Assembly (NCBI RefSeq): GCF_003931915.1
Contig: NZ_RSAA01000017.1
Span: 124,001 to 188,000, forward strand
Reading direction: 5' to 3'
Source: Saccharopolyspora rhizosphaerae
Lineage (GTDB): Bacteria; Actinomycetota; Actinomycetes; Mycobacteriales; Pseudonocardiaceae
Length of the DNA: 64,000 nucleotides
How positions within the stretch are numbered: position 1 is the stretch's first letter; the number at the start of each line of letters is the position of its first letter. Under the pieces are notes generated by a model. The model saw only the letters and a program-made list of their open reading frames with translations, was not told where the DNA came from and did no database searches. A program made the translations under genes and the position numbers. Shown in pieces: positions 1 through 64,000 of the stretch.

Positions 1-516
1 GGAGTCGCGCCAGGTCGGCTTGGGCTGGGGCGACCAGCGGTCGAAGCGGGACTCGAAGCGGTGCACCCGCCCGAGCTCGCCGCTCTCCAGCACGGCGCGG
101 ACGGTGCGGATGTCGCTGTCCCAACGCCGGTTCTGGAACACCGTCAGCAGCAGGCCCCGCTCGCGGGCGTGCTCGATGAGCGCGCGGCCTTCCTCGGCGG
201 TCGGCGTGAACGGCTTGTCCACCACCACCGGCAAGCCCGCGTCGAGCGCGGCCTTCGCCAGTTCGGCGTGCGTGCGGTTGGGCGTGGTGATGACCACCAG
301 GTCAGGGCGGCGCGCGAACAGCGCGTCCAGGTCGTCCACCGGCTCGGTGCCCGGCAGGTCGGCGCGCACCTGCGCCTGCCGCTCGGGGTTGGCCGTGACC
401 ACCGCGTCGAACCGCAACCGCGGGTGAGCGGTGATCAGCGGTGCGTGGAAGATCGACCCGCCCGAGCCGTAGCCGACGAGTCCGACCTTCAGTTCCTGCT
501 GTCCCGAGCCGTGCAT
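1..516 (-). CDS. Gfo/Idh/MocA family oxidoreductase (C-terminus off window)
   Basis: NAD(P)-dependent sugar or polyol dehydrogenase family; the substrate cannot be read. The first 172 residues are present and the gene runs off the left edge. A dinucleotide-binding fold opens the protein (GLVGYGSGG at residues 12-20), and the family signature DKPFTPT (Gfo/Idh EKP-type motif holding the catalytic Lys) follows near residue 100. The start is the ATG at 516, whose reading gives a standard family N-terminus. It is transcribed away from the two-component pair to its right. Confidence 0.85.
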   Translation of the reverse strand, partial: MHGSGQQELKVGLVGYGSGGSIFHAPLITAHPRLRFDAVVTANPERQAQVRADLPGTEPVDDLDALFARRPDLVVITTPNRTHAELAKAALDAGLPVVVDKPFTPTAEEGRALIEHARERGLLLTVFQNRRWDSDIRTVRAVLESGELGRVHRFESRFDRWSPQPKPTWRDS

Positions 517-576
517 GTCCCCATTAGACACTCCGCGGCCGCCCGCTCGAGCGAGGGTCGCCACCCGCGGTGACCG

Positions 577-1275
577 CTACGCCGACACCTGGGTCGGCGA
601 GCGTGCGTTGTCCTGCCCCGGGCAGACCAGTCCGGTCTCGTAGGCGAGGATCACCAGCTGCGTGCGCGAGGAGATCTGCAGCTTCTGCATCACGTGGTAC
701 AGGTGGGACTTCACGGTCAGCTCGGCCAGGCCGAGGTTGCGCGCGATCTCGGCGTTGGAGCCGCCGCGCGCGACTTCCAGCAGCACGTCCAGCTCGCGCT
801 CGGTGAGCACCGACAGCTCGCTGCGCGCGTCCCGCACGCCCAGCGCGGCGAAGCGCTGCAGCAGCCGCTTGGTCACCCGGGGCGCCAGCAGCGCCTCCCC
901 GGCGGCGACCGTGTGCACGGCCTTGACCAGCTCCTCGGGGCTGGCGTCCTTGAGCAGGAAGCCGCTGGCCCCGGCGCGCAGCGCGCCGTAGACGTACTCG
1001 TCGAGGTCGTGCACGGTCAGCATGATCACGGCCGTCGCACCACCGGTCTCGGCGAGGATCTCCTGCGCCGCGGCGATGCCGTCCTTGCCCGGCATCCGCA
1101 CGTCGAGCAGCACCACGTCCGGGCGCCTGCGGCGCACCGCCGCGACCGCCGAGTCGCCGTCCGACGCTTCGGCGAGGACCCGCAGACCCGGTTCGTTGGA
1201 CAGCAGCGCGACCAGTCCGGCACGGATCATCGCTTGGTCATCGGCAACCAGGACGGTCGTCTCCGCACTTCCCAC
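577..1275 (-). CDS. NarL/FixJ-type response regulator
   Basis: DNA-binding response regulator of 232 residues. The receiver domain (residues 6-122) has the acidic pair DD at 12-13, phospho-acceptor D58 (VVLLDVRMPG), a Thr in MLTVHD and the conserved Lys in FLLKDAS. A LuxR-type helix-turn-helix follows (LTERELDVLL ... LTVKSHLYHVMQKL, about 155-205). The GTG start at 1275 has an AGGAGG Shine-Dalgarno 6 nt upstream. It starts 38 bp after the stop of the histidine kinase, so the two form a sensor/regulator operon. The signal sensed is unknown. Confidence 0.93.
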   Translation of the reverse strand: MGSAETTVLVADDQAMIRAGLVALLSNEPGLRVLAEASDGDSAVAAVRRRRPDVVLLDVRMPGKDGIAAAQEILAETGGATAVIMLTVHDLDEYVYGALRAGASGFLLKDASPEELVKAVHTVAAGEALLAPRVTKRLLQRFAALGVRDARSELSVLTERELDVLLEVARGGSNAEIARNLGLAELTVKSHLYHVMQKLQISSRTQLVILAYETGLVCPGQDNARSPTQVSA

Positions 1276-1313
1276 CGAAGCCTCCTAGGTCCTGGCGGCC
1301 TGACATCCACGGC

Positions 1314-2555
1314 TCAGGCCAGGTCCGGATTTTCCGGGCACGGTAACACGGCCTCCAGGCGAAATCCGTTCATGACCGGATGTGCTGTCAAGGTTCCGCC
1401 CAGCAGCGCAACGCGTTCCCGCAGCCCGATCAACCCGTGACCCGACGGTTGGGACCCAGGCCGCTGCACCTGCTCGTCCAGAGCGCTGAGCTCGTTGGTC
1501 ACCTCGATGCGCAGAGTCGTCGCCCCGTACTCCACCAGCACCCGAGCACGTCCGGCTCCCGCGTGCTTGAGGACGTTGGTCATCGCCTCCTGGACGATGC
1601 GGTAGGCCGTCATCTCCACGCCCGGCCCGAGCTCGCGGACCTGGCCGCGTCGGTCCAGCTTCCAGCTCACGTGCCCGCCGCGCACCGAGTCGACCAGGTC
1701 GTCCAGCCCGTCCAGCGTCGGCGTGGGTTGCCAGTCGATGGTCTCCTTGCCGGTCGCGTCGCGTTCGCGCAGCGCGGTGAGCATGTCGCGCATCTCCCCC
1801 AGCGCACCGCGCGAACTGCTCTCCAACTCCTGCAAGGTCTGCCGGGCGTGGTCGGGGTCGCGGTCGATCACCGCCCGAGCCACGCCCGCGCGCAGCGCCA
1901 CCACCGACAGGTTGTGCGAGACGATGTCGTGGAACTCCCGCGCGATGCGGGCGCGTTCGATCGACGCCGCGTCGGCCGCGAGCTGGTCGCGCGCGTCGTC
2001 CAGCATCGTCAAGGTGCGCTCGAGCTGTTCGGCCCGCCGGCGCCCGATCTGCACCGCGTAGGCCAGGCCGACCACGATCACCAGGTTCACCACCGCGCCG
2101 ACGACGCGCAGGGCACCCATCAGCGGGCCCATCCCGTAGGCGACCGCGTCCGCCACCGGGTAGCACATCGCCAGCCCGGCGGCGGCCACCATCATCGGCG
2201 GAGTGCTGCGCACGCACACCGAGTACACGGCGACCTGGATGACCAGGTTCAGCGCACCGATGCTCAGGTGGAGGGCCGTCAGCCCGACGGTCGTCGCGAC
2301 GAGCACGAACAGCACCGTCCAGGGCAGCCTGCGGCGCAGCGTCAGCAGCAGACCGGCCGGGCCGCCGATGGCCATCGGCACCCACCACGGGATCGACGGC
2401 GGGTGCTCGGCCAGCGCCGCGTCGAAGACGTAGAGCACCGAGGCGGCCAGCACGAACGCGACGTCGAAGAGCGTGACCCGGTGGATCAGCACCCACTTCC
2501 AGAGCCCCGACCGGGAGCGGGAGAACGCGAGCCCGCCGACGACCTGATCGACCAT
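1314..2555 (-). CDS. Sensor histidine kinase (DesK/LiaS-like, HisKA_3)
   Basis: Membrane sensor kinase of 413 residues that should phosphorylate the adjacent regulator. The N-terminal half carries about five or six hydrophobic segments (from VLIHRVTLFDVAFVLAASVL onward) with no large extracellular domain, as in the DesK group. The dimerisation/phospho-acceptor box is REFHDIVSHNLSVV, and a HATPase_c domain ends the protein (NVLKHAG, GHGLIGLRERV). I start it at ATG 2555 (MVDQVVGG). The frame is open to 2669, but those 38 extra residues are Cys/Pro/Arg-rich and look non-coding. Confidence 0.9.
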   Translation of the reverse strand: MVDQVVGGLAFSRSRSGLWKWVLIHRVTLFDVAFVLAASVLYVFDAALAEHPPSIPWWVPMAIGGPAGLLLTLRRRLPWTVLFVLVATTVGLTALHLSIGALNLVIQVAVYSVCVRSTPPMMVAAAGLAMCYPVADAVAYGMGPLMGALRVVGAVVNLVIVVGLAYAVQIGRRRAEQLERTLTMLDDARDQLAADAASIERARIAREFHDIVSHNLSVVALRAGVARAVIDRDPDHARQTLQELESSSRGALGEMRDMLTALRERDATGKETIDWQPTPTLDGLDDLVDSVRGGHVSWKLDRRGQVRELGPGVEMTAYRIVQEAMTNVLKHAGAGRARVLVEYGATTLRIEVTNELSALDEQVQRPGSQPSGHGLIGLRERVALLGGTLTAHPVMNGFRLEAVLPCPENPDLA

Positions 2556-2774
2556 CGCACCTGCCTGTCTGCAACGGGCTCGCGGGACCGAGCACGGCTC
2601 CGCCGGCAACGCGTGCCGCGGACACCGGAGTCGGGGGTTCCGGCCTCCGCAGCACGCCGCTCCCGCCACACCGGCACGCCGGACGGCGGGCTCACGATCC
2701 TGCCCGCCGTCCGGCGACGGCTCATCAGTCGAAAGTGGGAGCGAGGGCCGCCCCAGCTTCGCACCGGCGACTGA

Positions 2775-3404
2775 TCAGTGGCCGCGTGCCACCCACTCGT
2801 CGAACTGCGGCCGGACGTCGCCGATGGTGGTCGACTCCCCGTGCCCCGGCCGGACCTCGGTCTCCGGTGGGAGGGGCAACAGCTTGTCCCGGATGGAATC
2901 CGTGATCACGCCGAAGTCCGAATAGGACCGGCCGGTCGCCCCGGGCCCACCGGCGAACAACGTGTCGCCGGTGAACACCACACCCAGGGCGGGCGCGTAG
3001 AAGCACACCGCGCCGGGCGCGTGCCCCGGTGTGTGCATCACGCGCAGCTCCCCGCCGCCGACCTCGACCACCTCGCCGTCCGACAGCTGCCGGTCCGGCG
3101 CCCGGTCGGGGTGGGTCATGTTCCACAGCACCACGTCGTCGGGGTGCAGGTGGATCGGGGCGCCGACGGCGTCGGCCAGCTCGGGCGCCTTGCGCACGTG
3201 GTCGTCGTGGGCGTGCGTGCACAGAACGGCGCGCACCGTCCGGTCGCCGATCAGCTGCCGGATCGCCGTCACGTCGTGCGGGGCGTCGAGCACCACGCAC
3301 TCGGAGTCGTCACCGACGACCCAGACGTTGTTGTCGACGTCGAAGGTCTGACCGTCCAGCGAGAACGTTCCGGACGTCACCGCGTGGTCGATTCGCAGGG
3401 TCAT
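2775..3404 (-). CDS. MBL-fold metallo-hydrolase, probably S-(formyl)mycothiol/mycothiol thioester hydrolase
   Basis: Glyoxalase II-like metallo-beta-lactamase fold enzyme of 209 residues. The binuclear zinc motif HxHxDH is intact (THAHDDH, H64-H69), followed by HTPGHAPG and FTGDTLFAGG and a late metal His in RPGHGES. It lies 27 bp downstream of mscR on the same strand, as in mycobacteria. A role hydrolysing the S-formylmycothiol made by MscR, or a related mycothiol ester, is therefore likely; this is inferred from context. The ATG at 3404 is preferred because GGTGG lies just upstream; a GTG at 3413 is also in frame. Confidence 0.87.
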   Translation of the reverse strand: MTLRIDHAVTSGTFSLDGQTFDVDNNVWVVGDDSECVVLDAPHDVTAIRQLIGDRTVRAVLCTHAHDDHVRKAPELADAVGAPIHLHPDDVVLWNMTHPDRAPDRQLSDGEVVEVGGGELRVMHTPGHAPGAVCFYAPALGVVFTGDTLFAGGPGATGRSYSDFGVITDSIRDKLLPLPPETEVRPGHGESTTIGDVRPQFDEWVARGH

Positions 3405-3431
3405 GTTCACCACCGGGTTCGGGTTCGAGGT

Positions 3432-4514
3432 TCAGAAGGTCACCACGGAGCGCAGGACCTCGCCGTGGTGCATCTTCTCGAAGGCGTTCTCCACCTGGTC
3501 GAGCGCGATCTCCTCGGTCACGAACTTCTCCAGCGGCAGCCTGCCCTGCTGGTAGAGCTCGACGAGCATCGGGAAGTCGCGCTCCGGCAGGCAGTCGCCG
3601 TACCAGGAGGACTTGATCGCACCACCGCGGCCGAAGACGTCCAGCAGCGGCAGGTCGAGCGTCATGTCGGGTGTCGGCACACCGACCAGGACCACGGTGC
3701 CCGCCAGGTCGCGGGCGTAGAAGGCCTGCTTGAAGGTCTCCACGCGGCCGACCGCGTCGATCACCACGTCCGCGCCGAAACCACCGGTGAGCTCGCGGAT
3801 CGCCTCGACGCTGTCCTGCTCCGCGGCGTTGACCGTGTGCGTGGCACCGAAGTCCTGCGCCCAGCTCAGCTTCTTCGGGTCGGTGTCCACGGCGATGATG
3901 CGCCGCGCTCCGGCCATCGCCGCACCGGCCACCGCGCCGTCGCCGACGCCACCGCACCCGATGACGGCGACGGTGTCACCCGGCCCGACACCACCGGTGT
4001 TGACCGCCGAGCCGATGCCGGCCATCACCCCGCAGCCCAGCAGGCCGGCCACCGCCGCCCGCGCGGAGGGGTCGACCTTCGTGCACTGCCCGGCGTGGAC
4101 CAGCGTCTTCTCGGCGAACGCGCCGATCCCCAGCGCCGGTTCCAGCGGGGTGCCGTCGGCCAGCGTCATCGGCTGCGCGGCGTTGTGGGTGTCGAAGCAG
4201 TACTGCGGGCGACCGCGCTTGCAGGCGCGGCAAACGCCGCAGACCGCCCGCCAGTTGAGCACCACGAAGTCGCCCGGGGCGACGTCGGTGACGCCCTCAC
4301 CGACCTGCTCGACGACACCGGCCGCCTCGTGCCCGAGCAGGAACGGGTAGTCGTCGCTGATGCCGCCCTCCCGGTAGTGCAGATCGGTGTGGCAGACCCC
4401 GCAGGCCTGGACACGCACGACCGCTTCGCCCGGCCCCGGGTCCGGGACCTTGATCGTCACGACCTCGACCGGACGCCCTTTGCCGGTCGAAACCACTGCC
4501 TGCACATCGGACAC
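3432..4514 (-). CDS. mscR: Mycothiol-dependent formaldehyde dehydrogenase (S-(hydroxymethyl)mycothiol dehydrogenase)
   Basis: Zinc-dependent medium-chain alcohol dehydrogenase that oxidises the formaldehyde-mycothiol adduct with NAD; the family also reduces S-nitrosomycothiol. Length 360, matching the 361-residue mycobacterial enzyme. The catalytic zinc ligands lie in ACGVCHTDL and GHEAAG, the structural zinc cysteines in [17 protein letters not shown], and the Rossmann motif is [10 protein letters not shown]. The start is the GTG at 4514, with GGGAGG 6 nt upstream. Longer in-frame starts up to 4595 add a non-homologous tail. It forms an operon with the MBL hydrolase downstream. The product implies a mycothiol-producing actinomycete. 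Confidence 0.95.
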
Positions 4515-4688
4515 ATCTGCCTCCCGGGACCGCGTCGTCTGAGTTGACTCGAACTGCCGCACGCTCATCGTCATATGCGCGTCCGACCACCACAAGGGCG
4601 CGTTGATCAGCCTCCCCGATCGATGCGAACACGCTAGGTGACATCCCGATTACTGTACGATTTCCAGGGCGAGGGGAGAGGTGAGAGC

Positions 4689-5534
4689 GTGGTCGACACG
4701 CGCAGCACGCCGGTCCGCGAGATGGACATCGATCGTCCTGCCGCCGCCCGGCTCCAGGACGCGTTCCTCGGCGGGAGCCACAACTTCGGGGTGGAGCGCG
4801 CGCTGGTGGAACGCATCGAGAAGGCCCTGCCCGGCATCGCCGGGACCTACCGGGAGAGCCGCGCGTTCTTGCGGCGCTCGGTGGAGTACCTGCTCGCCCA
4901 CGGGGTCCGGCAGTTCCTCGACCTCGGCTCGGGGATTCCCACCATCGGTCACGTGCACGAGGTCGCCCGCAAGCGCACGCGCCACTTCCGGGTGGTCTAC
5001 GTGGACAACGAGCCCTTGACCGTCGGGCACAGCAAGCCGCTGCTCGCCGCCGAGCTCAACGCGGCCATCACCCACGCCGACATCCGCGATCCGCAGTCGG
5101 TGTTCGAGTCGCCTGAGGTTCGCGCCTTGCTGGCGGTGGACGAGCCGGTCGCGCTGCTGATGTCGTCGGTGCTGCACTTCATCCCGGACTCCGACGACCC
5201 CGAGGGCCTGGTCGCGCACTACCGGGAGCGGCTCGTGCCGGGGAGCCACCTGCTCATCTCGCACGTCACCGACACCCACGACCTGCCGCGGGCGCGCACC
5301 CTCGCCGACTTCTACGCCGAGACCGCGGACCCGCTGCACCTGCGCAGCACCGAGCGCATCGACGCGTTCTTCGGCGACTTCACCCAGGTCCCGCCCGCTC
5401 CGACCCACCTGGCCGACTGGCGGCCCGACCCGGGTACCCCGACCCCGCCCCCGTACCGCTTGCTGCACGGCGGCATGGCCCGCACGTCAGGCCGCTTCAG
5501 CGGCGGACGAAGAGCAGCAGGACAGCGGCGGTGA
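4689..5534 (+). CDS. SAM-dependent methyltransferase (DUF574 / PF04672 family)
   Basis: S-adenosylmethionine-binding protein of 281 residues from a family expanded in actinomycetes, with mostly unknown targets. The SAM-binding glycine motif FLDLGSGIPTIG and the family-typical FLGGSHNF near the N-terminus are visible; MSSVLHFIPD and the YR pair in the middle are also characteristic. The GTG at 4689 is chosen because a purine-rich Shine-Dalgarno (GGGGAGAGG) precedes it; an in-frame upstream start at 4638 lacks one. The 3' end overlaps the convergent MFS gene by 38 bp. No partner gene is obvious. Confidence 0.88.
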   Translation: MVDTRSTPVREMDIDRPAAARLQDAFLGGSHNFGVERALVERIEKALPGIAGTYRESRAFLRRSVEYLLAHGVRQFLDLGSGIPTIGHVHEVARKRTRHFRVVYVDNEPLTVGHSKPLLAAELNAAITHADIRDPQSVFESPEVRALLAVDEPVALLMSSVLHFIPDSDDPEGLVAHYRERLVPGSHLLISHVTDTHDLPRARTLADFYAETADPLHLRSTERIDAFFGDFTQVPPAPTHLADWRPDPGTPTPPPYRLLHGGMARTSGRFSGGRRAAGQRR

Positions 5535-6657
5535 TGGCGCAGAGCCCGGCGGCGAGCCAGGCACCGGCCAGCCCGGCGTGCTCGGCGAGGAGCCCGAACA
5601 GCAGCGGGCCGAGGCTGCCGCCGAAGTAGATGCCGGTCTGGGTGAACGAGGTCGCGCTGGCCACCCGGTCCGGGGCGATCTTGGCGACCGCGAAGTTCAG
5701 CAGGCCCGGCCACGCCCAGCCCGCGCCGAAGCCGACGGCGACGCCGATGAGGAAAGCCGGCTGCGAGTCCACCGCCATCAGGCCGAACCCGAGCGACCCG
5801 ACCAGCAGCATGACCGTGATGACGCGGATCAGGTCGGGGTCCCTCCGGTCGGCGGCCACCCCGGCCAGCAGCCGGATCGTCAGGCCCGCGGCCGACCCCA
5901 GCGAGAGCACCAGCCCGGCCGCCCAGGGGCTGAAGCCGACCTCGACGGCGGTGGTCGTGACGAACGCGCCGAGCGCGTTGGCCGCCGCCGAACCGAGACC
6001 GCCGGCGATCGCGATGAGCAGCAACGCGGTGAAGTTCCCACCGGTGCCGCCGTGCCCCGTGCGGGCGGCCCGGGACCGTTCGGCCTGCGGCAGCTGCGGC
6101 ACCGCCGTCGCCGCGAGCAATCCGATCACGCCACCGATGAGGAACACCCAGCGCCAGCCGATGGTGAGCGCGATGCCCGGCACCGCCACACCCGCCAGCA
6201 ACGTGGCGACGGGGATCGACGACTGCTTCACGCCAAAGCCCATGCCCCGGTGATGAGCGGGGATGCCCTGCGCGATCAGCAGGTTCGACGCCGGTTGCGC
6301 CAGCGAGTTGGGCAGCCCGGCCAGCCAGAGCAGGCCCAGCAGCCACACCGCGTTCGGCGCGGCCGACAGGCCGAACAGGCACAGCGAGCTGCCGAGGGCG
6401 CCGATGCGCATGCCGAGCCGGGCACCGATGCGCTCGACGACCCAACCCATGCCGCGCGAGGACACCGACGCCACGCCGAAGAACCCGGCCGCGCCCACGC
6501 CGAGCAGCGCCGCGCCGAAGCGCAGGTCCTGCTGCAGCTGCACGCCCAGCCCACCGACCAGGAACACCGGGAACACGCCGACGGTCACCACCGCGGCCAC
6601 CGACGAGAGCACCCGCGGTATCCCGACGCTGCGCTGCCCGACCGCCACGGCTGACAT
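5497..6657 (-). CDS. MFS transporter (CynX/NimT-like)
   Basis: Inner-membrane secondary transporter of 386 residues with about 12 hydrophobic segments in two halves. The cytoplasmic loop between TM2 and TM3 carries MGWVVERIGARLGMRIG, which fits the MFS signature. A long loop between the halves is rich in charged residues (QLPQAERSRAARTGHGG). The substrate is not readable; small anions or aromatic acids are possible from family resemblance. The ATG at 6657 has GAGGGGG 5 nt upstream. It lies downstream of the acyl-CoA dehydrogenase on the same strand, separated by 75 bp containing an inverted repeat. Confidence 0.88.
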   Translation of the reverse strand: MSAVAVGQRSVGIPRVLSSVAAVVTVGVFPVFLVGGLGVQLQQDLRFGAALLGVGAAGFFGVASVSSRGMGWVVERIGARLGMRIGALGSSLCLFGLSAAPNAVWLLGLLWLAGLPNSLAQPASNLLIAQGIPAHHRGMGFGVKQSSIPVATLLAGVAVPGIALTIGWRWVFLIGGVIGLLAATAVPQLPQAERSRAARTGHGGTGGNFTALLLIAIAGGLGSAAANALGAFVTTTAVEVGFSPWAAGLVLSLGSAAGLTIRLLAGVAADRRDPDLIRVITVMLLVGSLGFGLMAVDSQPAFLIGVAVGFGAGWAWPGLLNFAVAKIAPDRVASATSFTQTGIYFGGSLGPLLFGLLAEHAGLAGAWLAAGLCAITAAVLLLFVRR

Positions 6658-6704
6658 CAAGACCCCCTCGTCACAGGTCCTGACAGCCTCTGACTCCGGA
6701 CAGT

Positions 6705-6721
6705 CCTTAGCAAGGCTAAGG
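6705..6721. repeat. Short inverted repeat between gcdH and MFS genes
   Basis: CCTTAGC and GCTAAGG form a perfect 7-bp dyad around AAG. It sits 11 bp past the stop of the dehydrogenase and 48 bp before the MFS start. It could be a weak terminator or an operator for the transporter. It does not match the 19-bp DtxR/IdeR consensus when aligned. Confidence 0.5.
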
Positions 6722-6732
6722 TGACGTACCCG

Positions 6733-7926
6733 TCATCCGCGGAAGGCGGGGATCCCGGTGAGCGCCTGGCCGATGGTCAGCGCGTGCATCTCGCTGGTGC
6801 CCTCGTAGGTCAGCACCGACTCCAGGTTGGTCATGTGCCGGATCACCGGGTACTCCAGCGAGATCCCGTTGGCGCCCAGGATGGTCCGCGCGGTGCGCGC
6901 GACCTCCAGCGCACCGCGGACGTTGTCCAGCTTGCCGAAGCTGACCTGCTGGGGGCTCAGCTCACCGGCGTCCTTGCGGCGGCCCAGGTGGAGGGCCAGC
7001 AGCCGGCCGTTCTGCACCCGCACCGCCATGTCGGCGAGCTTGGACTGCGTGAGCTGGAAACCCGCGATCGGGCGGCCGAACTGCTCGCGGCTGGTCGCGT
7101 AGTCCAGCGCCGCCTCCAGGCAGCTGCGCCCCGCGCCGACCGAGCCCCACACGATGCCGTAGCGGGCCTCGTTGAGGCAGGACAGCGGACCGCGCAAACC
7201 GGTGACCTCGGGAAGCACGGCGTCGGCCGGCAGCCGGACGTCGTCGAGCACCAGTTCCGCGGTCACCGAGGCGCGCAGCGAGAGCTTGCGCTTGATCTCC
7301 GGCGCCGAGAAGCCCGGGGTGTCGGTGGGCACCACGAAGCCGCGCACGCCCTCGTCGGTCTGCGCCCAGACCACCGCGACCGAGGCGATGCTGCCGTTGG
7401 TGATCCACATCTTGCGTCCGTTGAGAACCCAGTCGGAGCCGTCGCGGCGGGCGGAGGTGCGCATCGACGACGGGTCGGAGCCGTGGTCGGGCTCGGTCAG
7501 GCCGAAGCAGCCGATCGCTTCACCGGCCGCCATCTGCGGCAGCCAGCGCTGCTTGTGCTCCTCCGAACCCCAGCGCCAGATCGCGAACATGGCCAGCGAA
7601 CCCTGCACCGACACCAGCGAACGCAACCCGGAATCGCAGGCCTCCAGCTCCTCGCACGCGATCCCGTAGTCCACAGCGGACAGACCGGCGCAGCCGTAGC
7701 CCTCCAGGTGCATGCCGAGCACGCCGAGCTTGCCCAGTTCGCGGGCCAGCTCGCGCGCCTGCGGGAACTCCCCGTTCTCGTACCACTCGGCGACGTGCGG
7801 CTCGACGTGGTCGCGGCACAGCGCGCGGACGCTGTCGCGGATCGCCAGCTGCTCCGGGGTGAACTCGGCGTCGATGCCCAGCGGGTCGTGGGGGTTGAAC
7901 TTCGGACGGTTTCCGGCGGCGCTCAT
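6733..7926 (-). CDS. gcdH: Acyl-CoA dehydrogenase, probable glutaryl-CoA dehydrogenase
   Basis: FAD flavoprotein of 397 residues expected to oxidise and decarboxylate glutaryl-CoA to crotonyl-CoA. Features: CFGLTEPDHGSDPSSM and WITNGSIA FAD-binding strands, an Arg in the SGLRSLVSVQ loop expected to hold the substrate carboxylate, catalytic Glu at 375 (YEGTSEMH), and HMTNLESVLTYEGT typical of GcdH rather than straight-chain acyl-CoA dehydrogenases. The ATG overlaps the stop of the upstream CoA-transferase by 4 nt, implying translational coupling. The substrate assignment rests on motif resemblance plus pairing with a CaiB-type transferase. Confidence 0.86.
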   Translation of the reverse strand: MSAAGNRPKFNPHDPLGIDAEFTPEQLAIRDSVRALCRDHVEPHVAEWYENGEFPQARELARELGKLGVLGMHLEGYGCAGLSAVDYGIACEELEACDSGLRSLVSVQGSLAMFAIWRWGSEEHKQRWLPQMAAGEAIGCFGLTEPDHGSDPSSMRTSARRDGSDWVLNGRKMWITNGSIASVAVVWAQTDEGVRGFVVPTDTPGFSAPEIKRKLSLRASVTAELVLDDVRLPADAVLPEVTGLRGPLSCLNEARYGIVWGSVGAGRSCLEAALDYATSREQFGRPIAGFQLTQSKLADMAVRVQNGRLLALHLGRRKDAGELSPQQVSFGKLDNVRGALEVARTARTILGANGISLEYPVIRHMTNLESVLTYEGTSEMHALTIGQALTGIPAFRG

Positions 7927-9104
7927 GAGAGGTCCCTCCTGGACGAGATCGGGGGAAGCTGTTGTTCGGGGTCCCGCAACCAGGCGAGGACCTCTTCCTC
8001 GTGCTGGCCCAGCAGCGGCGGTGGGGTCACCTCGGCGCTGCCGTGCCCGGAGAAGTCGATGGGCATCCGCACCTGCATCGCCGCACCGCCACCCGGGTCG
8101 ACCACCGGGCGCAGGCCCAGCGACTCGGCGTAGTGGACGGCCCGGGAGAGGTCGTTGACCTGCCCGCAGGCGATCCCGATGCCCTGCAACCGCTGCTGCC
8201 AGTCGGCGGCCGGACGTGCACCGAGCACGTTCTCCAACTGCCGCACCATCTCCTCGCGGTGGGCGACGCGCTGGGCGTTGGTGGCGAAGTCGGGGTCGTC
8301 GGGCATCGCGACCAGCCCCAGCGCATCGCAGAGCTTGCGGAACTGCGCGTCGTTGCCGATGGCCACGGCCAGGAAGGCGTCCTCGCAGCGCAAGGTCTCG
8401 TAGGGGGCGATGCTCGGGTGCTGGTTGCCCATCCGCTGCGGCGCGACCCCGGTCGTCAGCAGGCTCGACGTCTGGTTGGCCAGCGACCCCAGCAGGCTCG
8501 ACATCAGGTTGACCTCGACGTGCTGTCCCTGACCCGTCCTGTCGCGGTGCCGCAGCGCGGCCATGATGCCCAGCGCCGCGTCCTTGCCGGTGAGCACGTC
8601 GACCACGGCGACGCCGACCTTCACCGGTGGCCGGTCGGGTTCACCGGTGATGCTCATCAGACCGCCCAGCGCCTGCACCACGAAGTCGTACCCGGGCAGG
8701 TCGGCGCCCTGCTTGGAGCCAAAACCGGAGATCGAGGTGTACACGAGCCGCGGGTTGAGCTCGAGCGCGGACTCGGCGTCCAGGCCGTACTGCGCGAGCG
8801 AGCCCACCTTGAAGTTCTCCACCAGCACGTCGGCCCGCCGCACCAGCTCGAGCGCGGATTCCCGGTCCTGCGCGTCGGACAGGTCGAGGGCGATGCTGCG
8901 CTTCCCGCGGTTGACGGACTCGAAGTAGGCGGAGCTGTTCTCGGTCCAGGGCGGACCCCAGGAACGCGTGTCGTCGCCCTTGCCCGGCCGCTCCACCTTG
9001 ATCACGGTGGCTCCGAGGTCGGCCAGCAGCATCGTCGCGTACGGCCCGGCCAGCACCCGGCTGAAGTCCGCGACGACCACGCCGTCCAACGGCAGCGATT
9101 CCAT
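7923..9104 (-). CDS. Class III CoA-transferase (CaiB/BaiF), possibly succinyl-CoA:glutarate CoA-transferase
   Basis: Formyl-CoA transferase fold protein of 393 residues. The N-terminus PLDGVVVADFSRVLAGP is the family opener and the catalytic aspartate falls at D169 (VAVVDVLTG), the same number as in Oxalobacter FRC. Being coupled to gcdH, its likely job is to activate glutarate using succinyl-CoA; mitochondrial SUGCT is a family precedent. The ATG at 9104 is preceded by AAAGGG. An open upstream extension to 9191 covers the operator region and is not used. Expression is probably controlled by the divergent GntR gene. Confidence 0.86.
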   Translation of the reverse strand: MESLPLDGVVVADFSRVLAGPYATMLLADLGATVIKVERPGKGDDTRSWGPPWTENSSAYFESVNRGKRSIALDLSDAQDRESALELVRRADVLVENFKVGSLAQYGLDAESALELNPRLVYTSISGFGSKQGADLPGYDFVVQALGGLMSITGEPDRPPVKVGVAVVDVLTGKDAALGIMAALRHRDRTGQGQHVEVNLMSSLLGSLANQTSSLLTTGVAPQRMGNQHPSIAPYETLRCEDAFLAVAIGNDAQFRKLCDALGLVAMPDDPDFATNAQRVAHREEMVRQLENVLGARPAADWQQRLQGIGIACGQVNDLSRAVHYAESLGLRPVVDPGGGAAMQVRMPIDFSGHGSAEVTPPPLLGQHEEEVLAWLRDPEQQLPPISSRRDLS

Positions 9105-9155
9105 GACCACACCCTTTCCGAGGGCGCGCAGCAGGTCGCTTGCGCGTCCGGAAAT

Positions 9156-9165
9156 TTGGATCCAA
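9156..9165. promoter_or_regulatory. Candidate GntR/FCD operator TTGGATCCAA
   Basis: A perfect 10-bp palindrome, TTGGATCCAA, lies in the 134-bp interval between the CoA-transferase start (9104) and the divergent GntR start (9239). The size and TTGG/CCAA half-sites resemble operators of FadR-subfamily regulators. It is placed to repress both directions. AT-rich ATATAC next to it may supply a -10 element. Confidence 0.65.
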
Positions 9166-9238
9166 TATACAGTTGATCGAGGCGCGGTCAAGCCGTTCTC
9201 GGCGCCCGCGTGTCCGCAGCCGACGTGGGAGACCCGTG

Positions 9239-9907
9239 ATGCGCAGACCGCCCACCACCCAGGAGTACGTGCTCGACGAGCTGCGCAGGTCGATCGTGTC
9301 GGGCGAGCTGCAACCGGGCCAGCCGATCCGGCAGGACTCCATCGCGGCGGGGATGGGCGTCAGCCGCGTCCCGCTGCGCGAGGCGTTGAAGACCCTCGAG
9401 GCCGAGGGGCAGGTCGTCTACCAGCCGCACCGGGGTTACTCGGTGGCCGAGCTGTCGCTGGCCGACCTGCTCGAGGTGTACCGGATGCGCGAGCTGCTGG
9501 AGTCCGAGGCGGCGACGGTGGCGGCGGACCGGCTCACCGACGCCGACCTGGCGCGCATCACCGACGCCGGGCAGGACGTGGAGGTGGCGGCGGAGGACGG
9601 CGACCTGGTGGCGATGATCGCGGCCAACCGCCGCTTCCACTTCGCGCTGCTGGAGCCCGCCGGGATGCCGCGCTTGCTGCGCGTGGTGCGCACGCTCTGG
9701 GACGCCACCGACGCCTACCGCGCGGTCTACTACAACTCCGGCACCAACCGGACGCGCGTCCGCCGCGAGCACGAGGCGATCATCTCCGCGGCGCAGGACC
9801 GACGCGCCGCCGACCTGGTCCGCCTGCTCGCCGAGCACCGCGACCACGCGGTCGACGCGCTGCGCGGCACCATCGGCGAGGACGAGTGGGCCGGGCCGAC
9901 CGGGTGA
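9239..9907 (+). CDS. GntR-family transcriptional regulator (FCD domain)
   Basis: Repressor-type regulator of 222 residues. A winged helix-turn-helix occupies residues 8-75 (RQDSIAAGMGVSRVPLREALKTLEAEG). An all-helical FCD ligand-binding domain follows with the metal-site pattern RRFH ... RREHEAII ... EHRDH. The ATG at 9239 has GTGGGAG upstream; the frame extends to 9140 but across the operator. Divergent arrangement with the CoA-transferase/gcdH operon suggests it senses glutarate, glutaryl-CoA or another dicarboxylate intermediate; that ligand is inference. Confidence 0.9.
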   Translation: MRRPPTTQEYVLDELRRSIVSGELQPGQPIRQDSIAAGMGVSRVPLREALKTLEAEGQVVYQPHRGYSVAELSLADLLEVYRMRELLESEAATVAADRLTDADLARITDAGQDVEVAAEDGDLVAMIAANRRFHFALLEPAGMPRLLRVVRTLWDATDAYRAVYYNSGTNRTRVRREHEAIISAAQDRRAADLVRLLAEHRDHAVDALRGTIGEDEWAGPTG

Positions 9908-9931
9908 TCACCGTCGGCCCGGCCGGCTCGT

Positions 9932-10795
9932 TCACTCGTAGTCGTAGAAGCCCTTGCCGCTCTTCTTTCCCTTCAGGCCCGCGTCGACCATGCGCTTGAG
10001 CAGCGGCGGAGCGGCGTACGTCGGCTCGGCGTACTCCTCGTACATCGAGTCGGCGATGGCCTTGAGCGTGTCCAGCCCGACCATGTCGGAGAGCCGCAGC
10101 GGACCCATCGGGTGGGCGCAGCCCTGCACCATGCCGTTGTCGATGTCCTCGGCGCTGGCGTGGCCGGCCTCGAACATGCGGATGGCCGAGAGCAGGTACG
10201 GCACCAGCAGCGCGTTGACGATGAACCCGGAGCGGTCCTCCGCGCGGATGGTCTGCTTGCCCAGCTGCTCGGTGGCGAAGTTCCGGGCGCGCTCGACCGT
10301 GTCCTCGGCGGTGAGCAGGGACGGGACCAGCTCCACCAGGTTCAGCACCGGGACCGGGTTGAAGAAGTGCACGCCGATGACCTTCTCGGGGCGCTTGGTG
10401 GCGCCGGCGAGCTTGGCGATCGGGATGGACGAGGTGTTCGAGGCCAGGATGGCCTCCGGATCGGTGAGCAGCTCGTCGAGCTGCTTGAAGACGTCGAGCT
10501 TGAGGCCCTCGTCCTCGGCGATCGCCTCGATCACCAGCTGGCGGTCGGCGAAGTCGGACAGCGTGGTGGTGAAGTGCAGGCGCTCCTGGGTCTCGTCGCG
10601 CTCCGCCTCGGTCATCTTGCCCTTCTGGACCGCGCGGTTCAGCGACTTCCACAACCGGGAGCGAGCCGCCCGAGCGGCGTCGTCATCGATCTCGCGGACG
10701 ATCACGTCCAGACCCGCGCGGGCGCCGACCTCGGCGATACCCCCGCCCATCTGCCCGCCACCGACGACTCCCAGGCGTTCGATCTTGGTCACCAC
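9932..10795 (-). CDS. 3-hydroxybutyryl-CoA dehydrogenase
   Basis: NAD-dependent 3-hydroxyacyl-CoA dehydrogenase of about 287 residues (FadB2/Hbd type, stand-alone). The Rossmann motif GVVGGGQMGGGIAEV is near the N-terminus, SNTSSI and GVHFFNPVPVL hold the catalytic Ser/His region, and the C-terminal domain ends GKKSGKGFYDY. Two adjacent GTG codons (10795 and 10792) could start translation, both downstream of GGAAGGAA. It could act on the crotonyl-CoA branch fed by the gcdH operon, but it lies beyond the GntR gene in its own transcription unit. Confidence 0.92.
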   Translation of the reverse strand: MVTKIERLGVVGGGQMGGGIAEVGARAGLDVIVREIDDDAARAARSRLWKSLNRAVQKGKMTEAERDETQERLHFTTTLSDFADRQLVIEAIAEDEGLKLDVFKQLDELLTDPEAILASNTSSIPIAKLAGATKRPEKVIGVHFFNPVPVLNLVELVPSLLTAEDTVERARNFATEQLGKQTIRAEDRSGFIVNALLVPYLLSAIRMFEAGHASAEDIDNGMVQGCAHPMGPLRLSDMVGLDTLKAIADSMYEEYAEPTYAAPPLLKRMVDAGLKGKKSGKGFYDYE

Positions 10796-10888
10796 ACCGT
10801 TCCTTCCGCTTCCGGCCGCACTGCCGCGTCGGATCATGCCAAAGACAGTCGAACGGCACCGATCAACAGTGCGCGGGCACACACACGG

Positions 10889-10919
10889 GGAGCCGGGCGC
10901 GAACCACGCGCCCGGCTCC
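10889..10919. other. Strong hairpin in a divergent intergenic region
   Basis: A perfect 13-bp stem (GGAGCCGGGCGCG with its complement) closes a 5-nt AACCA loop. It lies between two genes that both point away from it (10795 minus and 11091 plus), so it is not an ordinary gene-end terminator. The 295-bp interval holds no convincing coding sequence. It may be a leader attenuator for the LtrA gene or terminate an unseen small RNA. Confidence 0.55.
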
Positions 10920-11090
10920 TCCGGTCGTCCCCCGACAGCCGACCCTGACCCCCTTGCGGTGACGAGGTTACAGCACGGTGCGTGCACGAGCGCATGCGCT
11001 CCGGTCATGCGCAGTGGACAACGTGTCACCCCTACCTGCACCGACCGGCTCGCACGCCACAGCTGTGCACGACTGCGACAATCCACCACC

Positions 11091-12278
11091 ATGAGCAGTC
11101 AGATGCCGCCGCTGCGTGGCCGGATGGTCGCGCGCGACCCGGAGGAGGCCCACCGAGCGGCGACTCCGCTGGAGTTGCTGTTCGACCTGTGCTTCGTAGC
11201 CGCGGTCGGTCAAGCCGCGGTGCAGCTGCACCACGGGCTCTCCGAAGGGCACTTCGCTTCCACCGCGGTGGGTTACATGATGGTGTTCTTCGCCATCTGG
11301 TGGGCGTGGATGAACTTCACCTGGTTCGCCTCGGCCTACGACACCGACGACGTGCCCTACCGTGTGCTGACGTTGTTGCAGATGGGCGGCGTGCTGGTGC
11401 TGGCCGCCGGCGTCCCGGCGACGTTCCACGACTACGACTTCACGATCGTCACGATCGGCTACGTGGTGATGCGGGTCGCCATGATCGCGCAGTGGCTGCG
11501 GGCCGCCGCCGAGCACCCGGAGGGGCGCGGCTGTGCACTGCGCTACGCCGGCGGCATCGCCGTGGTGCAGGTCGGCTGGTTGCTGCGGTTGCTGTTGCCG
11601 CACCCCTTCGGCGAGATCGGTTTTGCCGTCCTGGTCGCCGCCGAGCTCGCGGTCCCGGCCATCGCCGAGCGGTACTCGTCGACGACGTGGCACCCGCACC
11701 ACATCGCCGAGCGCTACGGCCTCTTCACGATCATCGTGCTGGGCGAAGTGGTGCTGGCGGTCACGGCGGCGGTGCAGGAGGACGTCGCTGACGGCGGCTG
11801 GTCGGCCGATCTGCTGGAGATCAGCACCGGCGGGTTGCTGATGATCTTCGCGATGTGGTGGACCTACTTCAAGCAATCCCCCGTCGACCGCCTGCGCGAC
11901 AACCTCAAGTCCGCCCTGACGTGGGGGTACAGCCACATCTTCGTGTTCGCCTCGGTGGCGGCGGTGGGAGCCGGGCTGGAGGTCGCCATCGACGCCAGCG
12001 CCCACGAGGCGCACATCGGCGAGGCAGCCGCGGCGCTGACCGTGGCCGCACCGCTGGCGCTGTTCCTGGTCCTGGTCGGGTTGCTGCACGCCGGTTTCGC
12101 CGGCGCGGGCACGACCTCGACGGCGATCTCCGTGGTGGGCGCGCTCCTCGTCCTGGCGACGGCGCTGCTGGCGCCCACCACCGGCGTCTCGGTGGCGGTG
12201 CTGGTGCAGGGGGTCTTGGTGGCGTTGCTGCTGGCCGTCGGCCTGGCCACGCGACGGGAGGTCAGCGCAGCGGCGTGA
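11091..12278 (+). CDS. Low temperature requirement protein A (LtrA) family membrane protein
   Basis: Polytopic membrane protein of 395 residues with around 10-12 hydrophobic helices. The family opener TPLELLFDLCFVAAVGQ appears at residues 22-38, and HHIAERYGLFTIIVLGEVVLA in the middle is the LtrA signature. Biochemical function in this family is not established. The ATG at 11091 (MSSQMPPLRGR) precedes the family domain directly; no strong Shine-Dalgarno is visible. Its last 17 bp overlap the convergent serine-hydrolase gene. Confidence 0.85.
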   Translation: MSSQMPPLRGRMVARDPEEAHRAATPLELLFDLCFVAAVGQAAVQLHHGLSEGHFASTAVGYMMVFFAIWWAWMNFTWFASAYDTDDVPYRVLTLLQMGGVLVLAAGVPATFHDYDFTIVTIGYVVMRVAMIAQWLRAAAEHPEGRGCALRYAGGIAVVQVGWLLRLLLPHPFGEIGFAVLVAAELAVPAIAERYSSTTWHPHHIAERYGLFTIIVLGEVVLAVTAAVQEDVADGGWSADLLEISTGGLLMIFAMWWTYFKQSPVDRLRDNLKSALTWGYSHIFVFASVAAVGAGLEVAIDASAHEAHIGEAAAALTVAAPLALFLVLVGLLHAGFAGAGTTSTAISVVGALLVLATALLAPTTGVSVAVLVQGVLVALLLAVGLATRREVSAAA

Positions 12279-13146
12279 GCGCGGTCCGGGCTGCTTCGGT
12301 GAGCTCCTCGCCGGCACCCCCGTACCCGGCCGAACTGGGTTGCGCGCTGAGCAGCGCGACGACGTAGCGCCGGTGCTCGGGGTCGACGACCCCGGCGCTG
12401 TGCAGCCACACCTTGCCCTTCTGGCAGCACATCCAGCCGGACTTGACCGCGTGCGCGTCCACCGCCATGAGTCCGAAGTCCTGGTCAACGCCGTCGGCAC
12501 CTTCCTCCGGGGCCGCGTGCAACGCGGAGAGGAGGAACTCGCGGTCGGCGACGGAGACCTGGGAGAGCAGGTGGTCGAACACGGCGGCGAGGTCTCGCGC
12601 CGAGGTGGTCGTTTGTCCCCACCGGCCCGTCTCGTCCGGTGGCCGGGTCTGCTGGAGGTGCATCCGGGCCACCGCGCCGGTGATGAGGGATTCGCCGCCG
12701 TGGCGGTCCCAGAGCGCGTTCATGGCCTCGTCGTCGCTCGGGCCGAGCGCGCGCTGGAGGAGTGAACGGTCTTGCGGGGTGAGCGGGCCGCGTTCGACGA
12801 GCTCGACTGCGGCGATGATCTTGACCAAGGAGGCTGAGTACATCGGTAACTCCGCATTCGCCCCCCTCGCGAACTCCCCCGTCACGCGGTCGATCACGGC
12901 CACGCCGAACTCGCCGTCGAGTTCGGCAGCTCGCTCGTCGACCGCCTCGACGGCGTGCGCCGGTGCCCCGGTGTGCCGGGCGAGCTGCGCAGGAGCGCTC
13001 GGTTGCACGGCAGCCCTCGGCTGCTCGTGCAGGGTCGCCACCGCCGAGGGTGCGCAGCCGCAGAGCGCCACGCTCAACGCCACACCTGCCACTCTCGTCG
13101 CACGACGGCGGAACGGACACGTCGGATCCCGATGCCAGTCGAACAT
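12262..13146 (-). CDS. Serine hydrolase lipoprotein, class A beta-lactamase fold
   Basis: Exported lipoprotein of 294 residues in the beta-lactamase/transpeptidase-like superfamily. A basic N-terminus and short hydrophobic stretch end at a lipobox-like LCGC (Cys31). Active-site motifs are SLVK (S106-K109, the SxxK motif), SDD in place of SDN, and KSGW as the KTG-type box. The conserved Glu166 loop of true class A beta-lactamases is not clear, so a cell-wall peptidase or esterase role is as likely as resistance. The ATG at 13146 has GGGGG just upstream. Downstream of the ABC operon terminator. Confidence 0.8.
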   Translation of the reverse strand: MFDWHRDPTCPFRRRATRVAGVALSVALCGCAPSAVATLHEQPRAAVQPSAPAQLARHTGAPAHAVEAVDERAAELDGEFGVAVIDRVTGEFARGANAELPMYSASLVKIIAAVELVERGPLTPQDRSLLQRALGPSDDEAMNALWDRHGGESLITGAVARMHLQQTRPPDETGRWGQTTTSARDLAAVFDHLLSQVSVADREFLLSALHAAPEEGADGVDQDFGLMAVDAHAVKSGWMCCQKGKVWLHSAGVVDPEHRRYVVALLSAQPSSAGYGGAGEELTEAARTALTPLR

Positions 13147-13276
13147 GAGCCCCCCGATGCCATGAACTGGCAGATCGGCACGCGAGCCGGACTCGCGAAA
13201 TGCCGCCAACCCACGACAGCACAGCCGGGGTGGACCCGCAGCTGGATCAGGCGCGGAGAGCACCGGGAACGACAAC

Positions 13277-13304
13277 AGCGGCACCGGCCGAAGCCGGTGC
13301 CGCT
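13277..13304 (-). terminator. Intrinsic terminator of the sugar ABC operon
   Basis: Perfect 12-bp stem AGCGGCACCGGC with its complement around a CGAA tetraloop, 23 bp after the stop of the substrate-binding protein gene. No U-tract follows, as is usual in high-GC actinomycetes. Confidence 0.8.
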
Positions 13305-13327
13305 CCCTCACCACTGGACGTTCTGCG

Positions 13328-14332
13328 TCACTCCGGTGGGTTTTCGCAACTGGGGTTGAGGAGCTTCTGGACCTCCGGGGAATCCAGGTTCTCCTTGGTG
13401 ATCAAGGTGGCCCCGGTGTCGGTGCTGGCGTTCTGCTCGCCGCTCCCGCGGATCTTGGTGACCGCGGCGTTCACCGCCGCATAGCCCATCTTGAACGGGT
13501 TCTGGGCGATGAGACCGGTGATCACGCCATCGCGCAGGGCTTGGATCTGCCCCTCCGAGGTGTCCCAGCCGATGATCTTGACCTGACCGGCCTTGCCGGA
13601 CTGCCGGACCGCCTCGGCGGCGCCGAGCACGCTGGGCTCGTTGGCCGCGTAGATGCCGTTGAGGTCCGGGTTGGCGGTCAGGATGTCCTGGGTGACCTGC
13701 AGCGCCTTGTTGTAATCGCTGTCGCTGGACTGCTGCGCCACCAGCTGCAGACCCGGGTGCTTCGCGAGACCGTTCTTGAAGCCCTGGCCGCGGGTTTCGT
13801 TCGTGCTGGTGCCGGCCTGGAACTCGATGAAGGCCACCTTGCCCTGACCGCCCAGCTGCGTGGCCAGCTCGTCGGTGCCCTGCTCGGCGGCGGCGACGTT
13901 GTTGGTGGCGAACACCGGCACGTCCGGTGGTTGCGGCGTGGTGCCCGAGTCCATGTTGACCACCGTGGTGCCCTGGCCCTGCGCGGTCTTGGTGACGTCG
14001 GCCAGTGCCTTGGCGTCGGTGGCCGCGTACACCAGGCCCTTGACGTTGCCCTGGGCGAGCATGTCCTGCAGCAGGCTCTGCTGGCCGCTGACGTCGCTCT
14101 CCGCGCTGACGCCGTCCCACTGCAGCTCGACGTCCTGGTGCTTGGACCCGGCGCACTCGGCGCCGACCCGGACCTTCTCCCAGAAGTCGAAGCCGATCGC
14201 CTTGGGCACCACCGCGATCTTGATCGGGCCACCGTCCTGCTGGCCGCCTCCGGTCTGCTCGCGCACGCCGACGCTGCAGCCCGTGGCCGCCAGCACCAGC
14301 AACGCGCACGTTGCGGTCAGTACCTTCTTCAT
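13328..14332 (-). CDS. ABC transporter sugar-binding lipoprotein (RbsB-like)
   Basis: Periplasmic-binding-protein-like lipoprotein of 334 residues that captures the substrate for the adjacent importer. Signal peptide and lipobox LAATGC place the lipidated Cys at 19. The type I sugar-binding fold shows IKIAVVPKAIGFDFW, VYAATDAKAL and GIYAANEPSVLGA. The sugar cannot be read; the set belongs to the ribose/xylose/galactose class (CUT2). It is the last gene of a three-gene operon, 31 bp after the permease. Confidence 0.92.
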   Translation of the reverse strand: MKKVLTATCALLVLAATGCSVGVREQTGGGQQDGGPIKIAVVPKAIGFDFWEKVRVGAECAGSKHQDVELQWDGVSAESDVSGQQSLLQDMLAQGNVKGLVYAATDAKALADVTKTAQGQGTTVVNMDSGTTPQPPDVPVFATNNVAAAEQGTDELATQLGGQGKVAFIEFQAGTSTNETRGQGFKNGLAKHPGLQLVAQQSSDSDYNKALQVTQDILTANPDLNGIYAANEPSVLGAAEAVRQSGKAGQVKIIGWDTSEGQIQALRDGVITGLIAQNPFKMGYAAVNAAVTKIRGSGEQNASTDTGATLITKENLDSPEVQKLLNPSCENPPE

Positions 14333-14363
14333 CGCAGAGCTCCCTTGCTCATCGCGGAAGTGG

Positions 14364-15374
14364 CTACCCGACGTCGCCGCCGAGCTTGCGGCGCTGGTAG
14401 TAGTCCCACCAGACGGCCAGCCAGATGATCACGCCGATCAGCACGTTCTGGTAGAAGGTGCCGATGTTGAGCTGCACCGCGCCGTTGCGGATGACCGCGA
14501 CCAGGAAGGCCCCGATCAGCGAGCCGAGCACGGTCCCGCGCCCGCCGAAGAGGCTGGCGCCGCCGATGACGACCGCCGCGATCACGTCGAGCTCCAAGCC
14601 TTCGCCGAAGTTCGGCTGGCCGGAGTTGATCCGCGACGCCGCGATCATGCCGCCGAGCCCGGCCAGCGCACCGGAGAGCACGTACACCGAAGTGATGTAG
14701 CGCTTGACCGGAACACCGGAGAGCCGCGCGGCTTCCATGTTCGAACCCATCACGTACGCGTAGCGGCCGAGCCGGGTGCGGGTGAGCACCACGTACCCGA
14801 GCACCGCGACCACCACGATCAGCAGCACCGGGATCGGCACGATCCCGACGACGCCCTGCCCGAGCAGCCGGAACGAGTCCGGTGCGCCGAAGACCGCGAC
14901 CGCCCCGGTGGCGATCAGCACCAGGCCGCGCCCCACGCTGAGCATGCCGAGGGTGGCGATGAACGGCGGCAACCCGACCACCGACACCAGCAACCCGTTG
15001 ACCAGCCCGGCCACCGCACCGACGGCGAGCCCGCCGACGATGCCCAGCAGCGGGTTGAACCCGTGCTCGGCCATCAGCATCACGCCGATCACCCCGGACA
15101 ACGCGGCCACCGACCCCACCGACAGGTCGATGCCGCCGGTGATGATCACCAGCGTCACGCCGACCGCCATCACCGCGTTCACCGAGGTCTGCGACCCGAG
15201 GTTGAACAGGTTGTCGGCGGTCAGGAACGACGGCGCGATGATCGACAGCACGATGAACACGACGATCAGTGCGCCGGCCGCGGCCACCTGGGAGACCGCG
15301 CCGGAAAGCCGGTCGCTCAGGCCGCCCAGCAGTCCACCGTCCGCAGTGGACGGTGTCTTGGTCTGCTCAGTCAT
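14364..15374 (-). CDS. ABC transporter permease (RbsC-like, CUT2 family)
   Basis: Integral membrane permease of 336 residues with eight to ten hydrophobic helices. The family signature GGIDLSVGSVAALSGVIGV and the EAA-like region GLELDVIAAVVIGGASLFGG are present. The ATG at 15374 overlaps the end of the ATPase gene by 8 nt, showing translational coupling. A GAAGGG ribosome site precedes it. A single permease gene implies a homodimer, typical of ribose-type importers. Confidence 0.93.
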   Translation of the reverse strand: MTEQTKTPSTADGGLLGGLSDRLSGAVSQVAAAGALIVVFIVLSIIAPSFLTADNLFNLGSQTSVNAVMAVGVTLVIITGGIDLSVGSVAALSGVIGVMLMAEHGFNPLLGIVGGLAVGAVAGLVNGLLVSVVGLPPFIATLGMLSVGRGLVLIATGAVAVFGAPDSFRLLGQGVVGIVPIPVLLIVVVAVLGYVVLTRTRLGRYAYVMGSNMEAARLSGVPVKRYITSVYVLSGALAGLGGMIAASRINSGQPNFGEGLELDVIAAVVIGGASLFGGRGTVLGSLIGAFLVAVIRNGAVQLNIGTFYQNVLIGVIIWLAVWWDYYQRRKLGGDVG

Positions 15375-16875
15375 GGTTGCCCTTCGCTCCGGTCGCGAAT
15401 GCGACCACGCGTTCTTCGGAGAACTCGGTGCGCTGCACCTCACCGGTGATCCGACCGCCGCGCATCACCAGGATCCGGTCGCACATGTTCAGCAGCTCCG
15501 GCAGGTAGCTGGAGATCAGCACGACCGCTTTCCCCTGCTGGGCAAGGGAATCCATCTGCTGGAACATCTCCGACTTGGCACCGACGTCCATGCCGCGGCC
15601 CGGTTCGTCGAAGAACAGCACGTCGGCCCCGGTCTCCAACCAGCGCGCCAGCACGACCTTCTGCTGGTTGCCACCGGACAGCGTCCGCGCCTGGCGCCCC
15701 ACCCTCGGGACGCGGATGCGCAGCGAATCGCGCTGCCGCTCGGCGATGCGCCGTTCGGACTGCAGGTCGATCAGTCCGTAGCGCAGCATCGGCAGCTTGG
15801 CCATGGTGATGTTCTTGTCGACGCCGAGCTGCATCGCCAGCCCGTCGGTCTTGCGGCTCTCGGTGAGGTAACCGATCCCGGCGGCGATGGCGTCGGCCGG
15901 ACCGCGGACGCGCAGCTCGCGACCGTCCTTCGTGATCCTCCCGCGCTCGGGCGGTTCGGCGCCGAAGATCGCCCGCGCCAGCTCGGTCCGCCCCGCGCCG
16001 ACCAGCCCGGCGAGGCCGACGATCTCCCCGGCGCGGACCTCGAAGGACACGTCGCGGACCTCGTCGCCACGGGTGAGACCCTCGACCTCGAGCCGCACCT
16101 CGCCGGGTGCCTGGTGGGTGCGCGGGTAGAGGTTCGAGACCTCACGCCCGACCATCAGCTGGACCAGGCGGGCTTCGTCCAGCTCCGACACAGGACTGGT
16201 CTCCACCAGCGCCCCGTCGCGCATCACGGTCACGCGGTCGCCGATCTCGAAGATCTCGTCGAGCCGGTGCGAGATGTAGAGGACAGCGATCCCCTGACCG
16301 GTGAGTTCGCGGACGATGCCGAACAGCTCCTGGGCCTCGCGTTCGGTGAGGCTCGCCGTCGGTTCGTCGAGGATGAGCACTTTCGCCTCCACCGCCAGGG
16401 CTTTGGCGATTTCGACACGCTGCTGCTCCGCTGTGGACAGCAGTGCCACCCGCCGCGTGGGGTCGACGTCGAGGCCGACGCGGGCGAGCAGCTCACGCGA
16501 GGCCCGGCGCTCGGCGCTGCGCGAGATCCAACCCCCACGACCGGGTTCGTCCCCGATGAACAGGTTCTCGGCCACCGACAGGTCGGGGGCGAGCGCGAAC
16601 TCCTGGTGCACCATGGACACACCGAGCCGCCGCGCTGCGCCGGGCCCCTGGAAGGTGACCGGCACTCCGTCCAATTCGACGTGCCCGCTGCTGGGTTGCT
16701 CGACCTGAGCGATCACCTTCATCAGCGTCGACTTGCCGGCGCCGTTCTCACCAGCGAAGACGTGCACCTCGCCGGGTAGGACCTCCAAGGCCACGTCGTC
16801 GACGGCCACCACCCCGGGGAACCGCTTGCCGATGCCGCGCAGCGCCACTGCCGGGCGTTGTCCGCTGGCTGTCAC
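15367..16875 (-). CDS. Sugar ABC transporter ATPase (RbsA-like, two nucleotide-binding domains)
   Basis: Fused double ATPase of 502 residues that powers the importer. Domain 1: Walker A GENGAGKST, signature STAEQQ, Walker B VLILDEPTASL. Domain 2: degenerate Walker A GLVGAGRTEL (Arg for Lys, normal for this family), signature LSGGNQQ, Walker B VLFFDEPGRGMDVG. Start chosen at GTG 16875, which has GGGAGG 7 nt upstream; the frame is open to 16935 without a better start. First gene of the ATPase-permease-binding protein operon. Confidence 0.94.
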   Translation of the reverse strand: MTASGQRPAVALRGIGKRFPGVVAVDDVALEVLPGEVHVFAGENGAGKSTLMKVIAQVEQPSSGHVELDGVPVTFQGPGAARRLGVSMVHQEFALAPDLSVAENLFIGDEPGRGGWISRSAERRASRELLARVGLDVDPTRRVALLSTAEQQRVEIAKALAVEAKVLILDEPTASLTEREAQELFGIVRELTGQGIAVLYISHRLDEIFEIGDRVTVMRDGALVETSPVSELDEARLVQLMVGREVSNLYPRTHQAPGEVRLEVEGLTRGDEVRDVSFEVRAGEIVGLAGLVGAGRTELARAIFGAEPPERGRITKDGRELRVRGPADAIAAGIGYLTESRKTDGLAMQLGVDKNITMAKLPMLRYGLIDLQSERRIAERQRDSLRIRVPRVGRQARTLSGGNQQKVVLARWLETGADVLFFDEPGRGMDVGAKSEMFQQMDSLAQQGKAVVLISSYLPELLNMCDRILVMRGGRITGEVQRTEFSEERVVAFATGAKGNHD

Positions 16876-16924
16876 GGCGTGCCTCCCTCGATCCTCGGGC
16901 GTGTTCCACGTCACGGTGCGCCGG

Positions 16925-16984
16925 ATCATACCCACAGCACTGCTCGTGGTGAAAGATCTGGAACGAAGCCAAGTAACCGATTAC
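16925..16984 (-). promoter_or_regulatory. Candidate promoter and LacI-like operator of the sugar ABC operon
   Basis: On the minus strand TATGAT (16925-16930) is a good -10 box, with TTTCAC 18 bp upstream as a weak -35. Further upstream, 16973-16984 reads GTAACCGATTAC, a dyad matching at 10 of 12 positions around a central CG, the layout of LacI/GalR operators. No LacI-family gene is in the window, so the regulator is unknown. Confidence 0.4.
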
Positions 16985-17103
16985 CGAAGCGAACGGACCA
17001 CCCCGACCGGTACGACTTCCGGACACCACAGCAAGGGGTACGTAAGCTCTTCTCCGGGGACAGCCCACATGCGACGTTCGACGATCTAGGGGGCGAACAC
17101 GCC

Positions 17104-18792
17104 GTGCAGCCGTTGCTGGCCAGCGATCCGACCACGGTCGGCGACTACCGGCTGCTGGCTCGACTGGGCCGCGGAGCGATGGGTGGGGTCTACCTCGGCC
17201 GCTCCCGCGGCGGACGAGTCGTGGCGGTCAAGGTGATCCGGGCCGACCTCGCCGAGGACCCGGAGTTCCGCGAGCGGTTCCGCCGCGAGGCCGACGCCGC
17301 GCGAGCCGTCGGCGGGTTCTGGACCGCCGCGGTGGTCAACGCCGACCCAGACGCCGAGCAACCCTGGCTGGCCACCGAGTACGTGCCGGGGCCGACGCTG
17401 CACCAGGCGGTCGCCGACCACGGCGCGCTGCCGGAAGCCACCGTGCGCAGCCTGGGCGCAGGGCTCGCCGAAGCGCTGGTGGCCATCCACAACGCCGAGC
17501 TGGTCCACCGCGACCTCAAACCGGCCAACGTGCTGCTCGGTCCGGACGGGCCGCGCGTCATCGACTTCGGCATCTCCCGCGCGATGACCGGCCAGTCGCT
17601 CACCGCGACCGGCATCTTCCTGGGCACCCCCGGCTTCTTCTCCCCGGAGCAGACCCTCGGCGACGAGGTGGGACCGCCCAGCGACGTGTTCTCGCTCGGC
17701 GCGGTGCTGGTCTTCGCCGCGACCGGCTGCGGACCGTTCGGCGAGGAGAGCACCGCGTCGATGCTGTACAAGGTCGCCCACTCCGACCCCGACCTGAGCC
17801 AGGTGCCCGACGGGTTGCGTGACCTGCTGGCCGAGTGCCTGGACAAGGACCCGGCGGCCAGGCCGACCCCGTCGCAGATGCTGGACCGGATCGGTGAGAC
17901 GAGCCCGCAGGGCAGCGGCTGGCTGCCGCAGACGATCACGGCGGTGATCGCCCAGCACGCGACCGAGCTGCAGCGCACCGCCCAGGTCCCCGACACTGCC
18001 CCGCCGCAACCGGTGCCCGCGTCCCCGCAGGCGCCGAAGAAGGGCGGCACCCAGGCCTACACGCAGGCACCACCGGTGGCGGCTGCGGCGGCCTCGTCCG
18101 CACCCGCACCGGCTCCCGCTCCAACACCGAAGCCGAATCCGGTTTCGGCTTCGGCTTCGGCTTCGGCTCCGCAGCCGATCCGGGACAAGATCGTCCCTTC
18201 ACCTCCGCACAAGCGTCCGACGCAATCCCAGGAACAACGGCCGGACCGCGTGCGCACGGACGGGCCAGGACCCGAGTTCCGCACGCGCGGGCGCGTGTCC
18301 GCGGCGATGTGGACCGTGGTGTTCGCGCTGCTGCTGGCCGGGGCGGGCTACCTCGCGCAGGAGATGGGCTTCCGGCTCTTCCAAGGCACCGTGACGGAAG
18401 GCCGCGGTGTGTTCCGGCTCGGGGCGCTGCTGCTGCTGATCGGAGCCGTCTGGTCGTTCTGCCGGGTGGTGGCCCCGAGCCTGCGCCTGAAGGTCAACGC
18501 GGACGGGATCGCCGTGCACCGGTTCGGCTTCACCCGCGAGCTCCCGTGGCACCAGGTGTCCCGGGTCGGCGTCGCGGGCAGGGGCAAGTCGACGTCCCTG
18601 GTCGTCTGGATGGCCGACGGCACCGTCCCGCGCTCCGCGCTCTGGCACCGGGTCCGCAGCTACCACGGCGGCGCCCGCATCTACCCCGTCGGCGCGACCG
18701 GCGGGTGGATCTCGCGCCGCCAGGAGTCCCGTCGCCTGCGCAGCGCGCTGGAGCAGTACGCGCGCGGCCGCTACGACTCGCGAATGCTGTGA
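17104..18792 (+). CDS. Membrane Ser/Thr protein kinase with C-terminal PH-like domain
   Basis: Hanks-type kinase of 562 residues. Kinase domain about 14-275: P-loop GRGAMGGVYLG, Lys43 (VAVKV), catalytic HRDLKPANVLL (D137), DFG (D154), activation segment GTPGFFSPE. A Pro/Ala/Ser/Lys-rich linker (about 290-385) includes a short hexanucleotide repeat. Two hydrophobic helices follow (AAMWTVVFALLLAGAGYLAQ and a second near RLGALLLLIGAVW). The C-terminus (LRLKVNADGIAVHRFGFTRE onward) resembles the bacterial PH-like domain found in small actinobacterial membrane proteins. Usual partners such as PASTA repeats are absent. Start GTG 17104 with AGGGGGC upstream. Confidence 0.9.
   Translation: MQPLLASDPTTVGDYRLLARLGRGAMGGVYLGRSRGGRVVAVKVIRADLAEDPEFRERFRREADAARAVGGFWTAAVVNADPDAEQPWLATEYVPGPTLHQAVADHGALPEATVRSLGAGLAEALVAIHNAELVHRDLKPANVLLGPDGPRVIDFGISRAMTGQSLTATGIFLGTPGFFSPEQTLGDEVGPPSDVFSLGAVLVFAATGCGPFGEESTASMLYKVAHSDPDLSQVPDGLRDLLAECLDKDPAARPTPSQMLDRIGETSPQGSGWLPQTITAVIAQHATELQRTAQVPDTAPPQPVPASPQAPKKGGTQAYTQAPPVAAAAASSAPAPAPAPTPKPNPVSASASASAPQPIRDKIVPSPPHKRPTQSQEQRPDRVRTDGPGPEFRTRGRVSAAMWTVVFALLLAGAGYLAQEMGFRLFQGTVTEGRGVFRLGALLLLIGAVWSFCRVVAPSLRLKVNADGIAVHRFGFTRELPWHQVSRVGVAGRGKSTSLVVWMADGTVPRSALWHRVRSYHGGARIYPVGATGGWISRRQESRRLRSALEQYARGRYDSRML
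18144..18167. repeat. Hexanucleotide microsatellite in the kinase linker
   Basis: Four exact tandem copies of TTCGGC inside the kinase gene, encoding an alternating Ser-Ala run in the disordered linker. Because the unit is two codons, slippage would change linker length without frameshift. Confidence 0.8.
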
Positions 18793-18908
18793 CGTCGGCG
18801 ACCGGCGCAACGAACCGCCGGATTCACCCGGATCAACGCAACGAAGTGACGCGGAAAGCAAGGTTCGGCGACTGAAATCCACGGCATCGTCGACATAACC
18901 TTGTGCTC

Positions 18909-20141
18909 ATGGCTACCGCCCACACGCACGTCGACACCCGGTACCGCGCCACCGAGTTCCTGGCGCTCGACGACCGCTACAGCGCGCACAACTACCACCC
19001 GCTCCCGGTCGTGATCGCCGAAGCCGAAGGCGCCTGGATGACCGATGTGGACGGTCGTCGCTACCTGGACTTCCTGGCCGGCTACTCGGCGCTGAACTTC
19101 GGCCACCGGCACCCGGAGCTGGTCGCCGCCGCCACCGAGCAGCTGAACAAGCTGACCCTGACCAGCCGCGCGTTCCACCACGACCAGCTCGGGCCGTTCT
19201 GCCAGGAGCTCGCCGAGCTCACCGGCACCGACCGGGTGCTGCCGATGAACTCCGGGGCGGAGGCCGTCGAGTCGGCGATCAAGATCGCCCGCAAGTGGGC
19301 CTACCAGGTCAAGGGCGTGCCCGAGAACCAGGCGGAGATCATCGTGGCCGGGTCGAACTTCCACGGCCGCACCACGACCATCGTCTCGTTCTCCACCGAT
19401 CCGGAGGCCCACGACGAGTTCGGCCCCTACACCCCGGGCTTCACCCTCACCGACTACGGCGACGCCACCTCGGTCGAGGCGGCGATCAGCGAGCGGACCG
19501 CGGCGGTGCTCGTCGAGCCCATCCAGGGCGAGGCCGGGGTCGTCGTGCCGCCCGCCGACTACCTGCCGCGGCTGCGACGGGTCTGCGACGAGCACGGCGC
19601 GCTGCTGATCTGCGACGAGATCCAGTCGGGTCTCGCCCGCACCGGCGAGCTGCTGGCCAGCGCGCACGACGGCGTCCGCGCGGACCTCTACACCTTGGGC
19701 AAGGCGCTGGGCGGCGGCATCCTGCCGGTCTCGGCCGTGGTGGGCCGCGACGACGTCATCGGCGTGCTGCAGCCCGGCCAGCACGGCTCGACCTTCGGCG
19801 GCAACCCGCTGGCGGCGGCCGTGGGCCGTGCGGTGATCCGGCTGCTGCGCACCGGCGAGTTCCAGGAGCGCTCCCGCGAGCTGGGGGCTCACCTGCACCG
19901 ACGGCTCGGCGAGCTGATCGGCCACGGCGTCGCCGAAGTGCGCGGACGCGGCCTGTGGGCGGGTGTCGAGATCGCCCCGGGCGGGCCGACCGGTCGCGCG
20001 GCCAGCGAAGCGCTGATGGCCCAGGGCGTCCTCTGCAAGGAGACCCAGGCCAGCACGCTGCGCATCGCCCCACCGCTGGTGGTCAGCCGCGAGGACCTCG
20101 ACACCGGCATCGACGCCATCGCCGGCGTCCTCGCCCGGTGA
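18909..20141 (+). CDS. rocD: Ornithine aminotransferase
   Basis: PLP-dependent class III aminotransferase of 410 residues converting ornithine and 2-oxoglutarate to glutamate semialdehyde and glutamate. PLP Lys at 265 (TLGKALGGG); other marks are NYHPLPVVI, MNSGAEAVE, EPIQGEAGVVVPP and CDEIQSGLARTG, the RocD rather than ArgD pattern. The ATG at 18909 lacks a Shine-Dalgarno; CATAAC about 10 nt upstream may be a -10 box of a leaderless message, weakly supported. It stands alone, ending at a strong terminator. Confidence 0.92.
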   Translation: MATAHTHVDTRYRATEFLALDDRYSAHNYHPLPVVIAEAEGAWMTDVDGRRYLDFLAGYSALNFGHRHPELVAAATEQLNKLTLTSRAFHHDQLGPFCQELAELTGTDRVLPMNSGAEAVESAIKIARKWAYQVKGVPENQAEIIVAGSNFHGRTTTIVSFSTDPEAHDEFGPYTPGFTLTDYGDATSVEAAISERTAAVLVEPIQGEAGVVVPPADYLPRLRRVCDEHGALLICDEIQSGLARTGELLASAHDGVRADLYTLGKALGGGILPVSAVVGRDDVIGVLQPGQHGSTFGGNPLAAAVGRAVIRLLRTGEFQERSRELGAHLHRRLGELIGHGVAEVRGRGLWAGVEIAPGGPTGRAASEALMAQGVLCKETQASTLRIAPPLVVSREDLDTGIDAIAGVLAR

Positions 20142-20146
20142 CGTGA

Positions 20147-20173
20147 GGGGGAGGTTCCGCCGGAGCCTCCCCC
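20147..20173. terminator. Bidirectional hairpin between rocD and zapE
   Basis: 12-bp stem GGGGGAGGTTCC against GGAGCCTCCCCC with one G-U pair and a 3-nt loop, 5 bp after rocD and 19 bp after the end of the convergent ATPase gene. Confidence 0.85.
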
Positions 20174-20192
20174 ACCGAAGCCGAGCTGAGCC

Positions 20193-21224
20193 TCAGGACT
20201 TGGTGAGGTCGCGGGAGAGCGCGGTGAGGCGGCTGATCGCGCGCAGGTACTTCTTGCGGTAGCCGCCCTGCAGCATCTCCTCGGTGAACAGGCCGGACAG
20301 CGGTGCCCCCGAGACCCGGACCGGGATCGCCCGGTCGTAGAGGCGGTCGGCCAGCGCCACCAGGCGCAGGGCCACGTCCTGGTCCGGGGCCGCGTGCACG
20401 CCGGAGAGGTGCACCGCGCTGACCCCGTCGACCAGGCGGCCGTACTTCGAGGCGTGCAACCGGGCGAGGAACCCGCAGAGCTCGTCGAAGTCGTCCAGCG
20501 TCGAGCCGTCGGTGGCCTCGGCGAGCCGGGCGAGCTCCTCCTCGGCCATCGGCGGCGGCGCCTCGGGAAGCCCCCGGTGCCGGTAGTCCGGGCCGTCGAC
20601 CCGCACCACGCTGAACCGGGCGGACATCGCGTGGATCTCGCGCAGGAAGTCCGCCGCTGCGAACCGGCCCTCGCCCAGCTTGTCCGGCAGCGTGTTGGAC
20701 GTGGCGGCCACGTGCACGCCCGCGTCGGTGAGCTTGGCGATCAGCTGGGTGACCAGCATCGTGTCACCCGGGTCGTCCAGCTCGAACTCGTCGATGGCCA
20801 GCAACCGGTGCTGCGAGAGCCGCTGCACGGTCTCGGCGAAGCCGAGCGCGCCCACCAGGTTGGTGATCTCGACGAAGGTGCCGTAGGACTTGGTGCCCTC
20901 GGTCGCGTGCCACAGCGAGGCCAGCAGGTGGGTCTTGCCGACGCCGAACCCGCCGTCGAGGTAGAGCCCGCGCTTGTCCCCGAGGTCCTTCTTCTTGCCG
21001 CCGAACATCCCGCGCAGCCAGCCGCCACCACCGCTCGTGGAGGCGTTGATGCGCTCGGCGAACGCCGAGCAGTCCCGCACCGCCTCGGCCTGGCTGGGCT
21101 CCTCGGGGTTGGGGATGTAGGTGTCGAAGCGCGCCTCCTCGAAGCGGGGCGGCGGCGTCATCGCCTGGACCAGCTCGTCCGGGGTGATCTCGGGACGGCG
21201 GTCGACCAGACGGGCGAAATTCAT
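20193..21224 (-). CDS. zapE: ZapE/AFG1-like ATPase
   Basis: P-loop ATPase of 343 residues in the AFG1/ZapE family, which in E. coli interacts with the FtsZ ring. Walker A GGFGVGKTHLL and Walker B LLAIDEFELDD are intact; the family motif LYLDGGFGVGKTH and ATSNTLPDKLGEGRF follow. The ATG at 21224 is preferred; a longer in-frame start at 21272 would overlap the promoter. It faces the divergent RibD-like gene, the same pairing I recall for Rv2670c/Rv2671. Confidence 0.88.
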   Translation of the reverse strand: MNFARLVDRRPEITPDELVQAMTPPPRFEEARFDTYIPNPEEPSQAEAVRDCSAFAERINASTSGGGGWLRGMFGGKKKDLGDKRGLYLDGGFGVGKTHLLASLWHATEGTKSYGTFVEITNLVGALGFAETVQRLSQHRLLAIDEFELDDPGDTMLVTQLIAKLTDAGVHVAATSNTLPDKLGEGRFAAADFLREIHAMSARFSVVRVDGPDYRHRGLPEAPPPMAEEELARLAEATDGSTLDDFDELCGFLARLHASKYGRLVDGVSAVHLSGVHAAPDQDVALRLVALADRLYDRAIPVRVSGAPLSGLFTEEMLQGGYRKKYLRAISRLTALSRDLTKS

Positions 21225-21233
21225 GCGCCCGAC

Positions 21234-21241
21234 TCTATAAC
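21234..21241. promoter_or_regulatory. Overlapping divergent -10 elements (zapE / ribD-like)
   Basis: The minus strand reads TATAGA (21234-21239), ending 9 nt before the zapE ATG, consistent with a leaderless transcript. The plus strand reads TATAAC (21236-21241), 63 nt before the RibD-like GTG. No clear -35 boxes were picked. Confidence 0.45.
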
Positions 21242-21304
21242 CGGACATCGCCTCACCACGCCCTACCGCCACGTGCTCCTGCTCACCCGTGGTGGGATGA
21301 GCAC

Positions 21305-22057
21305 GTGGTCGATGAACTCTGGCCGGTGGACGGCGCGCGAGACGTGGGCGACGAACTCGAAGCCCACTACGCCTTCCCCGAGGAGCTGCAACGCCCGTGG
21401 GTGCGGGTCAACTTCGTGTCCAGCCTGGACGGCGCGGTCACCTCCGGAGGCAGTTCCCGGGCGCTGTCGCACCCGGTGGACCAGAAGGTGCTGGGGCTGA
21501 TCCGCGACCTCTCCGACGTGGTGCTGGTCGGACTGGGCACCGCGGTGGCCGAGGGCTACCGCGGCGTCAAGCGCACCGAGGTGCGCGCCGAACGGCGCCG
21601 CCGCCTGGGTTTGTCCGAGGTGCCGCCGATCGCGCTGGTGTCCGCGCGAGCCTCGCTGCCGCTGGACTCGCCGCTGCTGACCGACACGCTCGTCCCGCCG
21701 ATCCTCATCACCTGCGCCTCGGCTCCCGCCGAGCGCCGGGCCGCGCTCGCCGACGCGGGTGCGGACGTCGTCGTGGCGGGCACCGATCGGGTGGACCTGG
21801 CCGCCGCGCTCGACGCGCTGGACGACCGCGGGCTGCGCCGGATCGGCTGCGAGGGCGGCCCTCGGCTGTTCGGCAGCCTGGTCGACGCGGACCTCGTCGA
21901 CGAGCTCTGCCTGACCCTCTCACCCGTCCTGGCCAGCGGTGGTGCCGGCCGCATCGCCACCGGCGCCGGTGCGGAACAGCTCCGCCGGATGCGGCTCGAC
22001 TCGGTGTTGCACGCGGATTCGATGCTGTTCTTGCGCTACGGAAGAATGCACGGGTGA
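21305..22057 (+). CDS. RibD C-terminal-domain reductase (pyrimidine reductase-like)
   Basis: Dihydrofolate-reductase-fold protein of 250 residues related to the reductase half of RibD; it lacks the deaminase half. Visible: RVNFVSSLDGAVTSGGSSR near the N-terminus, VVLVGLGTAVAEGYRG, GCEGGPRLFGSLVDADLVDEL. Its M. tuberculosis counterpart by position (Rv2671) is known to have dihydrofolate-reductase-like activity linked to para-aminosalicylate response; whether that holds here is unknown. GTG start at 21305, with GGGATGAG upstream. Confidence 0.88.
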   Translation: MVDELWPVDGARDVGDELEAHYAFPEELQRPWVRVNFVSSLDGAVTSGGSSRALSHPVDQKVLGLIRDLSDVVLVGLGTAVAEGYRGVKRTEVRAERRRRLGLSEVPPIALVSARASLPLDSPLLTDTLVPPILITCASAPAERRAALADAGADVVVAGTDRVDLAAALDALDDRGLRRIGCEGGPRLFGSLVDADLVDELCLTLSPVLASGGAGRIATGAGAEQLRRMRLDSVLHADSMLFLRYGRMHG

Positions 22058-22194
22058 CAGGTGGGGCGGAGGTGACGCCCCACCGCGCACCGAATGGTGC
22101 CGCAACCGCACCTGGGACACCCTCGAACCAGGTGCGGCCGTGCACGCGCGCCACACCCACCGATCCGGCGTCACCGGGAAGGAGCTGCATTTCC

Positions 22195-22710
22195 ATGGCC
22201 CAGAACAGCGGCACGTCGTCCGGTCAGGGCACCCAGTCGGAGGCTCCGAGCGCGGAGGGCCGCATCCCGGAGACGCGCGGGAGCGGTTCCCCAGCACGCA
22301 CGCCCGACGAGACGTCACAGGGCAAGACGACCATCGCCGCCTCGGTCGTGCAGAAGATCGCCGGCATCGCCGCGCGCGAGGTGTCCGGGGTCCACGCGAT
22401 GGGCGGTGGCGTGTCCCGCGCTTTCGGCGCCCTGCGGGACCGGATCCCGGGCGGCACCGGCACGTCCTCCACGTCAGGCGTGCAGGTCGAGGTCGGTGAG
22501 AAGCAGGCGGCGATCGACCTGGACGTCGTCGTCGAGTACGGCGCGTCCATCGTGGACCTCTCGCGGGCCGTGCGGCGCAACGTGATCAACGCGGTGGAGC
22601 GGATGACCGGGCTCGACGTCATCGAGGTCAACATCGTGGTCAACGACATCCACCTGCCCAGCGACGACGAGGAGGAGACGACGCAGCCCGCGCCCTCGCG
22701 CGTGGAATGA
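22195..22710 (+). CDS. Asp23/Gls24 family envelope stress protein
   Basis: Alkaline-shock-protein family member of 171 residues, first gene of a seven-gene operon. A disordered Ser/Gly/Thr-rich N-terminus (1-48) precedes the Asp23 domain (GKTTIAASVVQKIAGIAARE ... DLDVVVEYGASIVDLSRAVR ... GLDVIEVNIVVNDIHL). In Staphylococcus Asp23 is tethered to the membrane by AmaP, and this operon ends in an AmaP-like gene. ATG 22195 follows GGGAAGGAG at about 12 nt. The stop overlaps the next start (ATGA). Confidence 0.92.
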   Translation: MAQNSGTSSGQGTQSEAPSAEGRIPETRGSGSPARTPDETSQGKTTIAASVVQKIAGIAAREVSGVHAMGGGVSRAFGALRDRIPGGTGTSSTSGVQVEVGEKQAAIDLDVVVEYGASIVDLSRAVRRNVINAVERMTGLDVIEVNIVVNDIHLPSDDEEETTQPAPSRVE

Positions 22711-23048
22711 CGTCGTCCGCACCACGATCCGCCGAGGAGACCCCGTTGCCGGAGCAGCCGTCCGCCGAGGAGCTCGCCGACCAGGTGCTGGCGCACCCGT
22801 CGGTGGCGCGGCTGCACGGCGGCGCGTTCGGCGAGATCGCCTCCTACTACCCCGGCCGCCGCCTCACCGGCGTGCGGCTGCGCGAGGACGGGACGGTGGA
22901 GGTCGGCGTGGTGCTGCGGCTCGACCGGCCGCTGCCGGAGACCGTCGCGGACCTGCGCGACGCGCTGGCCCAGCGGTGGGGCGGAACCCCCGTGGACGTC
23001 CACGTCTGCGACGTGGAGACCGCCGAAGATCCGTCGACGACCGGATGA
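22707..23048 (+). CDS. Asp23-operon small protein (partial Gls24-like)
   Basis: Soluble protein of 113 residues translationally coupled to the Asp23 gene by an ATGA overlap. The pattern LADQVLAHPSVARLHGGAFGEIASYYPGR then TGVRLREDGTVEVGVVLRL and PVDVHVCDVE reads like a second, shorter Asp23/Gls24-type domain: two strands flanking helices. It may form mixed oligomers with the first gene product; this is inference. Confidence 0.85.
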   Translation: MTSSAPRSAEETPLPEQPSAEELADQVLAHPSVARLHGGAFGEIASYYPGRRLTGVRLREDGTVEVGVVLRLDRPLPETVADLRDALAQRWGGTPVDVHVCDVETAEDPSTTG

Positions 23049-23065
23049 CGGGCGGGAGGCGCAGA

Positions 23066-23317
23066 ATGGCGGACGTGCAGCAGGACCCGGCGACGCGCGC
23101 CGAGATCCGCGCGTTCGTCCGGGCGAACCACCCGGACGTGGGAGGAGACCCGGAGGCCTTCGCCGCCGGGCTCGCCCGGTTGCGCGCGCGGTCTGGAGAC
23201 GGTTCCCGCTTCGACGCGCCGGTCGTGGTCGAGGTCAGGCCGCGGGGAGTGCGCGGCGTGCTGCACCGCGTCCGGTGCCGGTGGCGGCGCCGCCACGCGC
23301 CACCCCGCGTTCGATGA
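23066..23317 (+). CDS. Small protein with minimal J-domain-like HPD motif
   Basis: Predicted 83-residue basic protein. Residues 11-40 (a helix, then HPD at 22-24, GGDPEAF, another helix) reproduce the helix II-HPD loop-helix III core of DnaJ J-domains, the part that stimulates Hsp70 ATPase. Helix I and zinc domains are absent. The C-terminal third is strongly Arg-rich. ATG 23066 has GGGAGG 7 nt upstream; ATG 23045 overlapping the previous stop is an alternative. Its place inside the Asp23 operon suggests a link to membrane stress, but no function is known to me. Confidence 0.7.
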   Translation: MADVQQDPATRAEIRAFVRANHPDVGGDPEAFAAGLARLRARSGDGSRFDAPVVVEVRPRGVRGVLHRVRCRWRRRHAPPRVR

Positions 23318-23348
23318 CCCGCTCACCACTCTTGCAGGAGGCTCGGAG

Positions 23349-23531
23349 ATGAATGCGACGCAGACCGGACTGATCTCCGGACTGATCCTCGGCACCGCCG
23401 CGGCGATCGGAGGTTTCAGCGGGTTCCTGATCGCGCTGCTGATCGGCGTGGTGGGCCTGGTGGTCGGCCGGATCCTCGACGGTGAGCTGGAGATCGGCGA
23501 CCTGCTCGGCCGTGCCAAGGACCGCCGATGA
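23349..23531 (+). CDS. Small integral membrane protein (DUF2273-like)
   Basis: 60-residue protein with two hydrophobic helices separated by Gly-Gly (residues 8-43) and a charged tail ending DLLGRAKDRR. Matches the short DUF2273 proteins found in Asp23 operons, which resemble membrane anchors. GCAGGAGG precedes the ATG. Stop overlaps the next start by 4 nt. Confidence 0.85.
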   Translation: MNATQTGLISGLILGTAAAIGGFSGFLIALLIGVVGLVVGRILDGELEIGDLLGRAKDRR

Positions 23532-23893
23532 CCGCAGTCGCGACCAAGCCCGAGGACCCCGTCTTCAGCGTGGAGGCCGAGCAGCGCGGGAGCCTGGAGG
23601 TCCAGCCCGCGGTGCTGCGCAAGATCGCTGCGCACGCCGCCGACGTCGACCCGGGCAGCGCGCGCAGCGGCCGCAAGCACGCCGCCTCCGCCGAGGTCAG
23701 CGGTCCGGACGACGCACTGCGGGTCCGGCTCACCGTCGCGGTGCGCTACCCGGACCCGGTGCGCGACACCGTCGCCTCCATGCGCGAGCGCGTGAGCGCG
23801 GAGCTGCAGCGCATCGCGGGGTGCCGGGTGCGCAGCATCGACGTGACCGTGTCCGCCTTGGTCCCGCCGGCCGAGCCGCCGAGGGTGGAGTGA
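23528..23893 (+). CDS. Asp23/Gls24-like protein
   Basis: Protein of 121 residues, a further Asp23-like member. Pattern: GSLEVQPAVLRKIAAHAADV, a variable loop, LRVRLTVAVRYPDPVRDTVASMR, then GCRVRSIDVTVSALV. It is the shorter form without the disordered N-terminus of the first gene. Coupled to the DUF2273-like gene by ATGA overlap and followed 3 bp later by the next gene. Confidence 0.85.
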   Translation: MTAVATKPEDPVFSVEAEQRGSLEVQPAVLRKIAAHAADVDPGSARSGRKHAASAEVSGPDDALRVRLTVAVRYPDPVRDTVASMRERVSAELQRIAGCRVRSIDVTVSALVPPAEPPRVE

Positions 23894-23896
23894 GCC

Positions 23897-24433
23897 ATGC
23901 GCCTGTTCGCACGACTGATCACCGCCCTGGCCGGCCTCGTGGTGGCCGCCGCCGGAACCTTGCTGGCCGTCGAAGCGGCCTGGGCGCTGGTCCGGCCGAG
24001 ATCGCCGGGCCTGATCTTCGGCCCGGCCGCGCTCCGCGATGCGCTCAGCGGGTTCACGTGGACCTCCCCCACGGTCCGGGCCGTCGCCATCGCACTGGTC
24101 GTGCTCGGCGCGGTGCTCCTGGTCGTCGCGATCACCGCAGGTCACCGGGATCTGCGGCTGCACGACCCGGCACCGGAGGTCACCGTGACCACCGACCGCC
24201 GTTCCCTGGCTCGGCTGGTCGGCCACCAGGTCCGCGACCAGGACGGGGTCGCGGGCGCGACCGTCACCGCGGGCGCCAAGCGGGTGCGAGTGAAGGCGGC
24301 GGCCCGCTTCCGGGAGAGCGGTGATCTGCGCCAGCGGCTGACCTCCACCGCGGAGCGCGCCGTCGGTGACCTGCCGCTGCCGAGGGCGCCGAAGGTGCTG
24401 GTGTCGGTCGAGCCGCCGGAGGAGCGCCGATGA
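23897..24433 (+). CDS. DUF6286-like membrane protein of the Asp23 operon
   Basis: 178 residues with one hydrophobic helix at the extreme N-terminus (LITALAGLVVAAAGTLLAV) and a second around residues 55-80 (VRAVAIALVVLGAVLLVVAI), then a soluble domain (TVTTDRRSLARLVGHQVRDQ ... PRAPKVLVSVEPP) with the strand-helix-strand character of Asp23-type folds. Probably a membrane-anchored partner. ATGA overlap with the AmaP-like gene. Confidence 0.8.
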   Translation: MRLFARLITALAGLVVAAAGTLLAVEAAWALVRPRSPGLIFGPAALRDALSGFTWTSPTVRAVAIALVVLGAVLLVVAITAGHRDLRLHDPAPEVTVTTDRRSLARLVGHQVRDQDGVAGATVTAGAKRVRVKAAARFRESGDLRQRLTSTAERAVGDLPLPRAPKVLVSVEPPEERR

Positions 24434-25032
24434 CCGAGATCAAGCCGAGCAGCACGCCGATCGGCCGCGCCGCGGGGTTCGAGCGCGGCGTCGTGGTCCT
24501 GCTGGGCGCGCTGTCGCTGTTGGTGGGAGCCGCGGTGCTGGTGGTCGGCTCCGGCGTGCTGGGCGTGTTCCGGGCGCGACGCCCGGTGGCCGATCCGCTG
24601 CTCGTGCAGTGGTTGCGGGACAACGCGCAGCTCGCCGCGGGCGTCGGCCTGGTCCTCGGTGCGCTGCTGTTCGTGCTGGGCCTGTGGTGGCTGGTGCGCG
24701 CGCTGCGCCCCGAGGAGCGCCCGGACGTGCGCTTGGAGCACTCCGACACCGGCGATCTGCACGTCACCTCGGCTGCGCTGGCCAACGCCGTGCGCACCGA
24801 CGCCGAGCAGGTCTCGGGCGTCCAGCGGGCCCGGGTGCGGATGGCGGGCAGCGAGCGGTCCCCGTCGCTGCGCCTGACCCTGTCGCTGAAGGAGGGGACC
24901 AACGTCCGGCACGTGTGGGAAGAGCTGGACGAGAAGGTCCTCTCCCGCGCTCGCCGCGCACTGGGGCGGGAGACCTTGCCGACGGCGATCCGCCTCCGGC
25001 TGGACCGCGCCCCGAAGCAACGCGTCCGCTGA
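24430..25032 (+). CDS. AmaP-like alkaline shock membrane anchor protein
   Basis: 200 residues with two transmembrane helices (about 20-45 and 68-92) and a C-terminal cytoplasmic domain carrying LHVTSAALANAVRTDAEQVSGV and RLTLSLKEGTNVRHVWEEL. This matches AmaP, the protein that anchors Asp23 to the membrane in Staphylococcus. Last gene of the operon; a strong terminator follows 66 bp later. Confidence 0.85.
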   Translation: MTEIKPSSTPIGRAAGFERGVVVLLGALSLLVGAAVLVVGSGVLGVFRARRPVADPLLVQWLRDNAQLAAGVGLVLGALLFVLGLWWLVRALRPEERPDVRLEHSDTGDLHVTSAALANAVRTDAEQVSGVQRARVRMAGSERSPSLRLTLSLKEGTNVRHVWEELDEKVLSRARRALGRETLPTAIRLRLDRAPKQRVR

Positions 25033-25098
25033 CGGTCTCCGCAGGCCGCGGCCCAGGTGTGGAACCGAAAGGCGCCGCGTGCGGCTGCGTCGCCTGAG

Positions 25099-25142
25099 CG
25101 GGTGGTGGCGGGCATGTCGCGCGGGATGTCCGCCACCACCCG
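25099..25142 (+). terminator. Terminator of the Asp23 operon
   Basis: Perfect 13-bp stem (CGGGTGGTGGCGG and complement) enclosing an 18-nt loop, between the AmaP-like stop and the ligC start. Confidence 0.8.
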
Positions 25143-25211
25143 CGAGGATGACGTCCTGCCACCCGCACCACCCCGCAGGACAATGCCCGCACCAGGACTG
25201 AGGAGGCCGTC

Positions 25212-26315
25212 GTGCTGCCGCTGCAACCGCCGGTGAAACCGATGCTGGCCAGCCCGATCGACGGTGTTCCGCACCGGGACGGCTTGCTGTTCGAGCCCAA
25301 GTGGGACGGCTTCCGCTGCCTGGCGTTCGTCGATCCCGGCGAGCCCGCCGTGCTGCAGTCCCGGACCGGACGCGGCCTGGAGCGCTACTTCCCTGAAGTG
25401 CGGACGACCTTCGCCCAGCAGCTCGACCGGCCGGCGGTGCTCGACGGGGAGCTCGTGGTGATCCGCCACGACGAGGACGGCGACCGGCTCGACTGGAACC
25501 AGCTCAGCGAACGCATCCACCCCGCCGCCAGCCGGGTCAACACGCTGGCCGAGCGGACCCCGGCCACGTTCATCGCTTTCGACCTGCTCGCGCTCGACGA
25601 CCGCGACCTCACCGACGCGCCGCTGTCGGAGCGCCGCGAGCTGCTGACCGGGCTGGGCCTGGACACGTCGGGGCTGCGCACCACGCCGGCCACCGAGGAC
25701 CCGGAGCTGGCCGAGGAGTGGTTCCGGTTGTTCGAGGGCGCCGGGCTGGACGGGATCATCGCCAAGCCGCTCGACGGCAAGTACGTCCCGAACAAGCGGA
25801 CCATGTTCAAGGTGAAGCACTCGCGCACCGCCGACTGCGTGGTCGCGGGGCTGCGCTGGCACGCCAACACCGAACCCGGCACCGCCGTCGGGTCGTTGCA
25901 GTTGGGCCTGCACGACGAGCACGGGGTGCTGCACCACGTCGGAGTCGTCGGCGCGTTCCCCGCAGCCAAGCGGCGCGAGCTGGCCGACGAGCTCGCCGAG
26001 CTCATCACCGACGGCGACCACCCGTGGATCGGCGAGCAGGAGACCGAACGGCGACTGCCGGGCTCGGTGAACCGCTGGAACACCAACGAGCAGCCGATCG
26101 TGCCGCTGCGGCCGGAGCGGGTCGTGGAGGTCTCCTACGACCACACCGAAGGCGGGCACCCGGCCCGCTTCCGGCACACCACCCAGTTCGTGCGCTGGCG
26201 TCCCGACCGGGACCCGGAGTCCTGCGACTACGCCCAGCTGGAGGAACCGGTGCGCTACGACCTCGATTCCGTGCTCGTCGGCGCTGTGCACCGGAAGGAT
26301 CGTTCGAACGGGTAA
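25212..26315 (+). CDS. ligC: ATP-dependent DNA ligase (LigC type)
   Basis: Adenylating ligase of 367 residues. Motif I Lys30 in EPKWDGFR is the AMP acceptor; DGELVV, FIAFDLLAL, DGIIAKPLDGKY and MFKVKHSRTADCVV are motifs III to V. An OB-fold domain follows. The length fits the small LigC ligases that act in stationary-phase or excision repair in mycobacteria; no Ku or primase gene is adjacent here. GTG start at 25212 with a clear GAGGAGG. Confidence 0.92.
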   Translation: MLPLQPPVKPMLASPIDGVPHRDGLLFEPKWDGFRCLAFVDPGEPAVLQSRTGRGLERYFPEVRTTFAQQLDRPAVLDGELVVIRHDEDGDRLDWNQLSERIHPAASRVNTLAERTPATFIAFDLLALDDRDLTDAPLSERRELLTGLGLDTSGLRTTPATEDPELAEEWFRLFEGAGLDGIIAKPLDGKYVPNKRTMFKVKHSRTADCVVAGLRWHANTEPGTAVGSLQLGLHDEHGVLHHVGVVGAFPAAKRRELADELAELITDGDHPWIGEQETERRLPGSVNRWNTNEQPIVPLRPERVVEVSYDHTEGGHPARFRHTTQFVRWRPDRDPESCDYAQLEEPVRYDLDSVLVGAVHRKDRSNG

Positions 26316-26326
26316 TCTCCGCGTCC

Positions 26327-27223
26327 GTGGTGGCACAACGGATTGCGGTGATCGGTTCGGGTGGCATCGGCGGTGTGATCGCCGAGGCGGCGCACGCCGC
26401 CGGCCACGAGGTGACGATGTGCGTGCGCACCCCGTTCGAGCGGCTGGTGCTGGACACGCCCGAGGGGACGTCGGAGGTCCCGGTGTCGGTGGTGACCGAG
26501 CCCGGCGCCGTCGGCGGGTTCGACTGGGTCGTGCTGACCACGAAGGTCCACGACGTGCCGAGCACGGCACCGTGGCTGCACAAGCTCGACGACGGCACGC
26601 CGCTCGTGGTCGTCCAGAACGGCGTGGAGCACCGGGGGTCGGTGGCCGAGCTGTGGTCCGAGGGCCCGGTGCTCCCGGCGCTGATCTACGTCGGTGCCGA
26701 ACGCACCAGCCCGGGCCAGGTCGTGCGCCGCTCCCCCACCACCATGCAGGTCGAGGGCGGGGAGCTCGGTTCCCGCTTCGTGTCGCTGCTGGAGGGATCC
26801 GGGGTCAGGCTGCGCGCGACCGACGACTTCCACACCGCGGCTTGGCGCAAGATGCTCACCAACGTGGCACCGAACCCGATCACGGCGCTGACCCTGCGCC
26901 GCCTGGACGTGCTCGCCCAGCCCGACGTCCAGGAGTTGTGCGCGGGCGTGCTCGCCGAGACGATCGCCGTCGCGCAGGCCGAGGGCTCGGCGCTCACCCA
27001 GGAGGACGCGGACAAGGTCCTCGCCGACTACACGGCGCTGATGCCGCCGACCAACGGCACGTCGATGCTCTACGACCGGATCGCCGGACTCCCGCTGGAG
27101 CACGAGCACATCACCGGTGTCCTGGTCCGCGCGGCGGACCGCCACGGCATCCCGGTCCCGCTCAACCGCACGCTGCTCACCCTCCTCAGAGCGGTCCAGC
27201 CCCACCCCATCCCCGGCGCCTAG
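26327..27223 (+). CDS. Ketopantoate reductase family protein (PanE/ApbA)
   Basis: NADP-dependent oxidoreductase fold of 298 residues. N-terminal nucleotide motif IAVIGSGGIGGVIAEAA, mid-protein LTTKVHDVPST and VVQNGVEHR, and the helical C-terminal domain with WRKMLTNVAPNPITAL and the late MPPTNGTSMLYDRIAG, all typical. The family includes 2-dehydropantoate 2-reductase and other 2-oxo acid reductases; genomes often hold several, so the substrate is left open. Tandem GTG codons at 26327 and 26330 are candidate starts; no strong ribosome site, 11 bp after ligC. Confidence 0.85.
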   Translation: MVAQRIAVIGSGGIGGVIAEAAHAAGHEVTMCVRTPFERLVLDTPEGTSEVPVSVVTEPGAVGGFDWVVLTTKVHDVPSTAPWLHKLDDGTPLVVVQNGVEHRGSVAELWSEGPVLPALIYVGAERTSPGQVVRRSPTTMQVEGGELGSRFVSLLEGSGVRLRATDDFHTAAWRKMLTNVAPNPITALTLRRLDVLAQPDVQELCAGVLAETIAVAQAEGSALTQEDADKVLADYTALMPPTNGTSMLYDRIAGLPLEHEHITGVLVRAADRHGIPVPLNRTLLTLLRAVQPHPIPGA

Positions 27224-27301
27224 CACGCGAACCCGAGAAGCTCCTCGCCATCGGAACCCGGCGAAGCCGCTGTCCTGGCCCCCGACGCCGAGCAGGCCCG
27301 T

Positions 27302-27323
27302 TCGAACTTCGCGCGAAGTTCGA
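27302..27323. repeat. Perfect 22-bp palindrome, dispersed family (copy A1)
   Basis: Half-site TCGAACTTCGC followed immediately by its reverse complement. It lies in the 352-bp gap between the convergent ketopantoate-reductase-like and EamA genes, where nothing else coding is supported. The same sequence recurs exactly at 31998 and 45662. Confidence 0.95.
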
Positions 27324-27359
27324 CCCTGAAATCCCCCTTCAAGACGGCGGAAGTTCCCG

Positions 27360-27380
27360 TCGAATGTCGCGCGCATTCGA
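27360..27380. repeat. Divergent relative of the dispersed palindrome (copy A2)
   Basis: TCGAATG and CATTCGA arms surround TCGCGCG, keeping the outer TCGA ends and GCGC core of the family. Starts 58 bp after copy A1. Confidence 0.7.
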
Positions 27381-27575
27381 GGGGGGACCCAGCCAGGACT
27401 GCCGCCGATTTCCAGCGGGTTCATGCCCTGCATGACGGGACGCCGTGCGCGGCACGTCCCCAGACACGCGCACGCAGCTGCTGGCAGCAGGGCACGGAGT
27501 CCACGGGTACCGCTGAGAGCGGCGACCTCCCGGGCTTCCTGCTGCTGGCACCGGCTGAGCAGTCCCGGAGGGCTC

Positions 27576-28535
27576 CTAGTTGGCAGGTGGGTCGCTGGTT
27601 TCCGGGGTCGTGCGGGTGGTGGCGACCGAACCGACGGAGGCGATGACGACGCAGCAGATGGCCAGCCACTGCCAGCCGGTGAGGAGCTCACCGAGGACGA
27701 CCAGGCCCGCGAGGGCGGCGACGGCGGGCTCGGTGCTCATCAGGATGCCGAAGACGCGCGCCGGCATCCTGCGCAGCGCCTCGAGCTCGAGGGTGTAGGG
27801 CACCACCGAGGACATCAGCGCCACCACCAGGCCGATGGCCAGCACCGTCGGGCTCAGCAGCGCCGGACCGGAGTCGACCGCGCCGATCGGGATCGCCACC
27901 AGCGCACCGAAGGCCATCGCCAGCGCCAGTCCCGAGGTCCCGGTGGTACGGCTGCCGACCTTGGCGCCCAGGATGATGTACCCGGCCCAGCACGCGCCCG
28001 CGGCCAGCGCGTACGCGACCCCGATCCAGTCGAGGCCGCCTTCGACGCGGGACAGCAGGAACACCCCGGTCCCGGCGAGCACGGCCCACACGACGTCGAG
28101 CTTGCGGTGCGAGCCGAACAGCGCCACCGTGAGCGGTCCGAGGAACTCGATGGTCACCGCCGCTCCCAGCGGAATCCGCTCGAAGGACTGGTAGATGCAC
28201 ATGTTCATGCCCGCCAGCACCAGGCCGTAACCGGCGATCACCCGGAGCGTGGACCAATCCCACCGCAGCGCCGGGCGGAACAGGACCAGCAGGACCACGG
28301 CGGCGAAGACCAGCCGCAAGGTCACCACCCCGGACGCCCCGGCTGTGCTGAACAACTGCTTGGCGAACGCCGCGCCCACCTGCACGCTGATCACGCCGAC
28401 CAGCACCAACATCGGCGGCGGCACCGCCCCCAGCGCAGCGGACGACAACCGACTCGCGCTGAACCGACGTTCTTCCCCCGGCCCCCAGGCGACCTGCACG
28501 ACGCTCCCTCGCACCCGAACGACAACCACCGGCAC
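27576..28535 (-). CDS. EamA-family transporter (RhtA-like amino-acid exporter)
   Basis: DMT-superfamily membrane protein of about 319 residues with ten hydrophobic helices in two EamA repeats. Signatures include TLRLVFAAVVLLVLFRP, NMCIYQSFERIPLGAAVTIEFLGPL (RhtA-like) and, in the second repeat, VVPYTLELEALRRMPARVFGILMSTEPAVAAL. By family it may export threonine, homoserine or related amino acids. The start is uncertain: the hydrophobic core begins near PPMLVLVGVISVQVG, so the first 30-40 residues may be over-extended. Confidence 0.87.
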   Translation of the reverse strand: MPVVVVRVRGSVVQVAWGPGEERRFSASRLSSAALGAVPPPMLVLVGVISVQVGAAFAKQLFSTAGASGVVTLRLVFAAVVLLVLFRPALRWDWSTLRVIAGYGLVLAGMNMCIYQSFERIPLGAAVTIEFLGPLTVALFGSHRKLDVVWAVLAGTGVFLLSRVEGGLDWIGVAYALAAGACWAGYIILGAKVGSRTTGTSGLALAMAFGALVAIPIGAVDSGPALLSPTVLAIGLVVALMSSVVPYTLELEALRRMPARVFGILMSTEPAVAALAGLVVLGELLTGWQWLAICCVVIASVGSVATTRTTPETSDPPAN

Positions 28536-28694
28536 GCTATCCCAGCGAACGAGCCGGTGGTCCAGCAGCCGTCGCGCGAAGCGGTCCCGGATCGGGCCGA
28601 CACGACCGAGGGTGACCGTGGCGTCCCCTCACGGAGTCCTCACCTCGATCATGGGAAGCTGAGGAGCACGTTCGCCGGTCGACTAGGAGTTCTC

Positions 28695-30251
28695 GTGCGT
28701 CGCACCATCCACCGGGCCGGAGCTGCGCTGCTGCCGTTGCTGCTGGTGGTCGCCGGATGTTCGGTCGGTCCGTCGCAGCGTCCCGCGGTCGCCTACCACG
28801 ACAGCGAGCAGCAGGTCGCGCCTGCACCGCAAGCTCCGAAGCCGCAGCCGGTGCCGCCGCTGGGCTCCGCACCGACGGACTCGCTGAACTGGCAGGACTG
28901 CACCGAGCAGACGCGCGCCGAGCTGGGGGCGCTGCCGCCCGGGATGACGTTCTCCTGCTCGCGCCTGCTGTCCACGCTCGACGCGCCGGAGGCCCCGGAG
29001 CAGGGCACCGCCCGCAACTCGCTGATCCGCACCGGGTCCGGCCGGGTGCCGCTGGTCGTGGTCGGTGACATCGGCGGTGAGCCCGGCACGACCTTCGCCG
29101 CACGGCTGGCGACCCAGCTGCCGCCGGAGATCCGCGGCACCTTCGACATCGTCGGCATGGACCGTCGCGGCACCGGCGAGTCGGAACCGGCCGACTGCGT
29201 GCCACCGCAGCAGCGCGAGCAGATCGTGGGCTTCGACCCGCGCGCCACCCAGCGGGAGGAGCTCGACGAGCTGCTGGAGGCGGTGCTGGCGGGCAGCCAG
29301 GAGTGCCTGCTCAAGCTGGACGAGCGGCTGCAGGCCTACGACACCTGGCGCACCGCCTCGGACCTGGAAGAACTCCGCCTGGAACTGGGAGTGCCGAGGC
29401 TGCACGCGATCGGTCGCGGCGAGGCCGGGCGACTGCTGACGACCTACGCCGAGCGCTACCCCGGCGCGGTGGGCCGGTTCGTGATCGACGGCGCGCCGGA
29501 CCCGACGCGCGATTCGATGGGGCAGTCCGAACAGCAGGCGCAGGCTGCCGAGCAGGTCTTCGACGTCTTCGCCGCCGATTGCCTCCGGCGGGCCTGCCCG
29601 CTCGGCCCGAACCCCCGCCAGGCCGTGAGCGACCTGGTGGAACGCACTCGCACGGCTCCGCTTCCGGCCCAGGGCACGACGGTGCCCGCCGGTCGGGTGA
29701 CGCAAGCGGTGCTGCAGGGCCTGTCCGACCGCAACAGCTGGCCGGCGCTGGCGGAGGCGCTCGCCGCGGGCTCCCGGGGTGACGGTGCCCGCCTCGCCGC
29801 GCTCACCGCGCCGCAGGTCGCACCGCAGGGCGTGAACCCGCCGTGGCTCGACGGCGACCTCATCACCAGCTGCAACGACACGACGTTGCGCGTTCCGCCG
29901 CAGCGCAGCAGCGAACTCGCGCAGGACTGGGTGCACCGCTTCCCGCTGTTCGGCGGGGTCGCCGTGCAGCGCGTGGTGTGGTGCGGTTCCTGGCCGGTGC
30001 CGCAACAACCGCTGCCGACACCGCGCCGTGCGGACCTACCGCCGATCCCGGTGATCACCACGGCTCACGACCCGAAGGCGCTGGCCCTGGGCACCGATCA
30101 CCTGGCCGACGAGCTGCCGACGGGGGTGCCGATGCGCTGGCAGGGCGCCGGGCACGGAGCGATCGCGCGCTCGACGTGCATCACCGACGCCGTCAGCCGG
30201 TTCCTGGTCCGAGGGGTGCCACCGACGGAAGGCATGGCCTGCCCGGAGTGA
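28695..30251 (+). CDS. TAP-like alpha/beta-hydrolase lipoprotein with degenerate active site
   Basis: Exported lipoprotein of 518 residues related to tripeptidyl aminopeptidases. Signal peptide ends in lipobox VVAGC (Cys22). The hydrolase core is recognisable (FDIVGMDRRGTGESEPADC), and the late acid and base are kept (D459 in AHDPK, H487 in GAGHGA). The nucleophile elbow reads IGRGEAG at 239-245, so residue 242, where GxSxG should have Ser, is Gly. The oxyanion loop is also altered (VVGDIGGEPGT). It sits where Rv2672 sits in M. tuberculosis. Probably non-catalytic, for instance peptide-binding. GTG 28695 has AGGAG 6 nt upstream. Confidence 0.87.
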   Translation: MRRTIHRAGAALLPLLLVVAGCSVGPSQRPAVAYHDSEQQVAPAPQAPKPQPVPPLGSAPTDSLNWQDCTEQTRAELGALPPGMTFSCSRLLSTLDAPEAPEQGTARNSLIRTGSGRVPLVVVGDIGGEPGTTFAARLATQLPPEIRGTFDIVGMDRRGTGESEPADCVPPQQREQIVGFDPRATQREELDELLEAVLAGSQECLLKLDERLQAYDTWRTASDLEELRLELGVPRLHAIGRGEAGRLLTTYAERYPGAVGRFVIDGAPDPTRDSMGQSEQQAQAAEQVFDVFAADCLRRACPLGPNPRQAVSDLVERTRTAPLPAQGTTVPAGRVTQAVLQGLSDRNSWPALAEALAAGSRGDGARLAALTAPQVAPQGVNPPWLDGDLITSCNDTTLRVPPQRSSELAQDWVHRFPLFGGVAVQRVVWCGSWPVPQQPLPTPRRADLPPIPVITTAHDPKALALGTDHLADELPTGVPMRWQGAGHGAIARSTCITDAVSRFLVRGVPPTEGMACPE

Positions 30252-30283
30252 TCCCGCAACACCCCGGGCAAGCCACCGCCGCT

Positions 30284-30379
30284 TCAGCCGCAGCTGGAGC
30301 AGCAGCCACAAGAGGGACCGCTGCAGCTCGAGCAGCAGCTGCAACCGCCCTGGTGCGGTGCTTCGGTGCGGACCACCAT
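30284..30379 (-). CDS. 31-residue cysteine-rich micropeptide
   Basis: Short gene with an excellent GGAGGTCGGAG ribosome site ending directly before the ATG at 30379 and a TGA stop at 30284-30286. After a 12-residue lead (MVVRTEAPHQGG) the peptide is almost only Cys, Ser and Gly: two copies of a CxCCxxC motif (CSCCSSC at 13-19, CGCCSSC at 24-30) joined by SGPS. Eight cysteines in 31 residues suggest metal binding, or the core of a heterocycle-modified peptide. No modifying enzyme is nearby. Lies downstream of the DUF4389 gene on the same strand, convergent with the TAP-like gene. Function unknown. Confidence 0.68.
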   Translation of the reverse strand: MVVRTEAPHQGGCSCCSSCSGPSCGCCSSCG

Positions 30380-30400
30380 CTCCGACCTCCGATCGGTGTG

Positions 30401-30412
30401 GGTACCGGTACC
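30401..30412. promoter_or_regulatory. 12-bp palindrome upstream of the Cys-rich peptide
   Basis: GGTACCGGTACC is a perfect palindrome (itself a direct repeat of GGTACC), ending 21 bp upstream of the peptide's ATG and just before its Shine-Dalgarno. It is well placed for a repressor or as a short 5' leader hairpin. Confidence 0.45.
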
Positions 30413-30526
30413 TCTTGATGTTCCTCGTCGCTCCAGCGGGTGGAACACCGCTGCTAGAGCGAACCGTCATCACCCGCAGGGGCCCGGTTCCGCTGCGATC
30501 GGTGATCGGCGCCGGTCGCAGGTCGA

Positions 30527-31300
30527 TCAACCGGCGTAGTCGAACTGGTGCTGGTAGGGGTAGGGCTGCTGCATCGACGACGCAGCGGTGTTGCCGATGA
30601 CCGCCAGCGCGCCGAGCACGATGAACACGATCAGCACGACCCGGCCGCCTTGGGACATCACCAGCGGACTGGTGCCGGCCGCCACCTTCGCCGGTTCACC
30701 ACCCTCGCGGGTGTCGCCGAAGAGGCCCTTCGGATAGGCGCCGGTCAGCATGTAGAAGTAGGCGTTGGTGCGCATCGAATAGCGCAGCGAGGCCGCCGAG
30801 GCGTCGAAGATCGGGCGCGGGTTGCGCCCCAGGACCAGGATGATCAACCACAGGAAGAATGCCAGGACGGCGAAGCCGTAGGAGACCACGGTGGTCACGA
30901 TCGCCGCGGGGATCACCAGGACGAGCCGGAACAGCACGGCCCAGCGGTTGAGCGCACCCGGACGGATGTCGACGTCGACGGGGAACTGCGGATCGCCGAC
31001 CACGAACGGCGGGTAGCGGTCGACCAGCAACCACGCGGACGCTCCCACCCGGGTGTGGTACGCGACGTAGAGCACCAGGAACGCGGAGATCCACTCGGGC
31101 AGCCGGCCCTGCACGAGCGCGGCGAACCACCCGATGATCGCCACCACGGCTGCCGCGATGCCCAGCGCCCACAGCACGATGAAGTGCGGGACGAGCAGCA
31201 GGAGCCGCAGCAGCACGGTCCAGCGGCGGTGCCGCTCCGGCGGGGAGATCTGCAGCTCCGGCAGGAACCGACCGCCCTCGACTCCGGCTGACTCGCTCAT
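30527..31300 (-). CDS. DUF4389 domain membrane protein
   Basis: Membrane protein of 257 residues with five or six hydrophobic helices. The family repeats are visible: RRWTVLLRLLLLVPHFIVLW at the start and LNRWAVLFRLVLVIPAAIV in the middle, plus LPEWISAFLVLYVAYHTRVGA. Function is not known for the family. The ATG at 31300 follows AGGAGGGCGGCG. It may be co-transcribed with the Cys-rich peptide gene 147 bp downstream. Confidence 0.85.
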   Translation of the reverse strand: MSESAGVEGGRFLPELQISPPERHRRWTVLLRLLLLVPHFIVLWALGIAAAVVAIIGWFAALVQGRLPEWISAFLVLYVAYHTRVGASAWLLVDRYPPFVVGDPQFPVDVDIRPGALNRWAVLFRLVLVIPAAIVTTVVSYGFAVLAFFLWLIILVLGRNPRPIFDASAASLRYSMRTNAYFYMLTGAYPKGLFGDTREGGEPAKVAAGTSPLVMSQGGRVVLIVFIVLGALAVIGNTAASSMQQPYPYQHQFDYAG

Positions 31301-31432
31301 CGCCGCCCTCCTGAGGTCCTGGGTGATCTTCCGAGCCTATTCCACGAGGAGCCGCAACCAGGTTTTTTCGCGCGACTCCATCCGGTGAACGCGCTGATTC
31401 CGCTCACCACCGCGACGGGATACGGTGGGCCG

Positions 31433-31726
31433 ATGCAGCGCCGTGAACCGGACGAGCCGGCTCGCTTCGGCGACCTTGAGGACCTGGACCACGAGGACCC
31501 CGAGGTCAGGGCGTTCGCCGAGCACCGCGCGCGGATGGACCGCCCGCACTCCGAGGCGACCGTCGAAGGCATGCTGCGCGGGGTGGACGAGTTCGCCCAG
31601 AGCGCCAACCGCACCGGCGGCCACCGCAGGCTGGTGGCGGTGTCGGTCGTGGTGCTGATCCTCTTCGGCGTGCTGTTCACGGTCTGGAACGCAGTGCTCT
31701 ACATGCTCAGCACCTTCTTCGGCTAG
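31433..31726 (+). CDS. Small C-terminally anchored membrane protein, unknown function
   Basis: 97 residues: an acidic N-terminal two-thirds (FGDLEDLDHEDPEVRAFAEHRARMD) followed by GHRR and one transmembrane helix (LVAVSVVVLILFGVLFTVWN), so the bulk should face the cytoplasm. ATG 31433 has GGTGGG 3 nt upstream, rather close. I do not recognise the family. Followed by 845 bp without a supported gene. Confidence 0.75.
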   Translation: MQRREPDEPARFGDLEDLDHEDPEVRAFAEHRARMDRPHSEATVEGMLRGVDEFAQSANRTGGHRRLVAVSVVVLILFGVLFTVWNAVLYMLSTFFG

Positions 31727-31959
31727 AGGCGTGGCCGCTTCGCGTTGCGGTGCCGGTAGCACCACCTGAGGGCTCTTGAGCACTCCTGGAGCACTTCGCA
31801 CGAGGTCACGGCGCACTCACCAAGAATCCGCCCAGAACCTGCGGCGGTGCGACTCGAGTCCCACACCGGCACACCTGCAGCGAGCGCCTACGCCACCTCG
31901 GAAGTCCCCCGAACTCGAGCACCAGCCCCCACCGGTGGGACGGGAGGCGCCTTCGCACC

Positions 31960-31981
31960 TCGAACTTCGCGCGAACTTCGC
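31960..31981. repeat. Degenerate copy of the dispersed palindrome (B1)
   Basis: Left arm TCGAACTTCGC is perfect; the right arm is GCGAACTTCGC, with two changes. Separated from the perfect copy B2 by exactly 16 bp. Confidence 0.85.
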
Positions 31982-31997
31982 CCCCGACGCGGCAGGG

Positions 31998-32019
31998 TCG
32001 AACTTCGCGCGAAGTTCGA
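31998..32019. repeat. Perfect 22-bp palindrome (copy B2)
   Basis: Identical to copies at 27302 and 45662: TCGAACTTCGC followed directly by its reverse complement. Lies in the non-coding 31727-32571 interval between the small membrane protein and msrB. Confidence 0.95.
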
Positions 32020-32141
32020 CAACCAACCCCGTGACCAGGGAAGATGCACCCGGCTTTCCCAGACGGTTGCGCGTGTTGGTGGGGTGGTGCGCGCATGTCG
32101 AGAGGGCAGGCGCAGCCCGTGTGTCGCGGGGGCGGGCGCTC

Positions 32142-32293
32142 CGGGTGCCGGGAGGCAGCCGCGGCCCGGATCTCGGGAGGCAAGCCGCGGCCCGGGTGTC
32201 GGGAGGCAGCCGCGGCCCGGATCTCGGGAGGCAAGCCGCGGCCCGGGTGTCGGGAGGCAAGCGTGGCCCGGGTGTCGGGAGGCAAGGCGCAGA
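32142..32293. repeat. 25/26-bp tandem repeat array
   Basis: Six contiguous copies beginning at 32142, 32167, 32193, 32218, 32244 and 32269. Two subtypes alternate: one begins CGGGTGTCGGGAGGCA, the other CGGATCTCGGGAGGCA, both ending in GCCGCGGCC or a variant. The first two and next two copies form a 51-bp super-unit repeated with a single difference. A looser GGCRCAGCCCGTG pattern continues to about 32530. Frames through it give low-complexity Gly/Arg/Pro/Ala peptides, so I treat it as non-coding. It ends about 40 bp before msrB. Confidence 0.9.
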
Positions 32294-32571
32294 CGGTGTG
32301 GCAGTAGGGCGGGCACAGCCCGTGTCGCAGGAGGGCAGGCACCGGGGACTAGGCGCAGCCCGTGCCAGGAGGCCGGGCGCGGCCCGTGTGGCGCGTAGCA
32401 AGGCACAGCCCGCGGGACGGGGCGGGCAGGCACAGCCCGCGTGACCGGGGACCAGGCGCAGCCCCCGTGCCAGGAGGCGCGGGGCAGCCCGTGGGACGGG
32501 AGGGCGAGCGGGGGCCGTGTGACGGGGCGGCCGGTTTAGCGATTGATCTTCATCCGGATTAGCGTGGAAGC

Positions 32572-32988
32572 ATGGATCCGGTTGCAGGCACTCCCAAGGT
32601 CACCAAGAGCGAGCAGGAGTGGCAGGAGCAGCTCACCCCGAACGAGTACGCGGTGCTGCGCCAGGCGGCCACCGAACCGGCGTGGTCGGGCGAGTACGTC
32701 GACACCAAGACCACCGGCGTCTACGAGTGCCGGGCCTGCGGAGCCGAGCTGTTCCGCAGCGAGACCAAGTTCGAGTCGCACTGCGGGTGGCCGTCGTTCT
32801 ACGACCCGAGCGACTCCGACGCCGTGATCCTGCGCGAGGACCGCGGCATGGGCATGGTCCGCACCGAGGTCCTGTGCGCCTCCTGCCACAGCCACCTCGG
32901 CCACGTGTTCGAGGGCGAGGGCTTCCCCACCCCCACCGACCAGCGCTACTGCATCAACTCCATCGCAGTGCGCCTCGTCGAGAGCTGA
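32572..32988 (+). CDS. msrB: Peptide-methionine (R)-S-oxide reductase
   Basis: Repairs methionine-R-sulfoxide in oxidised proteins. 138 residues, normal length. Catalytic Cys127 in RYCINS, zinc cysteines in two CxxC pairs (C53/C56 and C102/C105), and the family motif HCGWPSFY with C71 as a possible recycling cysteine. The ATG at 32572 reads into a standard N-terminus. Same position as Rv2674 in M. tuberculosis. Convergent with chdC, with a shared terminator. Confidence 0.96.
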   Translation: MDPVAGTPKVTKSEQEWQEQLTPNEYAVLRQAATEPAWSGEYVDTKTTGVYECRACGAELFRSETKFESHCGWPSFYDPSDSDAVILREDRGMGMVRTEVLCASCHSHLGHVFEGEGFPTPTDQRYCINSIAVRLVES

Positions 32989-32999
32989 TCCAAGGCAGA

Positions 33000-33032
33000 A
33001 CGGCCCGGCACTCGCCACGAGTGCCGGGCCGT
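33000..33032. terminator. Bidirectional terminator between msrB and chdC
   Basis: Perfect 15-bp stem ACGGCCCGGCACTCG with its complement and a CCA loop, 11 bp after msrB and 14 bp after the end of chdC. Confidence 0.92.
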
Positions 33033-33046
33033 CGTGCTCCCACGGC

Positions 33047-33742
33047 TCAGGGGAGCCGGGCGACCAAGTCGCCGACGTCGACGCGGTGGCCGGTGTAGAA
33101 CGGGACCTCCTCGCGCACGTGGAGGCGGGCCTCCGTGCCGCGCAGGTGGCGCATCAGGTCGACGATGCGGTGCAGCTCGTCGGCCTCGAAGGCCAGCATC
33201 CACTCGTAGTCGCCCAGCGCGAAGGACGCGACGGTGTTGGCGCGCACGTCCGGGTAGTCGCGGGCTTCCTTGCCGTGGTCGGCGAGCATCTTGCGGCGCT
33301 CGTCGTCAGGCAGCAGGTACCACTCGTAGGACCGCACGAAGGGGTACACGCAGAGGTACTTCTTCGGGTCCTCGCCAGCCATGAACGCCGGGATGTGGCT
33401 CTTGTTGAACTCCGCCGGGCGGTGCAGCGCCACGTTGCTCCAGACCGGCGCGGAGGCCTGGCCGAGCGGGGTCTCGCGGCGGAAGCCGGTGTAGGCGGCC
33501 TGGACGGCTTCGACGTCCTCCGCGTGCCACCAGATCATGAAGTCCGCGTCGGCGCGCAGACCGGAGACGTCGTAGACACCGCGGACCACGACACCGGACT
33601 CGGCCAGCGAGTCCAGGTACTCCTGGGTCACCTGCGCGGCCTTGGTCCGGTCCTCGGGCAGGGTTCCCTGCTCGACCCGGAAGACCGACCACATGGTGTA
33701 GCGGATGGTGTCGTTCAACTCGTCGTAGTTCAGCCGCGCCAT
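33047..33742 (-). CDS. chdC: Coproheme decarboxylase (HemQ/ChdC)
   Basis: Chlorite-dismutase-family haemoprotein that finishes haem synthesis in actinobacteria by decarboxylating coproheme with peroxide. 231 residues, matching the mycobacterial protein over its whole length. Probable active-site residues are His116 (NKSHIPAF), Tyr133/Tyr139 in [10 protein letters not shown], and proximal His156 ([10 protein letters not shown]). The ATG at 33742 gives the conserved N-terminus [10 protein letters not shown]; the purine tract GAGGG is unusually close. Third gene of the hemE-hemY-chdC operon, 4 bp after hemY. Confidence 0.95.
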
Positions 33743-33746
33743 GCCC

Positions 33747-35192
33747 TCATGGTCCCACCTCTCGCGGGCCGGTAGGCAGCAGGTCCCGCGTGATGCTGGT
33801 CGCGGCCGCTTCGCCGGTGGCCACGCAAGCGGGAACGCCGACGCCTTGCAGCGCCGCACCGGCGATCGCCAACCCCGGCACGCCGGCCACGGCGCGTTCG
33901 ACGTCGGCGACCAGGTCCAGGTGCCCGACGCCGTACTGCGGCAGGCCGCCTCCCCAGCGCACCACGGTGGAGTCGACGGGTTCGGCGGTGATGCCGGTCA
34001 ACTCTGCGAAGTCCGCGCGCACCCGGCGCAGCAGTTCCTCGTCGTCCAAGCGCAGGTCCTCGGTCTCGCCGAAGCGACCGACCGACCCGCGCACCAGCAC
34101 TTCTCCCCCGCATCCCCGCTGGTGCGCCCACTTGGCGCTGGAGTAGGTGAAAGCCTTGGCCGTGAAAGGAGTTCCGTCGGAGTGCCGCTCGCCGCGCGCG
34201 ATCAGCGTGCCGGAGGCGGGAGCTCCGCCGTGCTCGGGCAGGTCGGTGCCGGGCCGCAGCGCGAGTCCGACCACGACCATCGACGCCAGCTCCACCTCGG
34301 CCAGCTTCGCGGCGGCCGGAGGAACCAGCCCCTGCAACAACTTCCGGGCGGCCGGCGCCGGAACCGCGAGCACGACGGCGTCGACGTCGAGGTGGTCAGG
34401 GGCCGGTGCCGAGCCGATCTCCAGCCGCCAGCCCTCGGAAGTGCGTGCCAACGCGCGGACCGGCAGGCCCAACCGGACCTCGGCGTTGGCAGCGATGAGC
34501 AGCCGGTCGAGCAGTTGCCGGTACCCGCCTCGGAAGGCGCCGAAAACAGGTTGCGGCGGGCCGGTTTTCGGCTCCGGAAGCGCCGCGCGGGCCGCTGCGG
34601 TGATCCAGCCTGCACCGTCGTCGAGCGCCTTGGCCAGCGCCGGGATCGTCGCGCGCAGGCCGAGCCGGTTGGCATCGCCCGCGTAGACGCCGCCGAGCAG
34701 CGGTTCCACCAGGCGGTCGACGACCTCGTCGCCGACGCGCTCACGCAGCAGGCCACCGACGGACACGTCGGCGCCCGCCAGTTCGACCGGCGGCAGCTCG
34801 GCTTCGGCGCGCACGGCGGCGGTCCCGGCCTCGGAGAGCACCGCGGCGACCGAGTCCGCTTCCGCGGGAACGCCCATCACGGTGCCGGCCGGCAGGCGCT
34901 GGGTGCGTCCTCCGGCCCGGATGGTGGCGGTGGCACCGGCCGGGTGCACGACCTCGCCCCGCACACCCAGTTCCTCGGCCAGGCCCAGCACTTCCGGCCG
35001 TCGCGCCAGGAACGCCTCGGCACCCAGGTCGAACGGCCGACCCGCGAGTTCGACGGTGCGCAGCTTGCCGCCCAGCCGGGACGTCTGCTCCACCAGCACG
35101 ATCTCGGCGTCGGCACCCAGCTCGCGGCGGAGCCGGTGCGCGGCGGTCAGCCCGGAGACACCGCCGCCGACGACCGCGACCCGAGCCGCCAT
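33747..35192 (-). CDS. hemY: Coproporphyrinogen III oxidase, HemY/CgoX type
   Basis: FAD-dependent oxidase of 481 residues that aromatises coproporphyrinogen III in the Gram-positive haem route. The dinucleotide motif [17 protein letters not shown] opens the protein; [18 protein letters not shown] and the C-terminal [21 protein letters not shown] match the family. The ATG at 35192 overlaps the hemE stop by one base (TGATG). Enzymes upstream and downstream in the pathway flank it in one operon. Confidence 0.94.
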
Positions 35193-36277
35193 CAGCGCTG
35201 GGCGGTCGCGGTGTGCACCAGCTCGACGACCCGGGTCAGCACCTCCGGGTCGGTGGTCGGCAGCACGCCGTGACCGAGGTTGAAGATGTGCCCGCCGGCG
35301 TCGCGGCCCTCGGCGAGGATGCGGTGCACCTCGCGCTCGACGGCGTCCCACCCGGCGAACAGCACCGCGGGGTCGAGGTTGCCCTGCACGACCGGTTTCC
35401 TCGCGGTGGGCTCGGCGGCGGCGATGCGGGCGACGGCGGTGTCCAGGGGAACGCGCCAGTCGACGCCGACCACGTCCGGCCCGGCGTTGCGCATCGCGCC
35501 GAGCAGCTCACCGGTCCCGACGCCGAAGTGGATCTTCGGGACGTCGGAGATCTCGGAGACGCCCTCGAAGATCCGGCGGCTGTGCGGCAGCACGAACTCC
35601 CGGTAGTCGCGCAGCGACAGCGCTCCCGCCCAGGAGTCGAACAGCTGGATCGCGTCGACCCCGGCGCCCACCTGCACCCGCAGGAACTCCAGCGTGGTGT
35701 CGGCGAGCTTCTCCAGCAGCGAGTGCCAGGTCTGCGGGTCGGAGTGCATCAAGGCCTTGGTGCGCTCGTGGTTGCGGCTCGGCCCGCCCTCGACGAGGTA
35801 GGAGGCCAGCGTGAACGGAGCACCGGCGAAGCCGATCAGCGGCGTCTGGCCGAGCTCCTGGACCAGCAGCCCCACCGCGTCGGCGACCGGCTTGACCTGC
35901 TCGGCCTCCAGCGCGGGCAGCGCGGCGACGTCGTCGCGGCCGCTGATCGGCTTGGTCACCACCGGGCCGGTCCCGGGCACGATGTCGAGCCCGACCCCGG
36001 CCGCGTAGAGCGGCAGCACGATGTCGCTGAACAGGATCGCGGCGTCCACGCCGTGCCTGCGCACCGGCTGCAGGGTGATCTCGCTGACCAGGTCCGGGGT
36101 CAGGCACGCCTGCAACATCGGGATGCCTTCGCGGACCTGGCGGTACTCAGGCAGCGACCGCCCGGCCTGCCGCATGAACCAGACCGGCGTGTGCCGGGGC
36201 TTTCCGCCGCGAGCGGCCACGAGCAGAGGGGCGTCGGCGAGGTCCCGGCGGGTGGAGACCGGTGCGGAGTTCGTCAT
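35192..36277 (-). CDS. hemE: Uroporphyrinogen decarboxylase
   Basis: Converts uroporphyrinogen III to coproporphyrinogen III. 361 residues. Signatures: [16 protein letters not shown] near the N-terminus, [19 protein letters not shown] with the catalytic Asp, and [17 protein letters not shown]. The ATG at 36277 (MTNSAPVS) is preferred over a longer Arg-rich reading to 36439 that would cover the divergent promoter. First gene of the hemE-hemY-chdC operon, divergent from DUF3000. Confidence 0.96.
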
Positions 36278-36460
36278 CGAGGTCGGTGTCCGTACGTCGA
36301 ATCGTCGGATCCCGGAGCGGTCTGGCGGGCGGACTCGGAACGGATCTGCCGCGACGGACGGCCGGGCTTGCGCCGACAATCTTCGCACGGCGCTCGCGCT
36401 CCCACGTGAAGCGGCCGCCCCTCGACGGCGTGCCTCCACCCACGCCCGGCGGGCGGCGCC

Positions 36461-36466
36461 TAGAGT
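36461..36466 (+). promoter_or_regulatory. -10 box of a probable leaderless promoter (DUF3000 gene)
   Basis: TAGAGT ends 7 nt before the GTG at 36474, placing the transcription start at or next to the start codon. No Shine-Dalgarno is present, consistent with leaderless translation. Confidence 0.55.
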
Positions 36467-36473
36467 CGTCGGC

Positions 36474-37073
36474 GTGACGGAGATGTCGGCGGCGCCCGAA
36501 GTTTTCCGGCAGGCGGTTGCCGCGTTGACGTCGCCTCAGCCGCGTGCCGAGATCGAGCTCAGCGAGGTCGGGGCCCCCAAGCGCCTGGCCCCGTGGGCTC
36601 ACGCGCTGGCCGCGGAGGCGAACGGACCGGCCGGCGAGCTCGCCACCGCGCGTTTCGTGCTGCTGCACGACCCGGAGGGGCAAGAGGCCTGGGACGGCGT
36701 GCTGCGGCTGGTCGTCTACCTGCGGGCCGAGCTCGACCCCGAGGTCGCGGACGACCCGCTGCTGCCCGCCGTCGGCTGGTCGTGGCTGACCGATGCGCTG
36801 GAGAACGCGGGAGCGCTGCACACGGCCCTGGGCGGCACGGTCACCCTCACCTCCTCGGCGAGGTTCGGCGACATCGCAGGACCGTCCCGCAGCCACGACC
36901 TGGAGCTGCGCGGGTCCTGGACGCCAACACCCTCGGTGTTCGGCGGCGACGACATCGACGTGCGCCCGCACGCCGACGCGCTCCACGAACTCATGGCCAG
37001 CGCCGCCGGTCTTCCGCCGGAAGGGGTTGCACTGCTCGGCAGGCGCCCGAACGGGGCAGCGCGGCAGGACTGA
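36474..37073 (+). CDS. DUF3000 domain protein
   Basis: Actinobacteria-restricted protein of 199 residues with no assigned function. Recognisable core: [43 protein letters not shown] and the C-terminal [21 protein letters not shown]. The GTG at 36474 is used; an ATG nine bases downstream is possible. Same position as Rv2680, between hemE and the RNase D gene, although an orphan response regulator is inserted after it here. Confidence 0.88.
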
Positions 37074-37312
37074 TCGGGGTCCCCCGATCATCGGCTGCGG
37101 CCGGTCGCCGCAGCGCGTAGCGTTCGGGGCTCACCCCCTCGCACGACCCCCCGAAGGCGACACGCCCAAGTGCGACACGCCGATGTCCGATTTTCATTCG
37201 CGAAGATCGTTCAACGTCCTCGAGGTGGTTGTTCGTGCAAAGTTTTCACCATGCGCATTCGAAATATGTCGCTTGGCCACGCTCCGCCGTTACGGCAGTA
37301 GCTCTGAGTCAC

Positions 37313-37427
37313 CCGAAAGTGCGACAAAAGTATGGTGTCGTCACAACTCGATCGGGATAGATACCCGATTGATCGTCCCGCTGACCCGCCTGGGCGGTTA
37401 CGCTCACCCCGACGACACCACTTTCGG
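37313..37427. promoter_or_regulatory. Nested inverted repeats upstream of the orphan response regulator
   Basis: The 432-bp gap 37074-37505 is less GC-rich than its surroundings and holds no gene. An outer dyad pairs CCGAAAGT (37313-37320) and GGTGTCGTC (37334-37342) with GACGACACCACTTTCGG (37411-37427), leaving a 13-nt bulge on the left. An inner dyad ATCGGG (37351-37356) / CCCGAT (37364-37369) flanks ATAGATA, which could include a -10 box. Possible multi-site operator. Confidence 0.55.
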
Positions 37428-37505
37428 TCGATCAGTGGCGCGGCTGATTGGTCGAGAGTCCCGGTGCCGGTCGGGGGGCACGACCGACTCCAGGGAGGTA
37501 GTGAC

Positions 37506-38222
37506 GTGGCTGCCGTCGGCTTAGGTCAGGCCGCTCGAACCACGCCTGCCGGCGCTTTGCCGGCCAACATGGTCCCGCACCCGCGGGAAGAGCTGTTCAC
37601 GGTGCTCGTGGTGGACGACCATCCGCTGCTCCGAGAGGCGATCGCCGCTCGGTTGCTGCAGATGGGAGCCGGCACGGTGCACGAGGCCGCATCCATGGCC
37701 GAAGCCAGGGCTCGCGCTCTGGCAACCGGTCCGTGCGACCTCGCGATCCTCGATCTCGGGCTACCGGACGGGACCGGCATCGAGCTGGTCACCGAACTCC
37801 GCAGCCAGGGCTGGCCGCGGATCGTGGTGCTCGCTTCGTCCGATGACCCCTATGCGGTCCGAGCCGCCTTCCAAGCAGGCGCCCAGGCGTACCTGCTGAA
37901 GTCGGCCTCTCCCATGGTGGTCACCGACGGTGTGCGCCGCGTGCTCGACGGCGGTGTGTACGCCGACCCCAGCGTGGCTCCGGTGCTCGCCGCCGGAACC
38001 CGCGTGCCGGGAACGGACAACACACCTCGCGAGCTGTCCGGGCGTGAGGTCGAAGTACTCCAGTTGGTGGCCGACGGCCGCTCCAACAAGGAGATCGGCG
38101 AGGCCCTGAACCTGTCCGCGCTCACGGTGAAGTCCCACCTGTCGCGGATCGGGCGCAAGCTGGGCACAGGCGACCGTGCGCAGATGGTCGCACTGGCCAT
38201 GCGTGCCGGTGTGATCCGGTGA
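37506..38222 (+). CDS. Orphan LuxR-type response regulator
   Basis: Response regulator of 238 residues without an adjacent kinase. Receiver: VVDDHP (acidic pair), phospho-acceptor D83 (LAILDLGLPDG), Ser in VLASSDD, Lys in YLLKSAS; all functional positions are kept. LuxR helix-turn-helix at the end (LSGREVEVLQLVADGRSNKE ... LTVKSHLSRIGRKL). GTG at 37506 has GGGAGGTAG upstream; a 20-residue Ala/Pro-rich N-terminal lead precedes the domain. Inserted between the DUF3000 and RNase D genes. Its long, structured upstream region suggests complex control. Confidence 0.92.
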   Translation: MAAVGLGQAARTTPAGALPANMVPHPREELFTVLVVDDHPLLREAIAARLLQMGAGTVHEAASMAEARARALATGPCDLAILDLGLPDGTGIELVTELRSQGWPRIVVLASSDDPYAVRAAFQAGAQAYLLKSASPMVVTDGVRRVLDGGVYADPSVAPVLAAGTRVPGTDNTPRELSGREVEVLQLVADGRSNKEIGEALNLSALTVKSHLSRIGRKLGTGDRAQMVALAMRAGVIR

Positions 38223-38306
38223 CGGATCGCTGAGCGCACCTGCTACCGGAGCGGCCGGATTCGACGACCTCGGGCAGACCAGCCACACGACACGGGCCGA
38301 AGCACG

Positions 38307-38312
38307 TAAGGT
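38307..38312 (+). promoter_or_regulatory. -10 box of a probable leaderless promoter (RNase D gene)
   Basis: TAAGGT ends 9 nt before the GTG at 38322 and there is no Shine-Dalgarno, consistent with a leaderless or near-leaderless transcript. Confidence 0.5.
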
Positions 38313-38321
38313 CTGTTGGCC

Positions 38322-39575
38322 GTGGAAGCTGCAAGCCCCGAGACCGTCGGACCCGGCCGCCCGGAGCCGGTGTTGTTGACCGAACCCGTTGACGGTGTGC
38401 CGCCCGTGGTGGACACCCCGGCCGCGCTGGAAGCGGCCGCGGAAGCGCTGGCCGCGGGCACCGGGCCGGTCGCGGTGGACACCGAGCGCGCCTCGGGTTA
38501 CCGCTACTCGCAGCGCGCCTACCTGGTGCAGCTGCGTCGCGAGGGGTCGGGCACCGTGCTGGTGGACCCGATCGCTCTCCGCGGCGCGCTGGACCCGTTG
38601 GTCCCGGCACTGACCGAGACCGAATGGGTGCTGCACGCCGCCTCCCAGGACCTCCCGTGCCTGGCCGAGCTCGACCTGCGTCCCGCGAGGCTGTTCGACA
38701 CCGAGCTGGCCGGCAGGCTGGCCGGGTTCGACCGGGTGTCGCTGGGCGCTCTGGTGGAGCGCCTGCTCGGCTACCGGCTGGAGAAGGGCCACAGCGCCGC
38801 CGACTGGTCGAGGCGCCCGTTGCCCGAGGACTGGCTGGTCTACGCAGCGCTGGACGTCGAGCTGCTGGTCGCGCTGCGCGACGAGATGCACGCCGAGCTC
38901 CAGCAGCAGGGCAAGCTGGAGTGGGCCTTCGAGGAGTTCGAGGCGGTTCGCACCGCCGAACCCGCTCCCCCGCGCGCCGAACCGTGGCGCCGGACCTCCG
39001 GGATCCACAAGGTGCGCAGCCCGCGGCAACTGGCCGCGGTGCGGGCGCTGTGGCAGGCCCGGGACGACTTCGCCCGGGAGCGCGACATCGCGCCGGGCCG
39101 CGTGCTGCCGGACTCCTCCATCGTGCTGGCCGCGCAGACCAACCCCAAGTCCGAGGGCGACCTGGTGGCCATGCCGGTCTTCGGCGGGCGCCAGCAGCGG
39201 CGTCGCGCCTCGATGTGGTTGCAGGCGCTGCGGGCCGCGCGCCGGCTGGGCAACGACGAGCTCCCGGCCGCCTCGACGCCCCACGACGGGCCGCCGCCGA
39301 CCAACCGGTGGGCCGACCGGGACCCCGCGGCCGCGGCACGGCTCAGCGCTGCGCGCGCGGCGCTGAACCAGATCGCCGAGGAGCACTCGCTGCCGGTGGA
39401 GAACCTGCTTCTGCCGGACCTGGTCCGGCGAAGCTGCTGGACCCCTCCGGAAGACCTCGGCGTCCCGGCGGTCGCCGAGCTGCTGCGTTCCAAGGGCGCC
39501 CGCGAGTGGCAGATCGACCTCACCGCGGAGGCCTTCGCCAAGGCGCTGGCGACGACTCCGGACGAGGAGTCCTGA
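38322..39575 (+). CDS. rnd: Ribonuclease D (3'-5' exonuclease with HRDC domain)
   Basis: RNA 3' processing exonuclease of 417 residues. DEDD active-site residues: D53 and E55 (AVDTERASGY), Asp in LHAASQDLPCL, and the YxxxD motif in VYAALDVELLVAL. An HRDC domain follows near 215-300 and a second helical domain at the C-terminus (IAEEHSLPVENLLLPDLVRR). GTG 38322 chosen from the promoter position. Matches the place of Rv2681. Confidence 0.92.
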   Translation: MEAASPETVGPGRPEPVLLTEPVDGVPPVVDTPAALEAAAEALAAGTGPVAVDTERASGYRYSQRAYLVQLRREGSGTVLVDPIALRGALDPLVPALTETEWVLHAASQDLPCLAELDLRPARLFDTELAGRLAGFDRVSLGALVERLLGYRLEKGHSAADWSRRPLPEDWLVYAALDVELLVALRDEMHAELQQQGKLEWAFEEFEAVRTAEPAPPRAEPWRRTSGIHKVRSPRQLAAVRALWQARDDFARERDIAPGRVLPDSSIVLAAQTNPKSEGDLVAMPVFGGRQQRRRASMWLQALRAARRLGNDELPAASTPHDGPPPTNRWADRDPAAAARLSAARAALNQIAEEHSLPVENLLLPDLVRRSCWTPPEDLGVPAVAELLRSKGAREWQIDLTAEAFAKALATTPDEES

Positions 39576-39726
39576 GCGCAGGACGCTTCCGGCACCACTT
39601 CCCAGCCGACCCTGCCGGACGGGCCGGTCCGCTCGTCGCGCGCGGCCGAGCCGGTTCGGGAAGGATCGGCCGCGCCGGGTTCGGGCTGGTCAGCATGTGA
39701 GACAGCCGACAGTGGCGACCACGTGG

Positions 39727-39771
39727 TTACCGGTGGGTAATAAGCGCTAGAGTGCGGTTACCGGCCGGTAA
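39727..39771. promoter_or_regulatory. Twin TTACC(N4)GGTAA operators upstream of fadA
   Basis: TTACCGGTGGGTAA (39727-39740) and the perfect palindrome TTACCGGCCGGTAA (39758-39771) lie with centres 31 bp apart, three helical turns. Between them TAGAGT (39748-39753) could be the -10 box. The layout suits cooperative binding of a TetR-type repressor over the promoter. Distance to the fadA start is 60 bp. Confidence 0.72.
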
Positions 39772-39831
39772 GGCACGCCTCGCGCGGAGTCCCGGCCGAG
39801 CACCATCCACCAAGCCAGTGAGGAGCACGCC

Positions 39832-41073
39832 GTGGCCGCACCTGCGTCGGCACCCGCCGACAGCCGCAGCCGCCCAGCGGTTCGGGACGTGGTCTTCGTC
39901 GACGGCGTACGCACGCCGTTCGGCAAGGCCGGCTCGAAGGGCCAGTACGCCCAGACGCGCGCGGACGACATGGTCGTCAAGGTCATCCGGGAACTGCTGC
40001 GCCGCCACCCGGAACTCCCGGCGGAGCGCATCGACGAGGTCGCGATCGCCGCGACGACCCAGATCGGTGACCAGGGCCTGACCATCGGCCGCACCGCGGC
40101 GCTGCTGGCCGGGCTGCCCAAGTCCGTGCCCGGTTTCGCCATCGACCGCATGTGCGCCGGTGCCATGACCGCCGTGACCACCGTGTCCAGCGGCATCGCC
40201 TTCGGCGCCTACGACGTCGTCATCGCCGGCGGTGTCGAGCACATGGGCAACCACCCGATGGGCGAGGGCGTCGACCCCAACCCGCGCTTCGTGTCCGACA
40301 AGCTCGTCGACCCGTCCGCGCTGGTCATGGGCTCCACCGCGGAGAACCTGCACGACCGTTACCCGTCGCTGACCAAGGAGCGCACCGACGCGTACGCGGC
40401 ACTGAGCCAGCAGCGCTACGACGAGGCGCACCGCACGGGCAAGATCGCTCCGGACCTGGTCCCGGTCTCCACCCGCTCCGACGAGGGCTGGGGCCTGGCC
40501 ACCACCGACGAGCCGCCGCGCCCGGGCACCACGGTCGAGGACCTGGCCGGTCTCAAGACCCCGTTCCGCCCGCACGGCCGGGTCACCCCGGGGAACGCCG
40601 CCGGTCTCAACGACGGCGCCACCGGTGCCCTGCTGGCCGACGCCGAGACCGCGGCCGAGCTGGGCCTGCCGGTCGGCATGCGGATGGTGGGTTACGCCTT
40701 CGCCGGCGTCGAGCCCGAGGTCATGGGCGTGGGTCCGGTGCCGTCCACCGAGAAGGCGCTGCAGCGCGCCGGTCTGAGCATCGACGACATCGGCCTGTTC
40801 GAGATCAACGAGGCCTTCGCCGTGCAGGTGCTGGCCTTCCTGGAGCACTTCGGCATCGCCGACGACGACCCGCGGGTCAACCCGTGGGGCGGCGCGATCG
40901 CCTGCGGTCACCCGCTGGCCTCCTCCGGCGTGCGGCTGATGACGCAGCTCTCCCGCCACTTCGAACAGCACCCCGAGGTCCGCTACGGCATCACCACCAT
41001 GTGCATCGGCATCGGCATGGGCGGAACGGTCATCTGGGAGAACCCGAACTACAACGCAGGAGGCGGGCAGTGA
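39832..41073 (+). CDS. fadA: Acetyl-CoA acyltransferase (3-ketoacyl-CoA thiolase)
   Basis: Thiolase of 413 residues, the last enzyme of fatty-acid beta-oxidation. Acyl-accepting Cys108 (DRMCAGAMT), catalytic His in GGAIACGHPLASSGVR and second Cys in TTMCIGIGMGG are intact, with NEAFAVQ near the C-terminal half. GTG start at 39832 has GAGGAG 6 nt upstream. Its stop overlaps the fadB GTG by 4 nt, so alpha and beta subunits of the trifunctional complex are made together. Confidence 0.95.
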   Translation: MAAPASAPADSRSRPAVRDVVFVDGVRTPFGKAGSKGQYAQTRADDMVVKVIRELLRRHPELPAERIDEVAIAATTQIGDQGLTIGRTAALLAGLPKSVPGFAIDRMCAGAMTAVTTVSSGIAFGAYDVVIAGGVEHMGNHPMGEGVDPNPRFVSDKLVDPSALVMGSTAENLHDRYPSLTKERTDAYAALSQQRYDEAHRTGKIAPDLVPVSTRSDEGWGLATTDEPPRPGTTVEDLAGLKTPFRPHGRVTPGNAAGLNDGATGALLADAETAAELGLPVGMRMVGYAFAGVEPEVMGVGPVPSTEKALQRAGLSIDDIGLFEINEAFAVQVLAFLEHFGIADDDPRVNPWGGAIACGHPLASSGVRLMTQLSRHFEQHPEVRYGITTMCIGIGMGGTVIWENPNYNAGGGQ

Positions 41074-43166
41074 CTGACTTCGCGGCGCTGTTCCCCGACG
41101 AGGTCGTGACCAAGGCGTTCACCCGCCTCGTCAACGTTCCCGGCCTGACCGGCAAGGTCGCGCTGATCACCATCGACAACGGCCACGACCACACCAAGCC
41201 GTCGACGTTCGGCCCCGGCGGCCTGACCAGCCTCAACGCCGCGCTGGACGAGGCCTTCGCGGCCGAGCCGGCGGCGATCGCGGTCACCGGCAAGCCGTTC
41301 GTGTTCGCCGTCGGCGCGGACCTCTCCGGCGTCGGCCAGGTCTCCGAGCGCGAGACCGCCCGCGCCATCGCCCAGACCGGCCACGACGTGTTCCGCCGGC
41401 TCACCGAGTCGACGATCCCCACGTTCGCCTTCGTCAACGGTGCCGCCCTCGGCGGTGGCCTCGAGCTGGCGCTGTCCTGCCACTACCGGACCGTGGCCGC
41501 CAACGCCGGCGCGATCGCCTTCCCGGAGTGCTACCTGGGCCTGTTCCCGGGCTGGGGCGGCACCCAGCTGCTGCCGAACCTGATCGGCCCGGACGCGGCC
41601 GTGACGGTGATCATCGAGAACGCGCTGAGCCAGAACAAGATGCTCAACCCGAAGAAGGGCCTGCAGCTGGGCATCTTCGACGAGCTGCTGGAGGCTCCGG
41701 ACTTCCTCGAGGAGTCGCTGCGCTGGCTGGTGCGCGTGGTCAACGGTGACAAGACAGTCGAGCGCCAGGAGATCGACCGCGGCAAGGGTTGGGACGACGC
41801 GGTCGCGCGTGCGAAGCAGATCGTCGAGTCCAAGACGCACGGCGCGTCGCCCGCGGTGACCAAGACGGTCGAGCTGATCGACCTGGCCCGTGACAACGAC
41901 CTCGACGCCGGTTACGCCGCCGAGACCGAGGCGCTCACCAACGCGCTGATGTCCGACGAGCTGCGCGCCGGGCTGTACTCGTTCGACCTGGCCCAGAAGC
42001 GCGCCAAGAAGCCCGCCGGGGCACCGGACAAGAACCTGGCCCGCCCGGTCAACAAGGTGGGTGTGGTCGGTGCCGGTCTGATGGCCGGTCAGCTGGCGCT
42101 GCTGTTCGTGCGCCGCCTGGAGGTGCCGGTGGTCATCACCGACATCGACCAGGAGCGCATCGACAAGGGCGTGGCCTACATCCACGGCGAGATCGACAAG
42201 CTCGCCGGCAAGGGCCGCCTGTCGCCGGACGCCACCAACCGGCTCAAGGCCCTGGTGAGCGGTGAGCTGGACAAGAAGGCGTTCGCCGACGCCGACTTCG
42301 TCATCGAGGCCGTCTTCGAGGAGATGTCGGTCAAGCAGGAGGTCTTCGCCGAGCTGGAGCAGCACGTCTCCCCCGAGGCGATCCTGGCGACCAACACCTC
42401 GTCACTGTCGATCACCGAGATGGCCTCGAAGCTGAACAACCCGGAGCGGGTCGTCGGTTTCCACTTCTTCAACCCGGTCGCGGTCCTGCCGCTGCTGGAG
42501 ATCGTGCGCGGCGAGAAGACCGACGACGGCGCGCTGGCCACCGCCTTCGCAGTCGGCAAGAAGCTGAAGAAGTCGTCCGTGCTGGTCAAGGACGCTCCGG
42601 CGTTCGTGGTCAACCGGCTGCTGACCCGCTTCATGGGCGAGATCATCGCCGCCGTCGACGAGGGCACGCCTTTCGAGGTGGCCGACAACGCCCTGGAGAA
42701 GCTGGGCCTGCCGATGAGCCCGATGGTGCTGCTGCAGCTGGTCGGCCCGGCCGTCGCCCAGCACGTCAACGGCACCATGCACGCGGCCTTCCCGGACCGC
42801 TTCGGCATCAGCGAGAACCTGCAGCGTTTCGTCGACGCCGGCAAGACCGCGGTGTGGACGTTCGACGAGTCCGGCAACGTCGTCGTCGACCCCGAGGTCG
42901 CCGAGCTGTGGAAGCAGGGCGGCAGCCCCTCCACCAGCGAGCAGGTCCGCGACCGCGCGCTCAACGCGCTGGCCGAGGAGATCCGGCTCATGCTGGACGA
43001 GGGCGTCGTCGCCGAAGCGCAGGACATCGACCTGTGCATGCTGCTCGGCGCCGGCTGGCCGTTCTGGCTGGGCGGCATCACGCCGTACCTGGACCGCGCG
43101 GGCGTGTCCGAGCGGGTCAACGGCAAGCGCTTCCTCGCCCCGGGCGTGGCTTCCCTGCCCGCCTGA
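41070..43166 (+). CDS. fadB: Fatty-acid oxidation complex alpha subunit (enoyl-CoA hydratase / 3-hydroxyacyl-CoA dehydrogenase)
   Basis: Bifunctional protein of 698 residues. The hydratase domain covers about 1-300 (GKPFVFAVGADLSG oxyanion region, NGAALGGGLELALSC, PECYLGLFPGWGGTQLLP with the catalytic Glu residues). The dehydrogenase domain starts with VGVVGAGLMAGQLALLF near 330 and carries NTSSLSI and GFHFFNPVAVLPLLE. GTG start with GCAGGAGG upstream, overlapping fadA by GTGA. Together with fadA it resembles mycobacterial FadB/FadA, which act on long-chain substrates. Confidence 0.95.
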   Translation: MTDFAALFPDEVVTKAFTRLVNVPGLTGKVALITIDNGHDHTKPSTFGPGGLTSLNAALDEAFAAEPAAIAVTGKPFVFAVGADLSGVGQVSERETARAIAQTGHDVFRRLTESTIPTFAFVNGAALGGGLELALSCHYRTVAANAGAIAFPECYLGLFPGWGGTQLLPNLIGPDAAVTVIIENALSQNKMLNPKKGLQLGIFDELLEAPDFLEESLRWLVRVVNGDKTVERQEIDRGKGWDDAVARAKQIVESKTHGASPAVTKTVELIDLARDNDLDAGYAAETEALTNALMSDELRAGLYSFDLAQKRAKKPAGAPDKNLARPVNKVGVVGAGLMAGQLALLFVRRLEVPVVITDIDQERIDKGVAYIHGEIDKLAGKGRLSPDATNRLKALVSGELDKKAFADADFVIEAVFEEMSVKQEVFAELEQHVSPEAILATNTSSLSITEMASKLNNPERVVGFHFFNPVAVLPLLEIVRGEKTDDGALATAFAVGKKLKKSSVLVKDAPAFVVNRLLTRFMGEIIAAVDEGTPFEVADNALEKLGLPMSPMVLLQLVGPAVAQHVNGTMHAAFPDRFGISENLQRFVDAGKTAVWTFDESGNVVVDPEVAELWKQGGSPSTSEQVRDRALNALAEEIRLMLDEGVVAEAQDIDLCMLLGAGWPFWLGGITPYLDRAGVSERVNGKRFLAPGVASLPA

Positions 43167-43181
43167 CGCGCGAAGTCGAGA

Positions 43182-43214
43182 CCGGGGGCCGGAGCGCACT
43201 GCTCCGGCCCCCGG
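43182..43214 (+). terminator. Terminator of the fadAB operon
   Basis: Perfect 14-bp stem CCGGGGGCCGGAGC with its complement around a GCACT loop, 15 bp after the fadB stop. Confidence 0.92.
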
Positions 43215-43567
43215 CTTCGTGTTGCCACGGCCGACCGCTTCCGGGTCCTGGCCGCCGCGTGGTCCGCGGCGGCAGTGGCGTGCGCCGATCCGCTCCACGA
43301 CGGCCAGGCCGCGTTCGAGCAGAACACCAGGAGCGTCCTTGAGTTCGCGCATCAGCACCGGCGTCCGCCGCTCCCGCGGTCGGGGAACCGGCCTGGCCGG
43401 GGCGGGGCCGGACACCAGCGAGTCGGGCTGAGCGCGAACGCGCTCGGTCGATGCCGACCTCTTCGCCGTTCTTCACCCCGGGCAGGAGCCTGGACCGCTC
43501 AGCTGGCGCACTGGAACTTCTTTCGTGCGACGAGCTGTCGTACGAAGCAGTCCCAGGTCGTGTGGGC
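43215..43567. other. Intergenic region without a supported gene
   Basis: 353 bp between the fadAB terminator and the histidine kinase end. One plus-strand frame gives a protein-like stretch (RFRVLAAAWSAAAVACADPL, then LHDGQAAFEQ) without a start or clear stop context, so a gene remnant is possible but not supported. Confidence 0.4.
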
Positions 43568-44701
43568 TCACGGCGCGGCGGGGAGCCGCACCGTGATGGC
43601 GAGACCGCCTGCGGGGAGGGCGGTCGCGTGGATCGTGCCGCGGTGGGCCGTGGTGGCGGCCTGGACGATCGACAGTCCCAACCCGGTGCCGTTCCGCGCG
43701 GTGCGCTCGACCCCTGCTCGCCGGAACGGCTCGAAGAGGGTGTCCACCGACTCGGCGGGGATCGTCGGGCCGGAGGAGGCCACCCGCAGGGTCGTCCACC
43801 GCGGGTCGCCACCAGTGCTGACCTCCAGCCAGCCCCCGTCGAGGTTGTGCCGCACCGCGTTCTCCAGCAGGTTCCCCGCGACGCGTTCCAGCAGGGCCGC
43901 GTCCCCTACGGCGAAGGCCGGCTCGGTGCAGCGCCGCACGCGCAGCCCCCGCTCGCGCGCTTCGGGTTCGACCGCCCGGAGCGCGCGGGTGACGACCTCG
44001 GTGAGGTCCACCGGTTCCCGGACCGCCAGCTCCACGCCCTCGGTGCGGGCCAGCAGCAGCAGCGCTTCCACCAGGCGTTCGGCGCGCGCGGTGGCTTCGC
44101 GCACGACACCGGCCATCCGGCGCAGCTCGGCCTCGTCGGCGTCGGGGTCCGACAGCGTCACCTCCAGCTCCGTGCGCACCACGGACAGCGGGGTGCGCAG
44201 CTCGTGGCTGGCGTTGGCGACGAAGCGGCGTTGGGCGTCGAAGGCGGCTTGCAGCCGGTCCAGCATCGCGTCGAAGGTGTCGGCGAGCCGGGCCACCTCG
44301 TCCCGGGGGCCGCTCAGCGCGATCCGCTCGTCCAGCGACTCCGCCGACAACCGCTGCGCGGTCTCGGTGACCTCCTGCAGCGGGCGCAGCACCCGGCCGG
44401 TGACCAGCCAGGCCAGCAGAGCCGCGGCGGTCACCACGGCCACGAACGCGAACCCGCCGATGACCAGCACCTGGTGCTGCGCCGACTCGCGCAGCGCCGC
44501 GCCGAGCAGTTCGGCAGGCACGTCCACCCCGCCGACCCGCACCGGCGTGCCCGCGGGCAGCCGGGGAACCGCGGCGACGACGTTGCCGACCAGCACCCAG
44601 CCCAGCCACAGCAGCACCGCGCTGACCAGGGCGACCAACGAGGTGGCCAGCAGCGTGAGCCGGACCCGCAGCCCCGGGCCGCGCCGGGTGAGCGCACCCA
44701 C
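43568..44701 (-). CDS. OmpR-partner sensor histidine kinase
   Basis: Membrane kinase of 377 residues. First transmembrane helix near residues 15-40 (LTLLATSLVALVSAVLLWLGW), an extracytoplasmic loop of about 40 residues, a second helix (VLVIGGFAFVAVVTAAALLAWL), a HAMP domain (LRPLQEVTETAQRLS), phospho-acceptor box NASHELRTPL, N-box NLLENAVRHN and G2 box GTGLGLSIVQ. GTG start at 44701 lies 2 bp after the regulator stop, with CAGGGA as ribosome site. The short sensor loop gives no hint of ligand. Confidence 0.92.
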   Translation of the reverse strand: MGALTRRGPGLRVRLTLLATSLVALVSAVLLWLGWVLVGNVVAAVPRLPAGTPVRVGGVDVPAELLGAALRESAQHQVLVIGGFAFVAVVTAAALLAWLVTGRVLRPLQEVTETAQRLSAESLDERIALSGPRDEVARLADTFDAMLDRLQAAFDAQRRFVANASHELRTPLSVVRTELEVTLSDPDADEAELRRMAGVVREATARAERLVEALLLLARTEGVELAVREPVDLTEVVTRALRAVEPEARERGLRVRRCTEPAFAVGDAALLERVAGNLLENAVRHNLDGGWLEVSTGGDPRWTTLRVASSGPTIPAESVDTLFEPFRRAGVERTARNGTGLGLSIVQAATTAHRGTIHATALPAGGLAITVRLPAAP

Positions 44702-44703
44702 GG

Positions 44704-45390
44704 TCAGTCCCTGGCGTGCTCGGCGCGGGCCGCCGAGGGCACCCGGTAACCGGACCCCACGACGGTCTCGATGACGCCCGGCTCCCCCAGCTTCTTGCGC
44801 AAGGTCATCATGGTGACCCGCACGGTGGTCGTGAACGGGTCGGCGTTCTCGTCCCAAACCCGCTCCAGCAGTTCCTCGGAGCTGACGACCGCGCCGCCTG
44901 CCGACAGCAGCACCTCCAGCACGCCCAGCTCCTTGCGGGTCAGCTCGACCTCCTCGCCGAACCGGGTGACGGTGCGGCGGGCCGGGTCCAGCTCCAGGTC
45001 CTGGGCGGTCAGCAGCGGCGGCGGGGCGGGCGTCGCCCGGCGGCCCAGGGCGCGCACCCGCGCGATCAGCTCGGGGAACGCGAACGGCTTGGCGAGGTAG
45101 TCGTCGGCGCCGAGGGACAGGCCGGCGACGCGGTCGGCGACGGTGCCCGAGGCGGTCAGCATGAGGACCCTGGTCAGACCCCCGGACCCGACGAGGTCGC
45201 GGCACAGGTCGTCACCGGACATGCCCGGCAGGTCACGGTCGAGCACGACGACGTCGTAGCGCGTGATCGCGGCCTTCTCCTGCCCGCTCTCGCCGTCGTA
45301 GGCGACGTCGACGGCCATGCCGTCCCGCCGCAGTCCTCTCGCCACCGCCTCGGCGAGCGGCTTCTCGTCCTCCACGACCAGGATTCGCAC
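44704..45390 (-). CDS. OmpR/PhoB-type response regulator
   Basis: Winged-helix response regulator of 228 residues. Receiver: VVEDEKP acidic pair, phospho-acceptor D51 (VVVLDRDLPG), Thr in MLTASG, Lys in YLAKPFAF. C-terminal Trans_reg_C domain (LTRKELGVLEVLLSAGG ... VRVTMMTLRKKLGEPGVIETV, VGSGYRV). GTG 45390 is preferred: GGGTGG lies 6 nt upstream and it places the receiver at the extreme N-terminus; the frame remains open to 45435. Operon with the kinase directly downstream. Confidence 0.92.
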   Translation of the reverse strand: MRILVVEDEKPLAEAVARGLRRDGMAVDVAYDGESGQEKAAITRYDVVVLDRDLPGMSGDDLCRDLVGSGGLTRVLMLTASGTVADRVAGLSLGADDYLAKPFAFPELIARVRALGRRATPAPPPLLTAQDLELDPARRTVTRFGEEVELTRKELGVLEVLLSAGGAVVSSEELLERVWDENADPFTTTVRVTMMTLRKKLGEPGVIETVVGSGYRVPSAARAEHARD

Positions 45391-45661
45391 GGATTCCACC
45401 CTGCCACAGCGAGCGCTCTCACCAGGCGAGGTCAAGGCCGTGCGGCCGGAATTCCAGCAGGAGCGGGACCGGACTCAGCAACCCCTGTGCGTGACGGTGC
45501 GGGAGCAGAACCTGCGCGGCTCCCCCGCCGCAGGGCCCGACTCCCCGGGCCTCCGCCACCACACCGCCTCACGAGGTGCTCGCCACGAGCGTGGGGAACC
45601 CTGCCGCCGTTCCGTGCACCGAGGACGGCCCGGTGGTGGCGATCTCGCTGTGTCCCCTCGT

Positions 45662-45683
45662 TCGAACTTCGCGCGAAGTTCGA
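45662..45683. repeat. Perfect 22-bp palindrome (copy C1)
   Basis: Third exact copy of the dispersed palindrome, in the 468-bp gap between the OmpR-type regulator start and the dxs end. Apart from this pair and the dxs terminator, I see no other feature in that gap. Confidence 0.95.
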
Positions 45684-45699
45684 CGGGGACCTTCGGCCC

Positions 45700-45721
45700 T
45701 CGACATTCGCGCGAAGTTGGA
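45700..45721. repeat. Degenerate copy of the dispersed palindrome (C2)
   Basis: TCGACATTCGC joined to GCGAAGTTGGA: same length, outer bases and GCGC core, three changes. Exactly 16 bp after C1, the same spacing as B1/B2 but in mirrored order. Confidence 0.85.
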
Positions 45722-45811
45722 CGGCACGTGCGCGAGGTCGGGCCGGGGGCCTGGAAGAGCGGGTTCGCGGCTTCGGGTTCCCCGCTCCGCCGGGACCCTG
45801 CCCTGGACAGC

Positions 45812-45845
45812 GCTCAGCGGGGACCACCTTTGGTCCCCGCTGAGC
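45812..45845 (-). terminator. Terminator of dxs
   Basis: Perfect 15-bp stem GCTCAGCGGGGACCA with its complement around a 4-nt loop, beginning 13 bp beyond the dxs stop codon. Confidence 0.92.
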
Positions 45846-45858
45846 TCGTCCCGCTGGA

Positions 45859-47775
45859 TCAGCTGTTGGCGACTTCGGCTTCGGTGGCGACGTGGAGCTG
45901 AGCGCCGCGGCGGGCCAAGAACCAGTCGTTGATCTTGGCCGCGATGTCGGTCTCGGTGAGGCCCAAGTCCGCCAGGACCTCCTCGCGGGAGGAGTGCTCG
46001 AGGAAGTTGTTCGGCACGGCCAGGTCGCGCAGCGGCACGTCCAGCTCCGCGTCGCGCAGGGCAGCGGCCAGCGACGAGCCGAACCCACCGTGCCGTCCGC
46101 AGTCCTCCAGCGAGACCACCAGCCGGTGGTCGGCCGCCATCGACACGACCTCCGAGGGCACCGGGACGACCCAGCGCGGGTCGACCACGGTCACGCCGAC
46201 GCCCAGCGCGCTCAGCCGCTCGGCAGCCGCCGCGGCGAGCTTGCCGAACGCGCCGACGGCCACCAGCAGCACGTCCTTGCGCTCGTCGGAGCGCAGCACG
46301 TCCACACCGCCGACCCGCTCCACCGCGGGGACCTCCTCGATGACCGAGCCCTTGGAGAAGCGCAGCACGGTCGGCCCGTCGTCAACGGCGACGGCCTCCC
46401 GCAGCTCCTCGCGCAGGGTCACCGCGTCGCGCGGTGCGGCCACCCGGATGCCGGGGACCAGGCCGAGGATCGACAGGTCCCACATGCCGTTGTGGCTGGC
46501 GCCGTCGTCACCGGTGATGCCCGAGCGGTCCAGCGTCACCGTGACCGCCTGCTTGTGCAGGGCGACGTCCATCAGCAGCTGGTCGAAGGCCCGGTTGAGG
46601 AACGTCGAGTAGACCGCGAACACCGGGTGCAGGCCGCCCATGGCCAGGCCGGCGGCGGAGGTCATGCCGTGCTGCTCGGCGATGCCCACGTCGAAGCAGC
46701 GCTCCGGGTAAGCCTCGGCGAACTTCTTCAGCCCGGTCGGCCCGAGCATCGCGGCGGTGATCGCCACGACGTCGGAGCGCTCGGCGCCGATGTTGACCAG
46801 CTCGTCGGCGTAGACGTCGGTCCAGCTCTTGGGCGCGGGCTTCTTCGGCAGGCCGGTCTCCGGGTCGATGACCTTGACCTGGTGCATCTGCTCGGCCTCG
46901 TCGTTCTCGGCCGGGGCGAAGCCGTTGCCCTTGCGGGTGACGGCGTGCACGATCACCGGTCCGCCGAACGACTTGGCCATCTGCAGGGCGTGCTCCATCG
47001 CCCGCATGTCGTGGCCGTCCACCGGGCCCAGGTACTTCAGGCCGAGGTCGGAGAACATCACCTGCGGGCTGATCGCGTCCTTTATGCCGCTCTTGGCGGC
47101 GTGCAGGCCGGTGTAGAGCGAACGGCCCACGACCGGCATCTTGCGCAGCGTGCGCTTGCCGGACTCCAGCGCCTTCTCGTAGGTCGGGTTGAGCCGCAGC
47201 GCCGCCAAGTGCTCGGCGAGCCCGCCGATGGTCGGCGCGTAGGAGCGGCCGTTGTCGTTGACGACGATGACCACCGGGCGGTCCGGGTCCGCCGCGATGT
47301 TGTTCAACGCCTCCCAGCACATGCCGCCCGTGAGCGCACCGTCGCCGACGACCGCCACCGCGTGCCGCTGGTCACCGGTGACCTGAAAGGAGCGGGCGAG
47401 CCCGTCGGCGTAGGACAGCGCGGTCGAGGCGTGGCTGTTCTCGACGTAGTCGTGCTCGCTCTCGGCGCGCGACGGGTAACCGGACAGGCCGTCCCGCTTG
47501 CGCAACTGGTCGAAGCCGTCCTGGCGCCCCGTCACGATCTTGTGCACGTACGCCTGGTGCCCGGTGTCGAACAGCAGCGCGTCGTTCGGCGAGTCGAAGA
47601 CCCGGTGCAGGGCGAGGGTCAGCTCCACCGCTCCCAGGTTCGGTCCCAGGTGTCCACCGGTCCGCGAGACCTTCTGGATCAGGAACTGCCTGACCTCGTC
47701 GGCCAGCTCCGCCAGTTCGGCGTGCGTCAGGCGCTTGACGTCGGCGGGACTGCGCACGGACCCCAGCAGCGTCAC
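45859..47775 (-). CDS. dxs: 1-deoxy-D-xylulose-5-phosphate synthase
   Basis: Thiamine-diphosphate enzyme that makes the first intermediate of the MEP isoprenoid pathway from pyruvate and glyceraldehyde 3-phosphate. 638 residues, full length. [29 protein letters not shown], the ThDP site [17 protein letters not shown] to NDNG, and the transketolase-type DVGIAEQHG are present. GTG 47775 has GAGGTGG 8 nt upstream. Stands alone, ending in a strong terminator. Matches dxs1 (Rv2682c) by position. Confidence 0.96.
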
Positions 47776-48020
47776 CGTGTTCCACCTCGCTTGTCGTGCC
47801 GGTCGGTCACAAATTCACAATCCCGGGGCCTGGCCGGCAACCTGGCTCCGTCTGCATAGTGCGCCCCAGTCTACGGAGGGGCCACGCGGCCAGAGGGTGT
47901 GGTCGAACACCTGCAGCGATGCGCCGGACCCCGTTCCCACCCCGGTCTTCGGCGCCCGCGTGAGCGGTACCACCCGCAAGGCGGTGTTGCTACCTTCCCC
48001 CTGATCCCCGAGGAGGCGCG

Positions 48021-48533
48021 ATGACTGGTCCGGACGGCCGTGAAGCGGAGCTCGAAGCGCGCAACGCCGCGATGCGCGAACAGGTGAGTTCCCTGCTCGA
48101 AGGGCTGCAGCGGCAGACCGCCCAGCTGCAGGAGGCGCAGGACAACGCGCTGTCCGCGACCGGCGAGGCGACTTCGTCCGACGGTGCGGTCACCGTGCGG
48201 GTCAACGCTGCGGGCGTGGTCACCGGGACCTCGCTGACGTCCCCGGCACTGCGGTCGACCACGCCGGAGAAGCTGGCCGCGAGCTTCACCGAGGCCGCCC
48301 AGGCCGCCGCCCGGCACGCCCGGGCGAAGGCGGACGCGGCCGTCGCACCGCTGCAGGAGGACGTGCCCGACCTGCCCGACCTGTTCCCCGACGCACCCTC
48401 CTTGGCCCGGCTGATCCCCTCGGCTCCGGAGGTGCCGGAACCGAACACCCCACCGGCGACGTCCCACCCGCCAGAAGAGGAGGACTGGGACGACTTCGAA
48501 CCCCGGTCCCGTTTCCGGAAGGACCGTTGGTGA
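48021..48533 (+). CDS. YbaB/EbfC-family DNA-binding-like protein of a WXG100 module
   Basis: 170 residues. An N-terminal coiled coil (AELEARNAAMREQVSSLLEG ... LQEAQ, 8-42) precedes the small beta-sheet core of YbaB (DGAVTVRVNAAGVVTGTSLTS), then a helix and a Pro/Glu/Asp-rich tail ending FEPRSRFRKDRW. YbaB relatives routinely sit beside WXG100 genes in actinomycetes; whether they bind DNA there or act as partners is unclear. ATG with CCGAGGAGG upstream. Overlaps the next gene by one base. Confidence 0.85.
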   Translation: MTGPDGREAELEARNAAMREQVSSLLEGLQRQTAQLQEAQDNALSATGEATSSDGAVTVRVNAAGVVTGTSLTSPALRSTTPEKLAASFTEAAQAAARHARAKADAAVAPLQEDVPDLPDLFPDAPSLARLIPSAPEVPEPNTPPATSHPPEEEDWDDFEPRSRFRKDRW

Positions 48534-48841
48534 TGGGATTCGAGGTCAACCCCGAGGCGCTGCTCGGCGTCTCGCCGAAGTTCGACGCCGCGTCGGACAA
48601 GTTGGAGTCGGCGCTGACCAAGCTGAACGGCGTCCTGCAAGCCGAGGGCCAGTGCTGGGGCGGCGACGAGGCGGGCCAGGAGTTCGCCAAGAACTACGAA
48701 CCCGGTTCGCAGCAGGGCACCGGTGCCTTGGAGGGCCTCGCCCAGGCGCTGCACCAGGTCCGCGGCGAGCTGGACGCCACCGCCCGGACCTGGGACGACG
48801 TCGACAAGGCGAACGCGGACGGCATCAAGGGCCTGGGCTGA
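48533..48841 (+). CDS. WXG100-family protein
   Basis: 102 residues, the standard size for ESAT-6-like helical-hairpin proteins secreted by type VII systems. The turn carries the WxG motif at W42 (CWGGDEAG); the two helices run roughly 12-37 and 50-90. A C-terminal YxxxD/E export signal is not evident, so export may need the partner. ATG 48533 overlaps the previous stop (TGATG). Probable secretion partner of the large downstream protein. No ESX core genes are in the window. Confidence 0.88.
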   Translation: MGFEVNPEALLGVSPKFDAASDKLESALTKLNGVLQAEGQCWGGDEAGQEFAKNYEPGSQQGTGALEGLAQALHQVRGELDATARTWDDVDKANADGIKGLG

Positions 48842-48851
48842 GGGGGACGAC

Positions 48852-50024
48852 GTGGGCATCGAGGTTCCGGGCGAGGTCACCTGGCTCTTCCCGATCGTGG
48901 TCGGCGCGAACTGGCCCGAGGGCGATGAGACGGCGCTGCGCAGGGTCGCTGAGGCGTGGAACCAGTGCGGCGTGGACGTCGACGGCGTGATCAGCGAGAC
49001 CGAGGCCGCGGTCCAGTCGGCGCTGGACACGATGAGGGGCGACACGCACGACGCCTTCGAGAAGTTCATGCAGGACTTCTGCAACGGCGACGCCGGCCAC
49101 CTGCCGGAGCTGAAGAAGCTCTGCGAGGCGCTCGGCGAAGGCGCCGACAACGCTGCGCTGGAGATCGAGTACACCAAGCTGAGCATCATCGCCGCGCTGA
49201 TCATCCTGGCTGCTCAGATCGCGGCGATGATCGCCTCGGCCGTGGCGACCTTCGGCGCGAGCACGGCGGGCATCCCGGTCGCCCAGGCCGCCACGCAGCT
49301 GACGGTGCGGACGTTCTTCCAGCAGCTGCTGCAGAAGATCGGCCAGCAGGTCCTGCTCAACGTGGCGATCAACGTCGGCGTGGACGGCGCGATCCAGGGC
49401 CTGCAGTTCGCCAAGGGCGACCGGAAGAGCTGGGACTGGTCCAACACCGGCAACGCAGCCGTGTCCGGTGTCGCAGCGGGCCTGGCCGGTGGTCTGGTCG
49501 ACGGCGTCGCTCCCGGCATCGGCCAGCAGATCGGCAAGGACCTGACGGGCAACGCCACGAAGAACTTCACCGAGGCCGCCGCCTACGGCGCGGCTCGCGG
49601 TTCGATCTCGGGCGTGCTCGGCAACACCCTCAACCAGGGGTTGCACGGCCAGGCGCCGGGGATCAACGACATCACCTCGGGCGCCATCTCCGGCGGCATC
49701 GGCGGGGCGTCCGGCGGGATGCAGAGCAGGCACGAAGGGCTGAACGCCACCTGGGAGGGCAACGGCCGCGGCGCCACCGGCGACGGCGGTGAGTGGGTTT
49801 CCGGCTCCAACACCCAGGGTTGGCGCTTCGAGACCGACGAGGGCGCCGTCGCGGGGGCCGATGTGGACAGTCCCTACCGCAACGACGTCAACTCCGCGAC
49901 GGTCGGCCAGCACGCCCACGTCGAGGGCGGACCGAACAACGTCAACAGCAACGCCTACGGCGAAGTCGACGCCCCGAAGCAGGAGCAGCCGGAGAAGCTG
50001 GACCTGCCAGAAGGCCCGAACTGA
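48852..50024 (+). CDS. WXG100-like N-terminal domain protein, putative type VII effector, C-terminus unrecognised
   Basis: 390 residues. The first 100 resemble the CpnT-type helical N-terminal domain (VTWLFPIVVGANWPEGDETA, then RRVAEAWNQCG), an elongated WXG100-like fold. A hydrophobic stretch at 111-150 and Gly-rich segments around 203-226 and 277-290 could insert in or line a membrane. The tail (about 296-390) is Asn/Gly/Asp-rich, ends in acidic EKLDLPEGPN and shows no nuclease, deaminase or NADase motif. GTG 48852 with AGGGGGAC upstream, 10 bp after the WXG100 gene. Confidence 0.8.
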   Translation: MGIEVPGEVTWLFPIVVGANWPEGDETALRRVAEAWNQCGVDVDGVISETEAAVQSALDTMRGDTHDAFEKFMQDFCNGDAGHLPELKKLCEALGEGADNAALEIEYTKLSIIAALIILAAQIAAMIASAVATFGASTAGIPVAQAATQLTVRTFFQQLLQKIGQQVLLNVAINVGVDGAIQGLQFAKGDRKSWDWSNTGNAAVSGVAAGLAGGLVDGVAPGIGQQIGKDLTGNATKNFTEAAAYGAARGSISGVLGNTLNQGLHGQAPGINDITSGAISGGIGGASGGMQSRHEGLNATWEGNGRGATGDGGEWVSGSNTQGWRFETDEGAVAGADVDSPYRNDVNSATVGQHAHVEGGPNNVNSNAYGEVDAPKQEQPEKLDLPEGPN

Positions 50025-50056
50025 GGCCCGTTCAGGGACCGCTCGTGCTCAGCGGT

Positions 50057-50073
50057 GCCGTTCGGGGAACGGC
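50057..50073 (+). terminator. Weak hairpin after the WXG100 module
   Basis: 7-bp stem GCCGTTC/GAACGGC with a GGG loop, 32 bp after the effector-like gene stop. Short for a terminator but well placed between convergent genes. Confidence 0.5.
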
Positions 50074-50240
50074 TCAGACCGTGCCCGTGGCACCGCGGAG
50101 CGAGGCGGTCTCGGTGGGAAGTGCGGGCGTGCTCCAGGCAGGAGACCCAGCTCGCACCACCGCAGGTTCTGCGCGGCTCCGTGGCGAGCACGCGGGGACC
50201 CCGCGTGTCGAGCGGCGAACGAAGTCGCCCGCGAACTTCC

Positions 50241-51362
50241 TCAGGACCAGGGACGCCAGCACGGGGCGGGGGCTACCTCGGGGCGCAGGTCGCCCCAGGG
50301 TGGGCTGTTCGGCGGGAGCGACTGCAGTTCTGCGTGGTGCAGCCTGGTGCGCTGCCGCAGCCAGCTGACCACGAAGAACCCACCGACGAGCAGCATCGCC
50401 GCACCGGCGGGCCAGGTGCCCGTGGTGGTGGTCCCGGCGATCTGCATCGTGAGCAGCATCAGGCCGAGCACGCCGAAGCCGAAGCCGACGACCGGCCGCA
50501 GGACCCGGTAGGACTGCGACTTCTTCCCGTTGCGGAAGGTCGTCGTCTGGGCCGTGGCCCACTTCCGCAGCGCGTGCCAGGAGTCCAGGTCCTGCGGGCC
50601 GGTCCGCTGCGACCAGGCGGCGGTCTGCCTCCTGCGGAGGATCGCCGCGACCAGGCGCGGGTCTTCGACGTTGACGATCCACTGCTGCTGTCCGGCCACG
50701 ACTCGCACCGCGGGACCTTCCGAGAGCCGGATCGCCGGCGCGCCCGGCAGCGGCCAGGAGCCACCGCCGACGATCTCGCCGAGCTGGGCGAACCGCACCT
50801 CGGCCAGCGGGATCGCCTGGTGGACGTGTCCGCCCCCGGCCATGCGCCCAAGAGCCAGCACGGCCCGGTCGCGTTCGATCCGCAGCCGCGCGGGTTGGTG
50901 CCGGTAGATCTCGAAGCCGACCTCGACGTCGATCTCCGCCAGGTCGAAACCCGGGGCGGTGAACCGCCGGTGGGCCACCCGCGCCAGCAGCGGGCACGCG
51001 ATCACGGCGACGAGCGCGACCAGCACGACCGGTGCCAGCGCGAGGTTGACGTAGGCCCCGGCCAGCGCGGCGAGCAGCGCCCAGCCGCTCCAGCGCCGGG
51101 GTGTGCGCGCGTCGGCCAGCCACCCGGTCGTGGCGACCGCGACACCGACCACACCGCCGATCACCGCGCCGAGGTCGAGCCCGCGCAGGGCCCAGAGCAC
51201 GAGGGCCAGCGGGACCAGCACGAGGGCCACGGCACCGATCCCGAAGGCCTGCACCCGGCGGCTCGGCACGGACTCCGGTGCAGAGCTCGGCCGGCCGGAG
51301 ACGGGGGAAACCTCGGTGCCCGCCTCCGGCGGTGCCGGGAGGACTTCGGGGATGTGCGTCAT
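50241..51362 (-). CDS. Membrane protein with PH-like soluble domain, WXG100 module (unknown function)
   Basis: 373 residues. Pro/Ser-rich N-terminus, four hydrophobic helices between about 37 and 135, a beta-rich soluble domain (about 145-275) ending in VNVEDPRLVAAILRRRQ, then two further helices (about 300-350). The soluble domain reads like a bacterial PH-like fold, similar in layout to the upstream gene. Start ATG 51362 overlaps the preceding stop by 4 nt. Convergent with the effector-like gene. I do not recognise a named family. Confidence 0.75.
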   Translation of the reverse strand: MTHIPEVLPAPPEAGTEVSPVSGRPSSAPESVPSRRVQAFGIGAVALVLVPLALVLWALRGLDLGAVIGGVVGVAVATTGWLADARTPRRWSGWALLAALAGAYVNLALAPVVLVALVAVIACPLLARVAHRRFTAPGFDLAEIDVEVGFEIYRHQPARLRIERDRAVLALGRMAGGGHVHQAIPLAEVRFAQLGEIVGGGSWPLPGAPAIRLSEGPAVRVVAGQQQWIVNVEDPRLVAAILRRRQTAAWSQRTGPQDLDSWHALRKWATAQTTTFRNGKKSQSYRVLRPVVGFGFGVLGLMLLTMQIAGTTTTGTWPAGAAMLLVGGFFVVSWLRQRTRLHHAELQSLPPNSPPWGDLRPEVAPAPCWRPWS

Positions 51363-52225
51363 CGCTGCTCCTCGATCCCGGCCGGTCGTCTGCCGTGCAG
51401 CGCCGCGCGAGCGCGGATGAGCTCGGCGAGTTCCGGATCGGCCGGGAGCAGCTGGGTGTCGGTGGCGGTGCGGATCTCGACGACGTCGCCCTGCGGCGGG
51501 GAAGACCCGCGTCCGTCGGCGAGCACCGCCCAGGAACCGTCCTCCGGCTTGCTGGGGCGCACGCCGATCGCGGTGATCTCGGCGAGCGCGATGTCCTTCG
51601 TGGACGCCTGCTGCGCCGGTCGCCCGGCGGCTGTGCGCACCGACAGCCGCAGCGCGTCACCGGTGATCTTCACCGAGTCCTCGCCCCCGCCCTGCGGCGA
51701 CCGGATCCCCTTGACCAGCACGAACTCGCTGCCGCCGATCTCCCGCAGCGGCTCCGCCAGGAGCGCCCGGCGGGCCAGGAAGGCCGCCCCGGCCGGTACC
51801 GCGAAGCCGATGACCCCGACGGCGGTGCGTGCCCACAGCGGGAGCGCGCTGTAGGTGAGCGACAGCGCCAGGCCGAACGCCTGAGCCGCGCCGACGACGC
51901 TCCCGTACAGGAACCACCCGTCCGGCTTGAGCCGCCAGTCGATCCCGTCCGCCGCACGGCGGCCCATCGAGGACGCCAGCGGCATCGGCAGCGCGACGAG
52001 CAGCGCGACGAACGCGAGACCGACCAGATCACCCCGCTTGGGGCTGCCGAGCAGCGGCAGGTCGGGTCCCGCGACGACCGTCCAGACCAGCGCGCACGCC
52101 GACACCACGAGCTCGGCCGCGCAGCACAGCCACGTCACCGACAGCAGGGCCTTCGCCCGCGCCCACCGACGTCCGACCGCGTCGGCCGCTCGCGGGTCGA
52201 CCCGTCCTGGTACCTCACCGAACAC
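51359..52225 (-). CDS. Membrane protein with C-terminal PH-like domain, WXG100 module (unknown function)
   Basis: 288 residues with four hydrophobic helices (about 27-52, 65-84, 103-125, 132-152) followed by a beta-rich domain (SEFVLVKGIRSP ... DIALAEITAIGV ... GDVVEIRTATDTQLLPADPE) and a final helix LAELIRARAALHGRR. Layout and the closing DPE-helix match its operon partner, suggesting divergent paralogues that may form a hetero-complex. ATGA overlap with the next gene shows coupling. Role as immunity, chaperone or secretion accessory is open. Confidence 0.75.
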   Translation of the reverse strand: MFGEVPGRVDPRAADAVGRRWARAKALLSVTWLCCAAELVVSACALVWTVVAGPDLPLLGSPKRGDLVGLAFVALLVALPMPLASSMGRRAADGIDWRLKPDGWFLYGSVVGAAQAFGLALSLTYSALPLWARTAVGVIGFAVPAGAAFLARRALLAEPLREIGGSEFVLVKGIRSPQGGGEDSVKITGDALRLSVRTAAGRPAQQASTKDIALAEITAIGVRPSKPEDGSWAVLADGRGSSPPQGDVVEIRTATDTQLLPADPELAELIRARAALHGRRPAGIEEQR

Positions 52226-52418
52226 CCGGCCACCTCCTCAAGCCGGTGGTCACCTTAGAGGTCTGTGAGCTGTTGCTCGGCCAGCCGGTAGCGAAACCGG
52301 CAGTGCGCGTTGAGTCCCACGACCACGCCGCACCGCTGGGCTCGGCCCGAGAAGCCGAAACCCGTCCGCGCGGATGGAACGCGGGCGCTTCGGCCGAGGG
52401 TGAGAACGGGGAAGCTGC

Positions 52419-53660
52419 TCAGCCCTCCCGCTCCAGCAGGGCGATGCACTCGACGTGGTGGGTCATGGGGAAGGCGTCGTAGGCCTCCAGCTCGACCAGG
52501 CGGTAACCGTTCTCGGCGAACAGCGAGACGTCGCGAGCCAGGGCCGCCGGATCGCAGGCGACGTGCACGACGCGGGACGGCTCACGTGCGGTGATCGCCT
52601 CGACCACCTCGCGGCCCGCGCCCTTGCGCGGCGGGTCGAGGACGACCACGTCAGGGGCCGGCACGTCCTCGTCGGCCAGGACGCGCTCCACGGTTCCGGC
52701 TCGGAAGCCCACCTGCGGCAGGTCGCGGAGGTTGGCCACCGCGTCCTCCACCGCACGCCGGGACGACTCCACCAGCAGCACCGAACCCGTCGGGCCCACC
52801 TGTTCGGCGAGGTCGGCGGCGAACAGGCCCACACCGCCGTAGAGGTCCCACGCCACGCCACGCGACGGGACCGCCGCCAGCCGGGCGACGACCTCGGTGA
52901 ACGTCTCCGGGGCGGCTCGGTGCACCTGCCAGAAGCCCTGCGCGGACACCTCGAACGGGAGGCCGCGCACCGTCTCGTGCGCCACGCCGCTGCCCGCCAC
53001 CTGCCGCGCCACCGCCTGCTGGTGCCCACGTCGCTGCGGCTTCTTGTCGAGCGCGGTGACGTGCAGTTCGCCCTCTCCGTCAGCGGTCACCGTCAGCTCC
53101 GCACCCGGTCGCCACCGGCGGTCGGCGACTTCCGGGACGGCGCCCTCGACGGTGATCGGGCAGTCGGCCACCGGGATGACCCGGTGGCTCCGGCTGGGCC
53201 GGAAACCCGCGTTGCCCTTGCGGTCGACGGCCAGCCGCGCGCGGGTGCGCCAGCGCAGCAGGCCGCCGGGCAGCTCGCGAACCTGAACCGGCCAGTCCAG
53301 ACCCGCGATGCGCTGCAGCTGCTCGGTGACCACCGCGGACTTGAGCTCCCGCTGCGTCTCGCCGTCGACGTGCTGGAAGTCGCACCCACCGCAGCGGTCG
53401 GTGCCCAGCGCGATGTCGGCCAGCGGGCACGGCGGGGTGACCCGGCCCGGCGCGGCCTGCCGCACCTCGACGGCGTCAGCGCGGCAGAAACCGCCGCCCT
53501 TGTCCTCGGTGACCTCGGCGATCACCACTTCTCCCGGCAGCGCGTGGCGGACGAACACCACGCGTCCCTCGTACCGCGCCACGCAGTGGCCGCCGTGGGC
53601 CACCGGGCCGACCTCGACCTCCAGGCGCCTACCGGTCCAGTCCGGTTTTCCGGTCACCAC
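52419..53660 (-). CDS. TrmA/RumA-family RNA (uracil-5)-methyltransferase
   Basis: SAM-dependent tRNA or 23S rRNA uridine C5 methyltransferase of 413 residues. N-terminal TRAM domain (LEVEVGPVAHGGHCVARYEG), iron-sulphur cysteines in RCGGCDFQH plus an earlier CPL and later ADCPI, SAM site DLYGGVGLFAADLA, VVLDPPRKGAG, and the nucleophile in VHVACDPAALARD. GTG at 53660 (or 53657) is downstream of GGGAAGG. It overlaps the upstream permease gene by 32 bp. Position matches Rv2689c. Confidence 0.92.
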   Translation of the reverse strand: MVTGKPDWTGRRLEVEVGPVAHGGHCVARYEGRVVFVRHALPGEVVIAEVTEDKGGGFCRADAVEVRQAAPGRVTPPCPLADIALGTDRCGGCDFQHVDGETQRELKSAVVTEQLQRIAGLDWPVQVRELPGGLLRWRTRARLAVDRKGNAGFRPSRSHRVIPVADCPITVEGAVPEVADRRWRPGAELTVTADGEGELHVTALDKKPQRRGHQQAVARQVAGSGVAHETVRGLPFEVSAQGFWQVHRAAPETFTEVVARLAAVPSRGVAWDLYGGVGLFAADLAEQVGPTGSVLLVESSRRAVEDAVANLRDLPQVGFRAGTVERVLADEDVPAPDVVVLDPPRKGAGREVVEAITAREPSRVVHVACDPAALARDVSLFAENGYRLVELEAYDAFPMTHHVECIALLEREG

Positions 53661-55656
53661 TCACCTTCCCGTTGCCCCCGAGTCCTCGACGCGTCGCGCC
53701 GGGCATCGAGGTGATCCGCTGCGCTCGCACCCGTTCCGACGACGCCAGCTGCCACGGCACGCTGGTGACCATCACACCCGGTTGGAACAACAGCCTGCTC
53801 TTGAGCCGCAGCGCGCTCTGGTTGTGCAGCAGCTGCTCCCACCAGTGGCCCACGACGTACTCCGGGATGAACACCGTCACCACGTCGCGCGGGCTGTCCC
53901 GGCGGATCCGCTTCACGTACTCCAGCACCGGCCGGGTGATCTCCCGGTACGGCGATTCCAAGACCTTGAGCGGCAGCGGCAGGTTCAGCCGCTCCCACTC
54001 GGCCGTCAACGCGCGGGTGTCCTCCTCGTCGACGTTGACGGTGACGCCCTCCAGCTCGTCCGGGCGGGTCGCCCGCGCGTAGGCGATGGCCCGCATCGTC
54101 GGCAGGTGCAGCTTGGAGACCAGCACCAGCGCGTGGTTGCGGGAGGGCAGGACCGTGTCGCTCTCGTCTTCCCGCAACTCGGCGGCGACCCGGTCGTAGT
54201 GCTTGCGGATCGCCGTCATCAGCACGTACATCGCGGCCATCACGGCGATGGCGATCCAGGCGCCGTGGGTGAACTTGGTGATCAGCACGATGACCAGCAC
54301 GCTGGCGGTCATCACGAGCCCGAAGGCGTTGATCGACTGCGCCCGGCGCATCCTGCGCCGCTCAGTCGGGTCGGTCTCCGAGCGCAGCAGCCGGTTCCAA
54401 TGCCGGATCATGCCGCTCTGGCTGAGCACGAACGAGACGAACACGCCCACGATGTAGAGCTGAATCAGCCGCGTCACCTCGGCGTCGAAGGCGAACACGA
54501 GCACGATCGCGGCGAAGGCCAGGAAGAGGATGCCGTTGGAGTAGGCCAGCCGGTCGCCGCGGGTGTGCAGCTGGCGCGGCAGGAAGCGGTCCTGCGCCAG
54601 GACCGAGCCCAGCACCGGGAAACCGTTGAAGGCGGTGTTGGCGGCCAGCACCAGGATCAGGCCGGTGAAGAACACCAAGTACCACACGCCCGGCGGGAAG
54701 CCCACGAACACCGCACCCGCGAGCTGGGCGACCAGCGTCTTCTGCTGGTAGTCGGGCGGAGCGCCGATGAGCTGGTGCGCCGGGTCCTCCGCCACGACCG
54801 CACCGGTGGTGCTCGCGAGGAAGAGCAGGCCGAGGAACATCAGCACCGAGAACACGCCCATGAACGCCAGCGTGGTCGCGGCGTTGCGGGCCTTGGGCTT
54901 GCGGAAGGCGGGCACGCCGTTGCTGATGGCTTCGACACCGGTCAACGCGGCGCTACCGGAGGAGAACGCCCGCAAGACCAGGAACACGAAGGCCACCCCG
55001 GCGATCTGGCCCTCCTCCTCGACCAGCTGGAACCCGGCGCTCTCGGCCCGCAGGTCGGTGCCCAGGACCGCGGACTGGTAGAAGCCCCACACCATCATCC
55101 CGAGCACGCCGATGACGAACGCGTAGGTGGGGATGGCGAACAACGTCCCGGACTCGCGGATGCCCCGCAGGTTCAACGCGGTGAGCAGCACGATCGCGCC
55201 GACGGCGAAGAGCACCTTGTGCTGGGCGACGAACGGGATCACCGACCCGATGTTGGCCGCCGCCGAGGAGATGGAGACCGCGACCGTGAGGATGTAGTCG
55301 ACCAGCAGGGCGCTGGCCACCACCAGTCCCCAGCGGGGACCGTGGTTGGCGGAGGTGACCTCGTAATCACCGCCTCCCGAGGGGTAGGCGCGCACGTTCT
55401 GCCGGTAGGACGCGACCACGGTGGTCATCACCAGCGCGACCACGAGACCGATCCACGGGCTCACCGTGTACGCCGAGATCCCCGCGGCCGACAGGACGAG
55501 GAGGATCTCCTCGGGCGCGTAGGCCACGCTGGAGATCGCGTCGGAGGAGAACACCGGCAGCGCGATCCGCTTGGGCAGCAGCGTGTGCGAGAGGCGGTCG
55601 CTGCGGAACGGCCGACCGACGATCAACCGCTTCGCCGCCGTTGCGAGCTTGGACAC
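53629..55656 (-). CDS. APC-family amino-acid permease
   Basis: Integral membrane permease of 675 residues. About 12 hydrophobic helices occupy residues 30-500, opening with LPKRIALPVFSSDAISSVAYAP and YPSGGGDYEV, typical of the large APC/KUP-related actinobacterial permeases. A cytoplasmic domain of about 170 residues follows (NHALVLVSKLHLPTMRAIAYA), which resembles a universal-stress-like fold. Substrate unknown. The GTG at 55656 follows a -10 box by 6 nt. Divergent from ceoB-ceoC potassium-channel regulators, as for Rv2690c, so a potassium link is possible. Confidence 0.88.
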   Translation of the reverse strand: MSKLATAAKRLIVGRPFRSDRLSHTLLPKRIALPVFSSDAISSVAYAPEEILLVLSAAGISAYTVSPWIGLVVALVMTTVVASYRQNVRAYPSGGGDYEVTSANHGPRWGLVVASALLVDYILTVAVSISSAAANIGSVIPFVAQHKVLFAVGAIVLLTALNLRGIRESGTLFAIPTYAFVIGVLGMMVWGFYQSAVLGTDLRAESAGFQLVEEEGQIAGVAFVFLVLRAFSSGSAALTGVEAISNGVPAFRKPKARNAATTLAFMGVFSVLMFLGLLFLASTTGAVVAEDPAHQLIGAPPDYQQKTLVAQLAGAVFVGFPPGVWYLVFFTGLILVLAANTAFNGFPVLGSVLAQDRFLPRQLHTRGDRLAYSNGILFLAFAAIVLVFAFDAEVTRLIQLYIVGVFVSFVLSQSGMIRHWNRLLRSETDPTERRRMRRAQSINAFGLVMTASVLVIVLITKFTHGAWIAIAVMAAMYVLMTAIRKHYDRVAAELREDESDTVLPSRNHALVLVSKLHLPTMRAIAYARATRPDELEGVTVNVDEEDTRALTAEWERLNLPLPLKVLESPYREITRPVLEYVKRIRRDSPRDVVTVFIPEYVVGHWWEQLLHNQSALRLKSRLLFQPGVMVTSVPWQLASSERVRAQRITSMPGATRRGLGGNGKVSGDRKTGLDR

Positions 55657-55662
55657 GGTGCG

Positions 55663-55668
55663 AGCGTA
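55663..55668 (-). promoter_or_regulatory. -10 box of a probable leaderless promoter (APC permease)
   Basis: TACGCT on the minus strand ends 6 nt before the GTG start at 55656; no Shine-Dalgarno is present. Confidence 0.45.
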
Positions 55669-55889
55669 AGCCGTGGGGGCACGGCACCCGCGCACGCGGG
55701 CTTCCGAATCGCGCTCAGGTCACACCAGGGGTGGCGTGGTCATCCCCGCCACCTGTCACCCGGTACGGTGCACCAGCCCAGAGCCGGGCGGTCGCCGCGG
55801 TCCCCTGATCGCACCCGTCCGGGTACGGTCAGCGGCGACCGGACGACGTCGCCCGGAAGAGCACAACCGCGCAGCGAGGAGACAGGGTC

Positions 55890-56555
55890 GTGCACGTGGT
55901 GATCATGGGTTGCGGCCGGGTCGGGGCTTCCCTGGCCGCTGCCCTGCAACGGCTCGATCACACCGTGGCCGTGGTGGACAAGGACCCCCAGGCGTTCCAC
56001 CGCCTGGGCAAGGACTTCCGCGGCCAGCAGGTCACCGGCAACGGCTTCGACCGCGACATCCTCGAAGAAGCGGGGATCGAGCAGGCCAGCGCCTTCGCCG
56101 CGGTGTCCAACGGGGACAACTCCAACATCGTCTCGGCCCGGGTGGCGCGGGAGACCTTCGGCGTGGCGCACGTCGTGGCGCGCATCTACGACCCCAAGCG
56201 GGCCGAGGTCTACCAGCGGCTCGGCATCCCGACGGTGGCCACCGTGCCGTGGACCACGGACCGCTTCCTGCGGATGCTGCTGCCCGAGGGCGTGGCCACC
56301 GCGTGGCGGGAACCCTCCGGCACGGTCGCGGTGCTCCAACTGCCGCTGCACGAGGGCTGGGTCGGGCACCAGGTCGCCGACGTGGAGTCGGCGACCGGCG
56401 CCCGGGTGGCGTTCATCATGCGCTTCGGCAGCGGCGTGCTGCCCGACCGCAAGACCGTGATCCAGGCCGACGACACCGTCTACGTGGCAGCGCTGTCCGG
56501 CACCGTCACCGACGTCACCGCAGCGGCCCGTCGCACACCCGAGGAGAGCGAGTGA
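55890..56555 (+). CDS. ceoB: TrkA-type potassium uptake regulatory protein
   Basis: NAD-binding regulator of potassium transport, 221 residues. RCK_N domain with VVIMGCGRVGASLA and acidic VVDKDP, GNGFDRDILEEAGI; RCK_C domain near 130-215 (VGHQVADVE ... VIQADDTVYVAALSG). GTG 55890 is preceded by GAGGAGAC. The next gene starts on its last base (TGATG), so two RCK proteins are co-translated, as Rv2691/Rv2692 (CeoB/CeoC). Confidence 0.93.
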   Translation: MHVVIMGCGRVGASLAAALQRLDHTVAVVDKDPQAFHRLGKDFRGQQVTGNGFDRDILEEAGIEQASAFAAVSNGDNSNIVSARVARETFGVAHVVARIYDPKRAEVYQRLGIPTVATVPWTTDRFLRMLLPEGVATAWREPSGTVAVLQLPLHEGWVGHQVADVESATGARVAFIMRFGSGVLPDRKTVIQADDTVYVAALSGTVTDVTAAARRTPEESE

Positions 56556-57220
56556 TGCGGATCGCGATCGCCGGAGCCGGCGCCGTCGGCCAGTCCATCG
56601 CCCGGGAACTGCTCGAGGGCGAGCACGAGGTGCTGCTCATCGAGCGCAGCACCGCCAACTACCACCCGAGGCTGATCCCGGGCGCCGAGTGGATGCTCGC
56701 CGACGCCTGCGAGCTGGCCTCGCTGGAGGAAGCGGGCCTGCAGTCCTGCGACGTGGTCATCGCTGCCACCGGGGACGACAAGGTCAACCTCGTCGTCTCC
56801 CTGCTGTCCAAGACGGAGTTCGCGGTGCGCCGGGTCGTCGCCCGGGTCAACGATCCGCGCAACGAGTGGCTGTTCACCGACGCCTGGGGTGTGGACGTGG
56901 CCGTCTCCACGCCGCGGATGCTGGCCGCGATGGTCGAGGAAGCCGTCAACGTCGGCGACCTCGTCCGGCTGATGACGCTGCGGCAGGGGCAGGCCAACCT
57001 CGTCGAGGTGACGTTGCCGGAGGCCACCCCGCTGGCCGGCCGTCGGGTTCGCGACCTCAAGCTGCCCGCCGACGCGGCGCTGGTGAGCATCCTGCGCGGC
57101 GGCCGGGTCATCGTGCCGCAGGCCGACGACCCGCTCGAGGCCGGCGACGAGATGCTGTTCGTCGCCACCAGCAACGTCGAGGACGAGATCAGCGCGGTCA
57201 TCCACGACCAGGCGCACTGA
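56555..57220 (+). CDS. ceoC: TrkA-type potassium uptake regulatory protein, second subunit
   Basis: 221 residues, RCK_N domain (IAIAGAGAVGQSIARELL, LLIERS, ADACELASLEEAGL) and RCK_C domain (LVEVTLPEATPLAGRRVRDL ... ADDPLEAGDEMLFVAT). Probably pairs with CeoB on a Trk/Ktr channel whose gene is not in the window. Followed by 387 bp without a gene, holding two palindromes. Confidence 0.93.
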   Translation: MRIAIAGAGAVGQSIARELLEGEHEVLLIERSTANYHPRLIPGAEWMLADACELASLEEAGLQSCDVVIAATGDDKVNLVVSLLSKTEFAVRRVVARVNDPRNEWLFTDAWGVDVAVSTPRMLAAMVEEAVNVGDLVRLMTLRQGQANLVEVTLPEATPLAGRRVRDLKLPADAALVSILRGGRVIVPQADDPLEAGDEMLFVATSNVEDEISAVIHDQAH

Positions 57221-57402
57221 CCAGTCGCGCCAGCGACGCCTGCGTGGTGCCCACCGTGACGCCAGGGCAACAGGACAAGACCGCGTGGCGACACACCGCA
57301 GCCCCTCCAGGCCGGGAAGCCCCGGAGCAAGAGGAGCACGGTGCTGGGGAGGCGTCCACTCCAGGGCCTCTGACCAGCTAACACACGCCCGGGCGCGGAG
57401 GT

Positions 57403-57424
57403 TCGAACTTCGTGCGAGGTTCGA
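57403..57424. repeat. Degenerate copy of the dispersed palindrome (D)
   Basis: TCGAACTTCGT joined to GCGAGGTTCGA: 22 bp with two changes from the perfect form, both of which become G-U pairs if transcribed on this strand. Lies between convergent ceoC and DUF3159 genes. Confidence 0.85.
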
Positions 57425-57438
57425 AAGGTGTCCCGGTT

Positions 57439-57452
57439 CCGGACATGTCCGG
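57439..57452. repeat. 14-bp palindrome CCGGACATGTCCGG
   Basis: Perfect palindrome 14 bp after repeat copy D in the ceoC/DUF3159 gap. It may extend the terminator region or bind a dimeric regulator; no nearby promoter supports the second. Confidence 0.6.
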
Positions 57453-57607
57453 CGGTTGCGGACTCCGTGCGTCGCGTCCTGACGTGCGCCCGGGCGCGGC
57501 GCCGCGGCGGGCTCGCTACGAGGCCGCTCGAACCTGCGGCCGTGACGGCTCCCGCACGCACGGGGAGGAAGCGGCTTCCGCAACGCGGAGCGGGGCACGA
57601 ACGGGCT

Positions 57608-58306
57608 TCAGCCGCTGGCGACTGCGGCTGATTCCTCGGCGACCTTCTTCGCCCTGCGGATCGCCCAGACGGTCACGACCAGTGCGATGGCGGTCAGCGG
57701 GTAGCCCATCGCGATGCGCGCGAAGGCCAGCCAGCCGGTCTGGTCGTTGTCGTAGAGCCACTGCTGCACCACGTACTTCGCGGCGAACACCGCGGCCCAG
57801 GACAGCGTGGCGATGTCGTAGGCGCGCATGGCGCGGCGCTGCTTGCGCCAGCCCATGCCCAGCCCGTTGAGCGCCGACCAGGCGACGCCGACCAGCGGCC
57901 AGCGGGCCGCCACCGACGCCAGGAACGCGCCACCGTAGATCAGGCTGGTCCAGATGCCGAGGAGGAAGAAGCCCTTGGTCTCGCCGGAGCGGTAGGCGAT
58001 GAAGGAGCACACCGCCACGCCCAGCACGCCGGAGATCGCCGGTTGCAGCGGTTCCTTGCGGACCATGCGGAAGACCGCGATGGCCACGGCGACCCCGATG
58101 GAGGCCCAGATCGCCGGCATCATCGAGGTGAACGAGCTGACCACCACGAACACGACGATCGGCACAGCGGAGTACGCGAGCCCGCTGACACCGCCCATCT
58201 GCTCCAGCAGGGTCTGCTCGGAAACACCGGTCTTGCCCGCGGGCCGCCGGTCGTCGTCGGCACGCTGGGCGTTGAACCCCGCTGCCGATGCGTCGTGTTC
58301 GCTCAT
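57608..58306 (-). CDS. DUF3159 family membrane protein
   Basis: 232 residues with six or so hydrophobic helices (VPIVVFVVVSSFTSMMPAIW, AISGVLGVAVCSFIAYRSG, FLLGIWTSLIYGGAFLASV and others). The LLEQMGGVSGLAYSAVP opener and WRKQRRAMRAYDIATLSWAA loop mark the family; function unknown. ATG 58306 overlaps the OB-fold gene stop (ATGA). Corresponds to Rv2693c. Confidence 0.88.
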   Translation of the reverse strand: MSEHDASAAGFNAQRADDDRRPAGKTGVSEQTLLEQMGGVSGLAYSAVPIVVFVVVSSFTSMMPAIWASIGVAVAIAVFRMVRKEPLQPAISGVLGVAVCSFIAYRSGETKGFFLLGIWTSLIYGGAFLASVAARWPLVGVAWSALNGLGMGWRKQRRAMRAYDIATLSWAAVFAAKYVVQQWLYDNDQTGWLAFARIAMGYPLTAIALVVTVWAIRRAKKVAEESAAVASG

Positions 58307-58680
58307 GCTGTGTTCTGCAACTCGTAGTAGGGGTTGTACAGCACCTTGCGACCGTCCCGAACTGCGATCCGGCCACGGGCCTTGACGATACGTCCCGGTT
58401 CGATCCCCGCGATGCGCCTGCGGCCGAGCCACACGAGAGTCACCCCTTCGGTGCCGTCGTAGAGCTCGGCTTCGAGGGTCGGCGCGGAAGTCTTGGGGCA
58501 GAGCTCGACGCTGCGCACCCGGCCGAGCACCACGGCTTCCTGCCCGCACTGGCACTCACTGGCCCGCTGCGCTCCGCTCGCTTGCGACCGGTCGGAGAGG
58601 TCCTCGGCGTCCAGCTCGGCGACATCGCTGGTCAGGCTCCGAACGAGGCGTTTCCAGTAGCCGCCTCCGGTCTTGCTCAT
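58303..58680 (-). CDS. OB-fold nucleic-acid-binding-type protein
   Basis: 125-residue protein with a central OB-fold (EAVVLGRVRSVELC ... APTLEAELYDGTEGVTLVWL ... GRIVKARGRIAVRDGRKVLY) after a short helical N-terminus. A CQC motif precedes the first strand. Similar actinobacterial proteins (Rv2694c position) lie in this neighbourhood; the ligand is unproven. Translationally coupled to the DUF3159 gene. Confidence 0.87.
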   Translation of the reverse strand: MSKTGGGYWKRLVRSLTSDVAELDAEDLSDRSQASGAQRASECQCGQEAVVLGRVRSVELCPKTSAPTLEAELYDGTEGVTLVWLGRRRIAGIEPGRIVKARGRIAVRDGRKVLYNPYYELQNTA

Positions 58681-58858
58681 CTAGCGCTCCTGTGCGCCTC
58701 GGGGCTCGACTACGCAGCCCGTGCACCTCCCAGCGTAACCGCACGGCAGGCCCGAACCCATGCCCGGAGGGATCAGGGACGAACCCTTCGCGAAGGCACC
58801 CGAGCAGGACGGGGTGGCAGTGCCGCGAAGGGCCTGCCACGCCTCGTCCAGGAGCGGC

Positions 58859-59494
58859 TCAGACCTGACCGTTCGGGGTTTCCTGCTGGGCCTGCTGGAT
58901 GTGCCGCTGGATCGCCTCGGGGAGCTCGATGGGCAGCGGCGTGCGCACCGGCATCGGGTCGGACCCGCGGACCACCACGGTGTCGTCCAGGACGCCGTAG
59001 AGCAGTCGCGCGCACTCCTTGGCCGATTCGGCCGGACCGGCCGAGACCCCGCGCAGCAACCATCGCGGACCGTCGACCCCGACGAACCGCAGCGCGGCCT
59101 TCGGCGAGTCGGCGACGAGCTCCACGCCCCAGTCGCCCTGCTCGGTGTGCACGCGGGCGCCGTCCTTGCGGAGCTGTTCCGCCAGCTCGTCGCGGACCTC
59201 GTCCCACAGCCCGCCGCTGCGCGGCGCCGCGAAGGCGCTCACGGTCAGCCGTCCGACCGGGGTCACCAGGTGCACCGCGCGGACCGGACCGGCCGGGTCG
59301 ACCTCGACCTGCAGCTGGCCACCCTCGGGCACGGGAACCCGCACCGACCCGAGGTCGAGGCGTTCCACCTCGGACTCGGGCGCCTCGCTCTCGTCGTAGG
59401 GCCCGCGCGCGGGAACCTGCAGCTGCTCCTCCGCGTGCTGCTCCTCGGTGAAGGGCGCGTCGCGCTTGGACTTCCCCCGGCCCCTTCTGAACAT
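58859..59494 (-). CDS. DUF3710 family protein
   Basis: Soluble protein of 211 residues. A charged N-terminus (GRGKSKRDAPFTEEQHAEEQ) precedes the conserved core: GPYDESEAP, RLDLGSVRVPVPEG, LVTPVGRLTVSAFAAPRSGGLW and RWLLRGVSAGPA. Function unknown. Its start is 4 bp after the dut stop, so dut and this gene form an operon as in Rv2697c/Rv2696c. Confidence 0.9.
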   Translation of the reverse strand: MFRRGRGKSKRDAPFTEEQHAEEQLQVPARGPYDESEAPESEVERLDLGSVRVPVPEGGQLQVEVDPAGPVRAVHLVTPVGRLTVSAFAAPRSGGLWDEVRDELAEQLRKDGARVHTEQGDWGVELVADSPKAALRFVGVDGPRWLLRGVSAGPAESAKECARLLYGVLDDTVVVRGSDPMPVRTPLPIELPEAIQRHIQQAQQETPNGQV

Positions 59495-59498
59495 CCCC

Positions 59499-59993
59499 TC
59501 AGACCTCCGTCCTGTGACCGGCCTCGGTCGATCCCGACGCCGTCAGCACTTCATGACCACCTGTGGAGCCGTGGCCGCCGGACCCGCGCAACGACTCGGG
59601 CAGCTCGTCCACCTCGGTGAACACGGCGTGCTCGACCTTCTGCACGACGAGCTGGGCGATCCGGTCACCTCGTCGCAGCGACACCGGCTGCACACGATCA
59701 TGGTTGATCAGGCACACCTTGATCTCACCGCGGTACCCGGAGTCGATGGTGCCGGGGGTGTTGACCACGCTGAGGCCGGTCTTGGCGGCCAGGCCGGAAC
59801 GGGGGTGGACGAATCCCGCGTACCCCTCCGGCAGCGCCACGGCGACTCCGGTGCTCACGAGGGCGCGTTCACCCGGCTCGAGAACCACATCCCTGGTGGT
59901 TACCAGATCGGCGCCGGCATCCCCGGGTTTGGCGTATTCGGGAAGCGGCACGTCGGGGTCGACTCGGCTCAGCAGGACCTGCACGTTGGACAC
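59499..59993 (-). CDS. dut: dUTP diphosphatase
   Basis: Trimeric dUTPase of 164 residues that removes dUTP and supplies dUMP. Motifs 1-5 in order: [35 protein letters not shown] and C-terminal GSGGHGSTG, all intact. The GTG at 59993 (VSNVQVLL) is preferred on promoter position; it lies only 24 bp from the divergent DUF3093 start. A tail of about 15 residues follows motif 5. Confidence 0.95.
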
Positions 59994-60001
59994 GGGCGGC
60001 G

Positions 60002-60011
60002 AGACTACCCT
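60002..60011. promoter_or_regulatory. Overlapping divergent -10 boxes, dut / DUF3093
   Basis: Minus strand TAGTCT (60002-60007) ends 8 nt before the dut GTG; plus strand TACCCT (60006-60011) ends 6 nt before the DUF3093 GTG. The hexamers overlap by two bases and both messages would be leaderless, so the two genes should compete for polymerase. Confidence 0.55.
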
Positions 60012-60017
60012 GGATGC

Positions 60018-60527
60018 GTGTCGGAAAGCGCAGAAGCAGCCAGCACGACCGGGGACACGCCCGGTCAGGCGACTCCGAAAGGGCAGGCGGTGTTCCGCGA
60101 GCGGCTGTACGCGTCGTGGTGGACCTGGCCGTTGCCGCTGATCGCCGCGGTCCTGATGGCCGCTCAGGTGCACATGGGCTACCCGGGTGTGCGGGCCTGG
60201 CTGCCGTACGTGGTGCTGGTCCCGCTGGCCATCGCGATCCCGCTCTGGCTGGGCAGGCTCAAGATCGAGGTCGTCGACGGCGAGCTGTGGGTCGGCGACG
60301 CCCACCTGCCGCTGAGGTTCATCGACGAGGTCGAGGTCGTCTCGCCGGCCGAGCAGCGCCGGGCCCTCGGTCCGGACCTGGACCCGGCGGCGTTCCTGGT
60401 GCACCGCTCCTGGGTGCGCACCTCGGTCCGCGTCTGGCTCGACGATCCGGACGACCCCACCCCGTACTGGGTCGTCAGCACGCGCAAGCCGGAGCAGCTC
60501 AAGGCCGTCCTGCTGCGGAAGCCCTAG
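60018..60527 (+). CDS. DUF3093 membrane protein
   Basis: 169 residues with two adjacent hydrophobic helices ([15 protein letters not shown] and [18 protein letters not shown]) after an Ala/Thr-rich lead, then a cytoplasmic beta-rich domain ([27 protein letters not shown] ... [17 protein letters not shown]). The soluble part resembles a PH-like fold. Function unknown. Corresponds to Rv2698. Confidence 0.9.
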
Positions 60528-60592
60528 CCCGGTGCTCACGCCGGGTGAGGACGTGCGCCCGGGGCCGTTCGGCACCTGCCCCGGGAAGAACA

Positions 60593-60619
60593 CTGGGCAC
60601 ACGCCCCGCGTGTGCCCAG
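60593..60619. terminator. Bidirectional terminator between DUF3093 and DUF4193 genes
   Basis: Perfect 12-bp stem CTGGGCACACGC with its complement and a CCC loop, in the 127-bp convergent gap. Confidence 0.9.
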
Positions 60620-60654
60620 CTACTCCCCGCTTGCGTACGTCGTCGACGTGCGCC

Positions 60655-60954
60655 TCAGGCGGCGCAATCACGGCAGATGAACTGGCCGTTCCTGGTCTCG
60701 GCCAGCCGGCTGCGGTGATGAACGAGGAAGCAGCTCGAGCAGGTGAACTCGTCAGCCTGCTTCGGGAGCACCTTGACGGTCATCTCCTCACCGGACAGGT
60801 CCGCGCCCGGCAGTTCGAAGTTCTCCGCGATCGCCCCTTCGTCCTCGTCGACGACGCCGGATTGCGCATCGTTGCGTCGCGCCTTCAGCTCCTCCAACGA
60901 GTCCTCTGCCAAGTCCTCGGACTCGCGGCGAGGAGCGTCGTAGTCGGTCGCCAT
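60655..60954 (-). CDS. DUF4193 zinc-ribbon protein
   Basis: 99 residues, conserved across actinobacteria. An acidic N-terminal half ([19 protein letters not shown]) and a C-terminal ribbon with CSSC and CRDC pairs about 21 residues apart, expected to hold one zinc. [16 protein letters not shown] is diagnostic. Function unknown. GGGGTGA precedes the ATG. Corresponds to Rv2699c. Confidence 0.93.
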
Positions 60955-61436
60955 CGTGATTCACCCCTGCGTTTGTGGAGACTGCAATGGTGTGCCGCTG
61001 GTAAACGTTCCAGGACCCGGATTTGTGCCCGATGGGACAGTGATCGCGGTCTCGCCCTGCAACGCGTCTAGTTCCCCCGTGAAAGAGCGACTCGCCTCAA
61101 CCCGGCACTCCGTGAGGCGCCGAGAGGGTAGCTCATAACTTCTGCGAACACGCACCAGGTCACCCGTAGGTGTGGCATTGCGCGCATTCGGCGGGCATCG
61201 TAGATCAAGATCGGTGTGATCGACCGGCTCTGCCGGGCGGCTCGTCCCGGTTGCCTCGGCGACCGCTGCGTGATCCCATGCGCTCGCGGTTTCCCGGGCG
61301 AATCGGCTTCGCGTTGATCACGGGGAGATCAAGACACGGTCGCGGCTACCGGCACCGCGCACCCCCGGTTCAGCCCCTAGTCTGATCCGGTGCGGACGGG
61401 AGCACGCGGGCCTGAGGCATCCAGGGAGGGGCGGAC
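60955..61436. other. Divergent intergenic region, DUF4193 / cei
   Basis: 482 bp with no supported gene. It must hold the promoters of the two divergent genes; TAGTCT about 60 bp before cei is a possible -10 box. No strong hairpin or riboswitch-like structure was recognised. Confidence 0.6.
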
Positions 61437-62138
61437 GTGGCAGCCGTAGGTGCAAAGTGGGGGCGGCGAGTCGGATACCGCCGGCGTCGACCACTTCCCG
61501 CGCTGGTGGTGCTGGTGGCGCTGGTCGTGCTGTCGGGCCTGCTGTGGACCCGCGTGTTCGGCTCCGTGGAGGACATCAACGCCGCGACCACCTGCAACCC
61601 GCCCGGAGCGCCGACCGCTCCGCCCGAGGTCAGCGGCCAGCCCGCGCAGGTCCCGCTGGGCACGATGCTGCACCGCGAGGCGCTGAACTCCACCACGCCG
61701 GTCCCGCCGCAGGACGTGCAGGTACGGGTGCTCAACGGCAACGGCGAGAGCAGGCAGGCGAGCATGGTCGGCGACGAGCTGGCCAGCCTGGGCTTCACCA
61801 AGGCGGGCGCGGACAACGACGCCGTCTACGTCAACTACGACCTGCAGTGCCACGGCCAGATCCGCTTCGGCGCGGCCGGGATGAGCGCCGCCCGCACGTT
61901 GAGCCTGATCGTGCCGTGCGCGCAGCTGGTGCGCGACGAGCGCGAGGACGCCGGCGTGGACCTGGCGCTGGGCGCGGACTTCGACGACATCAAGACCACC
62001 CAGGAGGCCAAGCAGATCATGCAGCAGCTGCAGAACTGGGTGCCGCAGCGCGACGAGCAGGAGGGCGCGCAGCAAGAGGTGACGCCGCCGCGGATCAGCG
62101 AGGAGCTGCTCAGCAAGGCCCGCGACGTGCACTGCTGA
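61437..62138 (+). CDS. cei: Cell envelope integrity protein Cei (LytR_C domain)
   Basis: 233 residues. Basic N-terminus (KWGRRVGYRRRRP) and one membrane anchor (ALVVLVALVVLSGLLW), then an extracytoplasmic LytR_C domain (DVQVRVLNGNGESRQASMVG, DELASLGFTKAG) and a C-terminal extension ending in Cys. In mycobacteria the orthologue Rv2700 supports envelope integrity. GTG 61437 with GGGAGGGG upstream. Divergent from the DUF4193 gene, convergent with suhB. Confidence 0.92.
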   Translation: MAAVGAKWGRRVGYRRRRPLPALVVLVALVVLSGLLWTRVFGSVEDINAATTCNPPGAPTAPPEVSGQPAQVPLGTMLHREALNSTTPVPPQDVQVRVLNGNGESRQASMVGDELASLGFTKAGADNDAVYVNYDLQCHGQIRFGAAGMSAARTLSLIVPCAQLVRDEREDAGVDLALGADFDDIKTTQEAKQIMQQLQNWVPQRDEQEGAQQEVTPPRISEELLSKARDVHC

Positions 62139-62180
62139 TAACGATTCGTCGGAGAGAGCGCAACGGCTCCTCATCGATGT

Positions 62181-62211
62181 CGTGGCGGGAACCCGGCGGG
62201 TTCCCGCCACG
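62181..62211. terminator. Bidirectional terminator between cei and suhB
   Basis: Perfect 14-bp stem CGTGGCGGGAACCC with its complement and a GGC loop, in the 79-bp convergent gap. Confidence 0.92.
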
Positions 62212-62217
62212 TTCGCC

Positions 62218-63039
62218 TCAGACCTCGCCCGCGCCCGCGGCGCGCAGCGCGTCGAGGAGACCGTCCGCGATTCCCGGGGTGGCGCACACCAGCATCTCGT
62301 CGCCGAGCCCGTCCGCGGAGCCCTTCTCCGGCAGCCGGAGCCGCGCGCCCGCTTCTTGCGCGATCAGCGCTCCCGCCGCCCAGTCCCAGCGGTTGAGGCC
62401 GACCTCGTAGGTCGCGTCCAGCCAGCCCGCGGCCACCGCGCACAGGTCGAGCGAGGCAGCGCCGGTGCGGCGGATGTCGCGCACCTGGCCGAGCAGGTCA
62501 CCGACCACCCGCGCCTGGGCGGTCCGCCGATCGACCCCGTAGGAGAAACCGGTGCCCACCAGGGCCAGGTCGAGCCGGTCGGAGCTGGAGACGCGGAGCG
62601 GACGGCCGTTGAGGAACGCGCCGTGCCCGACCGCGGCACTCCACACCCGGCCGGAGACGGGTTCGACGACGGCGCCGGCGACGGAGCGCCCGTCGAGCTG
62701 CGCGGCCAGCGAGACCGCGTAGGACGGGAAGCCGTAGAGGTAGTTCACCGTCCCGTCGATGGGGTCGACGACCCAGCGCAGACCCTCCAGCGCGCCCCCG
62801 CCGCCTTCTTCCTCACCGAGCACGGGTTCCCCGGGGCGGAGTTCGGCGAGCCGCTCGCGCACCAGGCGCTCGACGGCCCGATCGCCTGTCGTGACCACGT
62901 CGGTCTCGGTGCTCTTGGTGTCGACACCGTCGGTCACCGCCTCATCACGCACGGTGCGCGCGAGGTCGGCGGCTTCCCGCGCGACCCCCGCCGCGACCTC
63001 GGACAAGGCGGTTGCGTCCACTTCTTCTGCCAATCCCAC
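62218..63039 (-). CDS. suhB: Inositol monophosphatase family protein
   Basis: Mg-dependent phosphatase that yields myo-inositol, a mycothiol and phosphatidylinositol precursor. 273 residues from GTG 63039 (VGLAEEVDA); the frame is open to 63075 and no start has a clear ribosome site, so the N-terminus is unresolved. Metal motifs: GEEEG, WVVDPIDGTVNYLYG, and late NRWDWAAGALIAQEAGA. Corresponds to Rv2701c and divergent from ppgK as there. Confidence 0.92.
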   Translation of the reverse strand: MGLAEEVDATALSEVAAGVAREAADLARTVRDEAVTDGVDTKSTETDVVTTGDRAVERLVRERLAELRPGEPVLGEEEGGGGALEGLRWVVDPIDGTVNYLYGFPSYAVSLAAQLDGRSVAGAVVEPVSGRVWSAAVGHGAFLNGRPLRVSSSDRLDLALVGTGFSYGVDRRTAQARVVGDLLGQVRDIRRTGAASLDLCAVAAGWLDATYEVGLNRWDWAAGALIAQEAGARLRLPEKGSADGLGDEMLVCATPGIADGLLDALRAAGAGEV

Positions 63040-63108
63040 GCAGACATCGCAACACAACCCCGTTAAGGTCTCCACACCTTGGTCTGAATCGAATAGGAAG
63101 GATCAGCC

Positions 63109-63870
63109 ATGGCGACAGCCCGCGGGTTCGGCGTGGATATCGGCGGATCCGGCATCAAGGGATCGCCGGTCGACATCGATGCCGGAGTGCTGGCCGAGGA
63201 GCGCATGCGCATCCCGACGCCGCAACCCTCGACCCCGGACGCGATTGCCGATTCCGTGGCCGAGATCGTCGAGAAGTTCGCCTGGGACGGCCCGGTCGGT
63301 GTCACGCTCCCCTGCGTCATCAAGGACGGCATCGCGCTGACGGCCGCCAACATCGACAAGGGCTGGATCGGTACCGATGCCCAGTCGTTGTTCGCCGAGC
63401 GGCTTGGACGGGACCGCGAGGAGATCGTCGTGCTCAACGACGCCGACGCGGCCGGTGTCGCGGAGATGAAGGTGGGCGCAGGCGTCGGGCACCAGGGGCA
63501 GGTCGTGGTGCTGACCTTCGGCACCGGGATCGGCAGCGCGATGTTCATCGACGGCAAGCTCGTCCCCAGCACCGAGTTCGGCCACATCGAGGTCGACGGC
63601 CACGACGCCGAGTCGCAGGCGGCCGCGTCGATCAAGGACGACCTCGAGCTCTCCTACGAGGAGTGGGCACCGCGGGTCACCCGCTACATCCAGTCCTTGG
63701 AGAAGTTCATCTGGCCGGACCTGATCATCGCCGGAGGCGGTGTCAGCCGTAAGGGTCACAAGTGGATCCCGCTGCTGGAGACCCGCACTCCCGTGGTGGC
63801 CGCGGCCCTGCGCAACGACGCCGGCATCGTCGGCGCCGCGATGGCCGCCGCGAGCAGCGAGAAGTGCTGA
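63109..63870 (+). CDS. ppgK: Polyphosphate glucokinase
   Basis: Phosphorylates glucose using polyphosphate or ATP. ROK-fold protein of 253 residues with phosphate motif [11 protein letters not shown], catalytic Asp in [24 protein letters not shown] and [11 protein letters not shown] typical of PpgK. ATG 63109 has AGGAAGGA 7 nt upstream; TAAGGT (63064-63069) may be its -10 box. In M. tuberculosis the next gene is sigA (Rv2703); the last 130 bp of this window are non-coding and probably lead to it. Confidence 0.95.
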
Positions 63871-64000
63871 TCGGAGCGCTGCCCGGCACAGGGGCGACCG
63901 CGTGCCGGCCCCGCTTCGACGGGACGCGGACGGGTGCTCCGACGGGGTGCCCGGCGCTGCTCACCACGAGCCCGTGGAACCGTGCCTAGCACACCCGGGG

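Follow-up and report, generated by a model that had tools for sequence, protein, structure and literature searches.

A conserved eight-cysteine peptide gene of Pseudonocardiaceae and its possible role as a minimal metal-thiolate peptide

Small cysteine-rich peptides and metallothioneins

Among the described systems that come closest to the eight-cysteine peptide presented here, the SmtA protein is much longer and the small fungal metallothioneins have a motif made of CxC repeats. MymT, likewise a small cysteine-rich protein of actinobacteria, is set apart by its length of about 53 residues and by a different spacing of its cysteines. The cysteine-rich leader peptides of mycobacteria are also short actinobacterial open reading frames (ORFs) and act in cis on sulfur genes, whereas the gene described here mostly has a convergent neighbour downstream.

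The metallothionein of Pseudomonas adopts an SmtA-like structure with a Cys9His cluster (PMC7387436). With this SmtA/Pseudomonas type (PF02069) the present peptide shares its small size, its richness in cysteine and, probably, a metal-thiolate cluster, but it has eight cysteines and no conserved histidine and so departs from this Cys9His composition. MymT is a mycobacterial copper metallothionein (PMC7387436, PMC8131098), and deletion of mymT is described as causing minimal copper sensitivity (PMC8131098). In fungi, small metallothioneins with seven cysteines bind about six Cu, a small metallothionein with eight cysteines is known from Heliscus lugdunensis and that of Yarrowia forms Cu4Cys8-9 (PMC13107397). 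The fungal proteins of Neurospora crassa, Agaricus bisporus and H. lugdunensis resemble the present peptide in being tiny, in having seven or eight cysteines and in using thiolate ligands. The present one is bacterial, with two CxCCxxC blocks and an [ST]GP[SG] element, and the likeness is one of form, with no homology seen and with its metal binding predicted.

The preliminary description of this DNA had known of no described family with such a pattern, and this held: NCBIfam, PHROGs and PDB sequences gave no match to the peptide, and no Pfam hit was obtained up to E 10 for four members. In the same way, no description of the peptide was found among the titles and abstract openings listed, a scope that leaves aside subscription papers and preprints. 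PF02069 was matched at E <= 0.001 in none of 61 genomes, including that of the window (the whole stretch of 64,000 nucleotides of Saccharopolyspora rhizosphaerae DNA that was analysed); the search was accompanied by 14 control genomes, with a match in Synechococcus among them. The peptide would work like the SmtA-type proteins but, by this profile comparison, falls outside their family, and since PF02069 was missing from 61 of 61 genomes, the SmtA-type niche may be open.

The peptide gene and its locus

A 31-codon gene with a GGAGG ribosome site, an ATG, a stop and eight cysteines in two CxCCxxC blocks had been proposed, and it was confirmed on the minus strand (Table 1). The ORF starts with ATG, ends with TGA and translates to MVVRTEAPHQGGCSCCSSCSGPSCGCCSSCG. 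It lies in the gap between the gene of a convergent TAP-like alpha/beta hydrolase, which ends at 30251, and a same-strand gene (30527-31300) that encodes a DUF4389 protein. No tRNA (ARAGORN) and no Rfam family at gathering score was found in the window. Past the stop codon, a GC-rich inverted repeat lies in a 78-nt stretch with a fold of -41.6 kcal/mol, an energy taken without a shuffle baseline. This repeat, which has no T-run, is a possible two-way terminator; a terminator scan returned none. Elsewhere in the window, two tandem arrays (32096-32290 and 32341-32469), with units of 25/51 nt and 26-27 nt, sit between a small ORF (31436-31726) and the SelR (msrB) gene.

Table 1. Positions of the peptide gene and of the sequence elements around it in the window
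Feature	Position	Strand	Remark
Eight-cysteine peptide gene, 31 codons	30284..30379 (stop codon included)	minus	intact in 22/22 genus genomes
GGAGG ribosome-binding site	30386..30390	minus	GGAGG, GGGAG, GAGG or GGAGT before the ATG in 22/22 genus genomes
GGTACCGGTACC palindrome	30401..30412	.	not conserved; in 1/22 genus genomes, the window's own
AGCGGTGT block	30445..30452	minus	begins 73 nt upstream of the ATG
Dyad CGCT-N5-AGCG, candidate binding site of a regulator	30449..30461	minus	conserved arm and spacer-5 dyads
GC-rich inverted repeat past the stop	30241..30269	.	overlaps the convergent hydrolase gene at its 3' end

Anatomy of the peptide

About 12 kb were fetched around each of 60 chosen hits, and the eight-cysteine pattern was present in 54 of these loci. 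The six loci without it comprise three outsiders of the family and L111, L114 and L115, which on later reading are divergent members. The 54 loci encode 51 distinct peptides of 21 to 36 residues, whose starts were picked by ribosome-site score; the start of L110, the one with 36 residues, is doubtful. Their core consensus is C-[SGN]-C-C-x-x-C-[ST]-G-P-[GS]-C-G-C-C-x-x-C, in which two four-cysteine blocks are joined by an [ST]GP[SG] turn. All eight cysteines are invariant among the 51 peptides but are fixed by the selection pattern itself, while G9 and G13 are invariant without being fixed by it; the proline is found in 45 of the 51.

The core is composed almost only of Cys, Gly, Ser, Pro, Thr and Asn. 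Cysteine makes up 29% of the residues over the 51 distinct peptides, aromatic residues are absent from 48 and histidine occurs anywhere in 13, none of it conserved. The stop codon follows the core directly in 27 peptides and one residue later in the other 24. Before the first cysteine, a leader of 3 to 18 residues varies freely in length and is reduced to three residues in 16 of the 51. Export is unlikely, because a strongly hydrophobic stretch was observed in the leader of just one of the 51 peptides.

Divergent members, recovered as profile matches with no pattern imposed, have seven or eight cysteines, with CxCxC or CC.C in place of the first CxCC. In L407, L391 and L392 (genomes G098 and G036, genus g16), a seven-cysteine relative has the leader MIKRLLKVVLRHG before its cysteine core; this leader is cationic and partly hydrophobic and is absent from the other members read.

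Distribution across genomes

When the window peptide was searched against 61 genomes, all 22 genomes of the window's genus matched (E 1.3e-14 to 2.7e-6), as did 10 of 15 other Pseudonocardiaceae genomes at E < 0.01; the five remaining hits in the family and those in other families were weaker and left uncounted. Thirty loci taken from this search all have an open frame with ATG. In the 22 genus genomes a ribosome-site motif is accompanied by a shared downstream sequence context, so these genes are syntenic orthologues.

A 22-row profile matched at E <= 0.01 in 109 of 150 Pseudonocardiaceae genomes, covering 42 of 46 genera, with one match per genome in most of them. The weakest of these 109 matches were inspected in part and a few may be spurious; for instance, the match in G187 has a stop inside, and that in G075 lies at a different place from the member later read there. 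A 42-row profile was used to re-score 27 genomes and gave 17 rows, of which 13 are members and four are not, judging from their translations. Divergent members were found in this family in six of 20 genomes that were empty by the 22-row profile (G024, G036, G061, G071, G093 and G098). Two genomes, G028 and G095, have two gene copies each, in two contexts. The paralogue pairs, L085/L086 in G095 and L078/L120 in G028, have the cores MGGCSCC... and MGTCGCC..., the second being in the hydrolase neighbourhood.

Outside Pseudonocardiaceae, only weak matches were seen and none of the six that were read contains the peptide. At the level of the class, six of 394 genomes matched at E <= 0.01, two of them Pseudonocardiaceae and four weak; three of these weak outsiders (L117-L119) contain no such peptide over 12 kb, and the fourth (G557) was left unread. 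At the level of the order, 36 of the 39 matching genomes (of 298) are Pseudonocardiaceae, and the outsiders G601, G666 and G701 lack the peptide in the 6 kb read of each. The initial search step caps the candidates scored in each genome, and carriers outside the family that are rare or divergent may therefore have been overlooked. Carriers among the matches listed include Lentzea kentuckyensis and Kibdelosporangium persicum, both Pseudonocardiaceae, and plasmid sequences gave no match to the peptide. The K. persicum contig stretch has 7960 of its 40-mers in common with genome G108 of the family and is thus the same DNA, which places it in Pseudonocardiaceae.

Selection on the reading frame

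The eight-cysteine DNA pattern has a single occurrence in the window and none in 3.84 Mb of order-2 Markov surrogate sequence. The bare pattern is common in public genomes, where the matches listed are mostly poly-Cys simple repeats. Since it is not rare there, it is the conserved frame that carries the case for the gene. Across 85 distinct core DNAs, pN/pS comes to 0.27 in frame, compared with 0.42 in one antisense frame and 1.3-1.7 in the other four; all four glycine codons are found at both invariant glycines, and both cysteine codons in every cysteine column. Cys and Gly are fixed by the pattern with which the 85 cores were selected, and a second count was for this reason made on genus columns that are not fixed: over the eight columns left free by the search, pN is 0.12 and pS 0.35. 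In addition, DNA identity within the genus is 90% in the core, 67% at -80..-20 and 48% at -160..-100 upstream.

The preliminary description had made the reality of the gene depend on relatives that keep the frame and the cysteines. Such relatives were looked for and found, both features being kept in 22 of 22 genus genomes. On these sequence comparisons, purifying selection is acting on the peptide reading frame and the ORF is a genuine small-protein gene, which is presumably translated in vivo.

Upstream elements and transcription

A perfect palindrome just upstream of the ribosome site had been thought to suggest control. The palindrome GGTACCGGTACC is indeed present, and a role in control was rejected since it is kept in one of 22 genus genomes. 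A better conserved element, kept in different gene neighbourhoods, lies further upstream, where the window reads CGCT-N5-AGCG followed by GTGTT (30445-30461). Of 54 upstream regions, 29 contain the motif [AG]G[CT]GGTGT, compared with a Markov-resampled mean of 1.6 and a maximum of 6 over 100 runs; a relaxed version of the motif, followed by TANCGT at a distance of 19-23 nt, was found at 14 of the 54 loci (resampled mean 0.04).

The left flank of the block often completes a dyad, CRCT-N5-AGYG. Its right arm with GTR was present in 64 of 86 distinct upstream regions (22/22 in the genus, 42/64 in others), and 28 of these 64 arm carriers have a perfect spacer-5 dyad (17/22 in the genus, 11/42 in others). 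No perfect dyads at spacers 2-4 or 6-9 occur among the arm-carrying upstream regions. Confidence in the dyad is lower than in the AGCGGTR block, because most dyads come from the window's own genus and are not independent events. A second upstream element (GCRA...CATG), a block like ACATAGCGA-N2-TCGGCATG noticed by eye directly before the dyad in L102, L103, L105, L108, L121 and L124, was counted at five to six of the 54 loci, against resampled means of 0.1-1.3, too few to be claimed.

Judging from its spacing to TANCGT and from the roughly 73 nt that separate it from the ATG, the conserved element would lie near -41, a position used by some activators. A sigma-70 promoter scan found none; at the expected -10 the window reads GAACAT, not TANNNT, and has no canonical -10 there. 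When two mismatches were allowed, a regulon search gave about as many hits as the reversed-pattern control. The exact 19-letter element occurs once each in nine of 150 genomes, just upstream of the peptide gene in six and elsewhere in three (L418, L420 and L424), and no wider regulon sharing it was found in this exact form over the 150 genomes. The element has been assigned to no metal-sensor site. The motif of WhiA is given as GACAC (PMC3781837, PMC4850268), and the GTGTC half of the element is its reverse complement. A WhiA site is a weak lead only, as this motif is very common and bound by a monomer, the window reads GTGTT and many loci are without it.

Genomic neighbourhood

The hydrolase gene is convergent and downstream in 30 of the 54 loci, being adjacent in 29, the window included, and behind another gene in L120. 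In other genera, oppositely directed Cpn10/Cpn60 chaperonin genes were nearby in 5/54 loci, and an oppositely directed FMN reductase gene in five as well, or six counting L124. A methionine-synthase-like gene was nearby in three loci and is downstream in the same direction in L085 and L094. In the remaining loci, the peptide gene stands beside unrelated genes. The MsrB (SelR) gene is 2.2-2.6 kb off in the window, and its cluster was present in 18 of the 54 loci. In L105, a cysteine dioxygenase gene (PF05995) runs towards the peptide gene in convergent direction, at about +139 to +673 from the first cysteine codon.

Twelve neighbour proteins were scanned against Pfam and the rest were clustered or read by eye. 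No recurrent operon partner was seen in the 54 clustered loci or among the neighbours of 16 loci read by eye, and no metal exporter, chaperone or metal sensor was recognised among the neighbours scanned or read. No peptide-modifying or transport gene recurs over the same loci, and no cyclodehydratase was present among seven window proteins scanned.

Possible functions of the peptide

The product would be a minimal cytosolic metal-thiolate peptide, a metallothionein-like buffer or detoxifier with Cu(I) slightly favoured, a proposal to which we give about an even chance. The gene, with its own upstream element, encodes a product that most probably stays in the cytosol, where the eight thiols of the two four-cysteine blocks would wrap a few soft metal ions into a thiolate cluster. 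Transcription would probably begin 30-35 nt or so ahead of the start codon, with the aid of a putative regulator bound at the conserved upstream element and responding to a signal of its own. In the broad sense of the term, the peptide has the composition of a metallothionein, being small, cysteine-rich and poor in aromatic residues, and the plasticity from CxCC to CxCxC or CC.C is easier to reconcile with thiolate clusters than with the fixed geometry of a disulphide or a cofactor. The minimal metallothionein already proposed in the preliminary description is the role that appears to fit best, with metal binding itself a prediction. Zn(II) or Cd(II) would also be possible; the tilt to Cu(I) comes from the thiolate-only ligands and from the precedent of small fungal Cu(I) metallothioneins (PMC13107397). 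The lower weight of the dyad leaves the standing of this metal-thiolate reading unchanged, because the reading makes no use of it. Weighing against the reading are the neighbours scanned or read by eye, among which no metal exporter, chaperone or sensor was recognised, and the upstream element, which was assigned to no metal-sensor site and to no wider regulon. Even a true metallothionein might show a weak phenotype, given that loss of mymT had little effect (PMC8131098).

The function may well turn out not to be metallothionein-like, and the near-universality of the gene in a single family would agree just as well with a housekeeping role of its thiols or with the binding of a protein partner. 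Eight thiols in so short a peptide could serve as a cytosolic redox buffer against reactive species (peroxide, NO, electrophiles) or carry an Fe-S cluster, rather than store metal ions. The chaperonin, FMN reductase and MsrB genes found nearby would agree with such a role, but they are never recurrent operon partners and the shift between CxCC and CxCxC is ill-suited to a fixed cluster; we consider this unlikely, with an appreciable chance left to it. The strongly kept GP turn and CGCC block, the single match in most matching genomes and the conserved upstream element would in turn suit a Zn-stabilised knuckle that binds a protein partner and tunes, for example, a regulator or RNA polymerase. 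A peptide with a surface of almost only Gly, Ser and Cys, with no conserved charged or hydrophobic interface and with a leader of freely varying length, speaks against such binding, and this role is distinctly unlikely.

In the window's species, the Cys/Ser-rich core does stand C-terminal to an N-terminal leader, as would be expected of the heterocyclised peptide that had been offered as an alternative. With a leader of three residues in 16 of the 51 peptides, no recurrent modifying enzyme beside the gene in the loci clustered or read and a core that barely varies, this alternative is disfavoured and a modified-peptide precursor of the thiazole, lanthionine or sactipeptide type is very improbable. 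The chances are smaller still for an attenuator, in which a leader peptide would sense cysteine and act on the gene behind it. Such a leader would likewise be a short cysteine-rich ORF, and the peptide gene is followed by a co-directional gene in a minority of loci, such as the methionine-synthase-like gene of L085 and L094. An attenuator would be without a target in 29 of 54 loci, the window included, because the next downstream gene is the convergent hydrolase gene; moreover, conservation spans the whole core and not the cysteine codons alone. Finally, GC-rich and repetitive codons, together with the poly-Cys repeats that carry the bare pattern among the public matches listed, could point to a chance ORF or a structured RNA rather than a protein. 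This is practically negligible in view of the empty surrogate, the frame-specific selection, the lack of any Rfam match at gathering score and the ATG, ribosome site and cysteine codons kept in 22 of 22 genus genomes.

Significance

The metal-thiolate peptide proposed here may belong to an undescribed, family-defining class of bacterial metal-cluster micropeptides, with a dedicated regulator site and a near-core presence in a whole actinobacterial family; we put this forward tentatively, as a view with somewhat less than even prospects. If true, its 21-residue members, which occur in several genera, would rank with the shortest known metallothionein-like proteins. The gene is present in most of Pseudonocardiaceae, and none of the libraries searched contains a model of its family, probably on account of its length of only some 21-36 codons. 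The conserved upstream element offers a direct route to the regulator and hence to the signal. As a thiolate metal buffer, the peptide would lower the size limit for bacterial metallothioneins, serve Cu(I)/Zn(II) chemistry as a small scaffold of natural origin and fill the place of the SmtA type, which is apparently absent from the genomes searched.
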